From Gemmatimonadota bacterium (GTDB lineage: Bacteria; Gemmatimonadota; Gemmatimonadetes; Longimicrobiales; Gaopeijiaceae), in NCBI GenBank assembly GCA_009692105.1, contig SHZS01000002.1, positions 1 through 64,000 of the forward strand: a DNA stretch of 64,000 nt, written 5' to 3'. This document shows positions 1 through 64,000 of this stretch, in pieces. Position 1 is the stretch's first letter. Each line of letters opens with the position of its first letter. The translations under genes were made by a program, and so were the position numbers. Below the pieces are notes generated by a model. That model saw only the letters and a list, made by a program, of their open reading frames with translations. It made no database searches and had not been told where the DNA came from.

Positions 1-1
1 G

Positions 2-3000
2 GCCGGGGAGGTCGCGAGGCATCTCCTCGAGGGGCGTCCCGAGGCCGCGCGCGAGGCCGCCTCGTGGTATGCGAATCTCTTCAAGGACCGGTACTACCTC
101 GAAGTACAAGCGCACGGGACCGAGGGGCAGGCCGAGCTGAACGCCAAGGTGTTCGAGCTCGCCGACGAGCTAGGGCTCCCGGTGGTCGCGACAAACGACG
201 CCCACTTCCTGGCCCGCGAAGACCACGAGGCGCACGACACGCTGCTCTGCATCGGGCTCGGGAAGGACAAGGACGATCCCGGTCGCATGCGCTACGACAA
301 TGGGCTCTACCTGAAGAACCCTGTCGAGATGCGTGGCACCTTCCCGGACCACTCCGAGACGATCGAGAACACGCTCCGGATCGCGGACGAGGTCACGCTC
401 GACTTCGAGAAGAGCTATCACGTCCCCGCCTTCTCCCTCCCCAGGGGCTATGCGACGGAGGGGGACTACCTCACGCACCTCGCCACGGCTGGCGCGAAGA
501 AGCGATACGGCGACCCCCTTCCCGATCACGTCCGCTCGCGGCTGGAGTTCGAGCTCGGGGTCATCCTCAAGACCGGGTATGCAGGTTATTTCCTGATTAC
601 GTGGGACTTCATCCGCTGGGCCCGGGAGCAGGGCATCCCGGTTGGCCCGGGCCGTGGTTCCGCGGCGGGTTCCGTGGTCAGCTATTCGCTCTGGATCACG
701 AACCTGGATCCTCTCCACTTCGACCTCCTCTTCGAGCGCTTCCTGAACCCTGAGCGGGTCTCGATGCCGGATATCGACGTGGACTTCTGCTTCGAGCGCC
801 GGAACGAGGTGATCGAATACGTCCGCCAGAAGTACGGGAGGGACGCCGTCGGGCAGATCATCACCTTCGGGACGATGAAGTCGCGGGCGGTGATCCGAGA
901 CGTGGGGAGGACGCTCGGGTTCGAGCCGTCCGAGACCGATCGGATTGCGAAGCTGATCCCGAATCAATCAGGGCAGAGTTACACGGTGCGCGAGGCCGTA
1001 GACCGTCTGGCCGAAGTACGAGACCTCTACAGAAGCGACGAGCGGCACCGGAATCTTTTCGACTACTCGATGACGCTGGAGGGACTTTCCCGCCACGCTT
1101 CCGTGCACGCGGCGGGAATCGTGATCGCGCCCGGGCCGCTCGATGACTACGTCCCGGTGTGCGTCCAGCAAACGAAAGGGGGAGCGGCGAGCGGGGACGG
1201 CGAGAGCGTCGTGGTCACGCAGTACGACATGAACGCGCTCGAGGATACCGGGATGCTCAAGATGGACTTCCTGGGCCTGAAGACCCTCACGGTCATCCAG
1301 GAGGCCGTCACCATGGTACGGGAGCGGGTCGGCGCGCTCCGCCACCCGCGGACCGGCGAAGTCTACGACGCGATGGACGACGTGCCGCTGGACGACCCGG
1401 ACGTCTACCGAATGATCGCGAGAGGGGGGACGGCCGGGGTATTTCAGTTCGAGTCCACGCTCGCTTCGGACAAGCTCCGCGCGATGCGGTGCGACCGCTT
1501 CGAGGATCTCGTGGCCACGAATGCGCTCATCCGCCCCGGCACGCTCGACTCAGGGATGACGGACGTCTACATCCGACGGAAGCTTGGCGAGGAGCCCGTT
1601 CGCTACCCGCATCCCGACCTGGTGAAGACGCTGGCCCCGACATACGGAGTCATCGTCTACCAGGAACAGGTCATGGCCATCGCCCACATCCTCGCGGGAT
1701 ACACTCTGGGCGAGGCAGACGTGCTTCGGAAGGCGGTGGGAAAGAAGGATGCGGCCCTCATCGTCGAGGAGCTCAAGGCCTTCGTGGCGCGAGCGGTCGC
1801 ACGTGGCGTGGACCGCCGCGTCGCGCAGGAGCTGGCGGGGCTAATTGAGAAGTTCGGGCGCTACGGCTTCCCAAAGGCCCACGCGAGCGCCTATTCACTC
1901 CTCTCCTACCAGACCGCCTGGCTCAAAGCCCACTACCCGGCCGAATTCATGGCCGCCCTTCTTTCGTCGGTGCTCGACCGCACCGACGACGTCGTGAAGT
2001 ACATCGGGGAATGTCGCGAACTCGGCCGCGCGCTCCCGCATCTCAAGGACGGGATCGAGGTCCTTCCGCCCGACGTCAACGAGTCCCGCTGGAAGTTCTG
2101 GGTCACGGAAGACCTCGGCATCCGATTCGGGCTCGGGGCCGTGCGGGGAGTCGGAGCCGGCGCTGTCGGATCGATCCTGGCGGGGCGGAGGGACAAAGGA
2201 GCCTTCCAAGGGCTCTTTGATTTTATTGAGCGGACCGACCTACGGGCACTGAACAAGCGGGCCTGCGAAGCTCTCATCGCGGCTGGAGCGCTGGACTCCT
2301 TTGGGCATCGCGCCCAGCTGCTGGCCGGCCTCGACGCGGCCTACTCGGAGGTGCAGGCGAGGGCCGCCGAGGTCGCCGCCGGTCAGGGCTCCCTCTTTGG
2401 GGCGGAAGGGCCGACGATGGAGCGGATCGCTCTTCGGCTGCCCGACGTGCCGAAGTGGGACGAGCAGGAGCGCCTTGCGCGGGAAAAGGAAGCGCTGGGG
2501 TTCTTCATCTCAGGGCATCCGCTGGATCGTTATCGCGACCTCTCCCGCGCCTTCGGCCCCGCGAACACCGCCGCACTCCCAGAGTTCGCCGGGCAGGACG
2601 TGGAGTTTGCGTGCGTCGTTACTAAGGTCGTGCGGCAGGTTCTCCGGAGGGACAACACCGAATGGGGTAAGGTGACGGTCGAGGACTTCCATGGGACCAC
2701 CACGGTCCTGGCGTTCGGAGAGGCCTGGCAGAGGGCGAGGACTGTTCTGGTCCAGGACGCCGCGGTGCTCCTCCGAGGGACCGTCTCCAATCGGGAGCGG
2801 GACGAGGAGGATCCGCCAATCTTCCTGGATTCGGCCGAACCCCTCGGGGCGGTTGGAGAGAGTGGACGGATCGCCGTGGCCATCGAGCTGCCCCCGGGAT
2901 CCGAGGTCGAGAGAGAGATCTTCGGGCGCGCCCGAGGTATTCTGGCAGCGCATCCCGGGCCCGCTCCGGTCGAGGTCTGGCTGGCGAACGGTGCCGTCGA

Positions 3001-3115
3001 GGCACCCCGGCTGCGGTCGAGGACCCTTCGCGTCCGGCCGGAGCGAGAGGCCCTCGCGGCACTGCGCGAACTCTTCGGACCCGGCGGGGTCCGGCTCGTG
3101 AGGGTGGATCGCTGA
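2..3115 (+). CDS. dnaE: DNA polymerase III subunit alpha, 5' end missing
   Basis: This is the catalytic subunit of the replicative DNA polymerase III. The reading frame is open from base 2, so the start codon lies before the window. About 1037 residues are present, against roughly 1160 in E. coli, so about 120-150 N-terminal residues are missing. The first ~85 visible residues are the end of the PHP domain (PVVATNDAHF). The C-family polymerase core follows, with GPGRGSAAGS near residue 218 and the catalytic acidic motif PDIDVDF near residues 256-262. Helix-hairpin-helix and OB-fold regions make up the C-terminal third. The length and the lack of an N-terminal 3'-5' exonuclease domain fit DnaE rather than PolC. 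It ends 43 bases before msrA on the same strand. Family assignment is very secure; the exact N-terminus cannot be seen. Confidence 0.97.
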   Translation, partial: AGEVARHLLEGRPEAAREAASWYANLFKDRYYLEVQAHGTEGQAELNAKVFELADELGLPVVATNDAHFLAREDHEAHDTLLCIGLGKDKDDPGRMRYDNGLYLKNPVEMRGTFPDHSETIENTLRIADEVTLDFEKSYHVPAFSLPRGYATEGDYLTHLATAGAKKRYGDPLPDHVRSRLEFELGVILKTGYAGYFLITWDFIRWAREQGIPVGPGRGSAAGSVVSYSLWITNLDPLHFDLLFERFLNPERVSMPDIDVDFCFERRNEVIEYVRQKYGRDAVGQIITFGTMKSRAVIRDVGRTLGFEPSETDRIAKLIPNQSGQSYTVREAVDRLAEVRDLYRSDERHRNLFDYSMTLEGLSRHASVHAAGIVIAPGPLDDYVPVCVQQTKGGAASGDGESVVVTQYDMNALEDTGMLKMDFLGLKTLTVIQEAVTMVRERVGALRHPRTGEVYDAMDDVPLDDPDVYRMIARGGTAGVFQFESTLASDKLRAMRCDRFEDLVATNALIRPGTLDSGMTDVYIRRKLGEEPVRYPHPDLVKTLAPTYGVIVYQEQVMAIAHILAGYTLGEADVLRKAVGKKDAALIVEELKAFVARAVARGVDRRVAQELAGLIEKFGRYGFPKAHASAYSLLSYQTAWLKAHYPAEFMAALLSSVLDRTDDVVKYIGECRELGRALPHLKDGIEVLPPDVNESRWKFWVTEDLGIRFGLGAVRGVGAGAVGSILAGRRDKGAFQGLFDFIERTDLRALNKRACEALIAAGALDSFGHRAQLLAGLDAAYSEVQARAAEVAAGQGSLFGAEGPTMERIALRLPDVPKWDEQERLAREKEALGFFISGHPLDRYRDLSRAFGPANTAALPEFAGQDVEFACVVTKVVRQVLRRDNTEWGKVTVEDFHGTTTVLAFGEAWQRARTVLVQDAAVLLRGTVSNRERDEEDPPIFLDSAEPLGAVGESGRIAVAIELPPGSEVEREIFGRARGILAAHPGPAPVEVWLANGAVEAPRLRSRTLRVRPEREALAALRELFGPGGVRLVRVDR

Positions 3116-3158
3116 ACGCGGGAACTCCTCTCCGGAGTCGGAGAGTCGGAGAAAGCGA

Positions 3159-3707
3159 ATGAAGGCTGAAACAGAACCGAGCTTGGCTGTGCTCGGGGGC
3201 GGGTGCTTCTGGTGTCTCGAAGCGGTCTTCCAGAAGCTGAAGGGAGTCGAGGAGGTCACCTCCGGCTACGCGGGGGGAGAGCACCCGGCTCCGACATACC
3301 GGGAGGTCTGCGCGGGCACCACCGGCCATGCAGAGGTGGTACGGATCATCTTCGACCCTGGTGTGATCCCGTACCGAACGCTTCTCGAAGTCTTCTTCGC
3401 AACCCACGACCCGACGACCCCGAACCGGCAGGGCGCGGACGCGGGACCTCAGTACCGCTCGATCATCTTGTACGACGGGATGGAACAGGAGAAGATCGCC
3501 CGGGGGGTAATCCGAGACCTCGAGGCCGACGGCCACTGGGACGCGCCGGTCGTAACCGAGCTCAGCGCGCTGGGAACCTTCTTCCCCGCGGAAAGGGAAC
3601 ACCACGACTATTACCGCCGGAACCCCTCGCAGCCGTATTGCGCGATCGTCGTCTCGCCGAAGGTCGCAAAGGCGAGGCGCGCCTTCCAGGAGTTGTACTG
3701 TGACTGA
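3159..3707 (+). CDS. msrA: Peptide-methionine (S)-S-oxide reductase MsrA
   Basis: MsrA reduces methionine-S-sulfoxide in proteins and free methionine, repairing oxidative damage. The 182-residue protein has the family active-site motif GGGCFWC, with the nucleophilic cysteine at residue 16, then YAGG and a TGHAEVV block typical of MsrA. There is no fused MsrB domain and no signal peptide, so it is a stand-alone cytoplasmic enzyme. The ATG is preceded by a purine-rich GGAGAAAGCGA stretch. Its stop overlaps the GTG start of the M3 peptidase by 8 bases, which suggests translational coupling. Confidence 0.95.
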   Translation: MKAETEPSLAVLGGGCFWCLEAVFQKLKGVEEVTSGYAGGEHPAPTYREVCAGTTGHAEVVRIIFDPGVIPYRTLLEVFFATHDPTTPNRQGADAGPQYRSIILYDGMEQEKIARGVIRDLEADGHWDAPVVTELSALGTFFPAEREHHDYYRRNPSQPYCAIVVSPKVAKARRAFQELYCD

Positions 3708-5742
3708 CCCGTCCCCTGCCCGAAACCCCCTCCTCGATCCCGCCTTCCGGATCCCCTTCCACCAGATCCGGGCCGAGCACGTGGGCCCCGGGGTGCGAGA
3801 GGCGCTGGCAGACGCCCGCTCCGAGGTGGAAGCCCTCGCCTCGAGCGAGGAGCCCCTCCTCTGGGAGACGACGGTCGAGCCGCTCGACGCGCTCATGGAA
3901 CGCCTTCACCACCGAACCACACCGGTCCATCACCTGCTCGCCGTGGCCGAGACGCCTGAGCTCAGGGAGGCCTGGGGAGACTTGCTTCCGGAGGTCTCGA
4001 GCTTTTGGTCGACGCTCTTCCTCGACGAGGGACTATGGAGCCGGGTGCGCCGGTACGCAGAGACGTCGGAGGCGAGGCGCCTGGAGGGGCTCAGGAAAAG
4101 ACATCTCGACTGTACCCTCCGGGACTTCCGGCGGTCTGGCGCCGATCTGGACCCCGCGGGGCGTCGCAGGCTGGAGGCGATCGAAGGCGAGCTCGCCCAA
4201 CTTCAGCAGAGCTTCTCGGAGAACGTGCTCGACGCCACCGCCGCGTTCACGCTCCACGTCACCGAGGCCAACCGCCTCCGGGGAGTGCCCGAGGACGCTT
4301 TGGAGCGCTTCCGGCAGAAGGCGGAGGGCCAAGGGACGCCGGGGTGGATCCTCACGCTCGACCATCCCTCATTCGAAGCGGTCCTCCGGTACGCAGAGGA
4401 CCGGGCGCTCCGCGCTGAGCTCCACGGGGCATTCTTCGCGCGCGCACGAATAGCCCCCTGGGACAACGGCCCGCTCATCCCGAAGATCCTCGAGCTGCGG
4501 AGGGAGAAGGCCGAGCTCCTCGGGTACGCCGACTTCCCGGACTACCGGCTCGAGGAACAGATGGTTAGGTCCGGAAGGAAGGCCCGAGACTTCGTGGCCG
4601 AGGTCGTCGGTCGGACGCGTCCCTACTGGGAGAGGGACCTGGGAGAGCTCCAGGCCCACGCCCGCACTCTGGGGATCGAATCGCTCGGGCCGTGGGACGT
4701 CGCGTTCGTGAGCGAGCGCCTCCGGCGCCACCGCTTCGATATCGACGAGGAGGAGCTGCGCCCCTATTTCCCCTTGGACTCCGTGCTCAAAGGGCTCTTC
4801 GAGACGACAGGCCGGCTCTTCGGGCTCAGGGTCGTCGAACGTGAGGTCGTGGAGGTGTGGCACCCCGATGTGCGCTACTTCGAGCTGAGCGACGAGGACG
4901 GCAAGCTGCTCGGCGGGTTCTACATCGACCTCTTTCCTCGGCCGAACAAGCGGGAGGGTGGGTGGATGAACGACCTGGGCTACGGGATCGGGAAAGCCGA
5001 CGGATCGGTTTCGCCCCATCTGGGCGTGATCTGCGCCAACTTCGCGCCGGCATCGAAGGACCGGCCTCCCCTCCTCACCCATCGGGACGTTCAAACGCTC
5101 TTCCACGAGTTCGGCCACCTGCTCCACCACATCACGTCGCGAGTCCCCATCTCCCGACGAGGAGGGGTGAGCGTCGCCTGGGATTGGGTCGAGCTTCCCT
5201 CCCAGCTGCTCGAGAACTGGACGTGGGAAAAGGACTCGCTCGACCTCTTCGCCCGGCACTGGCAGACCGGGGAAGTGCTGCCGGACCGGCTCCTTCAGCG
5301 AATGCTGCGGGCCCGGCGGTTCATGGGAGGCTGGCAACAGATGCGGCAGCTGGGCCTCGGGACCCTCGACCTCGCCCTCCACACGGACTACCGGCCCGAG
5401 CGCGACGGAGACGCCGTCGAGTGGGTGACCGATCTCCTTTCCCCCTTCTCCCCGGGCCCCAGCTTCGCAGCCGCCCATCCACTCCCGTCGTTCATGCACA
5501 TCTTTTCGGGGGGCTACGCGGCGTCCTACTATTCCTACCTCTGGTCCGCGGTACTCGAGGCCGACCTCTTCACCGTCTTTCAGGAAAACGGGATCTTCGA
5601 GCGCGAGACGGGCCGGCGGTACCTGGAGACGATCCTATCCGCGGGCGATCGGGACGACCCGGACGTCCTCTTCCGGACCTTCATGGGACGGGGCCCGGAC
5701 CCGGAGGCGCTGATCCGTCGCAATCTGGGAGAGGCAGCGTAA
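3700..5742 (+). CDS. prlC: M3 family oligopeptidase (oligopeptidase A / PrlC type)
   Basis: This cytoplasmic zinc metallopeptidase cleaves short peptides, including signal-peptide fragments. The 680-residue length is typical of oligopeptidase A. The zinc motif HEFGH lies at residues 469-473, and a downstream ELPSQLLENW block supplies the third zinc ligand of M3 peptidases. No signal peptide is visible. Translation starts at GTG 3700, 8 bases inside msrA, so the two are probably coupled. Assignment to M3 is certain. OpdA versus dipeptidyl carboxypeptidase (Dcp) cannot be settled without alignment, but length and motif context favour OpdA. Confidence 0.93.
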   Translation: MTDPSPARNPLLDPAFRIPFHQIRAEHVGPGVREALADARSEVEALASSEEPLLWETTVEPLDALMERLHHRTTPVHHLLAVAETPELREAWGDLLPEVSSFWSTLFLDEGLWSRVRRYAETSEARRLEGLRKRHLDCTLRDFRRSGADLDPAGRRRLEAIEGELAQLQQSFSENVLDATAAFTLHVTEANRLRGVPEDALERFRQKAEGQGTPGWILTLDHPSFEAVLRYAEDRALRAELHGAFFARARIAPWDNGPLIPKILELRREKAELLGYADFPDYRLEEQMVRSGRKARDFVAEVVGRTRPYWERDLGELQAHARTLGIESLGPWDVAFVSERLRRHRFDIDEEELRPYFPLDSVLKGLFETTGRLFGLRVVEREVVEVWHPDVRYFELSDEDGKLLGGFYIDLFPRPNKREGGWMNDLGYGIGKADGSVSPHLGVICANFAPASKDRPPLLTHRDVQTLFHEFGHLLHHITSRVPISRRGGVSVAWDWVELPSQLLENWTWEKDSLDLFARHWQTGEVLPDRLLQRMLRARRFMGGWQQMRQLGLGTLDLALHTDYRPERDGDAVEWVTDLLSPFSPGPSFAAAHPLPSFMHIFSGGYAASYYSYLWSAVLEADLFTVFQENGIFERETGRRYLETILSAGDRDDPDVLFRTFMGRGPDPEALIRRNLGEAA

Positions 5743-5774
5743 CCCGCGGCATTCGTGACCTTTAGGTCCAGCGT

Positions 5775-5795
5775 TCCGTTACAGGTCCGTTACAG
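5775..5795 (+). promoter_or_regulatory. Pho-box-like direct repeat upstream of pstS
   Basis: TCCGTTACAG occurs twice (5775-5784 and 5786-5795), an exact 10-base repeat with 11-base spacing. On the minus strand it reads CTGTAAC, four bases, CTGTAAC. That is the same geometry as the E. coli PhoB box (CTGTCAT, four bases, CTGTCAT). It lies 96 bases before the pstS start. Binding by a PhoB/PhoP-type regulator is inferred; no such gene lies in the window. Confidence 0.5.
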
Positions 5796-5890
5796 CCGCT
5801 TCCTAGCTTCCGCAGGGCTTCCGGATCGGGCCACCGCGGACCCCCATATCCGAGGGTCCCGTCCTTAGTCTTCCCAAGGGGAGGTGGAAC

Positions 5891-7036
5891 TTGTACACGG
5901 ATCTCGAACGCCGACCCTCGTTCGCACTCGCGGGCACTCTCATCGCCGTGTTCCTGGCCTCCGGGTGCTGGAGCTCGGACAGCAACGCCGGTTCCTCCGA
6001 GTCCGCGGCCGAAGATCTGGGCAGCGTGCTCACTCTGACCGGCGCGGGCGCAACCTTCCCCTTCCCGATCTACTCCCGCTGGTTTTCCATCTACTCGAGC
6101 ACCCATCCCGTTCGAGTCAACTATCAGTCCGTGGGATCAGGTGGCGGGATCCGGCAAATGATAGCGCGGACGGTGGACTTCGGAGCCACCGATGCTCCCC
6201 TGACGCCCGAGGATCTGGCCCAGATGCCGGGGACGCTCAGTATCCCCACGGTGATCGGGGCGGTCGTCCTGACGTACAACCTGCCGGAGGTCACGGGCAC
6301 TCTCCGCCTCGACGGTCCAACGATTGCAGCGATCTTCCTCGGGGAGGTGACGAGCTGGCGCGATCCGCGGATCGTGGCGCTGAACCCGGGAGTCTCGCTC
6401 CCCGAGCGGGCGATCCTCCCCATCCATCGGTCGGACGGCTCGGGGACGACCTACGTCTTCACGGACTACCTCTCTGCCGTGAGCCCGGATTGGACCACCC
6501 GTGTGGGACGAGGGAACGCGGTCCAGTTCCCGTCGGGACTTGGCGCGCGGGGGAACGAAGGCGTGACGGGCCAGGTTGAGCAGAGTCCGGGCGGGATCGG
6601 CTACGTCGAGCAGGTCTACGCCCGACAGAACAACCTCCCGGCGGCCGCCGTCCGGAACGCGATTGGCGAATTCGTCGAGCCAACCATCGACGCGATGACC
6701 CGCGCAGCCGAAGGACTGACCGAGAGGATTCCGGACAACAACGACTTCCGCCTCTCGATCGTGAACGCCCCCAGCCAGGGATCCTACCCGATCGCGTCCT
6801 GGACGTACCTGCTCGTCTCTCCGCAGTTCGCGGAGTGTCGCACGGCAGAGGCGCTGATCGACCTGATCCGCTGGTCACTCCTCGAAGGGGAGGCGGATGC
6901 GACCGCCCTTGGATACACCCCGATCGCGATGGAAATCCGGGTGCGCGAGCTCGAGTCTCTCAGAGTCGTGACCTGCGGACCGGACCACCGTCCGGTCTTG
7001 GATTCCGGGCAGCTCTTCAACCCGCCCAACCGCTGA
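5891..7036 (+). CDS. pstS: Phosphate ABC transporter substrate-binding protein PstS
   Basis: PstS is the high-affinity periplasmic phosphate receptor that delivers phosphate to PstCA. The 381-residue protein has a lipoprotein signal ending in LASGC (cysteine 26), so it is likely lipid-anchored. Phosphate-binding family motifs are visible: GAGATFPFPIYSRW, GSGGGIRQM, GATDAPL and HRSDGSGTTYVFTDYL. The start is TTG 5891, chosen because GGGGAGG at 5879-5885 gives a good ribosome binding site and the signal peptide begins immediately. It leads the pst operon, with a Pho-box-like repeat about 100 bases upstream, so phosphate-starvation induction is likely. Confidence 0.95.
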   Translation: MYTDLERRPSFALAGTLIAVFLASGCWSSDSNAGSSESAAEDLGSVLTLTGAGATFPFPIYSRWFSIYSSTHPVRVNYQSVGSGGGIRQMIARTVDFGATDAPLTPEDLAQMPGTLSIPTVIGAVVLTYNLPEVTGTLRLDGPTIAAIFLGEVTSWRDPRIVALNPGVSLPERAILPIHRSDGSGTTYVFTDYLSAVSPDWTTRVGRGNAVQFPSGLGARGNEGVTGQVEQSPGGIGYVEQVYARQNNLPAAAVRNAIGEFVEPTIDAMTRAAEGLTERIPDNNDFRLSIVNAPSQGSYPIASWTYLLVSPQFAECRTAEALIDLIRWSLLEGEADATALGYTPIAMEIRVRELESLRVVTCGPDHRPVLDSGQLFNPPNR

Positions 7037-7059
7037 CGAGCTACGTGTCCGTCCGAGCC

Positions 7060-8061
7060 ATGCGGCCGACCCCCGACTCTGCCGGCGCCCTCGACCTAAG
7101 TGGGCGCAGTCGCAGGGGGCTCCTTAGCCTCTTCCCCTCGCGTACCCGCGGGAACCTCGCCGACCAGGTGTACGCGGTCCTCGTGAGGAGCATGGGGATC
7201 GTGCTCCCCCTCCTCTTTGGGTTCATCGTGCTGCGCATCGGGGTTGCTGCGTGGCCCGCGATCCGCAGCTTCGGGCCGGCCTTCGTCACCAGCACCGACT
7301 GGAACCCGGTCGCGAGGGAGTTCGGGGCGCTTCCGTTCATTTATGGGACTGTCGTTTCGTCCTTCCTGGCGCTCGCCATCGCCGTCCCGCTCGCGGTCGG
7401 CCTAGCAATCTTCCTCACGGAGCTCGCGCCGAGGTGGCTCGCAGCTCCCGTGGCGTTCGCCACAGAGCTCCTCGCCGCAATACCGTCGGTCGTATACGGG
7501 CTCTGGGGAATCTTCGTGCTGGTCCCCTTCCTGCGCTCGGCAGTGCAGGAACCCCTCGCCGCGACGCTGGGTGGCGCAATCCCCTTTTTCGCGGGGCCGG
7601 CCTACGGGTTCAGCATGATGTCCGGGGCCGTGATCCTCTCGATCATGATCGTGCCGTTCATCTCGGCCGTGACGCGGGAGGTCCTGACCGCGGTCCCGCG
7701 AGACCAGCGCGAGGCCGCGCTCGCCCTCGGGGCCACACGCTGGGAGATGACCTGGCAAGTCGCGATCCCGTATGCCCTCCCGGGAATCTTGGGGGGAGCG
7801 ATCCTGGGTCTCGGGCGGGCTCTCGGCGAGACGGTGGCGATCACGATGGTGATCGGGAACCGACCCGATATCGCACGCTCCATCCTGGCGCCGGGGTACA
7901 CGATGGCATCGGTGCTCGCGAACGAGTTCTCTGAGGCCACGGGCGACCTCTACCTCTCCGCCCTGATGGAGGTGGCGCTCCTGCTGTTCGGGATCACGAT
8001 CCTCGTGAACGTGATCGCCCAGCTCCTCGTCTGGCGGGTTTCGCTGAGGGGCGGAAGATGA
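7060..8061 (+). CDS. pstC: Phosphate ABC transporter permease PstC
   Basis: PstC is one of the two membrane subunits of the Pst phosphate importer. About 333 residues include a hydrophobic N-terminal helix (MGIVLPLLFGFIVLRIGVAAW), further membrane segments, and the ABC permease EAA loop EAALALGATRWEMTW followed by GRALGETVAITMVIGN. I chose ATG 7060, shortly after pstS stops at 7036. GTG 7045 in the same frame is an alternative, and the open frame running back into pstS is not used. It overlaps pstA by four bases (ATGA). Confidence 0.92.
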   Translation: MRPTPDSAGALDLSGRSRRGLLSLFPSRTRGNLADQVYAVLVRSMGIVLPLLFGFIVLRIGVAAWPAIRSFGPAFVTSTDWNPVAREFGALPFIYGTVVSSFLALAIAVPLAVGLAIFLTELAPRWLAAPVAFATELLAAIPSVVYGLWGIFVLVPFLRSAVQEPLAATLGGAIPFFAGPAYGFSMMSGAVILSIMIVPFISAVTREVLTAVPRDQREAALALGATRWEMTWQVAIPYALPGILGGAILGLGRALGETVAITMVIGNRPDIARSILAPGYTMASVLANEFSEATGDLYLSALMEVALLLFGITILVNVIAQLLVWRVSLRGGR

Positions 8062-8924
8062 GCGACGGCGCTGGGTCGGTCGAGCGGGTACACCGCACCC
8101 GGAGGGTCGTGAACCGCTTGATGCTAACCCTCACAGGGGTCGCGGCGTTCGTGGTCGTGGTGCCCCTCCTCCTCATCTTCTACCACCTCGTCTCCGCCGG
8201 AGCGGGGGCGCTGAACCTGGACTTCTTCATCCGGCTTCCCGTTCCGGTGGGGGACACCGGTGGCGGGATGCTGAACGCCTTCGTCGGCACGCTCTCCCTA
8301 GTGGCCTATGCCACCCTCCTAGGCGTGCCGATCGCGGTGGGGGCCGGTATCTTTCTCGCGGAGGGGAGACGCGCCCCGCTTGCAACCGTCGTTCGATTCG
8401 TGGCCGACGTGATGAACGGGATCCCCTCGATCGTCATCGGCATTTTCGTCTGGGCATGGGTCGTGGTTGCGATGGGACGCTTCTCGCTCCTGGCTGGATC
8501 GATAGCCCTCGCGGTCATGTTGATCCCGATGGTCACGCGCACGACGGAGGAGATGATCCGACTCGTTCCCAGGGAGCTGAGGGAAGGAGCTCGCGCCCTC
8601 GGGTTCACGCGCTGGAGGACGACGCTTGGGATCATTCTCCCCGCAGCCCGGAGCGGGATCCTCACGGGCGTGCTGGTGGCGCTCGCTCGGATTGCCGGCG
8701 AGACCGCGCCTCTCCTCTTCACCGCCTTCGGGAATCCGTTCCTCGAGTGGCGCTTGAACGAGCCGGTCGCGTCGCTCCCGCTCCTCATCTACCAGTATGC
8801 GATCTCGCCTTACGACGACTGGCACCGCCAGGCGTGGGCGGCCTCGCTCGTACTGATCGGCTTCGTGCTGATGGTGAGCCTTGCGGCCCGCTTCGTGATC
8901 AGGAATCCCTATAGGGGCAGCTGA
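8058..8924 (+). CDS. pstA: Phosphate ABC transporter permease PstA
   Basis: PstA is the partner permease of PstC. The 288-residue protein has about six hydrophobic segments, starting with MLTLTGVAAFVVVVPLLLIF. It carries the EAA-type loop EGARALGFTRWRTTLG, then ARIAGETAPLLFTAFGN, which is characteristic of PstA. Its ATG overlaps the pstC stop (ATGA), so the two subunits are translationally coupled. PstB follows after 39 bases. Confidence 0.95.
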   Translation: MSDGAGSVERVHRTRRVVNRLMLTLTGVAAFVVVVPLLLIFYHLVSAGAGALNLDFFIRLPVPVGDTGGGMLNAFVGTLSLVAYATLLGVPIAVGAGIFLAEGRRAPLATVVRFVADVMNGIPSIVIGIFVWAWVVVAMGRFSLLAGSIALAVMLIPMVTRTTEEMIRLVPRELREGARALGFTRWRTTLGIILPAARSGILTGVLVALARIAGETAPLLFTAFGNPFLEWRLNEPVASLPLLIYQYAISPYDDWHRQAWAASLVLIGFVLMVSLAARFVIRNPYRGS

Positions 8925-8963
8925 CGGGCAGCCGCCCGTCGAGCCGAAAACGATGACCTCCGG

Positions 8964-9845
8964 ATGATGGAAGAGTCGCTTCTCCCGATGGAGACCAAGT
9001 GGAATCCGGGGGTGCCGGGAATCCCCGCGCCCACCGTGGGGGCATCGCACGCCTTACCGGAGGGAGGGAAGCAGGTGGCCGCGGGCGCGCCCTTCGCCGT
9101 CGAGGCCCGATCCTTCTCGTTCTGGTACGGAGCCAACCAGGCCCTAGCGGACATCTCGTTGACCATAACAACCCGACAGGTCACGGCGCTGATCGGTCCG
9201 TCCGGATGCGGGAAATCGACCTTCCTCCGGTCCATCAATCGGATGAACGACCTCATCCCGAACACTCGACACGAGGGAGAGCTCCTGCTCGAGGGAGGTT
9301 CGGTCTACCGACCCGATCAGGACGTGGTCCTTCTCCGTCGAAGGGTGGGGATGGTGTTCCAGAAGTCGAATCCGTTTCCCAAGTCCATCTTCGAGAACGT
9401 GGCGTACGGACCCAGGGTGAATCGCCTGGTCCAGGGGAGACGGCAGCTGGAGGGGTTGGTGGAGCGCTCGCTCCGGCAGGCAGCGCTCTGGGACGAGGTG
9501 AAGGACCGCCTCGAAAAGAGCGCGCTCGGGCTCTCGGGGGGGCAGCAGCAGCGCCTCTGTATCGCCCGCGCCCTGGCGGTCTCGCCCCATATCTTGCTCA
9601 TGGACGAACCGGCAAGCGCACTCGACCCCATCGCGACGCAGAAGATCGAGGAGTTGATCTACGAACTCAAAGACCAGTACACGATTGTGATCGTCACCCA
9701 TAATATGCAGCAGGCGGCTCGTGTTTCCGACGTGACGGCGTTCTTCTACCTCGGGAAGCTCGTCGAGGTCGGGAGGACCGAGGAAATCTTCACGAATCCC
9801 AAGAATGACCAGACCGAGGCCTATATCACGGGGCGGTTCGGATGA
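8964..9845 (+). CDS. pstB: Phosphate ABC transporter ATP-binding protein PstB
   Basis: PstB is the ATPase that powers PstCA. The 293-residue protein has Walker [10 protein letters not shown] at residues 78-86, signature LSGGQQQR, Walker [14 protein letters not shown], and the switch-histidine region [16 protein letters not shown]. It carries about 45 extra N-terminal residues compared with E. coli PstB (257 aa). The extension is compositionally plain, so a later start is possible, although ATG 8964 is the first available. The stop overlaps the phoU start. Confidence 0.95.
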
Positions 9846-10549
9846 GCGCACGGACGGCTGGAGCTAGGCACTTCCACCTAGAGCTCGCGGAGTTCAAGTC
9901 TCGGCTTCTAGAAATGTCGGGGCTCGCGGAGGACCAGGTGCGCATGGCTGTCGAGGCGTTCCTCGACTCGAATGTGGGGATGGCTGCGGAGGTGATCGTC
10001 CGCGACAAGCGGGTGGACGAGCTCGAGCTCGTTCTCGACAAGGCCGCCCACGAGCTTCTCGCCCTCCAGCAGCCCATGGCGGGCGACTTGCGCTTCATCA
10101 CGATGGCGATGAAGATCGCGAACGACCTGGAGCGCGTGGGGGACCACGCGGTGAACATCGCGAGAGCCGTGCAGGTCATGGCCGAGATGCTCCCGACCGG
10201 GCGTGCTCCTGAGGTGGTGGAAATGGCCCGACTCGCGAGGAGGATGCTGGACGACGCGCTCGATTGCTTCGTACAGGGAGACCCAGATGCGGCACGCGAG
10301 GTATGCGCCGCGGATGACCGAGTGGATCATCTCCACGACTCGGTCTTTCGGATCCTCCTCACCCACATGATGGAGGACCCCCGCTGGATCGGACCGTCGA
10401 TGTCGCTGCTCCTCATCTCGAAGAACCTCGAGAGAATCGCAGACCTCGCCACGAACATTGCCGAGGACGTGGTCTTCATGGTGGAGGGTGTGGTCATCAA
10501 GCATCCAGGCAAGGGACACGGCGGAGAGCCCGCCGTATCCGCTACCTAG
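9842..10549 (+). CDS. phoU: Phosphate signalling complex protein PhoU
   Basis: PhoU couples Pst transporter activity to the PhoR sensor kinase and so restrains the phosphate regulon. The 235-residue protein shows the two repeated PhoU helical bundles. Metal-binding-type blocks are visible in each half: [12 protein letters not shown] in the first and [14 protein letters not shown] in the second. ATG 9842 overlaps the pstB stop (ATGA). It is the last gene of the pst operon. No phoR/phoB follows; a GGDEF gene lies downstream instead. Confidence 0.95.
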
Positions 10550-10606
10550 GCCCCCTGCCCTTCCTGGGGTTCACCCCGCGCCACCCCTTCAGGGACCCGA
10601 TTTCAG

Positions 10607-10651
10607 CGGAGCGCCCTGGAACGGAGTGCCATGAAACGGAGTGCATAGAGT
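10607..10651 (+). repeat. Three imperfect 15-base tandem repeats before the GGDEF gene
   Basis: Three consecutive 15-base units begin CGGAG(C/T)GC (10607-10621, 10622-10636, 10637-10651). Units 2 and 3 share CGGAGTGC. They sit in the 179-base gap between phoU and the GGDEF gene, about 80 bases before its start. A regulator binding array or a slippage product are both possible; I recognise no specific motif. Confidence 0.45.
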
Positions 10652-10728
10652 GAACGCACCGCCGGACTCCCCCCCTCGCTCCGCCGGAGTTGAGGCCTGG
10701 CGGCCTCCTCGGTCACTTGGACCGTACC

Positions 10729-11499
10729 ATGTCCCGGCTCTCGCCCGCAACGCTCGAGCGAGTTGGGGAGGCTGCCATCCTCGGGCTCGGGCTGCTGGAC
10801 TATTCGCTCGGGCCCGATCTCTTCTTCTCTGTCTTCTACCTCCTTCCGATCGTTGCGGTCGCCTGGTACGGGGACGGTAGGGCCGGTTACTTCGCCTGCG
10901 CGGTCTCGGCATCGGTGTGGCTCGCCGCCGAGATCCTCTCGCGCGAGGTACAACTCCCGGCGTGGGTCACTGCCTGGAACGCTGGCGTGCACCTCACGAC
11001 TTTTCTCGTCGTGGTCGCCCTGGCGATCCGCTTGAAGGAGTCCGTAGCTGCCCAGACGAAGCTCGCTCTCTCCGATCCGCTCACCGGGCTCGCGAACACG
11101 CGGGCCTTCTTCGACCGACTTTCGGCAGAGATCGATCGGGCGCTCCGCTACGGGACGATCTTCACGCTGGCCTACATGGACCTCGATCACTTCAAGGAGG
11201 TGAACGACACCCTGGGTCACGCGGAGGGAGATGAGGTGCTCCGGAGAGTCGCCGAGACGATGCGGGGCACCATGCGCACGACGGACCTGACCGCGCGTCT
11301 CGGTGGAGACGAATTCGGGATCCTCCTTCCCGAGACTCCCTTCGGGAAGGCGGAAGGGGCGCTCGGAAAGCTCCGGGTGGAGATCGTGACCGCCATGTCC
11401 GAGGAGGGCCTGGCCCGTGACCATCTCGATGGGGGCCGTGACCTTCGAGGCCCCCCGTGGACACAGTGGACGACGCGGTACACATCGCGGACAGGCTGA
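10729..11499 (+). pseudogene. Membrane-anchored GGDEF diguanylate cyclase, two frameshifts near the 3' end
   Basis: This protein would make cyclic di-GMP from GTP at the inner membrane. ATG 10729 gives a hydrophobic N-terminal third of three to four helices, then a GGDEF domain: DPLTGLANTRAFFDRL, MDLDHFKEVNDTLGH and the intact catalytic GGDEF. RTTD five residues upstream of the catalytic motif is a standard product-inhibition site. The frame as written ends at 11499 with nonsense sequence. The normal family ending is present in the other two frames. One extra base in the C run at 11414-11416 moves to a frame reading VTISMGAVTFEAP. One extra base in the six-C run at 11451-11456 moves to VDTVDDAVHIADRLMYEAKE. 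The repaired gene would stop at 11613-11615. Sequencing or assembly errors in C runs are as likely as true inactivation. Confidence 0.8.
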
Positions 11500-11574
11500 T
11501 GTACGAAGCGAAGGAAGGAGGGGGCGACGGGATCCGACACCTACTCTGGACCGGCGAGTCCGGAGGGGGACCCC

Positions 11575-13167
11575 CTAGGGAAGGAGGAGCGTCGGAAGGG
11601 GCGTGGGGTCCATGATCTTGTAGATCGGGAAGATCGGAGCCTCTCCCCGGCCCGCGCGGAACGCTTCCACCTCGCTGGTCGGGATCCACGCATCCATCCG
11701 GTTCCAGTAGACCACACCGTCTCGTGTTTCGGCCTCGAGCAAGTGGGCCACCACCCGTCCCTGCATCTGACCCGTTCGCACGATATAGGCCCCCATCGGG
11801 AGGGTCACGGTCCGGGTCACCGTGCCCACCACGTCGAGCTTGGTGGCAGCGTCGTGATCGTACGCCACCTCGTAGCTCACATTCCCGATGGTATATGCTT
11901 CTACCGTGACCTCGACCGGCTCCCGAAGCTCCTCGACCTGGACCGAGTGCCGGCGGAGCAACTCTACGGCCTGCTCTGCATCCTGGGGCAGCACGTAGGC
12001 CCAGGGGCGCGGCCGCGCGAGCGTCGTCACCGGCCTCTTCATGAGGGAGTCACTCACGATCTCGCGGAGCTCCTGGGCGCCCGGAGGACCGCTGGCGAGC
12101 AGGTACTCGACCGGGTAGGGCTCGGGCGCGTACTCGGCCTCGATCGGGACGTCTCCCCGGGGGCCGGCTCCGAGATCGATTGCCTCCAACCGGGCCTCGC
12201 GCACGGTCCGAAGAAGGAGATCCACGTTCTCACTGGCCCACTCCATCACGGCCTGGTATCCGAGCAGGCCGCTCCGCACACTCTCCTGCACGGGCTGTCC
12301 CACGGGCGACTCGAAGAGGATCCCCACGCTGTTCACGAATCCCCCGTAGTTGCGACCGATTCTGGGATCGGAGCCACCCACGTACCAACGGGTGTCGTTC
12401 CCTCCCATGTAGTACCACCCGATGTAGTCCTCTGTCGCGAGCTTTCGGTCCACCGCCGGGAAGATGAGCTCATCGCAGACCGCCGTGATGCGCGCATCCG
12501 GCGTCGAGTGCGAGGGGCACTGATAGTTCAGGTTGTAGGGATCGGCCCCACCGCTATGCCCATCGATGAAGAGGTGGGGGGCCCACTTGAGGATGATGTT
12601 CTGGACGTAGGCCTGGATCTCCGGCTGCTCGAGCTTCATATAGTCCCGGTTCAGGTCCACCCCCTGGAGGTTTCCGCGGGTCGGAGCGGGGGTGGCCGAA
12701 AAGCCGTCCGGATTGATCTGAGGCACCACTAGGATCGTGAGTCGGTCCAGGAGAGCGTTCATCGGCGTGCCCGGCGTGGCAAGCTCGCGCGTCAGGATGA
12801 GGACGGACTCCCGGAGCGTCCGCTCACCGCCATGGACATTCGCCGCGAGCGCGAGGATCGGCCGCCCAAGAGCCCATGCCTCCCACGGCTGGGTGAGGGC
12901 CGGCCGGGAGAAGATCGCGTAGGGCAGCGCCCTCCCCTCGGAGCTGTGCCCGTAGATGCCGAGCCGCATCTCCGTGCTCGACGCCTGAACCCGGCCGAGA
13001 TACGTCATCATGCTGTCGTACGTCGTGTACTCGGAGAAGCCCGAAAGCTCGGCTTGGGTCCGGAGCGCTTCCTGGGCCTGGGTGGCACCAGCGCCGATAA
13101 CGAGGGCCAAACCGAGCGCGAGCGCCGAGACTGGCCCGACGATCGACTTCCTCCGGGTGGTGCGCAT
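11575..13167 (-). CDS. Secreted M14 family zinc carboxypeptidase
   Basis: This is a secreted metallocarboxypeptidase, probably nutritional or involved in peptide turnover. Starting at ATG 13167 gives about 530 residues with a clear Sec signal peptide (MRTTRRKSIVGPVSALALGL, then cleavage near TQAQ). The open frame extends 26 codons further upstream, but that extension would bury the signal peptide and lacks the GAGAGG ribosome binding site seen here. M14 motifs: the zinc pair in NVHGGERTLRES (HxxE), substrate-binding GVDLNRDYMKLEQPE, the third zinc ligand in DGHSGG, and a late LFESPVG block that could supply the catalytic glutamate. It converges with the GGDEF gene, whose repaired frame would overlap this 3' end. 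Confidence 0.88.
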   Translation of the reverse strand: MRTTRRKSIVGPVSALALGLALVIGAGATQAQEALRTQAELSGFSEYTTYDSMMTYLGRVQASSTEMRLGIYGHSSEGRALPYAIFSRPALTQPWEAWALGRPILALAANVHGGERTLRESVLILTRELATPGTPMNALLDRLTILVVPQINPDGFSATPAPTRGNLQGVDLNRDYMKLEQPEIQAYVQNIILKWAPHLFIDGHSGGADPYNLNYQCPSHSTPDARITAVCDELIFPAVDRKLATEDYIGWYYMGGNDTRWYVGGSDPRIGRNYGGFVNSVGILFESPVGQPVQESVRSGLLGYQAVMEWASENVDLLLRTVREARLEAIDLGAGPRGDVPIEAEYAPEPYPVEYLLASGPPGAQELREIVSDSLMKRPVTTLARPRPWAYVLPQDAEQAVELLRRHSVQVEELREPVEVTVEAYTIGNVSYEVAYDHDAATKLDVVGTVTRTVTLPMGAYIVRTGQMQGRVVAHLLEAETRDGVVYWNRMDAWIPTSEVEAFRAGRGEAPIFPIYKIMDPTPLPTLLLP

Positions 13168-13317
13168 GGCCCTCTCATCGTGGTCAGGGTGATTTCCCCA
13201 AGCTGAACGCGCGCTCGTAGGGGAGCAAGCGCCTCCCAGGCTCATTGGCAGCTCCTCTCCGGTCGACGACGGCGCCAGGACCTAGCGCGCCCCTTTCGTA
13301 GGCATCGCTCCAGGGAT

Positions 13318-13337
13318 AATTTAGGCTCACCTAAATT
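13318..13337 (+). promoter_or_regulatory. DtxR/MntR-type palindromic operator overlapping the mntH promoter
   Basis: A perfect inverted repeat, AATTTAGG / CCTAAATT with a CTCA spacer, lies 18 bases before the mntH ATG. TTTAGG...CCTAAA matches the half-site style of DtxR-family metalloregulators (MntR, TroR, SirR). A -10-like GATAAT at 13315-13320 overlaps its left edge, so a bound repressor would block RNA polymerase. The regulator gene is not in the window. Confidence 0.65.
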
Positions 13338-13355
13338 TTCTTTAGCCAAAGCGAA

Positions 13356-14711
13356 ATGGCGAAGCCCATCATCGAAATGGAGCCCGTCACTGAGCCCGGT
13401 TGGCGGCGTCCCCGCATCGCTCCGAGCCTTGCGGAGGTCTACCGCACCATCCCCGTCTCTCACGCGCATTGGTGGCGCAAGATGCTGGCGTTCGCCGGAC
13501 CAGGTTACCTGGTGGCGGTGGGTTACATGGACCCGGGCAACTGGGCGACCGACCTCGCGGGCGGATCTGCCTTCGGCTACACGCTGCTCAGCGTCATTCT
13601 GCTGTCGAACCTGATGGCGATCCTACTCCAGGGCCTGGCCTCGAAGCTGGGCATCGTGACTGGACGCGACCTGGCCCAAGCGTGCCGCAGCCACTTCGGC
13701 CCCAACTTCAACTTCGCGCTCTGGATCCTGTGCGAGATCGCGATCGCCGCATGCGACCTGGCCGAGGTGATTGGGTCCGCGATCGCCCTGAACCTGCTCT
13801 TTGGCATCCCGCTCGCCTGGGGGGTCTGGATCACGGCGCTCGATGTCATGATCGTCCTCTATCTCCAGAACAAGGGCTTCCGCATGATCGAGGGGCTCGT
13901 CATCACGCTGGTCGTGACGGTGGGTGCCTGCTTCCTGTTCGAGATCCTGTTGGCGCGTCCCGACATCGGTCCGCTTCTGGCGGGGTTCATCCCGTCGCCA
14001 CAGATCCTGCAGAACCCCGACATGCTATACATCTCGATCGGGATCCTGGGCGCGACCGTCATGCCGCATAACCTCTACTTGCACTCGTCGATCGTGCAGA
14101 CGCGCGGCTACGAGGAGAGCGTCGCCGGCAAGAAAGAAGCGACGCGTTACGCGTTCATTGACTCCACCATCGCGCTCAGCTTCGCCCTGTTCATCAACGC
14201 AGCCATCTTGATCGTCGCAGCGGCCAGCTTCAACCGCACCGGAAGATTGGACGTGGGTGAGATCCAGGACGCCTACCTGCTGCTGACACCGCTGCTGGGC
14301 GCGGGGGCGAGCACCGTATTCGCACTCGCCTTGCTCGCGTCGGGACTGAACTCCACGCTCACCGGGACACTCGCCGGCCAGATTGTGATGGAGGGCTTCC
14401 TCAACATCAGGCTGCGGCCCTGGCTGCGCCGGCTGATCACCCGTGGGATCGCGATTGTGCCGGCAGCAGTGGTGGCTATCTTATACGGCGCCAGCGGCAC
14501 CGCGCGCCTCCTAGTTCTCAGCCAGGTAGTGCTGAGCCTGCAGCTTTCCTTCGCGGTCTTCCCTTTGGTGATGTTCACCTCGGATCGGGCCAAGATGGGT
14601 GAATTCGTGAACCCGGGGTGGCTCAAGGCGCTCGCCTATCTGGTCGCGGTCGTTATCGCGGGACTGAATGGGTGGCTGCTGATGCAGATCTTCCGTGGAC
14701 TGCTCGCCTGA
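13356..14711 (+). CDS. mntH: Nramp family Mn2+/H+ symporter MntH
   Basis: This is a proton-driven divalent metal (manganese, possibly iron) importer in the inner membrane. The 451-residue protein has about eleven hydrophobic segments. It carries both Nramp signatures: DPGNW in the first helix (residues 59-63, metal-binding Asp and Asn) and [10 protein letters not shown] in the sixth (metal-binding Met). ATG 13356 has no obvious ribosome binding site; internal ATG 13377 is an alternative. The upstream DtxR/MntR-like palindrome supports manganese or iron repression and thus the MntH assignment. The stop overlaps the start of the universal stress protein gene by one base. Confidence 0.93.
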
Positions 14712-15148
14712 TGTATGACCGCATCCTGGTGCCGGTCGAGAATTCGCCATACGACGCCGCCATCCTCGGGCACGTACGTCAGCTGGCGAAGATGTGCCAC
14801 GCCTCGGTCGTGCTGATCCACGTCGCGGATGGCTTCGCGGCACGCAACGTCAGCTCCCTCCAGCTGCGCGAGTCGGAGGAGATGAGGCACGACCTGGAGT
14901 ATCTCGAGCGAATTTGCGAGGAGCTGAGGCGGGACGGGCTGGACGCGGACTGTGTGCTCGCCGGCGGCGACCCCGCGCGCGAGATCGTGGACGCCGCCCA
15001 GCGCGAAGCATGCGATCTGATCGCCATGTCGACCCACGGCCACCGCTTCATGAAGGATCTGATCCACGGCAGTGTGGCCAACGAGGTGCGCCACAGCACC
15101 GAGGTACCGGTGCTCCTGGTTCGGGGGAAGCAGGAGAGTCGAGCGTGA
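14711..15148 (+). CDS. Universal stress protein (UspA family)
   Basis: A 145-residue single-domain Usp protein. It starts [17 protein letters not shown], the usual first strand of the fold. Near the C-terminus come IAMSTHGHRFMKDLIHGSVANEV and VPVLLVR, matching the ATP-binding G-2x-G-9x-G-S/T type region. ATG 14711 shares a base with the mntH stop; the open frame upstream of it lies inside mntH and is not used. Pairing of mntH with a Usp gene recurs in bacteria and suggests coexpression. Its target or exact role cannot be read from sequence. Confidence 0.9.
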   Translation: MYDRILVPVENSPYDAAILGHVRQLAKMCHASVVLIHVADGFAARNVSSLQLRESEEMRHDLEYLERICEELRRDGLDADCVLAGGDPAREIVDAAQREACDLIAMSTHGHRFMKDLIHGSVANEVRHSTEVPVLLVRGKQESRA

Positions 15149-15492
15149 ACAAGCTCTACTACGGGGACAAGCTCGAAGAGAAGCTCAAGGTCCTGGAGAG
15201 CTTCGATGCCTCGCTCGGGGCTCACCTATCCCCGGAGCGGGTGGGGGTCGGCGCCCGTTTCTGGTGGAGGTTTGAGGGCGGGGACCCCCGTGGAGCCGTT
15301 CGAGGCCGTTCGGAGCGGCTCGGGGCCCTGGCCAGGGGAGGTTTCCCTTCTCCCGGCCGAGGAGTCCAGGTTAGTATGAGGCTTCCCGGCGCCGTCCAGC
15401 GTCCGGAAGCCCGACCTGAGCCACGGACCCGGGCCGTCGGCCGGGCCCCCGCCGATTCCTCTCGCACCGACGCCGGAGGGTTCGTTGCCTAG
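15145..15492 (+). pseudogene. Probable remnant of a DNA methyltransferase 5' end; otherwise noncoding gap
   Basis: GTG 15145 overlaps the Usp stop (GTGA) and opens a frame beginning VNKLYYGDKLE. NKLYYGD is the typical start of site-specific DNA adenine methyltransferases (normally NKLYYGDNLEVL). After about 15 residues all similarity is lost: no DPPF catalytic motif follows, and the remainder is Arg/Gly/Pro-rich, as expected of noncoding high-GC DNA. I read it as a decayed or deleted gene start. Apart from this remnant, the 336 bases between Usp and accA hold only G/C-rich inverted repeats (for example GAGCCG 15293-15298 with CGGCTC 15316-15321) and the accA ribosome binding site. Confidence 0.35.
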
Positions 15493-16486
15493 CACGCCCC
15501 ACCTCGAGTTCGAGCGCGACCTCGTCGAGATCCAGGAGAAGATCGAGAGTCTCCTGGACCTCGCGGAGAAGAAGGGGATCGACGTCGCCATCGAGCTCAG
15601 GGAGCTTCGGTCGAAGCTGACCAGGCTCCAGGAGGACACGTTCCAGAACCTCTCAGCGATCGAGCAGGTCCAGGTGGCGAGGCATCCGCGTCGCCCCTAC
15701 ACCCTGGATTACCTCGTGCGGACCTTCACAGACTGGATGGAGCTCCACGGGGACCGCGCATTCCGGGACGACGCAGCGATGGTAGGAGGCTGGGCCCGTC
15801 TGGAGGGGAGCCCGGTCATGGTCCTCGGCCACCAGAAAGGTCGGGACATGAAGGACAACTTGCACCGCAACTTCGGAATGCCCCACCCCGAGGGGTACCG
15901 GAAGGCGCTCCGCCTCATGCGGATGGCGGAAAAGTTCGGTAGGCCTGTGATCACCCTGATCGACACGCCAGGCGCCTACCCGGGCATCGGAGCGGAAAAG
16001 CGTGGGCAGGCGGAGGCGATCGCCACGAACCTGCGGGAGATGGCGCGGCTTCAGGTTCCCACAATCTCCGTCGTGATCGGAGAGGGGGGCTCGGGTGGGG
16101 CGCTGGCCCTCGGGGTGACGGATCGGATCCTGATGCTCGAGCACTCGGTTTACTCCGTCATCTCTCCGGAAGGGTGCGCAGCCATCCTCTGGCGCTCCGC
16201 CGAATACCGGGATCAGGCGGCGGCAGCCTTGAAGCTGACGTCGCGGGACCTGCTCCGCCTGGGCGTCGTGGACGAGGTGATTGGCGAGCCTCCCGGCGGC
16301 GCCCACTCAGACTGGAAGGCCACTGCAGATGCCCTTCGGGTCGCCCTCGTCGGGCACCTGGAGGATTTGAAAGGTATGGAAGCGCAGGAGCGCAGGCAGA
16401 AACGCTGGGGGAAATTCGAGGCCCTGGGAGCGTGGGTGGACGGAGAGATGGCCGGTCCCGGCAGGACGGGTCCTTTAAAGGCATAG
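15485..16486 (+). CDS. accA: Acetyl-CoA carboxylase carboxyltransferase subunit alpha
   Basis: AccA with AccD transfers carboxyl from biotin-BCCP to acetyl-CoA, making malonyl-CoA for fatty acid synthesis. The 333-residue protein shows the family N-terminal coiled region (LEIQEKIESLLDLAEKKG-like), HPRRPYTLDY, GHQKGRDMKDNLHRNFGMP and the oxyanion-hole block GEGGSGGALALG. The start is TTG 15485, supported by GGAGGG at 15474-15479 at proper spacing and by the family N-terminus beginning there. It leads a same-strand group accA-ricT-metG. Confidence 0.95.
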   Translation: MPSTPHLEFERDLVEIQEKIESLLDLAEKKGIDVAIELRELRSKLTRLQEDTFQNLSAIEQVQVARHPRRPYTLDYLVRTFTDWMELHGDRAFRDDAAMVGGWARLEGSPVMVLGHQKGRDMKDNLHRNFGMPHPEGYRKALRLMRMAEKFGRPVITLIDTPGAYPGIGAEKRGQAEAIATNLREMARLQVPTISVVIGEGGSGGALALGVTDRILMLEHSVYSVISPEGCAAILWRSAEYRDQAAAALKLTSRDLLRLGVVDEVIGEPPGGAHSDWKATADALRVALVGHLEDLKGMEAQERRQKRWGKFEALGAWVDGEMAGPGRTGPLKA

Positions 16487-16499
16487 AGGAGAGGCGAGG

Positions 16500-17330
16500 A
16501 TGGGGACCTTCGCAGAGGTGGGTTTCAAGGGGACACGAAAGGAATACTTCACCGCCTCCGCCCTCGACCTCCAGGTCGGTCGCCACGTAATCGTCGAGGC
16601 GGAACGGGGCGAGGACCTCGGCGAGGTCACCGCCCTCGGCGCGATCGCCGAGCGCAAGTGCTCCTCTTCCGGAGGGTGCGGGACTCCCCTCGCCTTGCGC
16701 AAGGTCATCCGCGCCGCGGGAGAGGAGGAGGTGCGTCTCCTCGCAACTCTGAGAAAGGACGAGCACCGCGTCCGCTCCGAAACCCGCGAGCAAGTCGAGA
16801 AACTCCGGCTCAGGATGAAGGTCACGGAGGCGGAGTGGCAGTTCGACAAGAAGAAGCTCACGATCTTATTCACCGCGGATCGACGGGTGGATTTCCGCGA
16901 GCTCGTGAGGCACCTGGCTCGAGCCTTCCGCACCCGAATCGAGCTCCGACAGATCGGTGTCCGGGAAGAGGCCGCCCTCCTAGGAGGGGTAGGACGATGT
17001 GGCCGGGAGCTCTGTAGCGCAGTGTGGCTCCCGGAGCTCAAACCCGTCTCCCTCCAGCTCGCGAAGGACCAGAAGCTGTCCCTGAACCCCTTCCAGATTT
17101 CGGGCGGCTGCGGGCGGCTCATGTGCTGCCTGATGTATGAACACGAGACCTACGTGAAGGCTCGGCGCAGATTCCCACGGGAGGGCAAGGTTCTCAGAAC
17201 CCGGAAGGGGGACGAGGAGGTCGTGTCTGTCGACATCTTCGGGGAGACCGTGACGCTGCGACGGGAGGGCGGCGAGCGGCGCACGCTCGCGCTCGAGGAG
17301 CTGAAGGTGGAGGTACAGGCCGGATCGTGA
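16500..17330 (+). CDS. ricT: PSP1 domain protein, RicT (YaaT) family
   Basis: The family includes B. subtilis RicT, a subunit of an Fe-S-containing complex that promotes RNA processing and affects sporulation and biofilm. Roles outside Firmicutes are little known. The 276-residue protein has the PSP1 core and conserved cysteine blocks: CSSSGGCG, GRCGRELCSAVWLPE and SGGCGRLMCCLMYEHE, the last two being the RicT hallmark. A strong AGGAGAGGCGAGG ribosome binding site precedes ATG 16500. It overlaps metG by four bases (GTGA), suggesting coupled expression with translation genes. Confidence 0.88.
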   Translation: MGTFAEVGFKGTRKEYFTASALDLQVGRHVIVEAERGEDLGEVTALGAIAERKCSSSGGCGTPLALRKVIRAAGEEEVRLLATLRKDEHRVRSETREQVEKLRLRMKVTEAEWQFDKKKLTILFTADRRVDFRELVRHLARAFRTRIELRQIGVREEAALLGGVGRCGRELCSAVWLPELKPVSLQLAKDQKLSLNPFQISGGCGRLMCCLMYEHETYVKARRRFPREGKVLRTRKGDEEVVSVDIFGETVTLRREGGERRTLALEELKVEVQAGS

Positions 17331-18877
17331 GCCAGGCGCCCCGCACGTACATCACCACCCCCATCTATTATGCAAACGGCGAGCCTCACATCGGGCACGC
17401 CTATACGACCCTCCTCGCCGATACGTTGGCCCGATACCAGCGGCAGGCTGGGGCGGACGTCCTCTTCCTGACCGGAACCGACGAGCACGGGCAGAAAATC
17501 CAGGAGGCGGCGGAGAAGCGGGGACTGTCGCCGATCGAACTCTGCGACGAGATGGCCGCCCGCTTCAGGAACGCCTGGAAGCGTCTGGACATTGGGCATG
17601 ACCGCTTCATGCGCACTACCGAGGCGGATCACCTCGCAGTGGTCGGGGCCTTCCTCACCCGCCTGGATGCGCGCGGGCACGTGTACGCAGACACCTACCG
17701 AGGATGGTACTGCGTCCATGAGGAGAGATTCTGGACCGAGAAGGACCTGGCGGTGGGTGGTCTCTGCCCGACCTGCGACCGGCCGTTGCGAGAGATTGAG
17801 GAGAAGAACTACTTCTTCCGGATGAGCCACTTCCAGGGGGACCTAGTGCGGCACATCGAGGAGCATCCCGACTGGATCGTCCCCGAGACCCGGAGGAACG
17901 AGGTCCTCGGGTTCCTCCAGAAGCCCCTCTCCGACCTGTCCATCTCTCGGCCCCGCGCACGCGTGAGCTGGGGGATTCCGCTCCCCTTCGACTCGAACCA
18001 AACGACCTACGTCTGGGTGGACGCTCTCATCAACTATTTGACGGCCTCCGGAGCCATCGATCCGAACGCGGCCGCGGACGACCAGGGGTTCGACGACGTC
18101 GCCGGCTCCCGATGGCCGGCAGACCTCCACATCATCGGAAAGGACATCGTCACGACGCACGCAGTCTATTGGCCGACCCTCCTCATGGGGGTGGGGCTCC
18201 CCCTTCCCAAGCGCATCCTCGCGCATGGATGGTGGACGGTGGGGCGCGACAAGATGTCCAAGTCCCTCGGGAACACGGTGGATCCGCTCGAGCTCCGGGA
18301 GGAGTTCGGGACCGACGCGCTCCGCTGGTACCTGCTGAGAGAGATGCCGACGGGGTCCGACGCGTCGTACACGCCGGAGCGATTCCTTGCGCGTTACGAC
18401 GAGCTCGCGAACGTCCTCGGAAACCTCGCGAGTCGGGTGACGTCGATGATCGTGCGCTACCGAGAAGGCCAGGTCCCGGACGGGGATCCAGGCGGGTTGG
18501 ATGGGGCCATCGTAGGAACGCTGGAGCGGTTCCACGCCGCGATGACCGCCCTGCGAGTCCACGAGGGGCTCGATTCGGCCATGGACCTGGCCCGCACGGT
18601 GAATGGCTATGTAGAGACGAGCGAGCCCTGGGCCCTCGCGAAAACCCCGTCCCGAGGGGGAGAGCTGGACGCCGCGCTCGCCACTCTTACCCGCGCGCTC
18701 GTGGTCATATCGGCCCTATTCTTCCCCGTAATGCCTGGGAAAATGACCGAGTTGGCGGCTGGCCTAGGTCTCAACGAGGTCCCACCCCTCCAAGCTGCCG
18801 CCAGGATAGTCCCGGCGGGGCTTCGCGTGCGTAAGGTACCCCCTCTATTTCCAAAGCCGGAGGCAGTTGACACCTGA
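17327..18877 (+). CDS. metG: Methionyl-tRNA synthetase
   Basis: MetRS charges tRNA-Met. At 516 residues it is the short form without the C-terminal tRNA-binding dimerisation domain. The class I signature region is TTPIYYANGEPHIGHAYTT (HIGH type), and KMSKS lies at residues 309-313 (DKMSKSLGNTVDP). Within the connective insertion only one CxxC knuckle is clear (GLCPTCDRP); the first pair is reduced to YCVHEE. GTG 17327 overlaps the ricT stop. Assignment is secure. Confidence 0.96.
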   Translation: MSQAPRTYITTPIYYANGEPHIGHAYTTLLADTLARYQRQAGADVLFLTGTDEHGQKIQEAAEKRGLSPIELCDEMAARFRNAWKRLDIGHDRFMRTTEADHLAVVGAFLTRLDARGHVYADTYRGWYCVHEERFWTEKDLAVGGLCPTCDRPLREIEEKNYFFRMSHFQGDLVRHIEEHPDWIVPETRRNEVLGFLQKPLSDLSISRPRARVSWGIPLPFDSNQTTYVWVDALINYLTASGAIDPNAAADDQGFDDVAGSRWPADLHIIGKDIVTTHAVYWPTLLMGVGLPLPKRILAHGWWTVGRDKMSKSLGNTVDPLELREEFGTDALRWYLLREMPTGSDASYTPERFLARYDELANVLGNLASRVTSMIVRYREGQVPDGDPGGLDGAIVGTLERFHAAMTALRVHEGLDSAMDLARTVNGYVETSEPWALAKTPSRGGELDAALATLTRALVVISALFFPVMPGKMTELAAGLGLNEVPPLQAAARIVPAGLRVRKVPPLFPKPEAVDT

Positions 18878-19010
18878 TCCGGAGCACGGGTAGCTTTTCT
18901 AGCTTTTGGACGGCGGACCATCGCTCTCGCGCTCTCGCGTCGCACATCGCCGGGCGAAAGTGGGCTGCGGGGGCCGGGGATCGGTACTCACTCCAATGCG
19001 ACCTTGATCC

Positions 19011-19940
19011 ATGCGTAGAGAGAGGTGGACCCTCATTCTTGTCTCCGAAAAGGGAGACAATCTGCGCCGGGTCACTTTCTATACCCGTACCTTTCAGCTC
19101 GCCTTGGGCGCCGCAGGGTTCCTCTGTGCCGCACTTCTCCTGGCTGTCGGCCTGGTCGGGTTTTACGGTAGCCGCTCCATCCGCACCACGCTCCTCGAGC
19201 GCGAGAACGCCACTCTGAGCGAGGAACTCGGGCTCATCCAGACCCGAGTGGGAGAGCTCGGCGGCGAGATCGGGCTCGCGGCGGGCCGCGACGCGGAGCT
19301 TCGGACGCTCGCGGGGCTTGAGCGGATCGATCAGGAAGTGCTCCAGGTGGGAGTCGGAGGCCCGGGCTCACCGACCCTCGATCAGCACCCCCTCTACCGG
19401 CTGGACCCGGAGCTCGGGGCGAAGGCATTCTCGGTGGTGTACGACCTGGACGCGCTGGAGAGACGCTCTCGCCTCCTCCGGGAGAGCATGCGAGAGGCGT
19501 CAGACTCCATCACGGCCCACCGCGATCTGCTCGAGTCGACCCCTTCGATCCTTCCGACGGAAGGCCTCCTCACCTCTGGCTTCTCCCAGGCCCGCCTCCA
19601 TCCGATCTTCCACGAAGCCCTTCCCCACGAGGGGATGGACGTCTCCGCGCCGATGGGCAACCCCATCAGGGCGGCAGCCAAGGGTCGCGTGACGTTCGTA
19701 GGTGTACGGGATGGGTACGGCCTGGTCGTGGAGATCGATCACGGGTACGACTACGTGACGCTGTACGGCCACGCGTCGCGTGTGCTCGTCTCGCGGGGGC
19801 AGGGGGTGAGCCGGGGTGACGTAATCGCCCAGGTGGGTAACACGGGAATCGCAACTGGGCCCCATCTCCATTACGAGGTGAGGGTCAACGGCCGTCCGGT
19901 AAATCCCGAGAGGTTCGTCCTCCCGGGCGTCGTTCCCTGA
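19011..19940 (+). CDS. M23 family metallopeptidase (LytM-type, membrane anchored)
   Basis: A cell-wall endopeptidase or amidase activator acting in the periplasm. The 309-residue protein has one N-terminal transmembrane helix (residues ~28-52), a coiled-coil-prone region to about residue 165, then an M23 domain. The zinc ligands are visible in HEGMD (H...D) and in GPHLHYEVRVNG (HxH). Other family blocks are YGLVVEIDHGYDYVTLYGHAS and GNTGIATG. With all ligands intact it could be an active peptidase. ATG 19011 has no clear ribosome binding site. The 133 bases before it hold no recognisable gene. Confidence 0.9.
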   Translation: MRRERWTLILVSEKGDNLRRVTFYTRTFQLALGAAGFLCAALLLAVGLVGFYGSRSIRTTLLERENATLSEELGLIQTRVGELGGEIGLAAGRDAELRTLAGLERIDQEVLQVGVGGPGSPTLDQHPLYRLDPELGAKAFSVVYDLDALERRSRLLRESMREASDSITAHRDLLESTPSILPTEGLLTSGFSQARLHPIFHEALPHEGMDVSAPMGNPIRAAAKGRVTFVGVRDGYGLVVEIDHGYDYVTLYGHASRVLVSRGQGVSRGDVIAQVGNTGIATGPHLHYEVRVNGRPVNPERFVLPGVVP

Positions 19941-19990
19941 GACCAGAGGGACCTGCTTCTCCCGCTCCCATCCCCTTGGAAAGCGGCACC

Positions 19991-20017
19991 TTGATGTACC
20001 GCGGGCCAGCCTAATAC
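19991..20017 (+). promoter_or_regulatory. Possible promoter of the lipoprotein gene
   Basis: TTGATG (19991-19996) and TAATAC (20012-20017) are separated by 15 bases, about 50 bases before the lipoprotein ATG. The spacing is shorter than ideal, so this is tentative. Confidence 0.3.
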
Positions 20018-20064
20018 CTTGCGATCAAACCAGACAAACCCATGAACGTTGGAGCGTGCTGCTG

Positions 20065-20844
20065 ATGAAACGTGCGAAGCTAACGGGTGCCATCCTGCTT
20101 TCTCTCGCATCGCTCGCGGCGTGCAGCCCTGGCGAGGTCATCGTGCTTACCGAGGTGGATATGGAGAACGCCACCACGGGAGAGAGAGAGCCCATGCCGC
20201 TCGTGTACCGTGAGATCGAGCTTATTCCCTTCGACCGCGATGCGATCTTCGACTCCCTCACGGCGGTGGCTTCGTCGCCGGAGCCCCAGCTCCCGCAGGA
20301 TCTCTTGATGGCCCGGGACTCGAGCAATGCGGCGCGCCTGCGATTCCAGGCTGTGGATGCGGATTGGGTCGCGATCCAGGAGCGCCTCCTGGGGATCAAC
20401 AACGAGATGGCCCGGTACGCTCCCGCGGAGACCGCGTATCGAAGGCTCTTCGATCAGTACCGCGGCGTCCAGAACACTGCCCTGGGTATCGAGCGTCGGA
20501 GAACCGCCGAGCTCGCACATTTCGATAGCATCCAGCAGGTGACCTCCACCAAGATGGAGGAGTTCGGTGCGCTGAAGAGGGCGTGGGAGAATCAGGCCTT
20601 CGCCAGCTATGCGGACATTCTGGAGGAGAAAGTGGATGACGTGGGGCGGGACATCCTGTACGACACGACGGACGCGAGCGGCGCTGCCCAGTTCGCGCCC
20701 TCCCCGGGACCGTGGTGGATATATACGCGCCTCACGGAGGGTGCAGACGAGCTGTACTGGAACCTTCCCGTGTCCGTGGAACGCGGTACCCCTGCAGAGG
20801 TACGCTTGAACCGGGGGAACGCAGAGGTCCGCCCGATCTTCTGA
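20065..20844 (+). CDS. Putative lipoprotein of unknown function
   Basis: A 259-residue protein with a short lipoprotein signal (MKRAKLTGAILLSLASLAAC, lipobox LAAC, cysteine 20), so it is predicted to be membrane-anchored and exported. The rest is rich in charged, helix-forming sequence, with a possible coiled coil around residues 110-185. It ends in a tail containing GPWWIYTRL and ELYWNLPVSVERG. I recognise no domain. ATG 20065 is preferred over GTG 20056 because GGAG at 20051-20054 is properly spaced only for the ATG. It stands alone between the M23 peptidase and a hairpin terminator. Confidence 0.75.
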   Translation: MKRAKLTGAILLSLASLAACSPGEVIVLTEVDMENATTGEREPMPLVYREIELIPFDRDAIFDSLTAVASSPEPQLPQDLLMARDSSNAARLRFQAVDADWVAIQERLLGINNEMARYAPAETAYRRLFDQYRGVQNTALGIERRRTAELAHFDSIQQVTSTKMEEFGALKRAWENQAFASYADILEEKVDDVGRDILYDTTDASGAAQFAPSPGPWWIYTRLTEGADELYWNLPVSVERGTPAEVRLNRGNAEVRPIF

Positions 20845-20856
20845 CGCCTTACGTCG

Positions 20857-20921
20857 GACCGACTCGGTCGGAACGCCCCGGGGGCCCTGGCGGATCGCGA
20901 GTCGGGCTTCCCGGGGCGTTC
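20857..20921 (+). terminator. Two consecutive hairpins after the lipoprotein gene
   Basis: A short hairpin GACCG/CGGTC (20857-20869) is followed by a perfect 12-base inverted repeat GAACGCCCCGGG (20871-20882) and CCCGGGGCGTTC (20910-20921) with a 27-base loop. No T run follows, so termination efficiency is uncertain. The pair sits in the 94-base gap before the fad gene. Confidence 0.45.
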
Positions 20922-20938
20922 TGTACAGGGAGCGTGAC

Positions 20939-23113
20939 ATGGGTGTAGATGAGTCCCCAAGTCAGTCGCCTCGTCTCTCCGTGGACGAGGAGGGGCTCGC
21001 CAGAGTCGTATTCGACGCCCTCGGCCGTTCGGTGAACGTCCTCGATGCCTCCGTCATGACCCGCCTGGCGGACCTCATCGGCCGGCTTCGGGAAGGGGCG
21101 GAAGCGGGGACGCTCCGAGGGGTCCTCCTGTCGAGTGCGAAGCCGACCTCCTTCATCGTCGGTGCAGACATCGACGCCATCGCAGCCGTCGAGAGCCCAG
21201 ACGAGGGCGCGGAGGCGGCGCGACTGGGTCAGCGGATCTACCTCGCGCTCGAACGCCTTCCGGTCCCGACGTTGGCGGCTATCCGTGGCACTTGTCTCGG
21301 TGGGGGCACCGAGCTCGCGCTCGCTTGCCGGTACCGAATAGCCTCGGACCACGAAGCCACACGGATTGGGCTTCCCGAGGTCCAGCTCGGAATCCTTCCG
21401 GCTTGGGGGGGCACGACCCGCCTCCCGCGCCTCCTGGGACTTCAGGCGGCACTGGGCCTGCTCCTGACGGGTGAGCCTGTGGGAGCCCGGAAGGCACGCC
21501 GGATCGGGCTCGTCGACGAGGTGTTCCCGCACGCGGGGTTCGAGGAGGCAGCTGTGCGCTTCCTCGCCGCCGTGGTGCGGGAAGGTCCTGTTCGGAGAGG
21601 CCCACCGCGCGGGCTGGCGGCACGGCTCGTCGAGGACACTCTCCCGGGACGGAGCGCTCTCCTCTGGGCAGCGCGCCGCCAGGTCATGGAACGCACCGGA
21701 GGACACTATCCAGCCCCGCTCCGTATCCTCGATGTCCTTGGTGCGTCACTCGGCCAGCCGCTCGAGAGGGCGCTTGAGCTAGAAGCTGCCACCGCTGGGG
21801 AGCTGATCGCCTCACCCGTCTCCAAGAACCTGGCCCACGTCTTCAGGCTGAGGGAAGCCGCGAGGAAGGGACCGGTCCGGAGAGGTGCCGTGCCGCCGCC
21901 TGAGATCGCCGCGGTGGGAGTCGTAGGAGCCGGGGTCATGGGGGGGGGGATCGCCCAGCTCGCCGCGTACAACGGGATTCGGGCCCGGTTGAAGGACGTG
22001 CGCCACGACGCCGTCGGGCAAGCCCTGAGTCATGCCTCGTCCCTGCTCGCCTCGGCTGTCAAGCGCGGAAAGCTCTCGAGGCGGGAGGCCGACCACGCGA
22101 TGGAGCGGGTCTCGGGCGGACTCGACTACGTCGGGTTCGGCTCCGTCGGCCTGGTCATCGAGGCCGTGGTGGAGCGGATGGACGTGAAGAAGTCAGTCCT
22201 TCGGGAACTCGAGGCCCGGGTGTCGGACAGCTGCATCCTTGCCACGAACACGTCGAGCCTGTCGGTCAACGCGATGGCGGCCGACCTTCGCCTCCCCGCC
22301 CGATTCGTCGGCATACACTTCTTCAATCCGGTGCATCGGATGCCCCTCGTGGAGATCGTCCGCGGGAGGGCGACCTCGGACGCCACCGTCACGGCTGCGT
22401 ACGCCCTCGCCCTTCGCCTCGGGAAGGTGCCAATCGTCGTGAGGGACGGAGCCGGTTTCCTGGTGAATCGAATCCTCGGGCCTTACCTGAACGAGGCTGG
22501 TCATCTGCTTGAGGCCGGAGCGTCCATCGAGGCAGTAGATGCAACCGCGCTGGGGTTCGGGATGCCGATGGGTCCCCTTCGCCTTGTCGACGAGATCGGG
22601 ATCGACGTCGCGGGACACGCGGGCAGAGCCCTGCACGAGGCGTTCGGTGAGCGGCTCGCCCCCGCCCGTCCCCTGATCGCTCTCGGGGAGTCGGGAAGGC
22701 TCGGGCACAAGGGGGGCTCGGGGTTCTACAAGTATCAAAGGGACCGGTCGATGGAGGTGGATCCCGAGATCTACCCACTCCTAGGGCTCAGCCGACCCCC
22801 TCCCGGAAGCGGACCCTCCCGGGAGGAGATCCGCGACCGCCTCGTTCTCTCCATGATCAATGAGGCAGCGCGGGCGCTCTCGGAAGGAGTGGCGGCCTCC
22901 GCGGCAGACGTGGATCTCGGGATGATCATGGGTACCGGCTTCCCACCCTTCCGGGGCGGCCTGCTCCGGCTCGCTGACGAGGAGCACCCGCGTACCTTGC
23001 TAGACCGTTTGCGGCTATACCAACGAACCGTTGGGCCCCGCCTTGCACCAGCTCCTGCCCTCGAGGAGCTGGCCCGGAGCGAGCGGGGATTCTATGAGGC
23101 CTTCCCGGGGTAG
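20939..23113 (+). CDS. fadJ: Bifunctional enoyl-CoA hydratase / 3-hydroxyacyl-CoA dehydrogenase (FadJ/FadB type)
   Basis: This enzyme does the second and third steps of fatty acid beta-oxidation. The 724-residue protein has an N-terminal crotonase domain (IRGTCLGGGTELALACRYRIASD, then GLPEVQLGILPAWGGTTRLPRL with a catalytic glutamate). The dehydrogenase half starts near residue 320 with the NAD-binding GVVGAGVMGGGIAQLAAYNG. FFNPVHRMPLVEIVRG contains the catalytic histidine, and two C-terminal dehydrogenase domains follow. GGGAGC precedes ATG 20939. No thiolase gene is adjacent. Choosing FadJ over FadB is uncertain; the domain order is shared. Confidence 0.9.
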   Translation: MGVDESPSQSPRLSVDEEGLARVVFDALGRSVNVLDASVMTRLADLIGRLREGAEAGTLRGVLLSSAKPTSFIVGADIDAIAAVESPDEGAEAARLGQRIYLALERLPVPTLAAIRGTCLGGGTELALACRYRIASDHEATRIGLPEVQLGILPAWGGTTRLPRLLGLQAALGLLLTGEPVGARKARRIGLVDEVFPHAGFEEAAVRFLAAVVREGPVRRGPPRGLAARLVEDTLPGRSALLWAARRQVMERTGGHYPAPLRILDVLGASLGQPLERALELEAATAGELIASPVSKNLAHVFRLREAARKGPVRRGAVPPPEIAAVGVVGAGVMGGGIAQLAAYNGIRARLKDVRHDAVGQALSHASSLLASAVKRGKLSRREADHAMERVSGGLDYVGFGSVGLVIEAVVERMDVKKSVLRELEARVSDSCILATNTSSLSVNAMAADLRLPARFVGIHFFNPVHRMPLVEIVRGRATSDATVTAAYALALRLGKVPIVVRDGAGFLVNRILGPYLNEAGHLLEAGASIEAVDATALGFGMPMGPLRLVDEIGIDVAGHAGRALHEAFGERLAPARPLIALGESGRLGHKGGSGFYKYQRDRSMEVDPEIYPLLGLSRPPPGSGPSREEIRDRLVLSMINEAARALSEGVAASAADVDLGMIMGTGFPPFRGGLLRLADEEHPRTLLDRLRLYQRTVGPRLAPAPALEELARSERGFYEAFPG

Positions 23114-23124
23114 CGGAACGCCAG

Positions 23125-23724
23125 GTGAGCCGGCGACTCGTTCACATCCATTACCTCCGCCCCCCCGATCGGACGGACGTCTATCTCCAAGAGCTGGTCC
23201 ACGATGCGGGGGACGCGAAGGTGACACTCGCGCGGAATCGCCGACTGGAACGACCGATCCGCGTCGTGGATCGAATCATTCTGGAGGCGGGCTCCGACGC
23301 CGTCTGGTTCACATTCCCCGGTGCGTGGCACGACATCGGGAGGTTCCACCTCGCAGACGGCACCTTCACGGGCGTATACGCGAACATCCTCGTGCCCTGC
23401 GTCTTCGAGCCGGGCGAGGTCTGGCACACGACGGACCTCTTCCTGGACCTTTGGCTACCGGCAAACGGAGCGACGACGGGCGGTGGCCCCGGCGACGTGG
23501 GAGGACCGCTCCTCCTGGACGAGAAGGAACTCGCGGTGGCCGAGCGCCGGGGGTGGGTGGATCAGGGACTGGCGGCCCGGGCTCGCGCGGAGGCCCGGCA
23601 GCTCCTGGCTGAGTCCGAAGCCGGGAGGTGGCCCCCGCCTGTCGTATGGGACTGGCCCCTGGAGCGGGCCTTAGAGGTCTCGGATCGCGGAGGTCTCGGA
23701 TTGCGCAGGGGGGCCAGCCTCTAG
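23125..23724 (+). CDS. DUF402 domain protein
   Basis: A 199-residue cytoplasmic protein with a DUF402 core: VWFTFPGAWHDIGRFHLADG, TGVYANILVPCVFEPGEVWHTTDLFLDLWL, and an acidic LLLDEKELAVAERRGWV segment. Characterised members (FomD, and the Ntdp group) hydrolyse nucleotide diphosphates or nucleotidyl adducts using metal ions bound by the acidic residues. The substrate here is unknown. GTG 23125 lies 11 bases after the fad stop, so the two may be cotranscribed. It converges with the small minus-strand gene ending at 23784. Confidence 0.75.
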   Translation: MSRRLVHIHYLRPPDRTDVYLQELVHDAGDAKVTLARNRRLERPIRVVDRIILEAGSDAVWFTFPGAWHDIGRFHLADGTFTGVYANILVPCVFEPGEVWHTTDLFLDLWLPANGATTGGGPGDVGGPLLLDEKELAVAERRGWVDQGLAARARAEARQLLAESEAGRWPPPVVWDWPLERALEVSDRGGLGLRRGASL

Positions 23725-23783
23725 GCGAACTGAGTGACCCCGACCCCATCCAGCCGGGATCGACGGGCAGGTCGGTATCCGGC

Positions 23784-23996
23784 TCAGTCGCTCACGATCT
23801 GGGCGGAGCAGAGGCGCGCAAGGTCGATGTGGGTCGCCGTCAGCACCTCAGGCTCTTCCCGGAGGAGGTCGATCAAGCGTTCGTAACGCCCCACCGCCTC
23901 GAAAGAGACCCGGAGCTCCTAGGTTCGGTACTCTCCCTCGTCCACGAAGAGCAGACGGATCGTCACGGTCCCACCCTTCGTGGGTTGGGGCTTCAT
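23784..23996 (-). pseudogene. Small protein gene coupled to the DsbA-like gene, interrupted by an amber codon
   Basis: ATG 23996 overlaps the stop of the DsbA-like gene (ATGA). The frame runs 70 codons to TGA 23786-23784 with one internal TAG at 23921-23919 (codon 26). Both halves look like protein: before it VTIRLLFVDEGEYRT, after it ELRVSFEAVGRYERLIDLL and EEPEVLTATHIDLARLC. A short acidic protein with FVDEGEY and a YERLIDLL helix would make sense as one unit. The single stop could be a real nonsense mutation, a base-calling error or, least likely, readthrough. I know no function for it. Confidence 0.5.
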
Positions 23997-24772
23997 GGGG
24001 TGGGCTCCGCCGCCGGTGCCGCCTGACGAGCAAGGGCCGCGTCTACGACCGCCCGGATACTCTCCATCGAGTAGTCCGAGATCTGGACGGCGCGACCTTC
24101 TCCCGTGTCCACCATGACCGTAGGGGTTCCCTGCACTCCGAGCGCGTTCCCGAGGAGAATGTTCGCGGAGACGAGGGCTGCGTGCCGATCGCTGCCGAGG
24201 CACGACTCGAACGCGGCTTCATCGAGACCGAGGACTTCCGCATACCCCTCGAACTCGCCGCTGGGATCAGCCAGGAGGGACCACTCCAGCTGGGTCTGGT
24301 AGAGCTTGTCGTGGAGGGCCCAGTAGCTGTCCTGATCCCCTGCGCACCTCGCGGCCCGCGCCGCAATAAAGGCGTTCGGGTGGGCATCCACGAGCGGGAA
24401 GTCGTAGAAAACGAAGCTGACCTGATTGTTCTGGATGTACGTGAGGTCCAGGAACGGCTCCACCTGCTGGAAGAAGGCCTGGCAACTCGGGCACTGGTAG
24501 TCGCCGAACTCCAGGATCGTCACGGATGCGTCCGGATTTCCCTCTTCAACCCCCTGGGCAAGCGTCACCAGCTCCTGGAGGCTCCCATACGTCACCTCGA
24601 CCGGGGCGCGCACGGTGTCGTCAAAGATAGAGGAGACCAGGTTCCACCCCACGATGCCGATCCCGAGAAGGAAAACCCCCCCCACCACCCACGGGATCCG
24701 GCTCTTCGAGGGATCCCGGGACTCGCTCCGATGCTCCCTACGCCGCTCGGCTCTCTTCGTCACGCTCCGCAC
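23993..24772 (-). CDS. DsbA-like thiol-disulfide oxidoreductase, membrane anchored
   Basis: A 259-residue protein with a basic N-terminus, one transmembrane helix (about residues 27-48) and a periplasmic thioredoxin-fold domain of the DsbA/Thioredoxin_4 type. The active-site motif CPSC lies at residues 94-97 in LEFGDYQCPSCQAFF, and the cis-proline loop is GVQGTPTVMVDTG. It probably oxidises or isomerises disulfides in exported proteins. The start is GTG 24772. The stop overlaps the small coupled gene. No DsbB-like gene is adjacent. Confidence 0.9.
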   Translation of the reverse strand: MRSVTKRAERRREHRSESRDPSKSRIPWVVGGVFLLGIGIVGWNLVSSIFDDTVRAPVEVTYGSLQELVTLAQGVEEGNPDASVTILEFGDYQCPSCQAFFQQVEPFLDLTYIQNNQVSFVFYDFPLVDAHPNAFIAARAARCAGDQDSYWALHDKLYQTQLEWSLLADPSGEFEGYAEVLGLDEAAFESCLGSDRHAALVSANILLGNALGVQGTPTVMVDTGEGRAVQISDYSMESIRAVVDAALARQAAPAAEPTP

Positions 24773-24836
24773 TCCTGTTCGGCCTCTGCAGAAAGATCGT
24801 AAACGACCGGGGATCGTTCCCCAGCCGTCGTGGACA

Positions 24837-25520
24837 TCAGCTCAGGATCGCCTCGAGGGCTCGACCGGTGTCCCCCAGATCCCGGAGCACCACGTCGGGT
24901 CCCGACTTCTCCAGAACCTCTGGGGAGAAGCGACCCGTGGCAACTGCGACCGTCCGTGCGCCGTGCCTGCGCCCGCAGTCCACGTCGCGAGGAGTGTCCC
25001 CGATCACGACCACGTCCCGCGCGGGAAAGTGCACGCCCCAGCGATCCTTCGCGCGGCGGAGGGCGATCCCCGGAAGCTCATCCCGGCTCTCATGGTCCGA
25101 CCCGTAGGCTCCCACGGCAAACCACGACCCTAGCCCAGCCGCGGCCAGCTTGAGCCGCGCCCCTTCGGCCACATTCCCGGTCACGAGCCCGAGCGCGGTG
25201 CCCTCGGCCGAGTCGAGTTGGATCAGGAGAGCGACCACGCCCGGAAGGGTACGAGGGGGTAGGGAGGGGAGCCGGGCCTCGAGCTCAGCCAAGTATCGCG
25301 CCCAAAGGTGCGGGAACCCGGAGTCGATCCGGTCGCCTTCGATGCCAGCCTCCGTGAGGAGCTCCCGAGCAATTTGTGGATCCGTCTTGCCCGAGAACTC
25401 CCACTCCTGGATCGGTCCTGCCGTCCCGAACACCTCGAGAAGCGCGCAGTGGAACGCCTCCTTTGCGGGCCCGCCGGACACGAGCGTCCCGTCGATGTCG
25501 AAGAGGACGAGCCGCTTCAC
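24837..25520 (-). CDS. HAD superfamily hydrolase (phosphoglycolate phosphatase-like)
   Basis: A 227-residue HAD phosphatase with motif I DIDGT (nucleophile Asp8 and acid/base Asp10), motif II in LGLVTGN, a lysine-containing region before motif III, and motif [18 protein letters not shown] helical cap domain lies between motifs I and II, as in phosphoglycolate phosphatase and beta-phosphoglucomutase relatives. Substrate cannot be predicted. The ATG overlaps the gyrA stop (ATGA), so it is likely translated from the gyrA message. Confidence 0.85.
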
Positions 25521-28048
25521 TCGTCGTCCGGCGCCGTATCCCCATCGACCGCAACCGTCGCTCCCCCGTCGGCATCGGTCCCATCTGCGGCGTCCCCGTC
25601 CACGACCTCCCCCTCTACCTCCTCCTCCTGAACGACCCGCGCGACGTCCACGATCGCGTCTCCCTCGTCCAGCGCCACGAGGATGACTCCCTGCGTGGCC
25701 CTGCCGATCAGGCGGATATCATCTGCATTCTGTCGGTTCACAACCCCGTTTCGGGTCATGAGCACCAGCTCCTCTCCGGGAACCACGGACCTGATGGAGA
25801 CGACGCGGCCCGTGCGCCCGGAGAGCTTCATGTTGATGACCCCCATCCCACCCCTCTTCTGGAGACGGTAGGCGTCCACCTCCGTGCGCTTCCCCATCCC
25901 ACCCTCGGTGACGACGAGCAGGCTCGAACTCTCACGCACCACAACCATGCCGACGACTTCGTCGTCCTTCCGGAGGGAGATCCCCTTCACTCCTTCCGTG
26001 GCACGGCCGAGCGGCCGGCAGTCCGCCTCGGGGAAACGAATGGCCATCCCTTTCCGGGTGGCGAGAATGACTTCATCCTCCCCCCCCGTGATCTGCACGT
26101 CGATCAGCTCGTCCCCTTCGCGGACGTTGATCGCGTTCAGCCCGACGGACCGGACATTCCCATAGGCGGAAAGGGACGTCTTCTTTACCACACCTCGCCG
26201 GGTGCAGAAGAGGAGGTAGCGGTCCTCCCGGAACTCGCGGACCGGGACCACCGCCGCGATCCTCGAGTCGGAGGCGATGTTGAGCAGATTAACGATTGGC
26301 TTCCCTCGTGCCTGTCGGCTCCCCAGGGGAATCCGCCACACCTTAAGCCAATGGCACTGCCCGTCGCGCGTGAAGATCATGAGCACGTCGTGGGTGGAGG
26401 CCACGAAGAGGTGCTCGACCCAGTCCTCCTCTTTCGTCTCCATCCCCTGGAGCCCCCGCCCTCCACGCCGCTGCGAGCGATAGGTCCCGACCGGAATCCG
26501 CTTCACATACCCTTGGTGACTCACCGTCAGGACCATCTCCTCGTCCGCGATCAGGTCCTCCATCTCGAGGTCCGAGTGCTCCCCTACAATCTCGGTCCGC
26601 CGGTCGTCGCCGTACTCCTCCGCAAGCGCCGCGAGCTCGGCCTTGATCACGCTCATCCGTAGCGGTCGGTCCCCGAGCAGCGTCACGAGCTCCGCGATCC
26701 TGGCGCGGACCTGAGCCAGCTCTTCCTCGAGCTTCTCCGTCTCGAGGCCCGTGAGGCGAGCGAGCCTCATGTTCAGAATCGCCTCTGCCTGCTTTTCGGA
26801 GAGCTCGAACGCTTCCTGGAGGCTTGCGGAGGCCGTGGGCGCGTCCTTCGAGCCGCGTATGATCCGGATGACCTCGTCGATGTTGGCGACCGCAATCGCG
26901 AGCCCCTCCAGAATGTGCTCCCGCTCCCGCGCCTCGCGCAGGTCGAACTCGCTCCGTCGCACCACTACCACGTGGCGGTGGTCGATGAAGTGGAGGAGCA
27001 TCTCGCGGAGGGTCATGACCCGCGGCACGCCATCCGAAAGCGCGAGGAGGATCGTGCCGAAGGTAGACTGCATCTGAGTGTGCTTGTAGAGCTGGTTCAG
27101 GACGACCTGGGAAATCGCGTCCCTCTTGAGCTCGATCACGATCCGCATACCCTCGCGATCCGACTCGTCCCGTAGCCCCGAGATCTCAGGAACCTTCTTG
27201 TCCCGGGCGAGCTGTGCGATCTGCTCGAGGAGCCGGGCCTTGTTCACCATGAACGGGATCTCGCGAACTACGAGCCGCTCCCCCCCGTTCGGTCCCTCCT
27301 CCTCCTCGACCTTCGCCCGCATGACGATCCGACCCCTTCCGGTCCGATACGCATCCTGGATGCCGTCCTTCCCACAGATGAACCCTCCCGTCGGGAAGTC
27401 CGGCCCCCGCACGAAGCCCTCGAGCGCCTCCTGTGGGAGCTCAGGATCGTCGATCAGCGCGGTGAGGGCTGCCACCACCTCGCGCAGGTTGTGGGGCGGG
27501 ATGTTCGTCGCCATCCCAACCGCAATCCCCGACGAGCCGTTCAGGAGCAGGTTCGGGAACTTGGAGGGCAGGACGGTGGGCTCGTCGATTCTTCCGTCGA
27601 AGTTGGGGACGAAGGACACCGTCTCCTTGTCGATGTCCTCCAGCATGTCTACGGCGATCGCGGTCAGCCTGGCCTCGGTGTATCGGTAGGCGGCCGCGGA
27701 GTCACCGTCGATCGAGCCGAAATTCCCCTGCCCATCCACCAGCGGATACCGGAGCGAAAAGGTCTGGACCATCCGGACCATGGAGTCGTAGACGGCCGCG
27801 TCCCCGTGCGGGTGGAATTTTCCGAGGACTTCCCCCACGACGGTCGCGCTCTTCTTGTAGCCCCGGCCGGGCGTGAGCCCGAGCCCATTCATCGCGAAGA
27901 GGATGCGCCGATGTACCGGCTTGAGGCCGTCCCGCACGTCCGGAAGGGCGCGCTGAACGATCACGCTCATCGAGTAATCGATGAACGACTCCCGCATTTC
28001 GTCTTCGAGGAGGCGGGACAGGATCCTCTGCCCGTTTTCCGGTTCCAT
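25517..28048 (-). CDS. gyrA: DNA gyrase subunit A
   Basis: GyrA is the DNA-cutting subunit of gyrase, introducing negative supercoils with GyrB. The 843-residue protein has the catalytic tyrosine at residue 123 (AYRYTEARL). The GyrA box QRRGGRG in the C-terminal beta-pinwheel identifies it as gyrase rather than topoisomerase IV. It ends in a long acidic tail (many D/E after residue ~805). The quinolone-determining segment reads [15 protein letters not shown], with Ala84 where E. coli has Ser83. It is followed by an overlapping HAD gene. Confidence 0.97.
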
Positions 28049-28312
28049 GAATCAGCCCAAGTAGCGAGGGTGAGCCCCGATGGAACTGCCGTGGTCGGGG
28101 GCGGGGCGGGAATGTGCAAACCGAGGTGGATATAACCCTCGATAAGGCTTGAAAAATAACGAAGATCGGGGGGGTATAGCAACCGCCGTCCGCCCCAGAC
28201 CAAGCCCTGTTAGTTCCCTGTCTCGAGAGGCCGATACGCCAGCCCCGAGAACGGGAGCATCCGTGCGTTACTCCACTCCTTTAACTATAAGGGCGAATAC
28301 TAGTGAACAGTG
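28049..28312. other. Divergent intergenic region between gyrA and the LysR gene
   Basis: The gap must hold the gyrA promoter on the minus strand and the LysR promoter at its right edge. It is relatively A/T-rich near 28140-28160 and 28280-28312. I see no RNA gene and no clear minus-strand consensus promoter; TTATAT on the minus strand near 28130 is the best -10 candidate for gyrA. Confidence 0.4.
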
Positions 28313-28340
28313 TTGACATTACGAAAAATCATCATAGTAT
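28313..28340 (+). promoter_or_regulatory. Near-consensus sigma-70 promoter, apparently leaderless, for the LysR gene
   Basis: TTGACA (28313-28318), a 16-base spacer, and TAGTAT (28335-28340). The expected transcription start (about 28347) falls within two or three bases of ATG 28349, and no ribosome binding site precedes that ATG. This suggests a leaderless mRNA. Confidence 0.65.
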
Positions 28341-28348
28341 TGGCTCCT

Positions 28349-29269
28349 ATGTCCATCGCTTCCATCAAGCTGTTCTGTGACGTGGCACAGCACGGAAATT
28401 TCTCGAAGGGCGCCGAGGTGAACGGGATCACCCAGTCCGCGGCTTCCCAACGGATTCGCGGGCTCGAAGAGGATATCGGCGTCGAGCTCATCGACCGGTC
28501 GACCCGCCCGTGCGGGCTCACCTCGTTGGGAAAGATCTACTACGAGGGGTGCAAGGAGATTCTGGACCGCTACGAACGGCTCCAGCGCGAGGTTGCCGGA
28601 AGCTGGGGACCCCTCCGCGGAACCGTGAACGTGGCCTCTATCTATTCGGCGGACGTCGCTCACCTGAACGATACCCGAGAGGGCTTCCACAAGCTGCACC
28701 CGGACGTGAAGGTCCAGATCCAGTACCTGCAGCCCCAGGGAGTCCAGGACTCCGTTCGGCAGGGAAAGAGCGACTTCGGGATCCTATCCTACCCTGATGA
28801 TCGGTCGCCCGATCTCGCTCTGATCCCCTTCCGAGACGAGCGGATGGTGGCCGTCTTCCGGCCCGGGCATCGACTCCAGGGCCGCGTTCGCGTGAGGCCA
28901 TCGGATCTCGCGGATGAACCGCTCATTGGCTTCGACGCAAACCTGCGCATCTCGCGGGAGATCCGATCGTATCTGAGGCGCCATGGTGTCCAACCCACCA
29001 TGGAGAGCTCCTTCGACAACATCGACACGATCAAGGCGGCAGTCTCCGAGACCGACGGCGTGGGGATCCTTCCTCAGCGGACGGTTCGGGTCGAGGTCGC
29101 ACGTGGCGTGCTGGCCACGGCGGAGCTGCACCCGGCGTTGGTGCGCCCCCTGGCGCTCGTCCATCGGCGCGATCGCGCGTTTTCTCCCATCGTAGACACG
29201 TTCATGCGGTACCTCCGAGAGCACGATTTGCCTGCCTCTGGAGTCCCTGCAAGAGCTCCGGCGGCCTAG
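28349..29269 (+). CDS. LysR family transcriptional regulator beside gltBD
   Basis: A 306-residue LysR-type regulator. The winged helix-turn-helix occupies residues 1-60 (KLFCDVAQHGNFSKGAEV, TQSAASQRIRGLEEDIG, LIDRSTRP). The periplasmic-binding-like effector domain follows, with VNVASIYSADVAHLN and the LALIPFRDERMVAVFRPGH block. I chose ATG 28349, where the HTH domain begins and the promoter points; a TTG 39 bases earlier lies inside the promoter. Its stop abuts the gltB ATG directly. Its position immediately before gltB on the same strand suggests it controls glutamate synthase, but the effector is unknown. Confidence 0.9.
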   Translation: MSIASIKLFCDVAQHGNFSKGAEVNGITQSAASQRIRGLEEDIGVELIDRSTRPCGLTSLGKIYYEGCKEILDRYERLQREVAGSWGPLRGTVNVASIYSADVAHLNDTREGFHKLHPDVKVQIQYLQPQGVQDSVRQGKSDFGILSYPDDRSPDLALIPFRDERMVAVFRPGHRLQGRVRVRPSDLADEPLIGFDANLRISREIRSYLRRHGVQPTMESSFDNIDTIKAAVSETDGVGILPQRTVRVEVARGVLATAELHPALVRPLALVHRRDRAFSPIVDTFMRYLREHDLPASGVPARAPAA

Positions 29270-33824
<4,555 letters not shown>

Positions 33825-33832
<8 letters not shown>

Positions 33833-35273
33833 GGTCACCGGCTTCATCGAGATCAAGTACAAGAAATGGCCCACCCGGCCTGTCGCGGAGCGTATCCACG
33901 ACTGGAAGGAGGCCTATCTGCCCTACCCGGAGCCTGAGCTCAAGAAGCAGGCGGCGCGCTGCATGGACTGCGGCATCCCGTTCTGCCATGAGGGCTGTCC
34001 GCTCGGGAATCTGATCCCAGACTGGAACGACCTCGTCTACCGGGATCACTGGAAGGAAGCCATCGATCGGCTGCACGCGACGAACAACTTCCCCGAGTTC
34101 ACCGGGACGCTATGTCCGGCCCCGTGCGAGGGCTCCTGCGTGCTGGGGATCAACGACGACCCGGTCACAATCAAGGCCGTCGAGATCTCAATCATCGACC
34201 GTGCGTTCGAGGAGGGCTGGGTAACCGCACAGCCGCCCGCGACCCGCACGGGGAAGAAGATCGCCGTGGTCGGCTCGGGGCCGGCCGGGCTGGCCGTGGC
34301 CGAGCAGCTCAATAGGGCAGGCCATCTCGTGACGGTCTTCGAGCGCGCCGACCGCATCGGCGGCCTGCTCCGCTACGGCATCCCCGAGTTCAAGCTAGAG
34401 AAGCGGCTCCTCGATCGTCGGCTCGCCCTCATGAGAGAGGAGGGAGTGCTCTTCCGCGCGAACGCTAACATCGGCGGAAACGTACCGGTGAGCGAGCTGA
34501 AGAAGAGCTTCGACGCGATCGTCCTCGCCGGGGGAGCATGTCAGCCTCGCGATCTGAAGATCCCCGGTCGAGAGCTCGGCGGGATCCACTTCGCGATGGA
34601 CTACCTCACCCCCCAGAACCGTCGGTTGGAAGGCGACACGGTGCTCGACTCCGAGTTCATCAGCGCCAGGGGCCGGCGGGTCGTAATCATCGGCGGGGGT
34701 GACACCGGTGCGGACTGCTTGGGCACCGCCCACCGTCAGGGAGCCAAGTCGGTCCACCAGCTGGAGCTGCTCCCGCATCCGCCCCAGGAGCGCGCGGCCG
34801 ACAACCCGTGGCCGGAATGGCCGAACATCTTCCGCACTTCCCCCGCGCACGAGGAGGGTGGCGACCGCATGTATGCGGTCTCGACCATCAGCTTCCTCGG
34901 GGATAAGAAGGGGCGGGTCAAGACGCTCGAGGCCGTCGGGGTTGAGCGAGTAACCGACAACGGGCGAGCCGCATTCAGGCCGGTCAAAGGCAGCGAGCTC
35001 ACGCTCCCCACCGATCTGGTGCTTCTCGCGATGGGCTTCGTGGGACCGGAGCGTCCGGGACTACTAACCGACTTGGGGGTCAAGCTGACGGATCGGGGCA
35101 ATGTCTGGCGTGACCAGTACTGGATGACAAGCGTGCCCGGGGTCTTCGCTTGTGGTGATATGCAGCGCGGCCAATCGCTGATCGTGTGGGCGATCGCCGA
35201 GGGTCGGTCGGCTGCTCGGGGGGTGGACGCATTCCTGATGGAAGAGTCTTCGCTTCCGGCTCCCCTGCCCTAA
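33825..35273 (+). CDS. gltD: Glutamate synthase small subunit
   Basis: GltD is the NADPH-oxidising beta subunit that passes electrons through FAD and 4Fe-4S clusters to GltB. The 482-residue protein has N-terminal cluster cysteines ([23 protein letters not shown] and [10 protein letters not shown]), FAD-binding [20 protein letters not shown]-binding [22 protein letters not shown], and the C-terminal FAD block [22 protein letters not shown] 33825 lies eight bases inside gltB. It ends before a convergent gene; the 65-base gap contains only short direct repeats (GATGGGGCT twice). Confidence 0.96.
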
Positions 35274-35338
35274 GTTCGCCTGATGGGGCTTCCCTGGTGG
35301 GGATCGCCGGATGGGGCTCGCCTGACCGGATGGAACCT

Positions 35339-36253
35339 TTAGCCGCTCCCCGTAATCGCCGCCCTCGTCGGAGTAACACGGTCGGCGTCGAAGTTCGTTA
35401 GCTGGAAGGTCTCCTCGACTCCGCGCGCTCGCGCAGGGACACGACCCACATCGGACGGGCCACCCATCTCGATCGCGGCCAGTGTGTCACCCTGCGCCCC
35501 GAGCGCTACCACCCTCCTGGTGGCAGCAAGGCTCACGGAATCCGGTGCAAAGTCCATGGCAACTAGGTTCACCAGGCCTCCGAGCAGGTCCCGGACCGGG
35601 AGTACCGTCGTCGGCCTCCCCTCGACCGTCCACCCACCATCAGTCCTCACGAGCTCAGTCCAGCTCCCATCCCGCTCGATGGCAATCCGGGACACCTGCG
35701 CCGTGTCGACTTGGGCCAGGGTCCGATCCCGCCAGCGCCCCAGCCCCCCACCCAGCTCGGCCGCGATCCGGAGCCCGGAGCTCAGCAGGAACACCTGGTC
35801 GGAGCTCGGGAGCCGGACGTAGGTCCCGCCCCCGGGGGCCGGCCTCCCTACGGCTATCGTCACCTGGGCCCCGCCTTCGCCGGTGACCTGGAGCTGTCGG
35901 GCGTTTGCGCCGGCGACTCCCAGGCGGTCGTGGTTTCCGGGGTTCGACGAGACGAGCGCCCCGACGGAAACGTCCGTGAGCGCCTCGATGAGCTGGCGCA
36001 CAGCCACCGTGTCGGCCGCGAACCCGTTCGCCGTCCACCCGGTGGAACCCCGCTGGAGAGTGATGGGCACTGCGCCTCCCGTGATCTCCATTGACGAGAC
36101 GCCCCCCGGGTCCACTTCAGCGAGCACATCGGCCAGGGCCGTAGCGCCATCGGACGCGGGCGCCCCCCGCGAGTCCACCAAGCGGACGATGCCGTAGAGG
36201 GCCAAGAGGGCGACCAGGGACCCTAGCACGATCGCCAGCGTCCGTGTGCTCAC
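35339..36253 (-). CDS. DUF4340 domain protein of the GldA/F/G-like ABC cluster
   Basis: A protein of about 304 residues with one N-terminal transmembrane helix (TLAIVLGSLVALLALYGIVRLV) and a large exported domain. A repeated DUF4340-type pattern is visible: VSSMEITGG...ITLQRG..GWTANGFAADTVAVRQLIEAL, and later VSRIAIERDGSWTELVRTDGGWTVEGRP. GTG 36253 overlaps the upstream stop (GTGA), so it is the third gene of the ABC operon. Genes like this regularly follow GldG-type proteins; its biochemical role is unknown. Confidence 0.8.
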   Translation of the reverse strand: MSTRTLAIVLGSLVALLALYGIVRLVDSRGAPASDGATALADVLAEVDPGGVSSMEITGGAVPITLQRGSTGWTANGFAADTVAVRQLIEALTDVSVGALVSSNPGNHDRLGVAGANARQLQVTGEGGAQVTIAVGRPAPGGGTYVRLPSSDQVFLLSSGLRIAAELGGGLGRWRDRTLAQVDTAQVSRIAIERDGSWTELVRTDGGWTVEGRPTTVLPVRDLLGGLVNLVAMDFAPDSVSLAATRRVVALGAQGDTLAAIEMGGPSDVGRVPARARGVEETFQLTNFDADRVTPTRAAITGSG

Positions 36254-38526
36254 GCCACCATCTCCCGCCAGCGGCGCTCCGCGCGGCGGCGGCGGCCACT
36301 GACACGGATCACCCCGAAGAGGGCGAGCAGGAGCGGGACCCCGATCAAGCTTCCCCAACGGACGGCGGTGCGTTCCAAGTCCGACGGGAAGACCAGTGGG
36401 GGCGGCATCCGGTTCTTGGAGCGGATCGAGATCAGCGCCTCATCCTGTGCGAGCCAGTCCACCGCGTTCGCCGCGAAGTACAGGTTCTGAGGCTTGGCCC
36501 CAACGAACTGTTCGCTGAGGAAGTCGGCGTCACCCACCACCACGATCCGAGCGGCCTGACTCCCCACTGGCGGGGTCGTGGGCGCCTCCACCTCTCCGTC
36601 AACCGCCCCGTCCGCGAGCTCCGGACCGACGGCTACAGCCACCGTACGGACCTCAAGGCTGGTCGAGTCCGTGTTGAACTGGTCTTCAAGGCCGGGCATG
36701 ACCGGCGAACCCGCGTCCTGGAGTCCCGCGGCGTCCGTCGTCGCCCAGAGCGGAACGGCCGGACTTCCCTCCACGACCTCAACCGGGTTCGCCCAACCAA
36801 GGCTTAGCTGCTGGAGGTCCCGAGTCGTGGTGTGGGGCCCCGCCGTGGAAACAATGGGCCAGTATGGGTAGGCCTGTACGAGGGTGAACTCCCCCTGCTG
36901 GGCATTCGAAATCCGCTCGCTCGACCGCAGATCGTAAATGATCCCGGGGGCCACCCTCACCCCATGGTCCTCGAGCAGGGGATCGAGCCCGGACGTAACG
37001 TCTTCGGCCATCATCATCTCGCCCGTGATCTGGTTCCGGTCCATCAGGAAGAGCCCGGCACCACCCGCGTCGAGGTAATCGCGAATGAGGCGGACAGAGG
37101 CCGAGTCGAGAGTCTGGGTCGGGGCGGCGACGATCACAACGCGGGTCGAATCGGGAGTCAACACCCGATTCGGTTCTCTCTGCAGGTCGAGGGCCGTGAT
37201 GTCGTACCGCTGGGCGAGCATCCCACTGAAGGCCTGGAAATCGTCCGGACCTCGGGCTCCGTACCCGGTCAGGAACCTCACGGTAGGACGCTCGACCGTA
37301 GCCATGTGCGAGACGGCGGAGAGGAGCCGGAACTCCAGGTCATCCGTGCGATCGATGAGTGGGATCGACTCGTTTTGCTCCGCGTACGAGATGGCCAGAC
37401 CGAACCACCCCCTGCGAACCTGGAACTCATCCTCCCGGAGCACGTTGAAGTCGATGGCCGTAATTCCCAGGTCCTGCGCCTGCTGTGCCGCCTCAGGGTC
37501 CTCGTCCGGATTCACCTCCTCCACCTGGACCTGTCCGTCCGAGACGCGCTTGAGGTCGGCCAGAAGGTCTTGCACGTCCCGGACCGACACCTGTACCTCG
37601 GGAGGGAGCTCCTTCGAGACGTAGAAGCGGATCGAGACGATGTCGTCCAGCCCTTCCAGGATCTGCCGCGTGCCGGGGGCCAGCGTGTACAGGTTTCCCC
37701 GCGTCAGATCCAGCCGGCCCCGCACGTAGCCGCCTAGGAGGTTCAGCACAACCACGGCCGCCACGACCGCTACGACTCCCAGTTGGAGTCTCCGATATGC
37801 TGACCTTGTGGCGCTCAGTCGCTCACGGATCACGGTAGCGTAGGCAAGAAGCGTGAAGAGGCCGGTGGACGACGCGAAGTAGAGGAAGTCCCTCAGATCG
37901 ATGACCCCCCGGGTCACGTTCTCGAAGTGGCCGAGAACCGAGAGTCGGCTTGCGGCGCCCGAGAGGAGGGGAGGCAGGCCGAGCGCGACCACGGGCATCC
38001 CCAGCAGGATCAGGAAGAGCACCACCGAGATCCCGAGAATGAAGGCGGTGATCTGGTTCCGTGTCACACTCGATGCCCACAGCCCGATCGCTGAAAGCTC
38101 CGCGGCCATGAGCGCCGCGCCCGCGTACTGCCCGATCACGATCCCGGGGTCCGCGTCGGTCGCCCAGACGATCGCTACAGCGGTAGGAAGAGTCCCCGCA
38201 AGCGCCAGGAGGACCAGGAGCCAGTTCCCGAGGAGCTTCCCGATGACCAGCTCCCCTTCCCCGACGGGCTGCGCGAGCAGCCACTCGAGCGTACCCCCCC
38301 GGCGCTCTTCGGCCAGAGACCGCATGGTCACGGCCGGCACGAAAACCGTGAAGAGCCAGGGGAGGAGATCGAAGAGGGGCCTCAGCGTCGCCAACTCCGA
38401 GATGAACATCTGCCGGAGCGAGAGGAAGAGAGCCAGCCCCACGAACGCGATTACCAGCACGTACGCGGTCGGGTGATCGAGGTATCCCCTGAGCTCGGCT
38501 CTCAGGACCGTCCAGGTCGCCTTCAT
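36250..38526 (-). CDS. ABC-2 permease fused to a GldG-type auxiliary domain (GldF-GldG fusion)
   Basis: A 758-residue fusion. Residues ~1-245 are an ABC-2 permease with six membrane helices (start MKATWTVLRAELRGYL; LVIAFVGLALFLSL and others). One helix near 265-285 leads into a large exported domain of the GldG / ABC_transp_aux type (GNLYTLAPGTRQILEGLDDIVSIRFYVS-like, ISYAEQNESIPL, PTVRFLTGYG, RIVVVGDADFLSEQF). A final membrane helix sits before a basic tail. In Bacteroidetes, GldF and GldG are separate proteins. ATG 38526 overlaps the ATPase stop (ATGA); 31 further upstream codons are open but fall inside the ATPase gene. Confidence 0.87.
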   Translation of the reverse strand: MKATWTVLRAELRGYLDHPTAYVLVIAFVGLALFLSLRQMFISELATLRPLFDLLPWLFTVFVPAVTMRSLAEERRGGTLEWLLAQPVGEGELVIGKLLGNWLLVLLALAGTLPTAVAIVWATDADPGIVIGQYAGAALMAAELSAIGLWASSVTRNQITAFILGISVVLFLILLGMPVVALGLPPLLSGAASRLSVLGHFENVTRGVIDLRDFLYFASSTGLFTLLAYATVIRERLSATRSAYRRLQLGVVAVVAAVVVLNLLGGYVRGRLDLTRGNLYTLAPGTRQILEGLDDIVSIRFYVSKELPPEVQVSVRDVQDLLADLKRVSDGQVQVEEVNPDEDPEAAQQAQDLGITAIDFNVLREDEFQVRRGWFGLAISYAEQNESIPLIDRTDDLEFRLLSAVSHMATVERPTVRFLTGYGARGPDDFQAFSGMLAQRYDITALDLQREPNRVLTPDSTRVVIVAAPTQTLDSASVRLIRDYLDAGGAGLFLMDRNQITGEMMMAEDVTSGLDPLLEDHGVRVAPGIIYDLRSSERISNAQQGEFTLVQAYPYWPIVSTAGPHTTTRDLQQLSLGWANPVEVVEGSPAVPLWATTDAAGLQDAGSPVMPGLEDQFNTDSTSLEVRTVAVAVGPELADGAVDGEVEAPTTPPVGSQAARIVVVGDADFLSEQFVGAKPQNLYFAANAVDWLAQDEALISIRSKNRMPPPLVFPSDLERTAVRWGSLIGVPLLLALFGVIRVSGRRRRAERRWREMVA

Positions 38527-39467
38527 AGCGCTCCCTCCTCCTCCAGAACCTCGCCGGTGAGCTCCCGGAAGAGCTGCTCGATGCTCGCCCTCTCCCGGTG
38601 GAGCTCCCAGAGTATCCACCCCCGCTCCGACGCGATTCGGAAGATCCTCGGCCGAAGCTCCCCATCGCCGGAGACCGTCAGGCGTACCCGGCTGCGGCCG
38701 TCCACCTTCTCCTCCTGGTGGGAATCGACTCCCGGAAGCTGAGCGAGCGCACCGCCGACCCCATCGCCCTCGGCCTCGACGACGTATATCGAGAGTCCCT
38801 TCCGCAACGCCAGGAGCTCGCTCACGCTTCCATCGGCCACCAGCTTTCCGCGATGGATGACCAGGAGCCGGCTGCAGGTGGCTTCGACCTCCTGCATGAC
38901 GTGGGTGCTGAGAAGCACCGTGCGCTCCCGCCCGAGCGAGCTCACGAGTCGTCGGATTTCGACCCGCTGGTTCGGGTCCAGCCCCTCGGTCGGCTCGTCC
39001 AGGACGAGGATCTCGGGTTGGTGCAGGATCGCGGCGGCGAGACCGACCCGCTGACGGTACCCCTTCGACAGTTCGGAGATGGGCCGGAAGAAGACCTCGC
39101 CGATGGCGGTCTCGTCCACCGACTGACGGACGCGATCCCGGAGTGCGACGCCCTTCAGATGTCGGAGACGACCCGCGAACTCCAGGTACTCCGAGACCAA
39201 CATCTCCTCATAGAGAGGGTTGGCCTCGGGGAGGTAGCCCACGCGCTCCTTCGCTTGACGGAGCGCCTCGTCGATCGGGTTTCCGTCGTAGAGGATCCTC
39301 CCCTCGTCCGGCTGGAGGGTCCCGGTGAGCATGCGCATCGTGGTGGTCTTCCCCGCACCGTTGGGCCCGAGGAACCCCACCACCTCACCCCTGCCGATCG
39401 AGAAGCTGACGTCCTGGACCGCGACAAGGCCGCCGAACCTCTTAGTCACTCCCTCGACCGAAATCAT
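38523..39467 (-). CDS. ABC transporter ATP-binding protein, GldA-like
   Basis: A 314-residue ABC ATPase with Walker A GPNGAGKTTT, signature LSKGYRQRVGLAAAI, Walker B ILVLDEPTEGLDPNQ and switch histidine STHVMQEVEATC. The C-terminal extension past residue 220 is typical of DrrA/GldA exporters. GGAGGGGGG precedes ATG 39467. It forms an operon with the permease/GldG fusion and the DUF4340 protein. The exported substrate is unknown; gliding motility should not be assumed, because such systems are widespread in non-gliding bacteria. Confidence 0.9.
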   Translation of the reverse strand: MISVEGVTKRFGGLVAVQDVSFSIGRGEVVGFLGPNGAGKTTTMRMLTGTLQPDEGRILYDGNPIDEALRQAKERVGYLPEANPLYEEMLVSEYLEFAGRLRHLKGVALRDRVRQSVDETAIGEVFFRPISELSKGYRQRVGLAAAILHQPEILVLDEPTEGLDPNQRVEIRRLVSSLGRERTVLLSTHVMQEVEATCSRLLVIHRGKLVADGSVSELLALRKGLSIYVVEAEGDGVGGALAQLPGVDSHQEEKVDGRSRVRLTVSGDGELRPRIFRIASERGWILWELHRERASIEQLFRELTGEVLEEEGAL

Positions 39468-39483
39468 CCGTCAGCCCCCCTCC

Positions 39484-39520
39484 AAAAAAACAAACGCGGC
39501 GGGACGAATCACCCGACGCG
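39484..39520 (-). terminator. Intrinsic terminator in the 5' leader of the GldA-like gene
   Basis: Read on the minus strand: CGCG-T-CGGG, an 8-base loop, CCCG-C-CGCG, then TTTGTTTTTTT. The T run ends only a few bases before the ATPase gene's ribosome binding site. It may simply terminate uvrA transcripts. It also lies downstream of a promoter candidate at 39621-39649, so it could act as a conditional terminator. Confidence 0.6.
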
Positions 39521-39620
39521 AGTGTCACCCCCTCGCCCGCCCCCGAAATGGTCGGGGATACGGACCCTTCGAGCGACTCGGCCACATTTCGTCCGAAATA
39601 GACCCGGCCGAATGCACGGT

Positions 39621-39649
39621 ATTCTATTCGTGGCCTCTCGGGCTGTCCA
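39621..39649 (-). promoter_or_regulatory. Promoter candidate for the GldA/F/G-like operon
   Basis: On the minus strand TGGACA (39649-39644), 17 bases, TAGAAT (39626-39621), each one mismatch from consensus. It would give a leader of about 147 bases that includes the terminator at 39484-39520. Confidence 0.5.
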
Positions 39650-39659
39650 CCCCCGATGC

Positions 39660-42533
39660 TCAAGCAACAACCGGGGTTGAGAGGACCTCTCGGAGGAAGG
39701 TCCCGGTCACGGATTCCGGGGCCGCGGAGACGGCCTCCGGGGAGCCCGCCGCCACGATCCGGCCCCCGCGTGTCCCCGCTCCCGGGCCCATGTCCACGAC
39801 CCAGTCTGCGCACTTCACGACGTCCAGGTTGTGTTCGATCACGATGACCGTGTTCCCAGCGTCCACGAGCTGCTGGAGCACTTCGAGAAGCTTTCCGATG
39901 TCCGCGCCGGCAAGCCCGGTCGTGGGTTCGTCGAGAATGTACATCCTCCGGCCCTGTCGGCCCCCAACTCCAGCCAGTTCCCGGGCAATCTTCAGGCGCT
40001 GCGCCTCGCCCCCGGAGAGGGTCGTGGCCGCCTGTCCCAGCCGGAGATACCCGAGCCCCACCTGCTGCAAGTGCCAGAGAGCCTCGCCGAGGCGCTTCTC
40101 GCGGTAGAAGAAGCGGATGGCCTCGTCCACCGTCAGGTCGAGAACCTCTGCCACCGACCTGCCACCAACCTTCACCTCGAGCACCTCCGGACGAAACCTC
40201 TTCCCCCCGCACACGTCGCACCGCACGAAGACGTCGGCCAGGAAGACCATTTCGATCTCCACGCGGCCGGCCCCCTTGCACGCCTCGCAGCGCCCTCCCG
40301 GTACGTTGAAGGAGAAGTGGCGGGCCTGGTATCCCCGTTCACGGGAGAGGATCTGAGCCGCGAAGATCCTCCTCACCTCGTCCCACCCGCCGATGTAGGT
40401 CACCGGATTCGAGCGGGGGGTCCGGCCGATGGGCGACTGGTTGATGAGGACGACTTCCTCGAGCTGGTCGAGTCCCGTGACCGAGCGATACTCGCCCACC
40501 GGCTCTCCCAGGTGCTCCTTGGCGGAAGTCTCCCCTCCGGCGAGCTCCCGCTCTAGGGCCCGGTAGAGGATGTCGTGAACGAGCGTGGACTTCCCCGAGC
40601 CCGACACCCCAGTCACCGCGATGAAGACGCCGAGTGGGAGATCCAAGTCCACCTCGCGCACATTATGGAGACGCGCTCCCCGGATTCGGATGTGGGCTCC
40701 GTTGGTCTTCCGCCTCTTCGAGGGGACGGGGATCCCCGCTCTCCCAGACAGATAGCGGCCGGTCACGGTGTCCGCGTTCAGCAGCTCCGAGCTCGTCCCC
40801 TCGAAGACGATCTCGCCACCGTGTTCCCCCGAAGCCGGCCCCAGCTCCACCACGTGGTCCGCCGCTCGAATCGCCTGCGGATCATGCTCGACCACCAGGA
40901 CCGTGTTTCCCCGCTCCCGAAGCCGGCCCAGGAGTCGGAGGAGGGCCGTAGTATCCTTGGGGTGGAGCCCGATCGAGGGCTCGTCCAGGACATAGATGGT
41001 GTCCACGAGGTTCGACCCGAGGGAGTTCGCGAGGCCGATCCGCTGAGCCTCCCCCCCGGACAGGGAGCGGGTCTGCCGATCCAGGGTGAGGTACCCGAGC
41101 CCCACGTCCACGAGAAAGGAGACCCGAGCTCGGAGCTCCCCGAGTATGGTCTCCGCGATCGCCCTCTCCTGGTCGGGGAGTTCGAGGCCCGCCAGCCAGG
41201 GACCGAGATCTTCGAGCGGGCTTCGACACACGTCCGCGATCGTGCGTCCCGCGACCCGGACGTTCAGGGCCCCGGCCCGCACCCTGGCCCCCCCACACGA
41301 CGGACACGGGCGGGGAGTCTGATACCTCCGGAGGAAGACGCGGATATACTGCTTATAACGCTTCTTTTCCCGCGAGCGGAGAAAAGGGAGCACACCCTGG
41401 AACGCGCCGCTGGCGAGACGCCCCTTCGCCCGAGGGGTTCCATGGAGAACAGCCTCCCGGAAGTCATCGGGAAGCTCCGCCCAGGGCGTGTGCACCGATG
41501 CGCTCCGCGCCTCCGCGAAGGCCCGGAGCCGGGCTCGCTCCCTCCGGTACCGGGGCATGGTCCAGGGATCCACGGCTCCCTCATCCAGCGACTTCCCTAG
41601 GCTGGGCACAATAAGAGCCTCGTCGTACTCCAGGGTGGCCCCGAATCCGCTGCACGTCACGCAGGAGCCGTACGGAGAGTTGAAGGAGAAGAGTTGGGGA
41701 GAGGGATCCAGGAACTCCTCGGCGGGGTGCTCGGGACACCGAAAGCGCTCCGTAAAGGCGAGCGTCGTTTCGCCCTCGCCCTTCTTCTCCCCGGGCAGCA
41801 CCACGAGCGCCTCTCCTTCCCCCTCGCGGAAGGCCGTGCCTACCGAGTCCGCCAGGCGGTCGCGGATCCCGGGCTCGACCTTGAGACGGTCCACCGACAC
41901 CAGGAGGTTCTTCACACCCACCAGGTCGACGCCCGCCCCTTGGGGAGTGTCCGCCCCTGCGGCACCCAGGTCCACGGGCTCCCCGTCGGCCAGCAACCGG
42001 ATGAAGCCGAGGGCGCGCAGGCTGTCGACGAGCGCCCGGTGAGAGGTCTGTCCGCTCCGGGGCAGGGGGAACGCGACGATGAACCGCGTGCCGCGAGGCA
42101 AGGAGAGAATGCGATCGACAGCGGAGCTCACCGTATCCGGGAGGACCCGTCGGTCGCAGTGGGGGCAGAAGGTCCAGCCCACCCTGGCAAAGAGGAGTCG
42201 GAGGTAGTCGTAGACCTCGGTCGCCGTTCCTACGGTAGAGCGGCTGGTTTTCGTCGGGTTCTTCTGCTCGATGGCGACCGCGGGTGAGATCCCCTCGATC
42301 GCGTCCACGTCCGGCTTCTCCATCCGTTCCAGGAACTGCTTCGCGTAGGTCGAGAGCGATTCCACGTAACGCCGCTGGCCTTCGGCGAAGATCGTGTCCA
42401 GCGCGAGGGAGGACTTTCCCGATCCGGACGGTCCCGTGATCACCGTAAGGGCACCCCGCGGGAGGTCCAGGTCCAGGTTCTTCAGGTTGTGCTGGCGAGC
42501 GCCGCGGACGCGGATGTGAGTGTCCATAGGCAT
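39660..42533 (-). CDS. uvrA: Excinuclease ABC subunit A
   Basis: UvrA is the damage-recognition ATPase of nucleotide excision repair. The 957-residue protein has two ABC modules: Walker A GPSGSGKSSLALDT with LSGGEAQRIGLANSLG, and GVSGSGKSTLVHDIL with LSGGEAQRLKIARELAG. Zinc-binding cysteine sets are present, including CPEH with CVTC, and CEAC with CDVCGGKRF. ATG 42533 gives MPMDTHIRVRG; the second ATG (42527) is equally plausible, and neither has a strong ribosome binding site. It is divergent from rlpA. The 206 bases between them hold no other gene. Confidence 0.97.
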   Translation of the reverse strand: MPMDTHIRVRGARQHNLKNLDLDLPRGALTVITGPSGSGKSSLALDTIFAEGQRRYVESLSTYAKQFLERMEKPDVDAIEGISPAVAIEQKNPTKTSRSTVGTATEVYDYLRLLFARVGWTFCPHCDRRVLPDTVSSAVDRILSLPRGTRFIVAFPLPRSGQTSHRALVDSLRALGFIRLLADGEPVDLGAAGADTPQGAGVDLVGVKNLLVSVDRLKVEPGIRDRLADSVGTAFREGEGEALVVLPGEKKGEGETTLAFTERFRCPEHPAEEFLDPSPQLFSFNSPYGSCVTCSGFGATLEYDEALIVPSLGKSLDEGAVDPWTMPRYRRERARLRAFAEARSASVHTPWAELPDDFREAVLHGTPRAKGRLASGAFQGVLPFLRSREKKRYKQYIRVFLRRYQTPRPCPSCGGARVRAGALNVRVAGRTIADVCRSPLEDLGPWLAGLELPDQERAIAETILGELRARVSFLVDVGLGYLTLDRQTRSLSGGEAQRIGLANSLGSNLVDTIYVLDEPSIGLHPKDTTALLRLLGRLRERGNTVLVVEHDPQAIRAADHVVELGPASGEHGGEIVFEGTSSELLNADTVTGRYLSGRAGIPVPSKRRKTNGAHIRIRGARLHNVREVDLDLPLGVFIAVTGVSGSGKSTLVHDILYRALERELAGGETSAKEHLGEPVGEYRSVTGLDQLEEVVLINQSPIGRTPRSNPVTYIGGWDEVRRIFAAQILSRERGYQARHFSFNVPGGRCEACKGAGRVEIEMVFLADVFVRCDVCGGKRFRPEVLEVKVGGRSVAEVLDLTVDEAIRFFYREKRLGEALWHLQQVGLGYLRLGQAATTLSGGEAQRLKIARELAGVGGRQGRRMYILDEPTTGLAGADIGKLLEVLQQLVDAGNTVIVIEHNLDVVKCADWVVDMGPGAGTRGGRIVAAGSPEAVSAAPESVTGTFLREVLSTPVVA

Positions 42534-42739
42534 CTAGGAGCTGCCGGGTCGCAAGCGGATGGCGTGGGAGCTGAGGCGGGCGACGCGGACGACATCGGCC
42601 GGGCTCCAGTTTGGGCTGTACCCTCGCGTGTGGGGCATGATCCAGACCGCGCGTCACGGGGACCGCGCCATGGTCTTGTGCGACGGGTGCGGTAGGCCGA
42701 GCGTCCGGGATGGTCGACGCGGCGAAGAGGGAAGAGGGC

Positions 42740-43465
42740 ATGGGACCGGAGAGGCGGTCGGCAGCAGCGTGGGCGAGGGGAGCCCTTGTGCTGGCAGCGC
42801 TCCTTCTCACGGTGCCAACGGGCTGCGCACGCTTGGCCACACCCATCGCGACGGCCCCTTCTCCCGGGGAGGGATGGACGGAGGAGGGAGTGGCCTCCTG
42901 GTACGGAGACCCCTACCACGGTCGAGCGACCGCCTCCGGGGAGACCTACGACATGGAGGCGCTCACCACCGCTCACCGGACGCTTCCCTTCGGCACGATC
43001 GTCCTCGTGGAAAACCTCGAGAGTGGCGAGAGGATCACGCTGCGGATCAACGACCGGGGCCCGTTCGTCCGGGGCCGGGTTCTGGACGTATCGCGGAGGT
43101 CGGCTCGGGACCTCGGAATGATCGGCCCGGGCACGGCACCCGTCCGGATCACGGTTCTCACGGCAACACCTGAGATTGACTGCTGGGAGGTCCAGGCTGG
43201 GGCTTTCGAGCTGCGGGAGAACGCGGACCGGCTACGCGCGGAGCTCGAGGCCGATGGCCATCCGGCCCGCCTGCTGACAGCTCTGGACGGTCTCCACCGC
43301 GTGCGCCTCGGGCCCTTCGCCTCACCGGCGACCTGGCCAACCGCCTGGACGGCCTCGTCTTCGGGTGCTCGCTCTCGGACTAGCGCTGTACGGGCTCGGC
43401 GAGAGCCTGCTCGAGGAGCTCCCGGGCTACCTTGGGGTCCGCCCGGCCTTCGGTGCGCTGCATGA
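42740..43465 (+). CDS. rlpA: RlpA-like lipoprotein with SPOR domain, C-terminal frameshift
   Basis: RlpA-type proteins are lytic transglycosylases or cell-wall binders at the septum. ATG 42740 (ribosome binding site GGGAAGAGGG) gives a lipoprotein signal ending VPTGC. A double-psi beta-barrel domain follows (GVASWYGDPYHGRATASGE, AHRTLPFGTIVLVENL, INDRGPFVRGRVLDVSRR). A SPOR domain (CWEVQAGAFELRENADRLRAEL, HRVRLGPFAS) comes last. After about 43329 the frame as written turns to Arg/Pro-rich nonsense to 43465 and overlaps glnS. A one-base slip there restores a SPOR-like ending (GDLANRLDGL) with TAG at 43381-43383, sharing CTAG with the convergent glnS stop. The true gene therefore probably ends at 43383. 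ATG 42710 is an alternative start. Confidence 0.85.
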   Translation: MGPERRSAAAWARGALVLAALLLTVPTGCARLATPIATAPSPGEGWTEEGVASWYGDPYHGRATASGETYDMEALTTAHRTLPFGTIVLVENLESGERITLRINDRGPFVRGRVLDVSRRSARDLGMIGPGTAPVRITVLTATPEIDCWEVQAGAFELRENADRLRAELEADGHPARLLTALDGLHRVRLGPFASPATWPTAWTASSSGARSRTSAVRARREPARGAPGLPWGPPGLRCAA

Positions 43466-45797
43466 CCTGACCCATGAAGAACCCCATGAGCCCCTCCTTT
43501 CCCGCCCTGTACTCCTCCACCTTCGCGGGGTGGGCCCGAACCACGTCCTTCACGATCGGGCTCAGAGCATCCGCGTCGCTCACCTGCCGGAGCCCCAGCC
43601 GCTCCATGATCTCGCTTGGACTGCCGCCTTCCCGGGCGAGGACCTCGAGAACCGCGGCCCCCCCCCGTCCCGACAGCACTCCACCCTCCACAAGGGAGAC
43701 GAGGGCCGCAAATTCCGGAGCTCCGAAGGGGAGCTGCGCCAGCTCTCGTCCCCCCGCCAAAGGGGGGAGGGCGTTGATCATCCAATTCGCGACGGCCGCA
43801 GCCGAACGCCGCTCGTCGGACGCACCCTGCCTCATGCATTCCGACACCGTCGCCAGGAAGAACCCGCTCAGGGATGGATCACGCGCGAGGATCTCCGCGT
43901 CCGCCGGATCCAGACCCCAGCGGGATCGTAGCTCTTCCGAGCGCTCCCGAACCTCGGGTTCGAGTCGCGGCGGAGTCGCGGCCGGAGCCCGGGGGCGTCG
44001 GGTTACGGCTTCCACCCCCTTCACCGTCCGCTTCCCGCCTACAGTGCGTCCTCGGGGCGACGAGAGTGCATCCTTCCGCGTGCCCCCTCCCTTCACCTTC
44101 GCCCAGGTGTCGCGCAACGTCACGATGCGGTTGAACACGGGCCGGTCCCCGCGCCCATCCACGGGATCCCTCCAGAAGTACCCTACCCGCTCGAACTGGT
44201 AGCGCGTATCTCCCGGGTCGTTCAGGACGGAGGGCTCGACAAGCGCATCCTCGATGATCTCGAGCGAGGCGGGGTTCAGAAAGTCCTTGAATATCGAGTC
44301 CCCGCCCCTGCTGGCGGCCGCGGCCTCCGGGTCCGACACCGTGAAGAGGCGATCGTAGAGGCGAACTGCGCACGGCACCGCATGCGCGGCAGAGACCCAC
44401 TGGATCGTGCCCTTCACCGATCTGCCGTCGACCGGATCCTGGCCCCACGTCGCAGGGTCGTAGCTGCACCGAAGTTCCGTGACGCTCCCCGACGCGTCCT
44501 TCAGGACCTCCTCGCACCGGATGACGTGCGCGTACCGCAGCCGGACCTCACCACCGGGCACCAGCCGCCGGAACCCGGGCGGGGGACTTTCGGAGAAGTC
44601 GTCCCGGTCGATGTAAAGCGCTCCGGTGCAGGCGAGCGGGCGACTCCCTTCCTGCGGGACATCGCGAGGGAAGTAAGGAGCTTCGCTGGTCTCCACCCTC
44701 CCCGTTGGCCACCCAATCAGCGTCACCTTGAGGGGGCGGAGCACGGCGAGGACGCGGAGTGCCTGCCGGTTCAAGTTGTCTCGGATGGCGTACTCGAGCT
44801 TCGCGAGATCCACGCGGGAATCGGCTCTCGCGACCCCAACCATCTCACAGAACTCCCGGATCGCCTCCGGCGTGATCCCGCGACGCCGGAGCCCGGCAAG
44901 GGTGGGCATTCGGGGATCGTCCCACCCCGCGACGTCCCCCTCCTCCACCAGCCGCAAGAAGCGCCGCTTGCTCATGACCGTATAATCGAGGCTTAGCCTC
45001 GCGAACTCGTACTGCCGGGGTCGATGGGGGACGCTCACATTTTCCACGACCCAATCGTAGAGCTCCCGGTTGTTCGCGAACTCCAGCGTGCAGAGCGAAT
45101 GGGTAACGCCCTCGAGGGCGTCCTCGAGCGGATGGGCGTAGTCGTAAAGCGGGTAGATGCACCACGTCCCACCGGTCCGGTAATGGTCCGCGTGCCGGAT
45201 CCGGTAGAGCACGGGATCGCGCATGAGCATGTTCGCCGAGGCCATGTCGATCTTCGCCCGGAGCACGTGCTCTCCGTCACGGTACCGACGGGCCTTCATT
45301 TCCCGGAACAGGCGCAGGTTTTCCTCGACCGCTCGCTGCCGATGGGGGCTCTCCAGCCCGCTCTCGGTCACGGTGCCCCGCTGCTCCCGGATCGCCTCCT
45401 CGCTCTGGGAGTCCACATACGCGAGCCCCTTCCGAATCAGCTCCTCCGCGAAGGCGTACATCTCGTCGAAGTAGTCCGATGCGAAGTAGAGGTGTTCGCC
45501 CCAGTCGTATCCCAACCAGCGCACGTCCTCTTTGATCGCATGGACATACCGCACGTCCTCGGTCGTGGGGTTGGTGTCGTCGAAGCGGAGGTGGCAACGG
45601 GCACCGGCATACTCGGCGGCCAACCCGAAGTTGAATACGATGGACTTGGCGTGTCCGATGTGGAGGAAACCGTTGGGTTCCGGGGGGAATCGGGTGATGA
45701 CCCTTCCCGCGTTACGCCCCGCCACAAGGTCCCGATCGATGATCTGCCGCACGAAATCGCGGCCCGAAGTCGGGGTCGGTGTTGAATCAGGGCCCAT
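43380..45797 (-). CDS. glnS: Glutaminyl-tRNA synthetase with C-terminal GatB/YqeY-type domain
   Basis: GlnRS charges tRNA-Gln directly. The 805-residue protein is about 250 residues longer than E. coli GlnRS (554). The class I core has FPPEPNGFLHIGHAKS (HIGH, residues 46-49), RFDDTNP, and VMSKRRF as the KMSKS equivalent, followed by the anticodon-binding beta barrels to about residue 565. After a basic linker, roughly the last 200 residues match the GatB/YqeY helical tRNA-binding module (FFLATVSECMRQGASDERRSA-like start, ANWMINALPPL, HPAKVEEYRAGKEGLMGFFMGQVM). A comparable fusion is known in Deinococcus. Its stop shares CTAG with the probable rlpA stop. Confidence 0.95.
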   Translation of the reverse strand: MGPDSTPTPTSGRDFVRQIIDRDLVAGRNAGRVITRFPPEPNGFLHIGHAKSIVFNFGLAAEYAGARCHLRFDDTNPTTEDVRYVHAIKEDVRWLGYDWGEHLYFASDYFDEMYAFAEELIRKGLAYVDSQSEEAIREQRGTVTESGLESPHRQRAVEENLRLFREMKARRYRDGEHVLRAKIDMASANMLMRDPVLYRIRHADHYRTGGTWCIYPLYDYAHPLEDALEGVTHSLCTLEFANNRELYDWVVENVSVPHRPRQYEFARLSLDYTVMSKRRFLRLVEEGDVAGWDDPRMPTLAGLRRRGITPEAIREFCEMVGVARADSRVDLAKLEYAIRDNLNRQALRVLAVLRPLKVTLIGWPTGRVETSEAPYFPRDVPQEGSRPLACTGALYIDRDDFSESPPPGFRRLVPGGEVRLRYAHVIRCEEVLKDASGSVTELRCSYDPATWGQDPVDGRSVKGTIQWVSAAHAVPCAVRLYDRLFTVSDPEAAAASRGGDSIFKDFLNPASLEIIEDALVEPSVLNDPGDTRYQFERVGYFWRDPVDGRGDRPVFNRIVTLRDTWAKVKGGGTRKDALSSPRGRTVGGKRTVKGVEAVTRRPRAPAATPPRLEPEVRERSEELRSRWGLDPADAEILARDPSLSGFFLATVSECMRQGASDERRSAAAVANWMINALPPLAGGRELAQLPFGAPEFAALVSLVEGGVLSGRGGAAVLEVLAREGGSPSEIMERLGLRQVSDADALSPIVKDVVRAHPAKVEEYRAGKEGLMGFFMGQVMQRTEGRADPKVARELLEQALAEPVQR

Positions 45798-45927
45798 GAG
45801 TGGTATCGGCTCGGAAGACCATGGCCACGACCGCCCGTCGCCGGACCGATCGATCCAGGATGGCGGGGGGAGTGAAAGCTAGAGCCGGGGCATGGAGGCT
45901 GAAAGGGTTCTCCAGCGGCCATGGTCG

Positions 45928-45956
45928 TTGACCCCGTTCCGCGGGAGGGATAGTTT
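45928..45956 (+). promoter_or_regulatory. Promoter of the histidine operon leader
   Basis: TTGACC (45928-45933), 17 bases, TAGTTT (45951-45956). The predicted start site (about 45963) coincides with the leader peptide ATG at 45964. The GGGAGGGA at 45943-45950 would therefore be promoter spacer rather than a ribosome binding site. Confidence 0.6.
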
Positions 45957-45963
45957 CCACGCC

Positions 45964-46047
45964 ATGCGTAAGCCAATCGTCCATCACCATCACGGCCATC
46001 ATCGCCGGTCCCGGACGGGACGGGTGGAGGTCGGCGTGCGCCCCTGA
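45964..46047 (+). CDS. hisL: Histidine operon leader peptide
   Basis: A 27-codon open frame lies 115 bases before hisG. It begins MRKPIV, then HHHHGHH (residues 7-13), then a basic stretch RRSRTGR and a short tail before TGA 46045-46047. Six histidine codons in seven positions, directly upstream of the his operon and followed by an intrinsic terminator, are diagnostic of an attenuation leader peptide. Ribosome stalling on these codons when His-tRNA is scarce would change folding of the RNA downstream. The ATG sits at or within a base or so of the predicted transcription start, so it would be translated from a leaderless RNA. E. coli HisL has the same role but an unrelated flanking sequence. 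Confidence 0.85.
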   Translation: MRKPIVHHHHGHHRRSRTGRVEVGVRP

Positions 46048-46051
46048 AGCT

Positions 46052-46085
46052 GGGCGCGGCTTAGCGCGACCGAACCCCGCGGCCC
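46052..46085 (+). promoter_or_regulatory. Candidate antiterminator pairing of the his attenuator
   Basis: GGGCGCGG (46052-46059), just after the leader stop codon, can pair with CCGC(g)GCCC (46077-46085) using one bulged G. This would occupy the left arm of the terminator. A ribosome paused at the leader stop would cover the first segment and favour termination. A second option is GGACGGG at 46013-46019, which is identical to the terminator's right arm and complementary to 46083-46089. Confidence 0.5.
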
Positions 46086-46116
46086 GTCCTGACCGGACGG
46101 GCCGTATTTTTTTCTG
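46080..46116 (+). terminator. Intrinsic terminator (attenuator) of the his operon
   Basis: Stem CGGCCCGTCC (46080-46089) and GGACGGGCCG (46095-46104) with loop TGACC, ten perfect pairs, followed by TATTTTTTT. It lies between the leader peptide and hisG on the operon strand, so read-through must be regulated for the operon to be expressed. Confidence 0.9.
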
Positions 46117-46161
46117 ATCACAGAGCATGATAGGGCACCAGAGACTGGCGATGGAGCTCAG

Positions 46162-47025
46162 ATGAGAATCGCAATGCCGAACAAGGGCCGCCTCTCGGAG
46201 AGCGCGCTCAAGCTGTTCGAGGAGGCCGGGCTCAAGGCGGAGTTCCTAGCCGATAGAGCCCTTCTCGCCCAGCTGGGTCCAGAGTTTCAGGGGATCTTCG
46301 TCCGCGCCCAGGACATCCCCGAATTCGTGGCCGACGGGGCCGCCGAACTGGGGATTACCGGGCGGGACCTGGTCGAGGAATCCGGGCGGTCGGAGTTGTT
46401 CGAGCTCCTCGATTTGGGGTTCGGGCGGTGTCGTCTGGCGGTAGCCGTGCGGGACGACAGTGCCGTCGACACCCCCGCTCGACTCCCGGAGGGGACTCGG
46501 GTCGCGACCTCCTTTCCGAAGCTGACCCGCCGTCACTTCGAGTCCCTCGGGATCGGAATCCGGGTCGTGCCGATCTCCGGTGCGGCCGAGATCGCCCCCC
46601 ACCTCGGGGTCGCGGACGCGATCGTGGACCTCGTCTCGACGGGCTCAACCCTCCGGGTGAACGGGCTCAAGGAGATCGGGACGGTCTTGGACTCCTCGGC
46701 CCGGCTGATCGGGAATCGGGCAGCCCTCAAAGCGGCTGGGCCCATGCGCTTGAGCGAGAGGCTCGTCACCGCCCTCGAATCCGTCCTGCGGGCCAAGAAG
46801 AAGCGGTACCTGATGGCGAACGTTCCTCGCGATCGGCTGGGCGAGGTCCGGGAGATCCTGCCCGGCATCTCGGGCCCCACGATCGTGGACATCCTGGACG
46901 GGGGAGCTTGGGTCGCGGCGCACGCTGTGGTAGACGCCGACCAGGTCTATCAGACGATCTCCCGTTTGAAGGAGTTGGGAGCTGAAGGAATCCTGGTCAC
47001 TCGAATCGAGCGGCTCATGCCATGA
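46162..47025 (+). CDS. hisG: ATP phosphoribosyltransferase (long form)
   Basis: HisG condenses ATP with PRPP, the first and feedback-inhibited step of histidine synthesis. The 287-residue length includes the C-terminal ACT-like regulatory domain, so it is the hexameric long form that needs no HisZ. Motifs: MRIAMPNKGRLSESALKLFEEAG at the start, VADGAAELGITGRDLVEE, and the PRPP-binding DLVSTGSTLRVNGL. GGAG (46153-46156) precedes ATG 46162. It is the first structural gene after the attenuator and overlaps hisD (ATGA). Confidence 0.96.
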   Translation: MRIAMPNKGRLSESALKLFEEAGLKAEFLADRALLAQLGPEFQGIFVRAQDIPEFVADGAAELGITGRDLVEESGRSELFELLDLGFGRCRLAVAVRDDSAVDTPARLPEGTRVATSFPKLTRRHFESLGIGIRVVPISGAAEIAPHLGVADAIVDLVSTGSTLRVNGLKEIGTVLDSSARLIGNRAALKAAGPMRLSERLVTALESVLRAKKKRYLMANVPRDRLGEVREILPGISGPTIVDILDGGAWVAAHAVVDADQVYQTISRLKELGAEGILVTRIERLMP

Positions 47026-48338
47026 CGCAGGAGACACTCGGAATCGCCGTCGAGGGACGGATATCGGAGCTCACCGCCGCCCAGCGTGCGCTCTTGCTCG
47101 AGCGGCGCCCCTCCGACGAGGCGCAGCTCCGTGACTCCGTTGGGGCCATCCTCCAGCGAGTCCGGACGGACGGAGACCGGGCCCTGCTGGAGATGGCTCG
47201 TGACCTCGACGGGGTCGAGCTGAGATCGCTGGAGGTTCCGCGCGCCCGCTGGGAGCTGGCGAGCCGCTCACTCGACGGGGCCCTTCTACGTGCCCTCGAG
47301 CGCGCGGCTCGAAATATCCGGGTCTTCCACGAGGCTCAGCTTCCCGGGGAGCTCGTGGTCGAGGTCGAGCCTGGCGTACGCCTCGGTCGGAGGGCCGTCC
47401 CACTGGGCGCGGTGGGGGTGTACGCCCCGGGCGGCCGAGCAGCATACCCGTCATCCGTCCTCATGGGGGTCGTCCCGGCCCGGGCGGCCGGGGTCGAAGA
47501 GATCGTCGTGTGTTCCCCGCCCGGGCCATCCGGGGAGCCGCCCGCCAATGTGCTCGCGGCATGCGCGATCGCGGGAGCCACCAGGCTCTTCGCAATCGGC
47601 GGCGCGGGAGCCATTGGAGCCCTCGCGTTCGGAACCGCTACGGTGCCTCGGGTCGACGCCGTCGTGGGGCCCGGAAACCGGTGGGTAACCGAGGCGAAGC
47701 GCCAGGTCGCGGGAGAGCTCCGCATCGACTCCCCGGCGGGCCCGTCGGAGGTCCTCTTGGTAGCCGATGCCTCCGCGAGCCCTGACCGGATCGCGGCTGA
47801 GCTTGTGGCGCAAGCCGAGCACGATCCGGACGCGTGCGTCTGCGTCGTAAGTTGGAGTGCCGACGTCCTCGAGGCCGTTCGAACTGCGCTTGGGAAGCAG
47901 ATCTCCGAGGCCCCGCGGAGGAAGATCATCGAGGCTGCCCTCGCTGCACGAGGGGCGATGCTGCTCGCAGGCACGCGGAAGGAGGCCCTCGCGTTCGCAG
48001 AGGCGTACGCCGCCGAGCACCTGGCCCTCTTCACGGACGATCCGGCCGAAGACCTGGAGACCCAGACGACAGCCGGGACGGTGTTCCTCGGCGACGCTGC
48101 GTCGGTTGCGTTCGGGGACTACCTGACGGGGGCTAACCATGTGCTTCCGACGGGAGGGAGGGCGCGCTCGTTCTCGGGCCTCTCCGCGCTGGACTTCCTC
48201 CGCTTCTTCACCTGGCAGGAGATCTCTCCGGACGGGGCCGAGCGAATGGCCGACGACGTGGAGCGGCTCGCGGCGGCCGAGGGACTCCCGGGGCACGCGG
48301 CGGCGGTGCGCGCCCGCAGGGATGAGGTGACCCGATGA
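47022..48338 (+). CDS. hisD: Histidinol dehydrogenase
   Basis: HisD carries out the last two oxidations, L-histidinol to L-histidine, with zinc and NAD. The 438-residue protein has PLGAVGVYAPGGRAAYPSSVLM, VDAVVGPGNRWVTEAKRQV, GPSEVLLVAD, the metal and catalytic region VAQAEHDPDA, and the C-terminal GANHVLPTGGRARSFSGL. ATG 47022 overlaps hisG. It overlaps hisC by four bases. Confidence 0.96.
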   Translation: MTQETLGIAVEGRISELTAAQRALLLERRPSDEAQLRDSVGAILQRVRTDGDRALLEMARDLDGVELRSLEVPRARWELASRSLDGALLRALERAARNIRVFHEAQLPGELVVEVEPGVRLGRRAVPLGAVGVYAPGGRAAYPSSVLMGVVPARAAGVEEIVVCSPPGPSGEPPANVLAACAIAGATRLFAIGGAGAIGALAFGTATVPRVDAVVGPGNRWVTEAKRQVAGELRIDSPAGPSEVLLVADASASPDRIAAELVAQAEHDPDACVCVVSWSADVLEAVRTALGKQISEAPRRKIIEAALAARGAMLLAGTRKEALAFAEAYAAEHLALFTDDPAEDLETQTTAGTVFLGDAASVAFGDYLTGANHVLPTGGRARSFSGLSALDFLRFFTWQEISPDGAERMADDVERLAAAEGLPGHAAAVRARRDEVTR

Positions 48339-49384
48339 GCCCGTTCCCGCGCGGGCCGTTCCGAGCGATCCGGCGCTATACCCCGGATCGACGTCCGGTC
48401 GAGATCGACCTCTCGGACAACACGAACCGCTGGGGCCCGCACCCCGCTGCTCTCCAGCTCATCCGGGCGGCGGCCGAGGAGGACCTCATCCGGTATCCCT
48501 CGGTCTACTCCGACGGGCTCCGAGCAGCCATCGCGCGCCGCTTCGGTATTTCCGAGGATGCCATCGTCACGGGATGCGGCTCGGACGATCTGCTGGACTC
48601 GGTGTTCCGCGCCGGCGCGGATGCGGGCGACCGGGTCTCCTACGTGCCACCCACCTTCGTGATGGTGGAAATCTTCGCGCACGCAAACGGCCTGGAGCCG
48701 CGCCCTGTGCCCACCGCTGTGGCATCTGATCCGGAGGCCCTTCTGGAGGGTAGCCCGGCCGTCGTGTACCTCTGTCGCCCGAACAACCCGACCGGCGAGG
48801 TCGCACCGCGGAGCTGGGTCGAAAGGCTCCTCGAAGCCGCGGGTCCCGGGGGCCCGATCGTGCTCCTGGACGAGGCCTACGCGGACTTTGCGGATGACGA
48901 CTTCCTGAAGGAAGCCGCCGCCTCCCAGCGCCTCGTGGTGCTCCGCACCTTCTCAAAGGCGTACGGGCTGGCGGGACTCAGGGTCGGCTTCGCCGTGGGA
49001 CCGGTTGAAGTCGTGGCCGAGATCGAAAAGGCGAGAGGGCCATACAAGGTCGGCCGGACGGCAGAGGGGGCGGCCACCGCCGCGATCGAGGACCGGGAGG
49101 CTTGGGTCCAGGGGATCGTCTCGATGGTGAGGAACGAGCGCGGACAGCTCGTGAGGGAGCTCGAGGCCCGGAACCTCCAGCCGCTTCCGTCCGGTGCCAA
49201 CTTCCTCCTCATTCCCTTGAGAGGAAGATCGGCGAGCCAGGTCACCGCCAGGCTTCGCGAGCGCGGAGTAGCCGTACGCCCCTTCCCGGAGCTGCCGGGG
49301 ATCGGGGACGCAATCCGCGTAACGATCGGGCCGAGCGCCGAGATCGCCCGCTTCCTCGCGGACCTCGACGAGGTGCTCGAATGA
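48335..49384 (+). CDS. hisC: Histidinol-phosphate aminotransferase
   Basis: This PLP-dependent class I/II aminotransferase converts imidazole-acetol phosphate to histidinol phosphate. The 349-residue protein has the expected family blocks: IDLSDNTNRWGPHP, VTGCGSDDLLDSVFRA, YLCRPNNPTGEVAPR, VLLDEAYADFADD and the PLP-lysine motif RTFSKAYGLAGLRVGFAVG. It overlaps hisD and hisH by four bases each, consistent with tight coupling. Confidence 0.95.
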   Translation: MSPFPRGPFRAIRRYTPDRRPVEIDLSDNTNRWGPHPAALQLIRAAAEEDLIRYPSVYSDGLRAAIARRFGISEDAIVTGCGSDDLLDSVFRAGADAGDRVSYVPPTFVMVEIFAHANGLEPRPVPTAVASDPEALLEGSPAVVYLCRPNNPTGEVAPRSWVERLLEAAGPGGPIVLLDEAYADFADDDFLKEAAASQRLVVLRTFSKAYGLAGLRVGFAVGPVEVVAEIEKARGPYKVGRTAEGAATAAIEDREAWVQGIVSMVRNERGQLVRELEARNLQPLPSGANFLLIPLRGRSASQVTARLRERGVAVRPFPELPGIGDAIRVTIGPSAEIARFLADLDEVLE

Positions 49385-49986
49385 TCCGGCTCGGGCTCTT
49401 CGACTACGGCGCCGGGAACCTCCACTCTCTGCGGAAGGGCCTCGAGGCAGGCGGAGCCCGCGTTACGGTGACCTCGGATTGGCAAGAGGCCCTGGGTCAG
49501 GACGGCCTCGTCCTTCCGGGCGTGGGCTCCTTCGGATCGGCGGTGCGGGGGCTCGGAGGGGAGCGGGAGCGGGTCCGGGACGCGCTCGAAGAGGGGCTTC
49601 CCTGTCTCGGGATCTGCCTGGGAATGCAGCTTCTCTTCCCGGCGAGCGAGGAGGCCCCCGGGAACGGGATCGGCTTCCTGCCAGGAGAGGTCCGGCGGCT
49701 CCGCGCACGCATTGTCCCCCAGATGGGATGGAACGACGTGGAGGGCGGGGCGGACCCCATCCTCCGCGGTGTCGGGGACTTTCCGGCGTACTACGCCAAC
49801 TCGTTCATCTGTGAGGTGGACGAGGTCGAGGCGAGCGCAGTGATCGCCACGTCCCGGTACGACGACGATGAATTCGCGGCGGGCGTGCGCAAGGGGCGGA
49901 CGCTCGGGTTCCAGTTTCACCCGGAGAAGAGTTCGAGCGCCGGCCTCCGGATCCTCGCGAACTTCGTCGAGGAGGTGGCAGGGTGA
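49381..49986 (+). CDS. hisH: Imidazole glycerol phosphate synthase, glutaminase subunit
   Basis: HisH hydrolyses glutamine and channels ammonia to HisF. The 201-residue class I amidotransferase starts MIRLGLFDYGAGNLHSLRKG. It has the oxyanion region LPGVGSFGSA, the nucleophile cysteine in GICLGMQLLF, and the His/Glu of the triad in FQFHPEKSS. ATG 49381 overlaps the hisC stop; the longer open frame running back into hisC is not used. It overlaps hisA (GTGA). Confidence 0.95.
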   Translation: MIRLGLFDYGAGNLHSLRKGLEAGGARVTVTSDWQEALGQDGLVLPGVGSFGSAVRGLGGERERVRDALEEGLPCLGICLGMQLLFPASEEAPGNGIGFLPGEVRRLRARIVPQMGWNDVEGGADPILRGVGDFPAYYANSFICEVDEVEASAVIATSRYDDDEFAAGVRKGRTLGFQFHPEKSSSAGLRILANFVEEVAG

Positions 49987-50696
49987 TCGCGGCGCCTGCG
50001 GTCGACCTCTTGGACGGGCGCTGCGTACAGCTGGTGGGAGGGCAGCCCGACGCGGAGCGGGTCTCCCTCCCCGACCCCGTCGGGGTCGCTCGCGGCTGGC
50101 GGGACCGTGGGTTCCGTGTCCTTCACGTCGTGGATCTGGACGCCGCGCTCGAGCGCGGGGGGAACTTGGACCTTGTCTCCCGCATCGCGCGAGACGCCCC
50201 GGGGGAGCTCCAGGTGGGCGGTGGGATTCGGGACACCGGCCGTGCGCGCGCGCTTCTGGAGGCGGGAGTGGACCGGATCATCGTAGGCACCCGCGCCATC
50301 GACGACCCGGCGTGGTGCGGGGAGCTGGCGGAGACCTTCCCGAGGAGGGTGATCGTGGCCGCGGATGTGCGGGACGGCCGGGTCCTGCGGCGTGGGTGGA
50401 CGGAGGAGACCGCGCTCGATGTCGGGAGCTTCCTCGAGACACTCGCCGAGCTTCCGTTGGCAGGGGTCCTTTGGACGGATGTGGGCCGGGAAGGGCGCGC
50501 GCAGGGGATAGACGCGGATCGGGCAGCGGCGGTTCTCGCGGCGACGGAACACCCGGTGTGGGTCTCGGGAGGGGTGACGACGATGGAAGAGCTACGCCTC
50601 CTCAGGGAGGGGGGCGCGGCCGGTGCGGTACTCGGAATGGCCCTATACACGGGAGTTCTCGACGTGGACCTGGTAGCCAAGGAGTTCGGGGGATGA
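49983..50696 (+). CDS. hisA: ProFAR isomerase HisA
   Basis: HisA opens the ribose ring of ProFAR to give PRFAR. The 237-residue TIM barrel has AAPAVDLLDGRCVQLVGG (N-terminal catalytic Asp), LHVVDLDAALERGGN, the phosphate-binding LQVGGGIRDTGRARALLEAG, and the second half VLWTDVGREGRAQG (catalytic Asp) and VWVSGGVTTMEEL. GTG 49983 overlaps hisH; the stop overlaps hisB. Confidence 0.95.
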   Translation: MIAAPAVDLLDGRCVQLVGGQPDAERVSLPDPVGVARGWRDRGFRVLHVVDLDAALERGGNLDLVSRIARDAPGELQVGGGIRDTGRARALLEAGVDRIIVGTRAIDDPAWCGELAETFPRRVIVAADVRDGRVLRRGWTEETALDVGSFLETLAELPLAGVLWTDVGREGRAQGIDADRAAAVLAATEHPVWVSGGVTTMEELRLLREGGAAGAVLGMALYTGVLDVDLVAKEFGG

Positions 50697-51292
50697 GCCG
50701 AATCGAGAGAGAGACGAAGGAGACCCGGATCGTCGCGGACGTTCGGCTCGGAGGCGGTCCAATCGAGGTCGCTACTGGCGACGCGTTCCTCGATCACATG
50801 CTGAACACGCTCGCGCGATACGCGGGGCTGGGGCTCCGGTTGGAGGGGAAAGGTGACTTGAGACATCACCTCATCGAGGATGCTGCGATCACGCTCGGAG
50901 CGGCGCTGGCGCGGGAGGTCCCGGAACGAGCCGAGCGGTACGGTTGGGCGCTCGTCCCGATGGATGAGGCCCTCGTTCAGGCCGCGGTGGACGTGGGAGG
51001 CAGGGGCTACTACGAAGGACGCCTTCCGTCCGCGCTCTACGAACACGCGCTTCGTTCGTTCGCGACCAACCTGGGGGCCACCCTGCATGTCCGGGTGCTC
51101 AGGGGCAGGGACCGTCACCACGTCGTCGAGGCGGCTGTGAAGGCGACTGGGCTGGCGCTGCGCCAGGCCCTCGAGGTGGGAAACGAGGTCTTTTCTACCA
51201 AGGGCGCGGTCGTGCTCAAGGACGGCGGAGCGCCGAAGGCGGCGAAGTCCACGCGCGGGCCGCTCCGACGGCCGGGAAGGCGGAAGGGCTGA
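50693..51292 (+). CDS. hisB: Imidazoleglycerol-phosphate dehydratase
   Basis: HisB dehydrates IGP. At 199 residues it is the monofunctional dehydratase without the N-terminal histidinol phosphatase domain found in E. coli. Histidinol-phosphate phosphatase must therefore be encoded elsewhere. The start is MSRIERETKETRI at ATG 50693, overlapping hisA by four bases. Metal-binding blocks are FLDHMLNTLARY, DLRHHLIEDAAITLG, the middle YEHALRSFATN, and GRDRHHVVEAAVKATGLALR. Confidence 0.95.
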   Translation: MSRIERETKETRIVADVRLGGGPIEVATGDAFLDHMLNTLARYAGLGLRLEGKGDLRHHLIEDAAITLGAALAREVPERAERYGWALVPMDEALVQAAVDVGGRGYYEGRLPSALYEHALRSFATNLGATLHVRVLRGRDRHHVVEAAVKATGLALRQALEVGNEVFSTKGAVVLKDGGAPKAAKSTRGPLRRPGRRKG

Positions 51293-51295
51293 GCC

Positions 51296-52096
51296 GTGCT
51301 CCGCCCCCGCATCATCGTTTGCCTGGACGTCCATGAGGGACGGGTCGTAAAGGGCACGAAGTTCAAGGAGCTCCGGGACGTCGGAGACCCTGTGGAGCTC
51401 GCGCGTCGCTATGAATCGGAGGGTGCCGACGAAGTCGTCTTTCTCGATATCTCCGCCTCCCACGAGGGGCGCGGAACGCTCCTCGACACCGTTCGGCGCA
51501 CGGCGGAGGTCCTTTTCGTGCCGCTCACGGTCGGAGGGGGCATCCGCACGGTCGAGGACATGGACGCACTGCTCCGGGCGGGGGCTGACAAGGTGAGCGT
51601 AAACTCCGGAGCGGTGCACGATCCCGAGATCCTCACGCGGGGAGCAGACCGCTTCGGGAGCCAGTGCGTGGTGCTCTCTATCGACGCGGCGAGGGACGGG
51701 ACGAGCTGGTACCACCACACGCACGGCGGCCGGCGCCGCACGGACATGGAGGTCGTGGGCTGGGCAAAGACGTGCGTGGAGCGGGGAGCCGGGGAAGTTC
51801 TATTGACCTCTATCGACAGGGACGGAGTGCGCACAGGGTACGACCTGGAGCTTACGAGGGCCGTGGCCGACGCTGTGACCGTGCCCGTGATCGCCTCGGG
51901 AGGGGCGGGTACACCCGCCCACCTGAGGGACGGGTTTCGGGAGGGGCATGCGTCGGCGGTTCTCCTGGCGGGAATCCTTCATGACGGGCTTACGACAGTG
52001 CGCGAACTGAAAATTGAGCTTGCCGCATGGGGGATCCCGGTGCGCCCGGCCCCAGCACTTCCGGTGCCGGCGGTTCCAATGGAGGAGGGCCGATGA
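51296..52096 (+). CDS. hisF: Imidazole glycerol phosphate synthase, cyclase subunit
   Basis: HisF uses ammonia from HisH to form IGP and AICAR. The 266-residue TIM barrel has RIIVCLDVHEGRVVKGTKFKEL (catalytic Asp), VVFLDISASHEGRGTLL, VPLTVGGGIRTVEDMDALLRAGADKVSVN, LLTSIDRDGVRTGYDLELTR (second catalytic Asp) and VIASGGAGTPAHLRDGF. The start is GTG 51296, three bases after hisB. It overlaps hisIE. Confidence 0.96.
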   Translation: MLRPRIIVCLDVHEGRVVKGTKFKELRDVGDPVELARRYESEGADEVVFLDISASHEGRGTLLDTVRRTAEVLFVPLTVGGGIRTVEDMDALLRAGADKVSVNSGAVHDPEILTRGADRFGSQCVVLSIDAARDGTSWYHHTHGGRRRTDMEVVGWAKTCVERGAGEVLLTSIDRDGVRTGYDLELTRAVADAVTVPVIASGGAGTPAHLRDGFREGHASAVLLAGILHDGLTTVRELKIELAAWGIPVRPAPALPVPAVPMEEGR

Positions 52097-52737
52097 CGCT
52101 CCCCCCTGAGGACCGACGGCCGACGGACCGACGGATTCGGGACGGCGCGGATCTCGATGCGCTCTCCTTCGACGGGAAGGGGCTCGTGCCGGTCGTAGTC
52201 CAGGACGCGTCGACCGGGCGCCTCCTGATGCTGGCATGGGCAAACCGAATGGCCCTGGAGACGACCCTGGCGACGGGCGCGATGCACTTCTGGTCTCGTT
52301 CCCGTGGCGCGCTCTGGAGGAAAGGTGAGACCTCGGGAAACACTCAGGCCCTCGTGTCGCTCCACGCCGATTGCGACGGAGACACGGTGATCGCCCTTGT
52401 CACCCCTGCTGGCCCGGCATGCCATACGGGGGAAGAGACCTGCTTCGGACTCGACGCGTACCCCGCCTCCGTCTTGGACGAGCTCAGCGGAGTGATAAGG
52501 GCCCGTGCCCGGGAGCGCCCCGAGGGGAGCTACACCACGCGCCTCCTCGGAGATGAGAACCTCCGGCTGAAGAAGCTCGGAGAGGAGGTGGCCGAGCTCA
52601 TCTCGGCCCTCGCACGCAAGGATGCCGGTATCAGTGCCGAGGCGGCGGATCTCGTCTATCACCTGCTGGTGGCGCTCGAGGGAGCAGGGGTGGGCTGGGG
52701 GGAAGTCGAGCGGGAGCTAGAGCGTCGCAGGAGCTGA
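52093..52737 (+). CDS. hisIE: Bifunctional phosphoribosyl-AMP cyclohydrolase / phosphoribosyl-ATP pyrophosphatase
   Basis: HisIE catalyses the second and third pathway steps. The 214-residue protein has a HisI domain with LMLAWANRMALE, HFWSRSRGALWRKGETSGN, the metal cysteines and aspartates in HADCDGDTVIALV, and CHTGEETCFG. A HisE domain follows (RLLGDENLRLKKLGEEVAELI, EAADLVYHLLVALE). ATG 52093 overlaps the hisF stop; an in-frame ATG 66 bases upstream lies inside hisF. The next gene's ATG follows its TGA with no gap. Confidence 0.95.
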   Translation: MTLPPEDRRPTDRRIRDGADLDALSFDGKGLVPVVVQDASTGRLLMLAWANRMALETTLATGAMHFWSRSRGALWRKGETSGNTQALVSLHADCDGDTVIALVTPAGPACHTGEETCFGLDAYPASVLDELSGVIRARARERPEGSYTTRLLGDENLRLKKLGEEVAELISALARKDAGISAEAADLVYHLLVALEGAGVGWGEVERELERRRS

Positions 52738-54549
52738 ATGAGTGACTCCTCGCCCGGGCTGATTCAAGAGGAGGAAGCCTTCGAGAAAGGCTACGACGCT
52801 CGGCTCATGCGCCGGCTCATCCGGTACCTCGGGCCCTACCGCTGGAGGGCCGCCGGGGCCGTCGCGCTCCTCGTCTCGGCGGCGGCGCTCGAGGCGGTCG
52901 GCCCCTGGCTCGTCCAGCAAGCGCTGGACCAGGCTGTGCCTCGGGGGGACGCTCGTCTCCTCACTCTCCTCGTAGCCACCTACTTCGGGACTGCACTCGT
53001 CTCCTTCGGCCTCGAGTACGGGCAGGCCCTCACGACGACCTGGCTGGGGCAACGGGTCATGTACGACCTCCGGACGGAGGTCTTCGCTCACCTTCAGCAG
53101 CTCGACCTCCGGTTCTACGACCGGACCCCCGTGGGCCGGCTCATGACCCGAATCACCTCCGACGTCGAGACGCTGAACGAACTCTTCAGCTCGGGTGTGA
53201 TCGCGATCTTCGGCGACCTCTTCACCCTCCTCTTTATCGTCTCCGCGATGGCGATCATGGACTGGAGGCTCACAGCCGTCGCCTTTACCGTGCTTCCGCT
53301 CGTGGTCTGGGCCGCGTCCTTCTTTCGCGCGCGCATCCGGGATGCATACCGAGACATCCGCGTGCGTACAGCCCGAATGAACGCGTTCCTGCACGAGCGC
53401 ATCACTGGGATCCGGGTCGTCCAGCTCTTCAATCGCGAGCACGCCGACGCCGCAATGATGGACGAGGTGAATACGGACTACCTCGAGGCGCACCTCCGCT
53501 CCATCCGGTACTACGCGCTCTTCTTTCCGGTGATCGAGGTCCTGTCGGCCGTCTCGCTCGCCCTGATCCTGTGGTACGGCGGCTCCGAGGTGTTGGCGGG
53601 GGCTACGACGGTCGGAGTCGTGACCGCCTTCCTCCTCTATGCGAGGCGCTTCTTCCGACCCATCCAGGACCTCTCGGACAAGTACAACCTACTCCAGTCC
53701 GCGATGGCCTCTTCGGAGAGGGTCTTCAGGCTCCTGGACCGCGAGCCGGCCGTGCGCGATCCGGTCCCGCCGGGCACGCTTCCCGCTCCCCTTCGCGGAG
53801 AGATCGAGTTCCGGGACGTCTGGTTCGCGTACGACGCCCAGACCGAGGAGCCCGAATGGGTCCTAGAGGGAGTATCCTTCCGGGTCTCGCCGGGGGAAAA
53901 GGTTGCGATCGTGGGGCATACCGGCGCTGGGAAGACCACGATCATCAATCTGCTGATGAGGTTCTACGACCCCCAGCGGGGTGACATCTTGCTCGATGGA
54001 ATCCCGATCGGCCAGCTGGCTCAAAGCGAGTTGCGCTCCCAGATCGGGCTCGTGCTCCAGGACATCTTCCTCTTTTCGGACGACGTGCGTTACAACATTC
54101 GGCTCGGGAACGAGGGCATCTCCGAGGAGGCGGTACGTGCGGCGGCCGAGGAGGTGGGGGCGGGAGCGATCGTCGAGCGGCTTCCCAAGGGATACGACCA
54201 GTCCCTGGGCGAACGAGGCATGTCCCTCTCCGTGGGGGAGCGCCAACTCGTCTCGTTCGCGCGCGCTCTGGCTTTCGATCCCGGGATCCTCGTTCTGGAC
54301 GAGGCCACGAGCTCAGTGGATTCGGAGATCGAGGCCCGAATCGCGGAGGCGACAGTCCGGCTCATGGACGGGCGGACCTCGCTCGTCATCGCCCACCGGC
54401 TCTCCACGGTGCAGGGGTCGGACCGCATTCTGGTCCTCCACCATGGCCGGCTCGTCGAAGAGGGCACCCACCAGGAGCTCCTGAACCAGGGCGGCCTCTA
54501 TGCCCGTCTCTACGAGCTCCAGTTCGCTCCGAGTCCTTCCCGGGTCTGA
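52738..54549 (+). CDS. ABC exporter, transmembrane and ATPase domains fused (MsbA-like)
   Basis: A 603-residue half-transporter of the type IV exporter fold. It has about six membrane helices within residues ~35-325. The nucleotide-binding domain has Walker A VGHTGAGKTTI, Q-loop VLQDIFLFSDDV, a slightly unusual signature LSVGERQLVSFARAL, Walker B ILVLDEATSSVD and switch VIAHRLSTVQGSDRI. Such proteins flip lipids or export drugs and peptides as dimers. Its ATG directly follows the hisIE stop, so it probably shares the histidine operon transcript. The substrate is unknown. Confidence 0.9.
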   Translation: MSDSSPGLIQEEEAFEKGYDARLMRRLIRYLGPYRWRAAGAVALLVSAAALEAVGPWLVQQALDQAVPRGDARLLTLLVATYFGTALVSFGLEYGQALTTTWLGQRVMYDLRTEVFAHLQQLDLRFYDRTPVGRLMTRITSDVETLNELFSSGVIAIFGDLFTLLFIVSAMAIMDWRLTAVAFTVLPLVVWAASFFRARIRDAYRDIRVRTARMNAFLHERITGIRVVQLFNREHADAAMMDEVNTDYLEAHLRSIRYYALFFPVIEVLSAVSLALILWYGGSEVLAGATTVGVVTAFLLYARRFFRPIQDLSDKYNLLQSAMASSERVFRLLDREPAVRDPVPPGTLPAPLRGEIEFRDVWFAYDAQTEEPEWVLEGVSFRVSPGEKVAIVGHTGAGKTTIINLLMRFYDPQRGDILLDGIPIGQLAQSELRSQIGLVLQDIFLFSDDVRYNIRLGNEGISEEAVRAAAEEVGAGAIVERLPKGYDQSLGERGMSLSVGERQLVSFARALAFDPGILVLDEATSSVDSEIEARIAEATVRLMDGRTSLVIAHRLSTVQGSDRILVLHHGRLVEEGTHQELLNQGGLYARLYELQFAPSPSRV

Positions 54550-54553
54550 GCGC

Positions 54554-54907
54554 TCAGTACGCTTGGATGGACGGGTCCACCTCGGCCTTCCACCCCAACA
54601 GCCCGCCCTTGAGGTTCCAGACGCGTGAGTACCCGCGCGCCACCAAGTGACGGATCGCCCACCCGCTCCGGGAGCCGGAGCGACAGTAAAGGACGATGGA
54701 TTTCTCGGGGTCCAACTCGGAGAGGCGACCGAGGAGCTCGCCGACCGGGATCCGAAGCTGTCCCCACTCGGGAAGATCCGCGATCTCCCGTTCGTGGAGC
54801 TCACGCACGTCGACGAGGGCGATCGGGTCCCCCCGACCTACCCTCTCATTCAGCTCGGTGGGGGTGATCTCGGGGATCTCCTCCCCGTCGGACCGCGGTT
54901 CGGTCAA
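54554..54907 (-). CDS. Rhodanese-like domain protein
   Basis: A single rhodanese domain of about 117 residues: EITPTELNERVGRGDPIALVDVRELHE, then IPVGELLGRL and the active-site loop YCRSGSRSGWAIRHL with catalytic cysteine, then GYSRVWNLKGGLLGWK. The start is TTG 54907, chosen because AAGGAG at 54920-54915 is correctly spaced. The open frame extends further upstream, but only inside waaA. It overlaps the 3' end of waaA by 62 bases. It probably transfers sulfane sulfur, partner unknown. Confidence 0.85.
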   Translation of the reverse strand: MTEPRSDGEEIPEITPTELNERVGRGDPIALVDVRELHEREIADLPEWGQLRIPVGELLGRLSELDPEKSIVLYCRSGSRSGWAIRHLVARGYSRVWNLKGGLLGWKAEVDPSIQAY

Positions 54908-56219
54908 CGCGCCGCTCCTTCGATACAGGGAGGAGACCCGCGAGGGCATCCGCCGTCCTCCGGGCCGCTCCTCGATGCCCTTCAATATACCCTGAAGCCC
55001 GTCCGGCAGCTTCCTCCAAACGCCTCCGATCGCGAAGCCAGGATTCGAGGATCTGGACGAGGCCCGCGCCGTCGGAAACCTCGTGTGCGGCGCCCACACG
55101 AAGCAGATCGGCGGCGGCCGGGGAGCCCGCGTGCCGGGGCCCGAACACTACCGGGATCCCAGCCGCAGCCGGCTCGAGCACGGAGTGAAGGCCGTTCCTC
55201 CCGAAGCCTCCCCCCACGTACGCCATGTCCCCCACGGTGTAGAGGTGCGCGAGCACGCCGACCCGGTCGACCACGACTGCGTCCACATCTCCCGCCCGCC
55301 CCCGTGCCTCCACCTCCCGCAGCCGCTCGGTCCGGAACCCCGCCCCTCCGAGCGCTCTGACCAGGTGGGCCACATGTGCCTCGTGGGGCTCATGCGGCGC
55401 GATCACGACGCGGAGCCTCTCGAACCGCCGCCGCAGCTCGGTGAGAGCGGGAATCAGTACGGCTTCGTCGGCGCCCCATGTGGACCCCGCGACCACGGTA
55501 GGACGGCGATCGTCGACGAACGGGGCAAGGTAGAGAGCCCGGGGATTGGCCTCCCGCGCCCGTCGCCAGGCAGAGTCCACCCCTGGGTCCCCCGTGACGA
55601 CGATGCGCTCCGGACTCACCCCTAGGCGGCAAAACCTCTCACCGTCCTCGGCCGAGACGGAGAGGATCTGCGTCAGAGCTCCGAAGGTTGGGCTGAGGAA
55701 GAGCCTCCCGAGGGGGCTCAGGCGGCCGGCCCCCTCTCGGAGCGTCGCGGCGGCGAGCACGACCGGAACCCCAGCGGCCGCAGCCGCAGCCACCAGGCCG
55801 GGCCACACCTCGGTCTTCGTGAAGACGATCAGCCCCGGCTCCAGCGACTGGACGAGCGCTTCCATCTCCGAAGAGACGTCCCAGGGAAGGAATCCCGCCA
55901 CATGGACGGGCATCCGCTTTGCCAGGTCGAGCGCGGAAGGAGAGAAGAAGGTAAAAGCCGTCTGGAGATCTGGACGCTGCTCCAGCAGGACTTCGAGGAC
56001 CGACTTCGCCTGCAGGCCCTCGCCGACCGAGGGCGCGTGCACCCAAACGAGGGGGCGGTCGTGGTCCCGATAGACACTTCCCCAATCCTCGAGCACGGCA
56101 CGTGCCCGGACGCGTCCCCGGAGCCCCAACGCGAGCTTCGAGCCCCCCCGCTCAAGTAAAGGGGAAAACCACCTGAGGAGGCGGATGGAGAGGGCGTAGA
56201 CCCGATCGAGCGTCCGCAT
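54846..56219 (-). CDS. waaA: 3-deoxy-D-manno-octulosonic acid (Kdo) transferase
   Basis: WaaA adds Kdo to lipid A precursors at the inner membrane, which implies an LPS-bearing outer membrane. From ATG 56219 the protein is about 457 residues. It has an N-terminal hydrophobic anchor (LSIRLLRWFSPLL), the catalytic glutamate region WVHAPSVGEGLQAK, FTKTEVWPGL, the Rossmann half with VVAGSTWGADEAVLIPAL and VIAPHEPHEAHVAHL, and YVGGGFGRNGLHSVLEPAAAGIPVVFGP. The frame stays open 148 codons further upstream, but the family start fits ATG 56219. The extra C-terminal 15-20 residues overlap the rhodanese gene. Confidence 0.93.
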   Translation of the reverse strand: MRTLDRVYALSIRLLRWFSPLLERGGSKLALGLRGRVRARAVLEDWGSVYRDHDRPLVWVHAPSVGEGLQAKSVLEVLLEQRPDLQTAFTFFSPSALDLAKRMPVHVAGFLPWDVSSEMEALVQSLEPGLIVFTKTEVWPGLVAAAAAAGVPVVLAAATLREGAGRLSPLGRLFLSPTFGALTQILSVSAEDGERFCRLGVSPERIVVTGDPGVDSAWRRAREANPRALYLAPFVDDRRPTVVAGSTWGADEAVLIPALTELRRRFERLRVVIAPHEPHEAHVAHLVRALGGAGFRTERLREVEARGRAGDVDAVVVDRVGVLAHLYTVGDMAYVGGGFGRNGLHSVLEPAAAGIPVVFGPRHAGSPAAADLLRVGAAHEVSDGAGLVQILESWLRDRRRLEEAAGRASGYIEGHRGAARRTADALAGLLPVSKERRVDRTAVRRGGDPRDHPHRAE

Positions 56220-56312
56220 GTCGCTCAATAGAACCCGCTTCTTAGGTCGCTTCAAGCCTCGCGGCTCCGTATTCTGAGCCTCGCGCGCGACCGCCCCTCC
56301 TGAGAGCGTCCC

Positions 56313-57452
56313 ATGTGGAAGACCATGGACGAGAAGCTGATCCCGGGTATCGGGAAATGGCGAGAGAACGCGGTCCCCAGTAGGCTCTGCAGCCGTACGC
56401 GGCGGGTGCTCCGGATGGCGGTGATTCTCGCGGCACTCCTCCCGCTCGTCGGTTGCAGCCCGTTTTATGTGATCCGAGCAGGGTGGGCGCAGGCCAGCAT
56501 CCTCTCGTCTAGGGTCCCGCTGCTGGAGGTCATGGCCGATACGACGGTCGACTTGGCCACCCGAACACGACTCCGCCTCGTCTGGGACGCGCGGGTATAC
56601 GCGATCGAGACGCTCGGTTTCCAGAACGCCGGTGACTCGTACACGAGCCTGGCGCGGCTTCAATCGGACACTCTCGCCCTCGTCCTCTCGGGCGCCTATC
56701 GGGACCGGCTGGAGTCTCGGACCTGGTGGTTTCCGATCGTGGGGCGGGTGCCGTACAGGGCCTACTTCTCCGTGGAATCAGCGGAGAGCGCTGAACGTGC
56801 GCTCGAGGAGGAGGGGTTCGATACCTATCTCCGGCCCACCTCAGCGTTCTCGACGTTGGGATGGTTTGCGGACCCACTCTACTCGAGCCTCCTTCGGCAG
56901 GACGACGTAGGACTCGTGGAGAGCGTCATCCACGAGCTGGCTCATAACCATCTGTACGTCCCTGGGCAGGGCCGCTTCAACGAGTCGTTCGCGAACTTCA
57001 TCGGCTACACGGCTTCGATCGAGTTCTTCTGCGGGAGAGATGGCGGAGGCACGAACACCGTGAAGTGCGCGCGCGCCCGGGACCGATGGGAAGACGCGAT
57101 GGACGTGTCCCGCTTCATCGACGCTCTCGAGACCCGAATCCGCGAGTTATACGCACGCACCGATCTCGCCCCCGACACCCTCCTGGCCGACCGAGAGCAG
57201 ATCTACGTGGAGGCGCAGGCCTCCTTTCAAAGCACGGTACAGCCGGCGCTTCGCGCCTCGAGCTATGCCTACTTCGGGGACCAGCCAATGAACAACGCCA
57301 CCTTCCTCGCGCGGGGTCTCTACTATCACCGTCTCCCTGACTTCAATGATCTCTGGAAGGAGTGGGAGGGGACGTTCGCGGAGATGCTGGCGTGGATCCG
57401 GGAAGAGGCGACGGGGCTCGAGGATCCATATGGGGTGTTGGGCGGAGGGTGA
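56313..57452 (+). CDS. Putative lipoprotein aminopeptidase (COG4324 type)
   Basis: A 379-residue predicted zinc aminopeptidase anchored to a membrane. A lipoprotein signal is seen at residues 35-48 (MAVILAALLPLVGC). It is followed by SPFYVIRAGWAQASIL, a typical start of the mature COG4324 proteins. The zinc motif HELAHNHLY (HExxH) continues into FNESFANFIG, which supplies the third ligand. The first 34 residues before the signal may not be translated; ATG 56415 would begin at the hydrophobic core. It is a single gene between divergent waaA and the VapBC pair. Confidence 0.8.
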   Translation: MWKTMDEKLIPGIGKWRENAVPSRLCSRTRRVLRMAVILAALLPLVGCSPFYVIRAGWAQASILSSRVPLLEVMADTTVDLATRTRLRLVWDARVYAIETLGFQNAGDSYTSLARLQSDTLALVLSGAYRDRLESRTWWFPIVGRVPYRAYFSVESAESAERALEEEGFDTYLRPTSAFSTLGWFADPLYSSLLRQDDVGLVESVIHELAHNHLYVPGQGRFNESFANFIGYTASIEFFCGRDGGGTNTVKCARARDRWEDAMDVSRFIDALETRIRELYARTDLAPDTLLADREQIYVEAQASFQSTVQPALRASSYAYFGDQPMNNATFLARGLYYHRLPDFNDLWKEWEGTFAEMLAWIREEATGLEDPYGVLGGG

Positions 57453-57525
57453 GCCCGGGTCGCCGCGCTGCGGGACAACCCATACGGCAGCCTCCGCACC
57501 GCGTGCCGAGGCTACCGCCGGTGGC

Positions 57526-57550
57526 TTGACATGGTGTTCATGATTCATGA
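57526..57550 (+). promoter_or_regulatory. Promoter/operator candidate of the VapBC pair
   Basis: TTGACA (57526-57531) is followed by the exact tandem TTCATGATTCATGA (57537-57550), which contains the inverted repeat ATGA-T-TCAT. Such repeats over the promoter are usual for autoregulation by ribbon-helix-helix antitoxins. The -10 is not obvious. The antitoxin ATG is only 9 bases beyond and lacks a ribosome binding site. Confidence 0.45.
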
Positions 57551-57559
57551 TCGTAGTTG

Positions 57560-57877
57560 ATGATACATCGGAACAACCCCAAACCTGCTCGCGTCCGAGA
57601 GCCCGTCCAGGTCTACCTGGACGGTTCGTCTCAGGAGCGACTGGAGCGGCTGACCGGGCTGCTCGACGCCACTAAGTCGGACGTCCTGCGGCGGGGGCTC
57701 GAAGCGTTGGAACGGGAGATGGCCGACCCCGAGCGGCACCCTGCGCTCCGAATCATCGGGATTTGCTCCGGCCCGGTGTTGTGGAGCCCGGACTATGACG
57801 TCGCGTTAGAGCACGACCGCGCGCTCGCCGACACCGAGGAAGCATCCTGGGGCCGCGACGAGACCTCCGGTGTCTGA
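57560..57877 (+). CDS. Ribbon-helix-helix antitoxin (VapB-like)
   Basis: A 105-residue protein whose first ~55 residues look like a ribbon-helix-helix DNA-binding domain: the strand REPVQVYLDGSSQERLERL and the helix ATKSDVLRRGLEALERE. The acidic C-terminal part would wrap the toxin. ATG 57560 is preferred over TTG 57557. It overlaps the PIN toxin gene by eight bases, the usual toxin-antitoxin arrangement. An operator-like repeat lies just upstream, suggesting autorepression. Confidence 0.8.
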   Translation: MIHRNNPKPARVREPVQVYLDGSSQERLERLTGLLDATKSDVLRRGLEALEREMADPERHPALRIIGICSGPVLWSPDYDVALEHDRALADTEEASWGRDETSGV

Positions 57878-58277
57878 GCTTTTCGTGGACACGAGCGCCT
57901 GGTACCCGCTCGCGAATCCGCGCGAGGCGCACCACACAAGATTGGCCGCGCTTCTTGCCGAACGCGTGCGGGCGGGATCCCGGATCGTCACCACGAACCT
58001 CGTAGTCGCGGAGACGCACGCGCTTCTCCTCAGGAGAGATGGGCGTCGGGTGGCGCTTACGTTCCTGGACGAAGTCTTCCGCGAGCCGATCCTCGTAGAG
58101 TCGAGCACCCCTGAAGTCGAGCGTCGCGCCCTGCATGACTGGCTCTCCCGCTTCGAAGATCAGAGCTTCACGCTTACGGATGCGGTGAGCTTCGTCGTCA
58201 TGACTGATCGAGGAGTCCGTGAAGCACTCGCACTCGACCGACACTTCGCCGTAGCGGGATTCAACCTGCTCGTGTGA
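57870..58277 (+). CDS. PIN domain ribonuclease toxin (VapC-like)
   Basis: A 135-residue PIN domain protein, a probable RNA-cleaving toxin. The acidic metal-binding set is visible: Asp7 (ELFVDTSAW), Glu48 (NLVVAETHALLL), Asp104 (SFTLTDAVSFVVM) and Asp123 (ALDRHFAVAGF). All four are intact, so it may be active. The start is GTG 57870, inside the antitoxin gene. RNA target unknown; other VapC toxins cut initiator tRNA or the sarcin-ricin loop. It sits 64 bases before leuS. Confidence 0.88.
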   Translation: MSELFVDTSAWYPLANPREAHHTRLAALLAERVRAGSRIVTTNLVVAETHALLLRRDGRRVALTFLDEVFREPILVESSTPEVERRALHDWLSRFEDQSFTLTDAVSFVVMTDRGVREALALDRHFAVAGFNLLV

Positions 58278-58341
58278 GGCAAGGTAGCGAAGACCTCCCC
58301 GCAATTACCTTCCGCGCCTCGAGCGTATAGCTTTTCTCGTC

Positions 58342-60795
58342 ATGGCTACGGACGACGGAGACCGCTACCGCCCCGCCCAGGTGGAGGAGAGGTGGCAGGC
58401 CGAGTGGGAGCGACGAGGGACGAACCTCTTCACGGCCGTTGAGCTCGGCTCCCCGGAGCGCCCCTACTACAACCTGATGATGTTCCCCTACCCCTCCGCG
58501 GAGGGGCTCCACGTGGGAAACATCTACGCCTTCACAGGTGCGGACGTCCACGGTCGCTTCCAGCGCCTCACGGGACGGGACGTTTTCGAGCCCATGGGGT
58601 TCGACGCCTTCGGAATCCACTCGGAGAACTTCGCACTGAAGGTTGGGGTCCACCCCATGGACCTGATCCCGCGGAACGTGGCGAATTTCACTCGCCAGCT
58701 CCGAAGGATGGGAGGGATGTTCGACTGGAACCACGCGGTGGATACCACGAGCCCGGAATACTACCGGTGGACTCAGTGGATCTTCCTCCAGCTCTTCAAG
58801 GCTGGCCTCGCGGAGCGGAAGGAGGCGCCGGTGAACTGGTGCCCCTCCTGCAAGACCGTGCTCGCGAACGAGCAGGTGGTGGGCGGCCTCTGCGAGCGGT
58901 GCGACACTCCGGTGGAGCAGCGGAGGATCGCGCAGTGGTTCTTCCGCATCTCGGACTACGCCGAGCGGCTCCTCTCGAACCTCGACACACTGGACTGGTC
59001 CGAGACCACGAAAAAGGCACAGCAGAACTGGATCGGGCGGAGCGAGGGAGCGAATCTGCGCTTTCCCATTCCCGACCTTGATGACAGCGCCTTCCTCGAG
59101 GTCTTCACCACACGACCTGACACCGTCTTCGGGGCCACGTACATGGTCCTGGCTCCCGAACACCCACTCGTGGATCGGGTGACGGCGCCTGACCGGCGGG
59201 CCGAGGTGGAAGAGTACCGAGAGCGGGTGGCCCGCCTGGATCTGGTCGCGCGGAAAAAGGTGGACAAGTCGAAGACGGGTGTCTTCACGGGTGGCCACTG
59301 CGAAAATCCCGCGACAGGGGAGCGGATCCCGATCTGGATCGCGGACTATGTCCTGATGGAGTACGGGACCGGGGCGGTCATGGCGGTCCCCGCCCATGAC
59401 GAGAGGGACTTCGAGTTCGCGTCTGCTTTCGAGCTCCCTGTGCGCCGTGTCGTGGCACAGGAGGGCGAGGACCCAGGCGCACCGGTCGACGAGACCTATA
59501 CCGGGGACGGAAGGGCGGTGAACTCGGGGACCTTCGATGGCCTGGGGACCCATGAGGCGAAGCGGGCGATCGTCGCGTGGCTCGCGGAGCGGGGGCTGGG
59601 GACGCTGCGTGTGCATTACCGTCTGCACGACTGGTGCATCTCCCGACAGCGGTACTGGGGGCCCCCCATTCCGATCGTGTACTGCGAGGCGTGTGGAGCC
59701 GTTCCGGTCCCGGAAGACGAGCTCCCCGTGGTCCTTCCTCGCGTTCAGGACTTCAAGCCCGACGACTCGGGCGTGAGCCCTCTCGCGCGGGTCGAGGCGT
59801 GGTACCGTATCACCTGTCCGGAGTGCGGCGGCGAGGCAAGGCGAGAGACCGACGTCTCAGACACGTTTCTCGACTCGGCGTGGTACTTCCTGCGCTATCC
59901 CTCCGCCCGACGCGAGGACGTCCCGTTCGACCCAGAGCTCGTTCGCAAGTGGCTACCGGTCGACTGCTATATCGGTGGGAACGAGCACGCCGTGCTCCAC
60001 CTCCTCTACGCCCGCTTCATCACAATGGCACTCAAGGACATCGGCCACCTCCACTTCGAGGAGCCCTTCGCGCGCTTTCGGGCGCATGGCCTCATCATCC
60101 GAGACGGGGCCAAGATGTCGAAGAGCAAGGGGAACGTGATCGTCCCCGACCCGATCATCGAGGAGCACGGAGCCGACGCCTTCCGCCTCTATCTCATGTT
60201 CCTCGGACCCTTCGAGGAAGGAGGGGACTACCGCGACCAGGGGATCCAGGGGCCGTTCGGCTTCCTCAAGCGACTCTGGGAAACCGTGATCCCTCTCGAT
60301 GGGCTCCGGGACGGGTCGCCGGACCCCGTGGTCGAACGGAAGCTCCACCAGACGATCGCACAGCTCACGGTCCAGCTCTCCGAGCTCCAGTACAACACCT
60401 GCATCGCGGCTCTCATGGAGTACCTGAACGCAGTGCGCGCCGGGGGGCGAACCCCCGCCCGCGCCGAGGTCGAGCCGCTGGTCGTGATGGTCGCCCCATT
60501 CTGCCCCCACCTGGCGGAGGAGCTCTGGTCTCGTCTCGGCCACGGCGCGAGTGTGTTCGAGGGCGCGAGCTGGCCCTCTTTCGACCCAGAGAAGGCTCGG
60601 GAGGATACGGTGGAACTCGCGATCCAGGTGAACGGGAAGGTCAGGGGCACGATCGCGCTGGCGCGCGGGACGTCGGAGGAGGAGGCGCTCGCCCTGGCCC
60701 GGAAGGAGCCCAACGTGGCCCGATACCTCGAGGATGTCGAGCTCCACCGGGTCGTCTATGTTCCCGACCGTCTCTTGAACTTGGTCGTTCGTTGA
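58342..60795 (+). CDS. leuS: Leucyl-tRNA synthetase
   Basis: LeuRS charges tRNA-Leu. The 817-residue class I enzyme has [11 protein letters not shown] (the HIGH equivalent), an inserted CP1 editing domain with the threonine-rich [14 protein letters not shown] and the [12 protein letters not shown] discriminator region, and KMSKS at residues 591-595 ([11 protein letters not shown]). The C-terminal domain has the family block [11 protein letters not shown]. Zinc-type CxxC knuckles occur in [15 protein letters not shown] and in [11 protein letters not shown] 58342 has no good ribosome binding site. Confidence 0.97.
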
Positions 60796-60847
60796 CCGGC
60801 CGGCGTTTCGTGGCTCCGGCCCCCTCGACCCCCCATCCGCACTACCT

Positions 60848-62923
60848 ATGACACGCACTGGAACCGCTCCCCGCGCGCTCGCCCTTCCGGACGCGCGCAC
60901 TACCCGTCTGGCGATCGATGCCGTCCGGGTCCTCTCGATGGACGCTGTGCAGGCAGCGGACTGTGGACACCCGGGTGCGCCCATGGCGCTCGCGCCGGTG
61001 GGTTATCTCCTCTGGAGGCACCACCTTCGTCACAACCCGGCAAACCCCGCCTGGCCAGACCGCGACCGGTTCGTGCTCTCCGCAGGTCACGCCTCGATGC
61101 TCCTCTATTCCCTTCTCCACCTGTCCGGATACGACCTCCCCCTCGCGGAGATCCGGAATTTCCGTCAATGGGGGAGCCGCACCCCTGGGCATCCGGAGTT
61201 AAGCCACACCCCGGGCGTGGAGACCACTACGGGCCCCCTTGGACAGGGGGTGGCCAACTCCGTGGGTATGGCGCTCGCCGAGCGGTGGCTGGCTCACCGC
61301 TTCAATCGGCCGGGCCACGACGTGGTGGACCATTACACCTATGTCATCTGCTCCGACGGGGACCTGATGGAGGGGCTCTCGCACGAGGCCGCGGAGCTGG
61401 CCGGACACCACCGGCTGGGGAAGCTCATCTGGGTCTTCGACGACAACGAGATCACGATCGAGGGGAGCACGGCCCTCGCTTCCTCCACCGATCAGCTCCG
61501 TCGGTTCGATGGGTACGGCTGGCACGTCCAGGCCGTGGGGGACGGCAATGACCTCGCCGCCATCGACCTGGCGCTCGGGGCTGCGCGCGCTGAGACCGAT
61601 CGGCCCTCGTTCATCGCGCTGAAGACGACGATCGCATGGGGGAGCCCGAACAAGGCGGGGACCGCAGCAGCTCACGGGTCGGCACTAGGAAAGGATGAGG
61701 TGCGCCTCACGAAGGAAGCGCTCGGTTACCCTTCCCTCGAGCCCTTCTGGGTCGCCGAGGAGGCGCGGCAGGATTGGGCGGAGGTGCTTCCCCGCGGGCG
61801 GGCGCTCGCGGAGGAGTGGGAGGAGACGGTCACCGCCTATCGGTCGGAGTTCCCGGAGCTGGCGGACGAACTGGACCGCTCGATCGCCGGGAAGCTCCCG
61901 GACAGCTGGGAATCGGCAGTCCCCATTCCGTCGGCGGCCATCTCGTCGGCTGAAGGGAAGGCCGAAGCGACCCGTTCCAGCTCCGGGAAGATCATCCAGG
62001 CCCTCGCCCGGGCGATCCCCAACCTGATGGGTGGCTCCGCTGATCTCTCTCCCTCGAACAACACGGAGATCAAGGAGGCGGACTCTTTCCTCCCGGGCCG
62101 CCCGGCGGGGCGGAACCTGCACTTCGGGGTCCGCGAGCACGCGATGGGCGGGATCCTGAATGGAATGGCTCTCCACGGAGGGGTCCGCGTGTACGGGGGG
62201 ACCTTCCTGATCTTCTCGGACTACATGCGGCCTGCGATTCGCCTGGCGGCTCTCATGGGGCTTCCGGTCGCCTACGTCTTCACCCACGACTCGATCGGGC
62301 TTGGGGAGGACGGACCCACACATCAGCCCATCGAGCACCTCATGGCGCTCCGCGCGATCCCGAACCTCCTGGACCTTCGCCCGGGGGATGCGACGGAGAC
62401 TGCGGTGGCCTGGCGGCTCGCTTTGGGGAGAACGGACGGCCCGGCGTTCCTCGCGCTCACCCGCCAGGCGGTTCCACCGCTCGACCGAGGGAGCACACCG
62501 GATCCGAGCGAAGTGGCGAGAGGAGGATACATCCTGTGTGAGGCCTCTGGCGGTCGCCCCGAGGTCATCCTGATCGCCTCGGGATCGGAGCTCCACCTAG
62601 CGGTCGAGGCGGCCCGGGAGCTCGAAGCCGCGGGGACGCCCACGCGGGTCGTGAGCCTCATGAGCTGGCACCTCTTCTCCCGGCAGGATTCGACGTACAT
62701 CGAGCGGGTACTCCCCCCCGATGTGCCGGCCCGTGTCTCGGTCGAGGCGGGAGCCTCGCTGGGGTGGCCTCGCTGGATCGGACCGCACGGCGAGGCGATC
62801 GGCCTGGACCGCTTCGGGGCTTCAGCGCCGGGTGGCACGCTCTTCCGCGAGTTCGGGATCACGGCGGCCACGGTCGTGGAGAGGGCCCGTCGCTCGCTCG
62901 CCCGAGTCCGGGGACGTTCGTAG
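60848..62923 (+). CDS. tkt: Transketolase
   Basis: This thiamine-diphosphate enzyme transfers two-carbon units in the pentose phosphate pathway. The 691-residue protein has the ThDP/Mg-binding stretch [20 protein letters not shown]...[12 protein letters not shown]. An early [10 protein letters not shown] and the mid NFGVREHAM-type block ([22 protein letters not shown]) follow, then [20 protein letters not shown]. The C-terminal domain is present, so it is full length. It starts 52 bases after leuS on the same strand. Confidence 0.96.
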
Positions 62924-62937
62924 GGGAGGCGAGCTAG

Positions 62938-63423
62938 GACGCGCCCGGACGGTTCTACATGCAAAACCACGGGGGCTGGGCCGAATGGGACGGGCCTGGG
63001 GGGCCGCGACCGGGAATCGGCGTGCTGCGCAGCGACGACCACGGCAAGTCGTGGCGCTCCATCGCCAAGGGGCTGCCGTCCGACTTCGGCTTCCCGATCG
63101 TCGTGCACCCGCACGACCCCGACACGGTCTACGTACTGCCGCTCGAGCCGACGACGCGCACGTGTCCAGGCAGCTCGCCTGCAGTCTGGCGCAGCGAGAA
63201 CGGCGGCGACTCGTGGCGGCGGCTTGCCCGTGGGCTGCCGAAGAAGGAAAGCTTCTTCACGGTCCAGCGCGACGCGATGGATATCGACGAACTCAAGTCG
63301 CCCGCGCTCTACTTCGGGACGACGACAGGACAGCTCTGGATGGGGAGAGACGGCGGGGAAGAGTGGACCTGCCTGTTCGACTCGCTCCCCCCGATCCACT
63401 GCGTGAAGGTCGCGGTGGTGTAA
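62938..63423 (+). pseudogene. 3' fragment of a BNR/Asp-box repeat (sialidase/sortilin-like) gene
   Basis: The reading frame carries recognisable family sequence starting before its first ATG (62959): DAPGRFYMQNHGGWAEW, preceded directly by an in-frame TAG at 62935-62937. Two Asp-boxes are visible (RSDDHGKSW and RSENGGDSW), plus DFGFPIVVHPHDPDTVYV and YFGTTTGQLWMG. These are blades of a BNR beta-propeller. Intact relatives are about twice as long, so this is a 5'-truncated gene cut just after tkt. About 154 residues could still be made from ATG 62959. Confidence 0.65.
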
Positions 63424-63427
63424 CCCC

Positions 63428-63856
63428 ATGAAGATCCGCTTCGCTGCACGATGGGGGGCGTTCACACCGTCCCGATCCGCCTCGATTCTCACGCTGGCCG
63501 CTGCGGTCGGCCTCGGTGGATGTGGAGACGAACGCACTCCCCAGGCCGAGTTCGAGAACCTCACGATTCAGGTCGAGGCGCTCGGAGGGAGGGAGGTCCA
63601 GCTCGAGGATCGACAGGCTCTCCTCCTCGACGAACTCCACCTAACCGGGGTGCTCGACTCCACAGATCCACCCGTCACGACCGGTATCCTGTACACGATC
63701 CGCGACGGAGTCGAAACCCGGACCGAGCTCGTCGTCGCATGGGAGATGGATGGTGAGATGACGTACCTCGCGTCACACCCACTGGGAAACCGGATGCGGA
63801 TCGAGGGGATCCGCTACCAGGAGGGCCAGATCGTGGTCGACCTGCTCGAGTTCTGA
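63428..63856 (+). CDS. Small putative lipoprotein of unknown function
   Basis: A 142-residue protein with a lipoprotein signal (SILTLAAAVGLGGC, cysteine 32). A compact exported domain follows, rich in beta-prone sequence, with TGILYTIRDGVETRTELVVAW and EMTYLASHPL. No domain recognised. ATG 63428 lies four bases after the BNR fragment stop. The remaining 144 bases of the window after it hold no gene I can support, only an imperfect palindrome around AGCAC...GTGCT near 63975-63992. Confidence 0.6.
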   Translation: MKIRFAARWGAFTPSRSASILTLAAAVGLGGCGDERTPQAEFENLTIQVEALGGREVQLEDRQALLLDELHLTGVLDSTDPPVTTGILYTIRDGVETRTELVVAWEMDGEMTYLASHPLGNRMRIEGIRYQEGQIVVDLLEF

Positions 63857-64000
63857 CCCGGCGATCCCACCTGTTGTCCATCGGTGCCAGTGCAACGCCA
63901 TTTCGTCCTGGCGGACGGTGCGTTGAGCGAGGTTACAGGAGCGGACCCGGCCTGAGGCTAAGCGGCGCGGGCAGCACCTCTAGAAGTGCTCCGGTCCCCA

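Follow-up and report, generated by a model that had tools for sequence, protein, structure and literature searches.

A probable ribosome-mediated attenuator with a leaderless leader peptide upstream of the histidine operon in Gemmatimonadota

Attenuators of amino acid operons are described, in the available portions of the literature cited here, from Proteobacteria, Actinobacteria and some Firmicutes. Published his attenuators come from Proteobacteria and some Firmicutes, according to the accessible parts of two reports that include predictions in the Bacillus cereus group and the Erysipelotrichales (PMC9413887; PMC2965389), and a survey of Actinobacteria reported no histidine attenuator (PMC1262725). 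In Sinorhizobium meliloti, transcription of the trpL attenuator leader frame starts at its AUG (PMC7298713). Mycobacterial polycysteine sORFs are likewise leaderless leader-peptide attenuators (Canestrari et al., 2020, as cited in the available part of PMC13236596). The first-pass annotation of the DNA analyzed here had suggested that a his attenuator is undescribed in Gemmatimonadota; we found no paper on leader-peptide attenuation in Gemmatimonadetes in the openly readable literature, and a prior prediction is possible.

The locus lies within a 64 kb window, by which we mean the whole stretch of DNA that was analyzed. Judging from its sequence and that of its relatives, it is highly probable that the his operon is controlled by a ribosome-mediated transcription attenuator with a leaderless leader peptide. 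The features, by position in the window, are as follows:

45928–45933, plus strand: -35 box TTGACC (pattern match)
45951–45956, plus strand: -10 box TAGTTT after a 17-nt spacer (pattern match); transcription start predicted at 45963/45964, at the leader ATG
45964–46047, plus strand: leader peptide frame MRKPIVHHHHGHHRRSRTGRVEVGVRP, 27 codons and a TGA stop; His-rich frame kept in relatives
45982–46002, plus strand: regulatory codons CAT CAC CAT CAC GGC CAT CAT, six His in seven positions
46008–46012, plus strand: element 1, GTCCC, which pairs as 5' arm with 46017–46021 in the small protector hairpin 1:2 (alignment pairing)
46013–46019, plus strand: element 2, GGACGGG, antiterminator strand; repeats part of the right arm of the terminator and is complementary to 46083–46089
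46080–46089, plus strand: element 3, terminator left arm CGGCCCGTCC, in which 46083–46089 pairs with element 2
46095–46104, plus strand: element 4, terminator right arm GGACGGGCCG (sequence; conserved hairpin)
46107–46113, plus strand: terminator T-run, seven T (sequence, terminator scan)
46162–47025, plus strand: hisG, ATP phosphoribosyltransferase, long form with C-terminal domain (TIGR00070, TIGR03455)
47022–52737, plus strand: hisD, hisC, hisH, hisA, hisB, hisF and hisIE (NCBIfam)

Downstream of the leader frame and terminator, the operon comprises eight his genes in the order hisGDCHABF-IE. The genes are closely spaced and an ABC transporter comes next after hisIE; the scores of hisC, hisA and hisB are somewhat below their NCBIfam cut-offs. 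The terminator hairpin (46080–46104) has ten pairs, nine G-C and one T-A, with the loop TGACC at 46090–46094 and a TA between the right arm and the seven-T run, and is the only terminator-like site in 45700–46200. Several proposals of the first-pass annotation can be read directly against these data. Its 27-codon leader frame with six His in seven positions at 45964–46047 is present in the sequence, its ten-pair G/C stem with a T run holds apart from the single T-A pair, and NCBIfam profiles recover the hisG and seven further his genes that it placed after the terminator. The host, which it took to be non-proteobacterial and guessed to be Gemmatimonadota-like, is indeed so by its nearest named HisG relatives, which are 72–79% identical and almost all from Gemmatimonadetes/Gemmatimonadales MAGs. 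The divergent neighbor (window 43380–45797, minus strand) is a glutamine-tRNA ligase/YqeY fusion (NF011291).

The arrangement resembles enteric hisL (RF00514) in its operon, its regulatory amino acid and the His run in a short frame, and also in having a terminator before the first structural gene together with an alternative antiterminator. Unlike enteric hisL, the Gemmatimonadota leader frame begins at the predicted 5' end of the RNA or close to it, and the strand that would form its antiterminator is part of that frame, usually 5–9 nt past the His codons. A transcription start at the AUG of a short frame is shared with S. meliloti trpL and, as far as the available text describes them, the mycobacterial polycysteine sORFs, predicted here and known there; the amino acid, the operon and the phyla differ. 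As in the Firmicutes, the locus offers a comparatively predicted His leader with terminator and antiterminator outside Proteobacteria, whereas the accessible parts of the Firmicutes reports do not mention a leaderless arrangement (PMC9413887; PMC2965389). By its parts this is a classical attenuator, and what is new is the combination of his, leaderless and Gemmatimonadota.

The Gemmatimonadota his leader is not a member of Rfam RF00514. The His_leader model had no match in the window, either at its gathering score of 49 bits or at a relaxed threshold, and detected E. coli while finding nothing over the cut-off in 61 Gemmatimonadota genomes. A 38.7-bit match at one locus (L186) was rejected, as it lies at the end of an unrelated gene and has no His-rich frame. 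The same search bears on the idea that the operon is controlled by some other RNA switch for histidine, for instance a T-box that senses uncharged tRNA-His, and that the short frame is incidental. Although his genes are under T-box control in Firmicutes (PMC9413887, available part), no Rfam family reached its gathering score in the window and the relaxed threshold gave only an unrelated match of 16.5 bits. With no T-box covariance model match in the window we rejected a T-box identity, and we consider a switch of this kind scarcely credible next to a ribosome-mediated attenuator.

The leader frame stands out within the window: among 792 short frames (8–60 aa, both strands), it alone has at least five His in eight residues, and no such frame occurred in 60 dinucleotide-shuffled windows. 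To follow it in relatives, as the first-pass annotation had proposed for the His-rich frame, the terminator and the antiterminator, we drew hisG upstream regions from named species and from genomes of the family, order and class to which the window belongs. The resulting 135 non-redundant regions are nearly all from Gemmatimonadota, with two from Candidatus Eisenbacteria and seven of Myxococcaceae type. A His-rich short frame was found in 102 of them, 90 of the 102 regions with the window's type of hisG and 12 of the 33 with a more distant type, so that an absence of both His run and terminator from relatives, named in advance as evidence against attenuation, is not what the window-type regions display. 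These frames are 18–34 aa long (median 27) and 100 of the 102 have 4–7 His in eight residues. A hairpin with a T-run follows in 101 of the 102 leaders, 20–43 nt past the stop; in L059, the sole exception to the automatic search, GGCGCCCGCT..AGCGGGCGC and a T-run are visible by eye. The putative his attenuator can now be placed across Gemmatimonadota and in more than one hisG lineage.

Among these leaders are two from loci that are filed under Candidatus Eisenbacteria (L146, L160) and those of the Myxococcaceae-type loci L148, L149, L151, L158, L159, L167 and L170, the last of which is filed as Comamonas and has the same leader as in Myxococcaceae. The Myxococcaceae-type leaders mostly have a GTG start and an Asp-Gly frame. 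Upstream of hisG in L040 there are two His codons only (MLLATTARRYHHRATLTGSAVVEVRG), with the terminator, GACGGG and a -10-like box kept; sensing is possibly weakened there.

Such retention has to be weighed against a simpler reading, in which the hairpin is a constitutive premature terminator, the His-rich frame is due to chance and nothing responds to histidine. A hairpin with a T-run is common on its own, and the histidine response of the attenuator is one that we infer. However, the His-rich frame, the copied terminator arm and the promoter are retained together across families, shuffled windows hold no comparable frame, and frame and terminator are both missing in group f3 and in sponge-associated groups. 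We regard constitutive termination as very improbable. In f3, hisG directly follows a hisZ-like coding frame (by eye only), and several further genomes whose hisG is distant lack the leader too. It is likewise missing from a group, largely sponge/BD2-11, that carries window-type hisG (L042–L045, L047, L134, L136, L137, L139, L140); in the two of its regions that were inspected, L042 and L134, hisG lies directly behind another coding frame.

The feature proposed in the first-pass annotation began at 45928, which is the first base of the -35 box, and the promoter abutting the leader went unmentioned. Of 102 relatives, 95 have TTGAC at 24–42 nt upstream of the leader start, a count for which start codons were chosen with some weight on the promoter, against 2.2% of dinucleotide shuffles; with a promoter-blind choice of start it is still at the right distance in 81 of 97. 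At the same distance before hisG starts it is found in 0 of 102. The full pattern TTGAC-N16..18-TAnnnT-N3..11-start occurs in 60 of 102 relatives versus 2 of 5100 shuffles. The -10 boxes deviate from TATAAT and end 5–10 nt before the start codon, most commonly 6–7 or 9–10 nt; the start codon itself is ATG in 95 of 102, and the Shine-Dalgarno core is absent at 85 of 102 leader starts. Sigma-70 transcription normally starts about 7 nt past the -10 box, and the 5' UTR of the leader would therefore be 0–4 nt, which leaves no room for a Shine-Dalgarno site. The predicted promoter thus puts the RNA start at the leader AUG or no more than about 4 nt away from it, and translation of the leader peptide very probably takes place on a leaderless RNA.

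The same attenuator could instead have a leader that is read from a longer 5' UTR, with Shine-Dalgarno-dependent initiation and an upstream promoter, the TTGAC/TAnnnT boxes being secondary or fortuitous. In-frame upstream starts do exist (ATG 45892, TTG 45928), and the boxes at 45928–45956 are missed by a generic sigma-70 scan with stricter criteria. Against this stand the fixed distance of TTGAC in the relatives, its lack before hisG and the rarity of a Shine-Dalgarno core at the leader starts, and we think a longer UTR improbable. A literature search turned up no transcription start-site map for these organisms. The predicted leaderless arrangement recurs at high frequency across long distances, which makes it testable whether ribosome initiation at the 5' end is coupled tightly enough for attenuation without a Shine-Dalgarno site.

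Two antiterminator pairings had been put forward. The first, 46052–46059 with 46077–46085, was rejected, as an alignment shows no conservation in close relatives. The second, 46013–46019 with 46083–46089, holds up: the segment does copy the terminator right arm, in the part GGACGGG, and it sits just after the His codons within the leader frame. Across the leaders, the best match to the left arm most often starts 5–9 nt past the last His codon and copies part of the right arm. When arms were swapped among leaders, the mean score for pairing with the leader's own arm was 20.3 versus 18.67 ± 0.27 for permuted arms, with 0 of 5000 permutations as high, the permutation ignoring relatedness among leaders; several leaders, e.g. 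L001, L033 and L114, pair with their own arm at a below-average score.

Single cases reveal matched changes in elements 2 and 3. The leader of L054 has GACAGG and its terminator CCTGTC/GACAGG; in L063, from another family, TCGGAGGCG goes with CGCTTCCG; in L080, GGGGGAAG goes with CTTCCCC; and in L151 (Myxococcaceae), GACGGGCTT goes with AAGCCCGTC. Of the leaders with GACGGG, 35 read it as Thr-Gly, 10 as Asp-Gly and 1 as Gly-Arg. Because it occurs in all three reading frames, it is the RNA segment that is conserved and not the peptide. The locus combines a run of cognate codons in the leader, an intrinsic terminator before the first structural gene and a left-arm antiterminator kept by matched change (swap test, single cases, three frames). 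The conserved parts and the matched changes in relatives support the classical ribosome-mediated attenuation first proposed, and the relatives supply about 100 natural variants of the four-element switch, a few of which come from Gemmatimonas and from bacteria of Myxococcus type.

In an alignment of 30 relatives, 95% of cells are paired for 1:2, 90% for 2:3 and 100% for 3:4, and pairing drops to 16–69% when the helices are slid by one to three columns. Covariation above column shuffles in this alignment is clear for 3:4 and slight for 1:2; the 2:3 helix has no excess because most of its columns hardly vary. In single sequences the strength of the 1:2 hairpin does not exceed that in shuffled sequences (mean z 0.28). 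It is a conserved but weak helix, and a role as a strong element was rejected on this per-sequence stability. A hairpin around the stop codon (GCGCCC..GGGCGC) was also rejected, with a folding probability of 0.00–0.11 in a weak test whose six scored pairs were offset by one base.

For RNA extending to 46094–46098, a folding model gave P(2:3) of 0.99–1.00 with the ribosome on His1–His4 and 0.13–0.25 with the ribosome at the stop codon; with no ribosome it was still 0.33–0.68. With the ribosome on the fifth or sixth His, element 2 is not usable at every point in the model. Once the whole hairpin has emerged, the terminator is favored at every ribosome position tested, with P(3:4) of 0.59–0.98. 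In the model, the switch must therefore be kinetic, which it shares with the classical attenuators.

We infer the following course of events, from the start site through the ribosome stall and the competition of 2:3 with 3:4 to the histidine response. RNA polymerase would start at or a few bases from the leader AUG, as the promoter position implies, and ribosomes would load on the RNA 5' end without a Shine-Dalgarno site. With ample His-tRNA, the ribosome would pass the His codons and reach the stop, where element 2 would be held in 1:2 or left behind the ribosome, and 3:4 would end transcription. With scarce His-tRNA, the ribosome would halt on the His codons, leaving element 2 free as element 3 emerges; 2:3 would then form first and block the terminator, and hisG–hisIE would be transcribed. 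The expected role of leader and terminator is to turn the his genes on only when histidine is scarce.

Leaderless attenuation may extend beyond histidine. In the window's own genome, the TTGAC/TAnnnT-start pattern occurs at 12 sites versus 1 in the reversed control. At L178 (G000 contig C30:24709-24748, minus strand), positions 1300–1620, TTGACG-N17-TAGACT precedes a Cys-rich 28-aa frame (MTRNAATCCAMCCYQTFPLGGGSGRRSA, then a stop); the frame is followed by a hairpin GGCCCCGACCTCT..AGAGGTCGGGGTT with a T-run and then by cysH, making this a candidate leaderless cysteine attenuator. Two genomes of the same family have Cys-rich frames before cysH as well (L188 and L189, about 1117–1300; CCCRCSC and CCLMGCLCCRC), with no clear leaderless promoter. 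No leaderless attenuator was found before ilvB, trpE or leuA within the examined flanks of 24 relatives, and a looser scan for Trp codons gave scattered frames with no pattern. We put at even chances the broader reading that leaderless attenuation is ancestral and general for histidine synthesis in Gemmatimonadota, with the window's genome using it for cysteine (cysH) too; the ancestral part rests on the retention of the leader in several families that differ in hisG type, and on its presence in Ca. Eisenbacteria and Myxococcaceae as well. In the same genome, at L182 (G000 C49:15334), the TTGAC/TAnnnT-ATG pattern stands directly before a 491-aa IMP dehydrogenase-like frame, which suggests leaderless mRNAs beyond attenuators.
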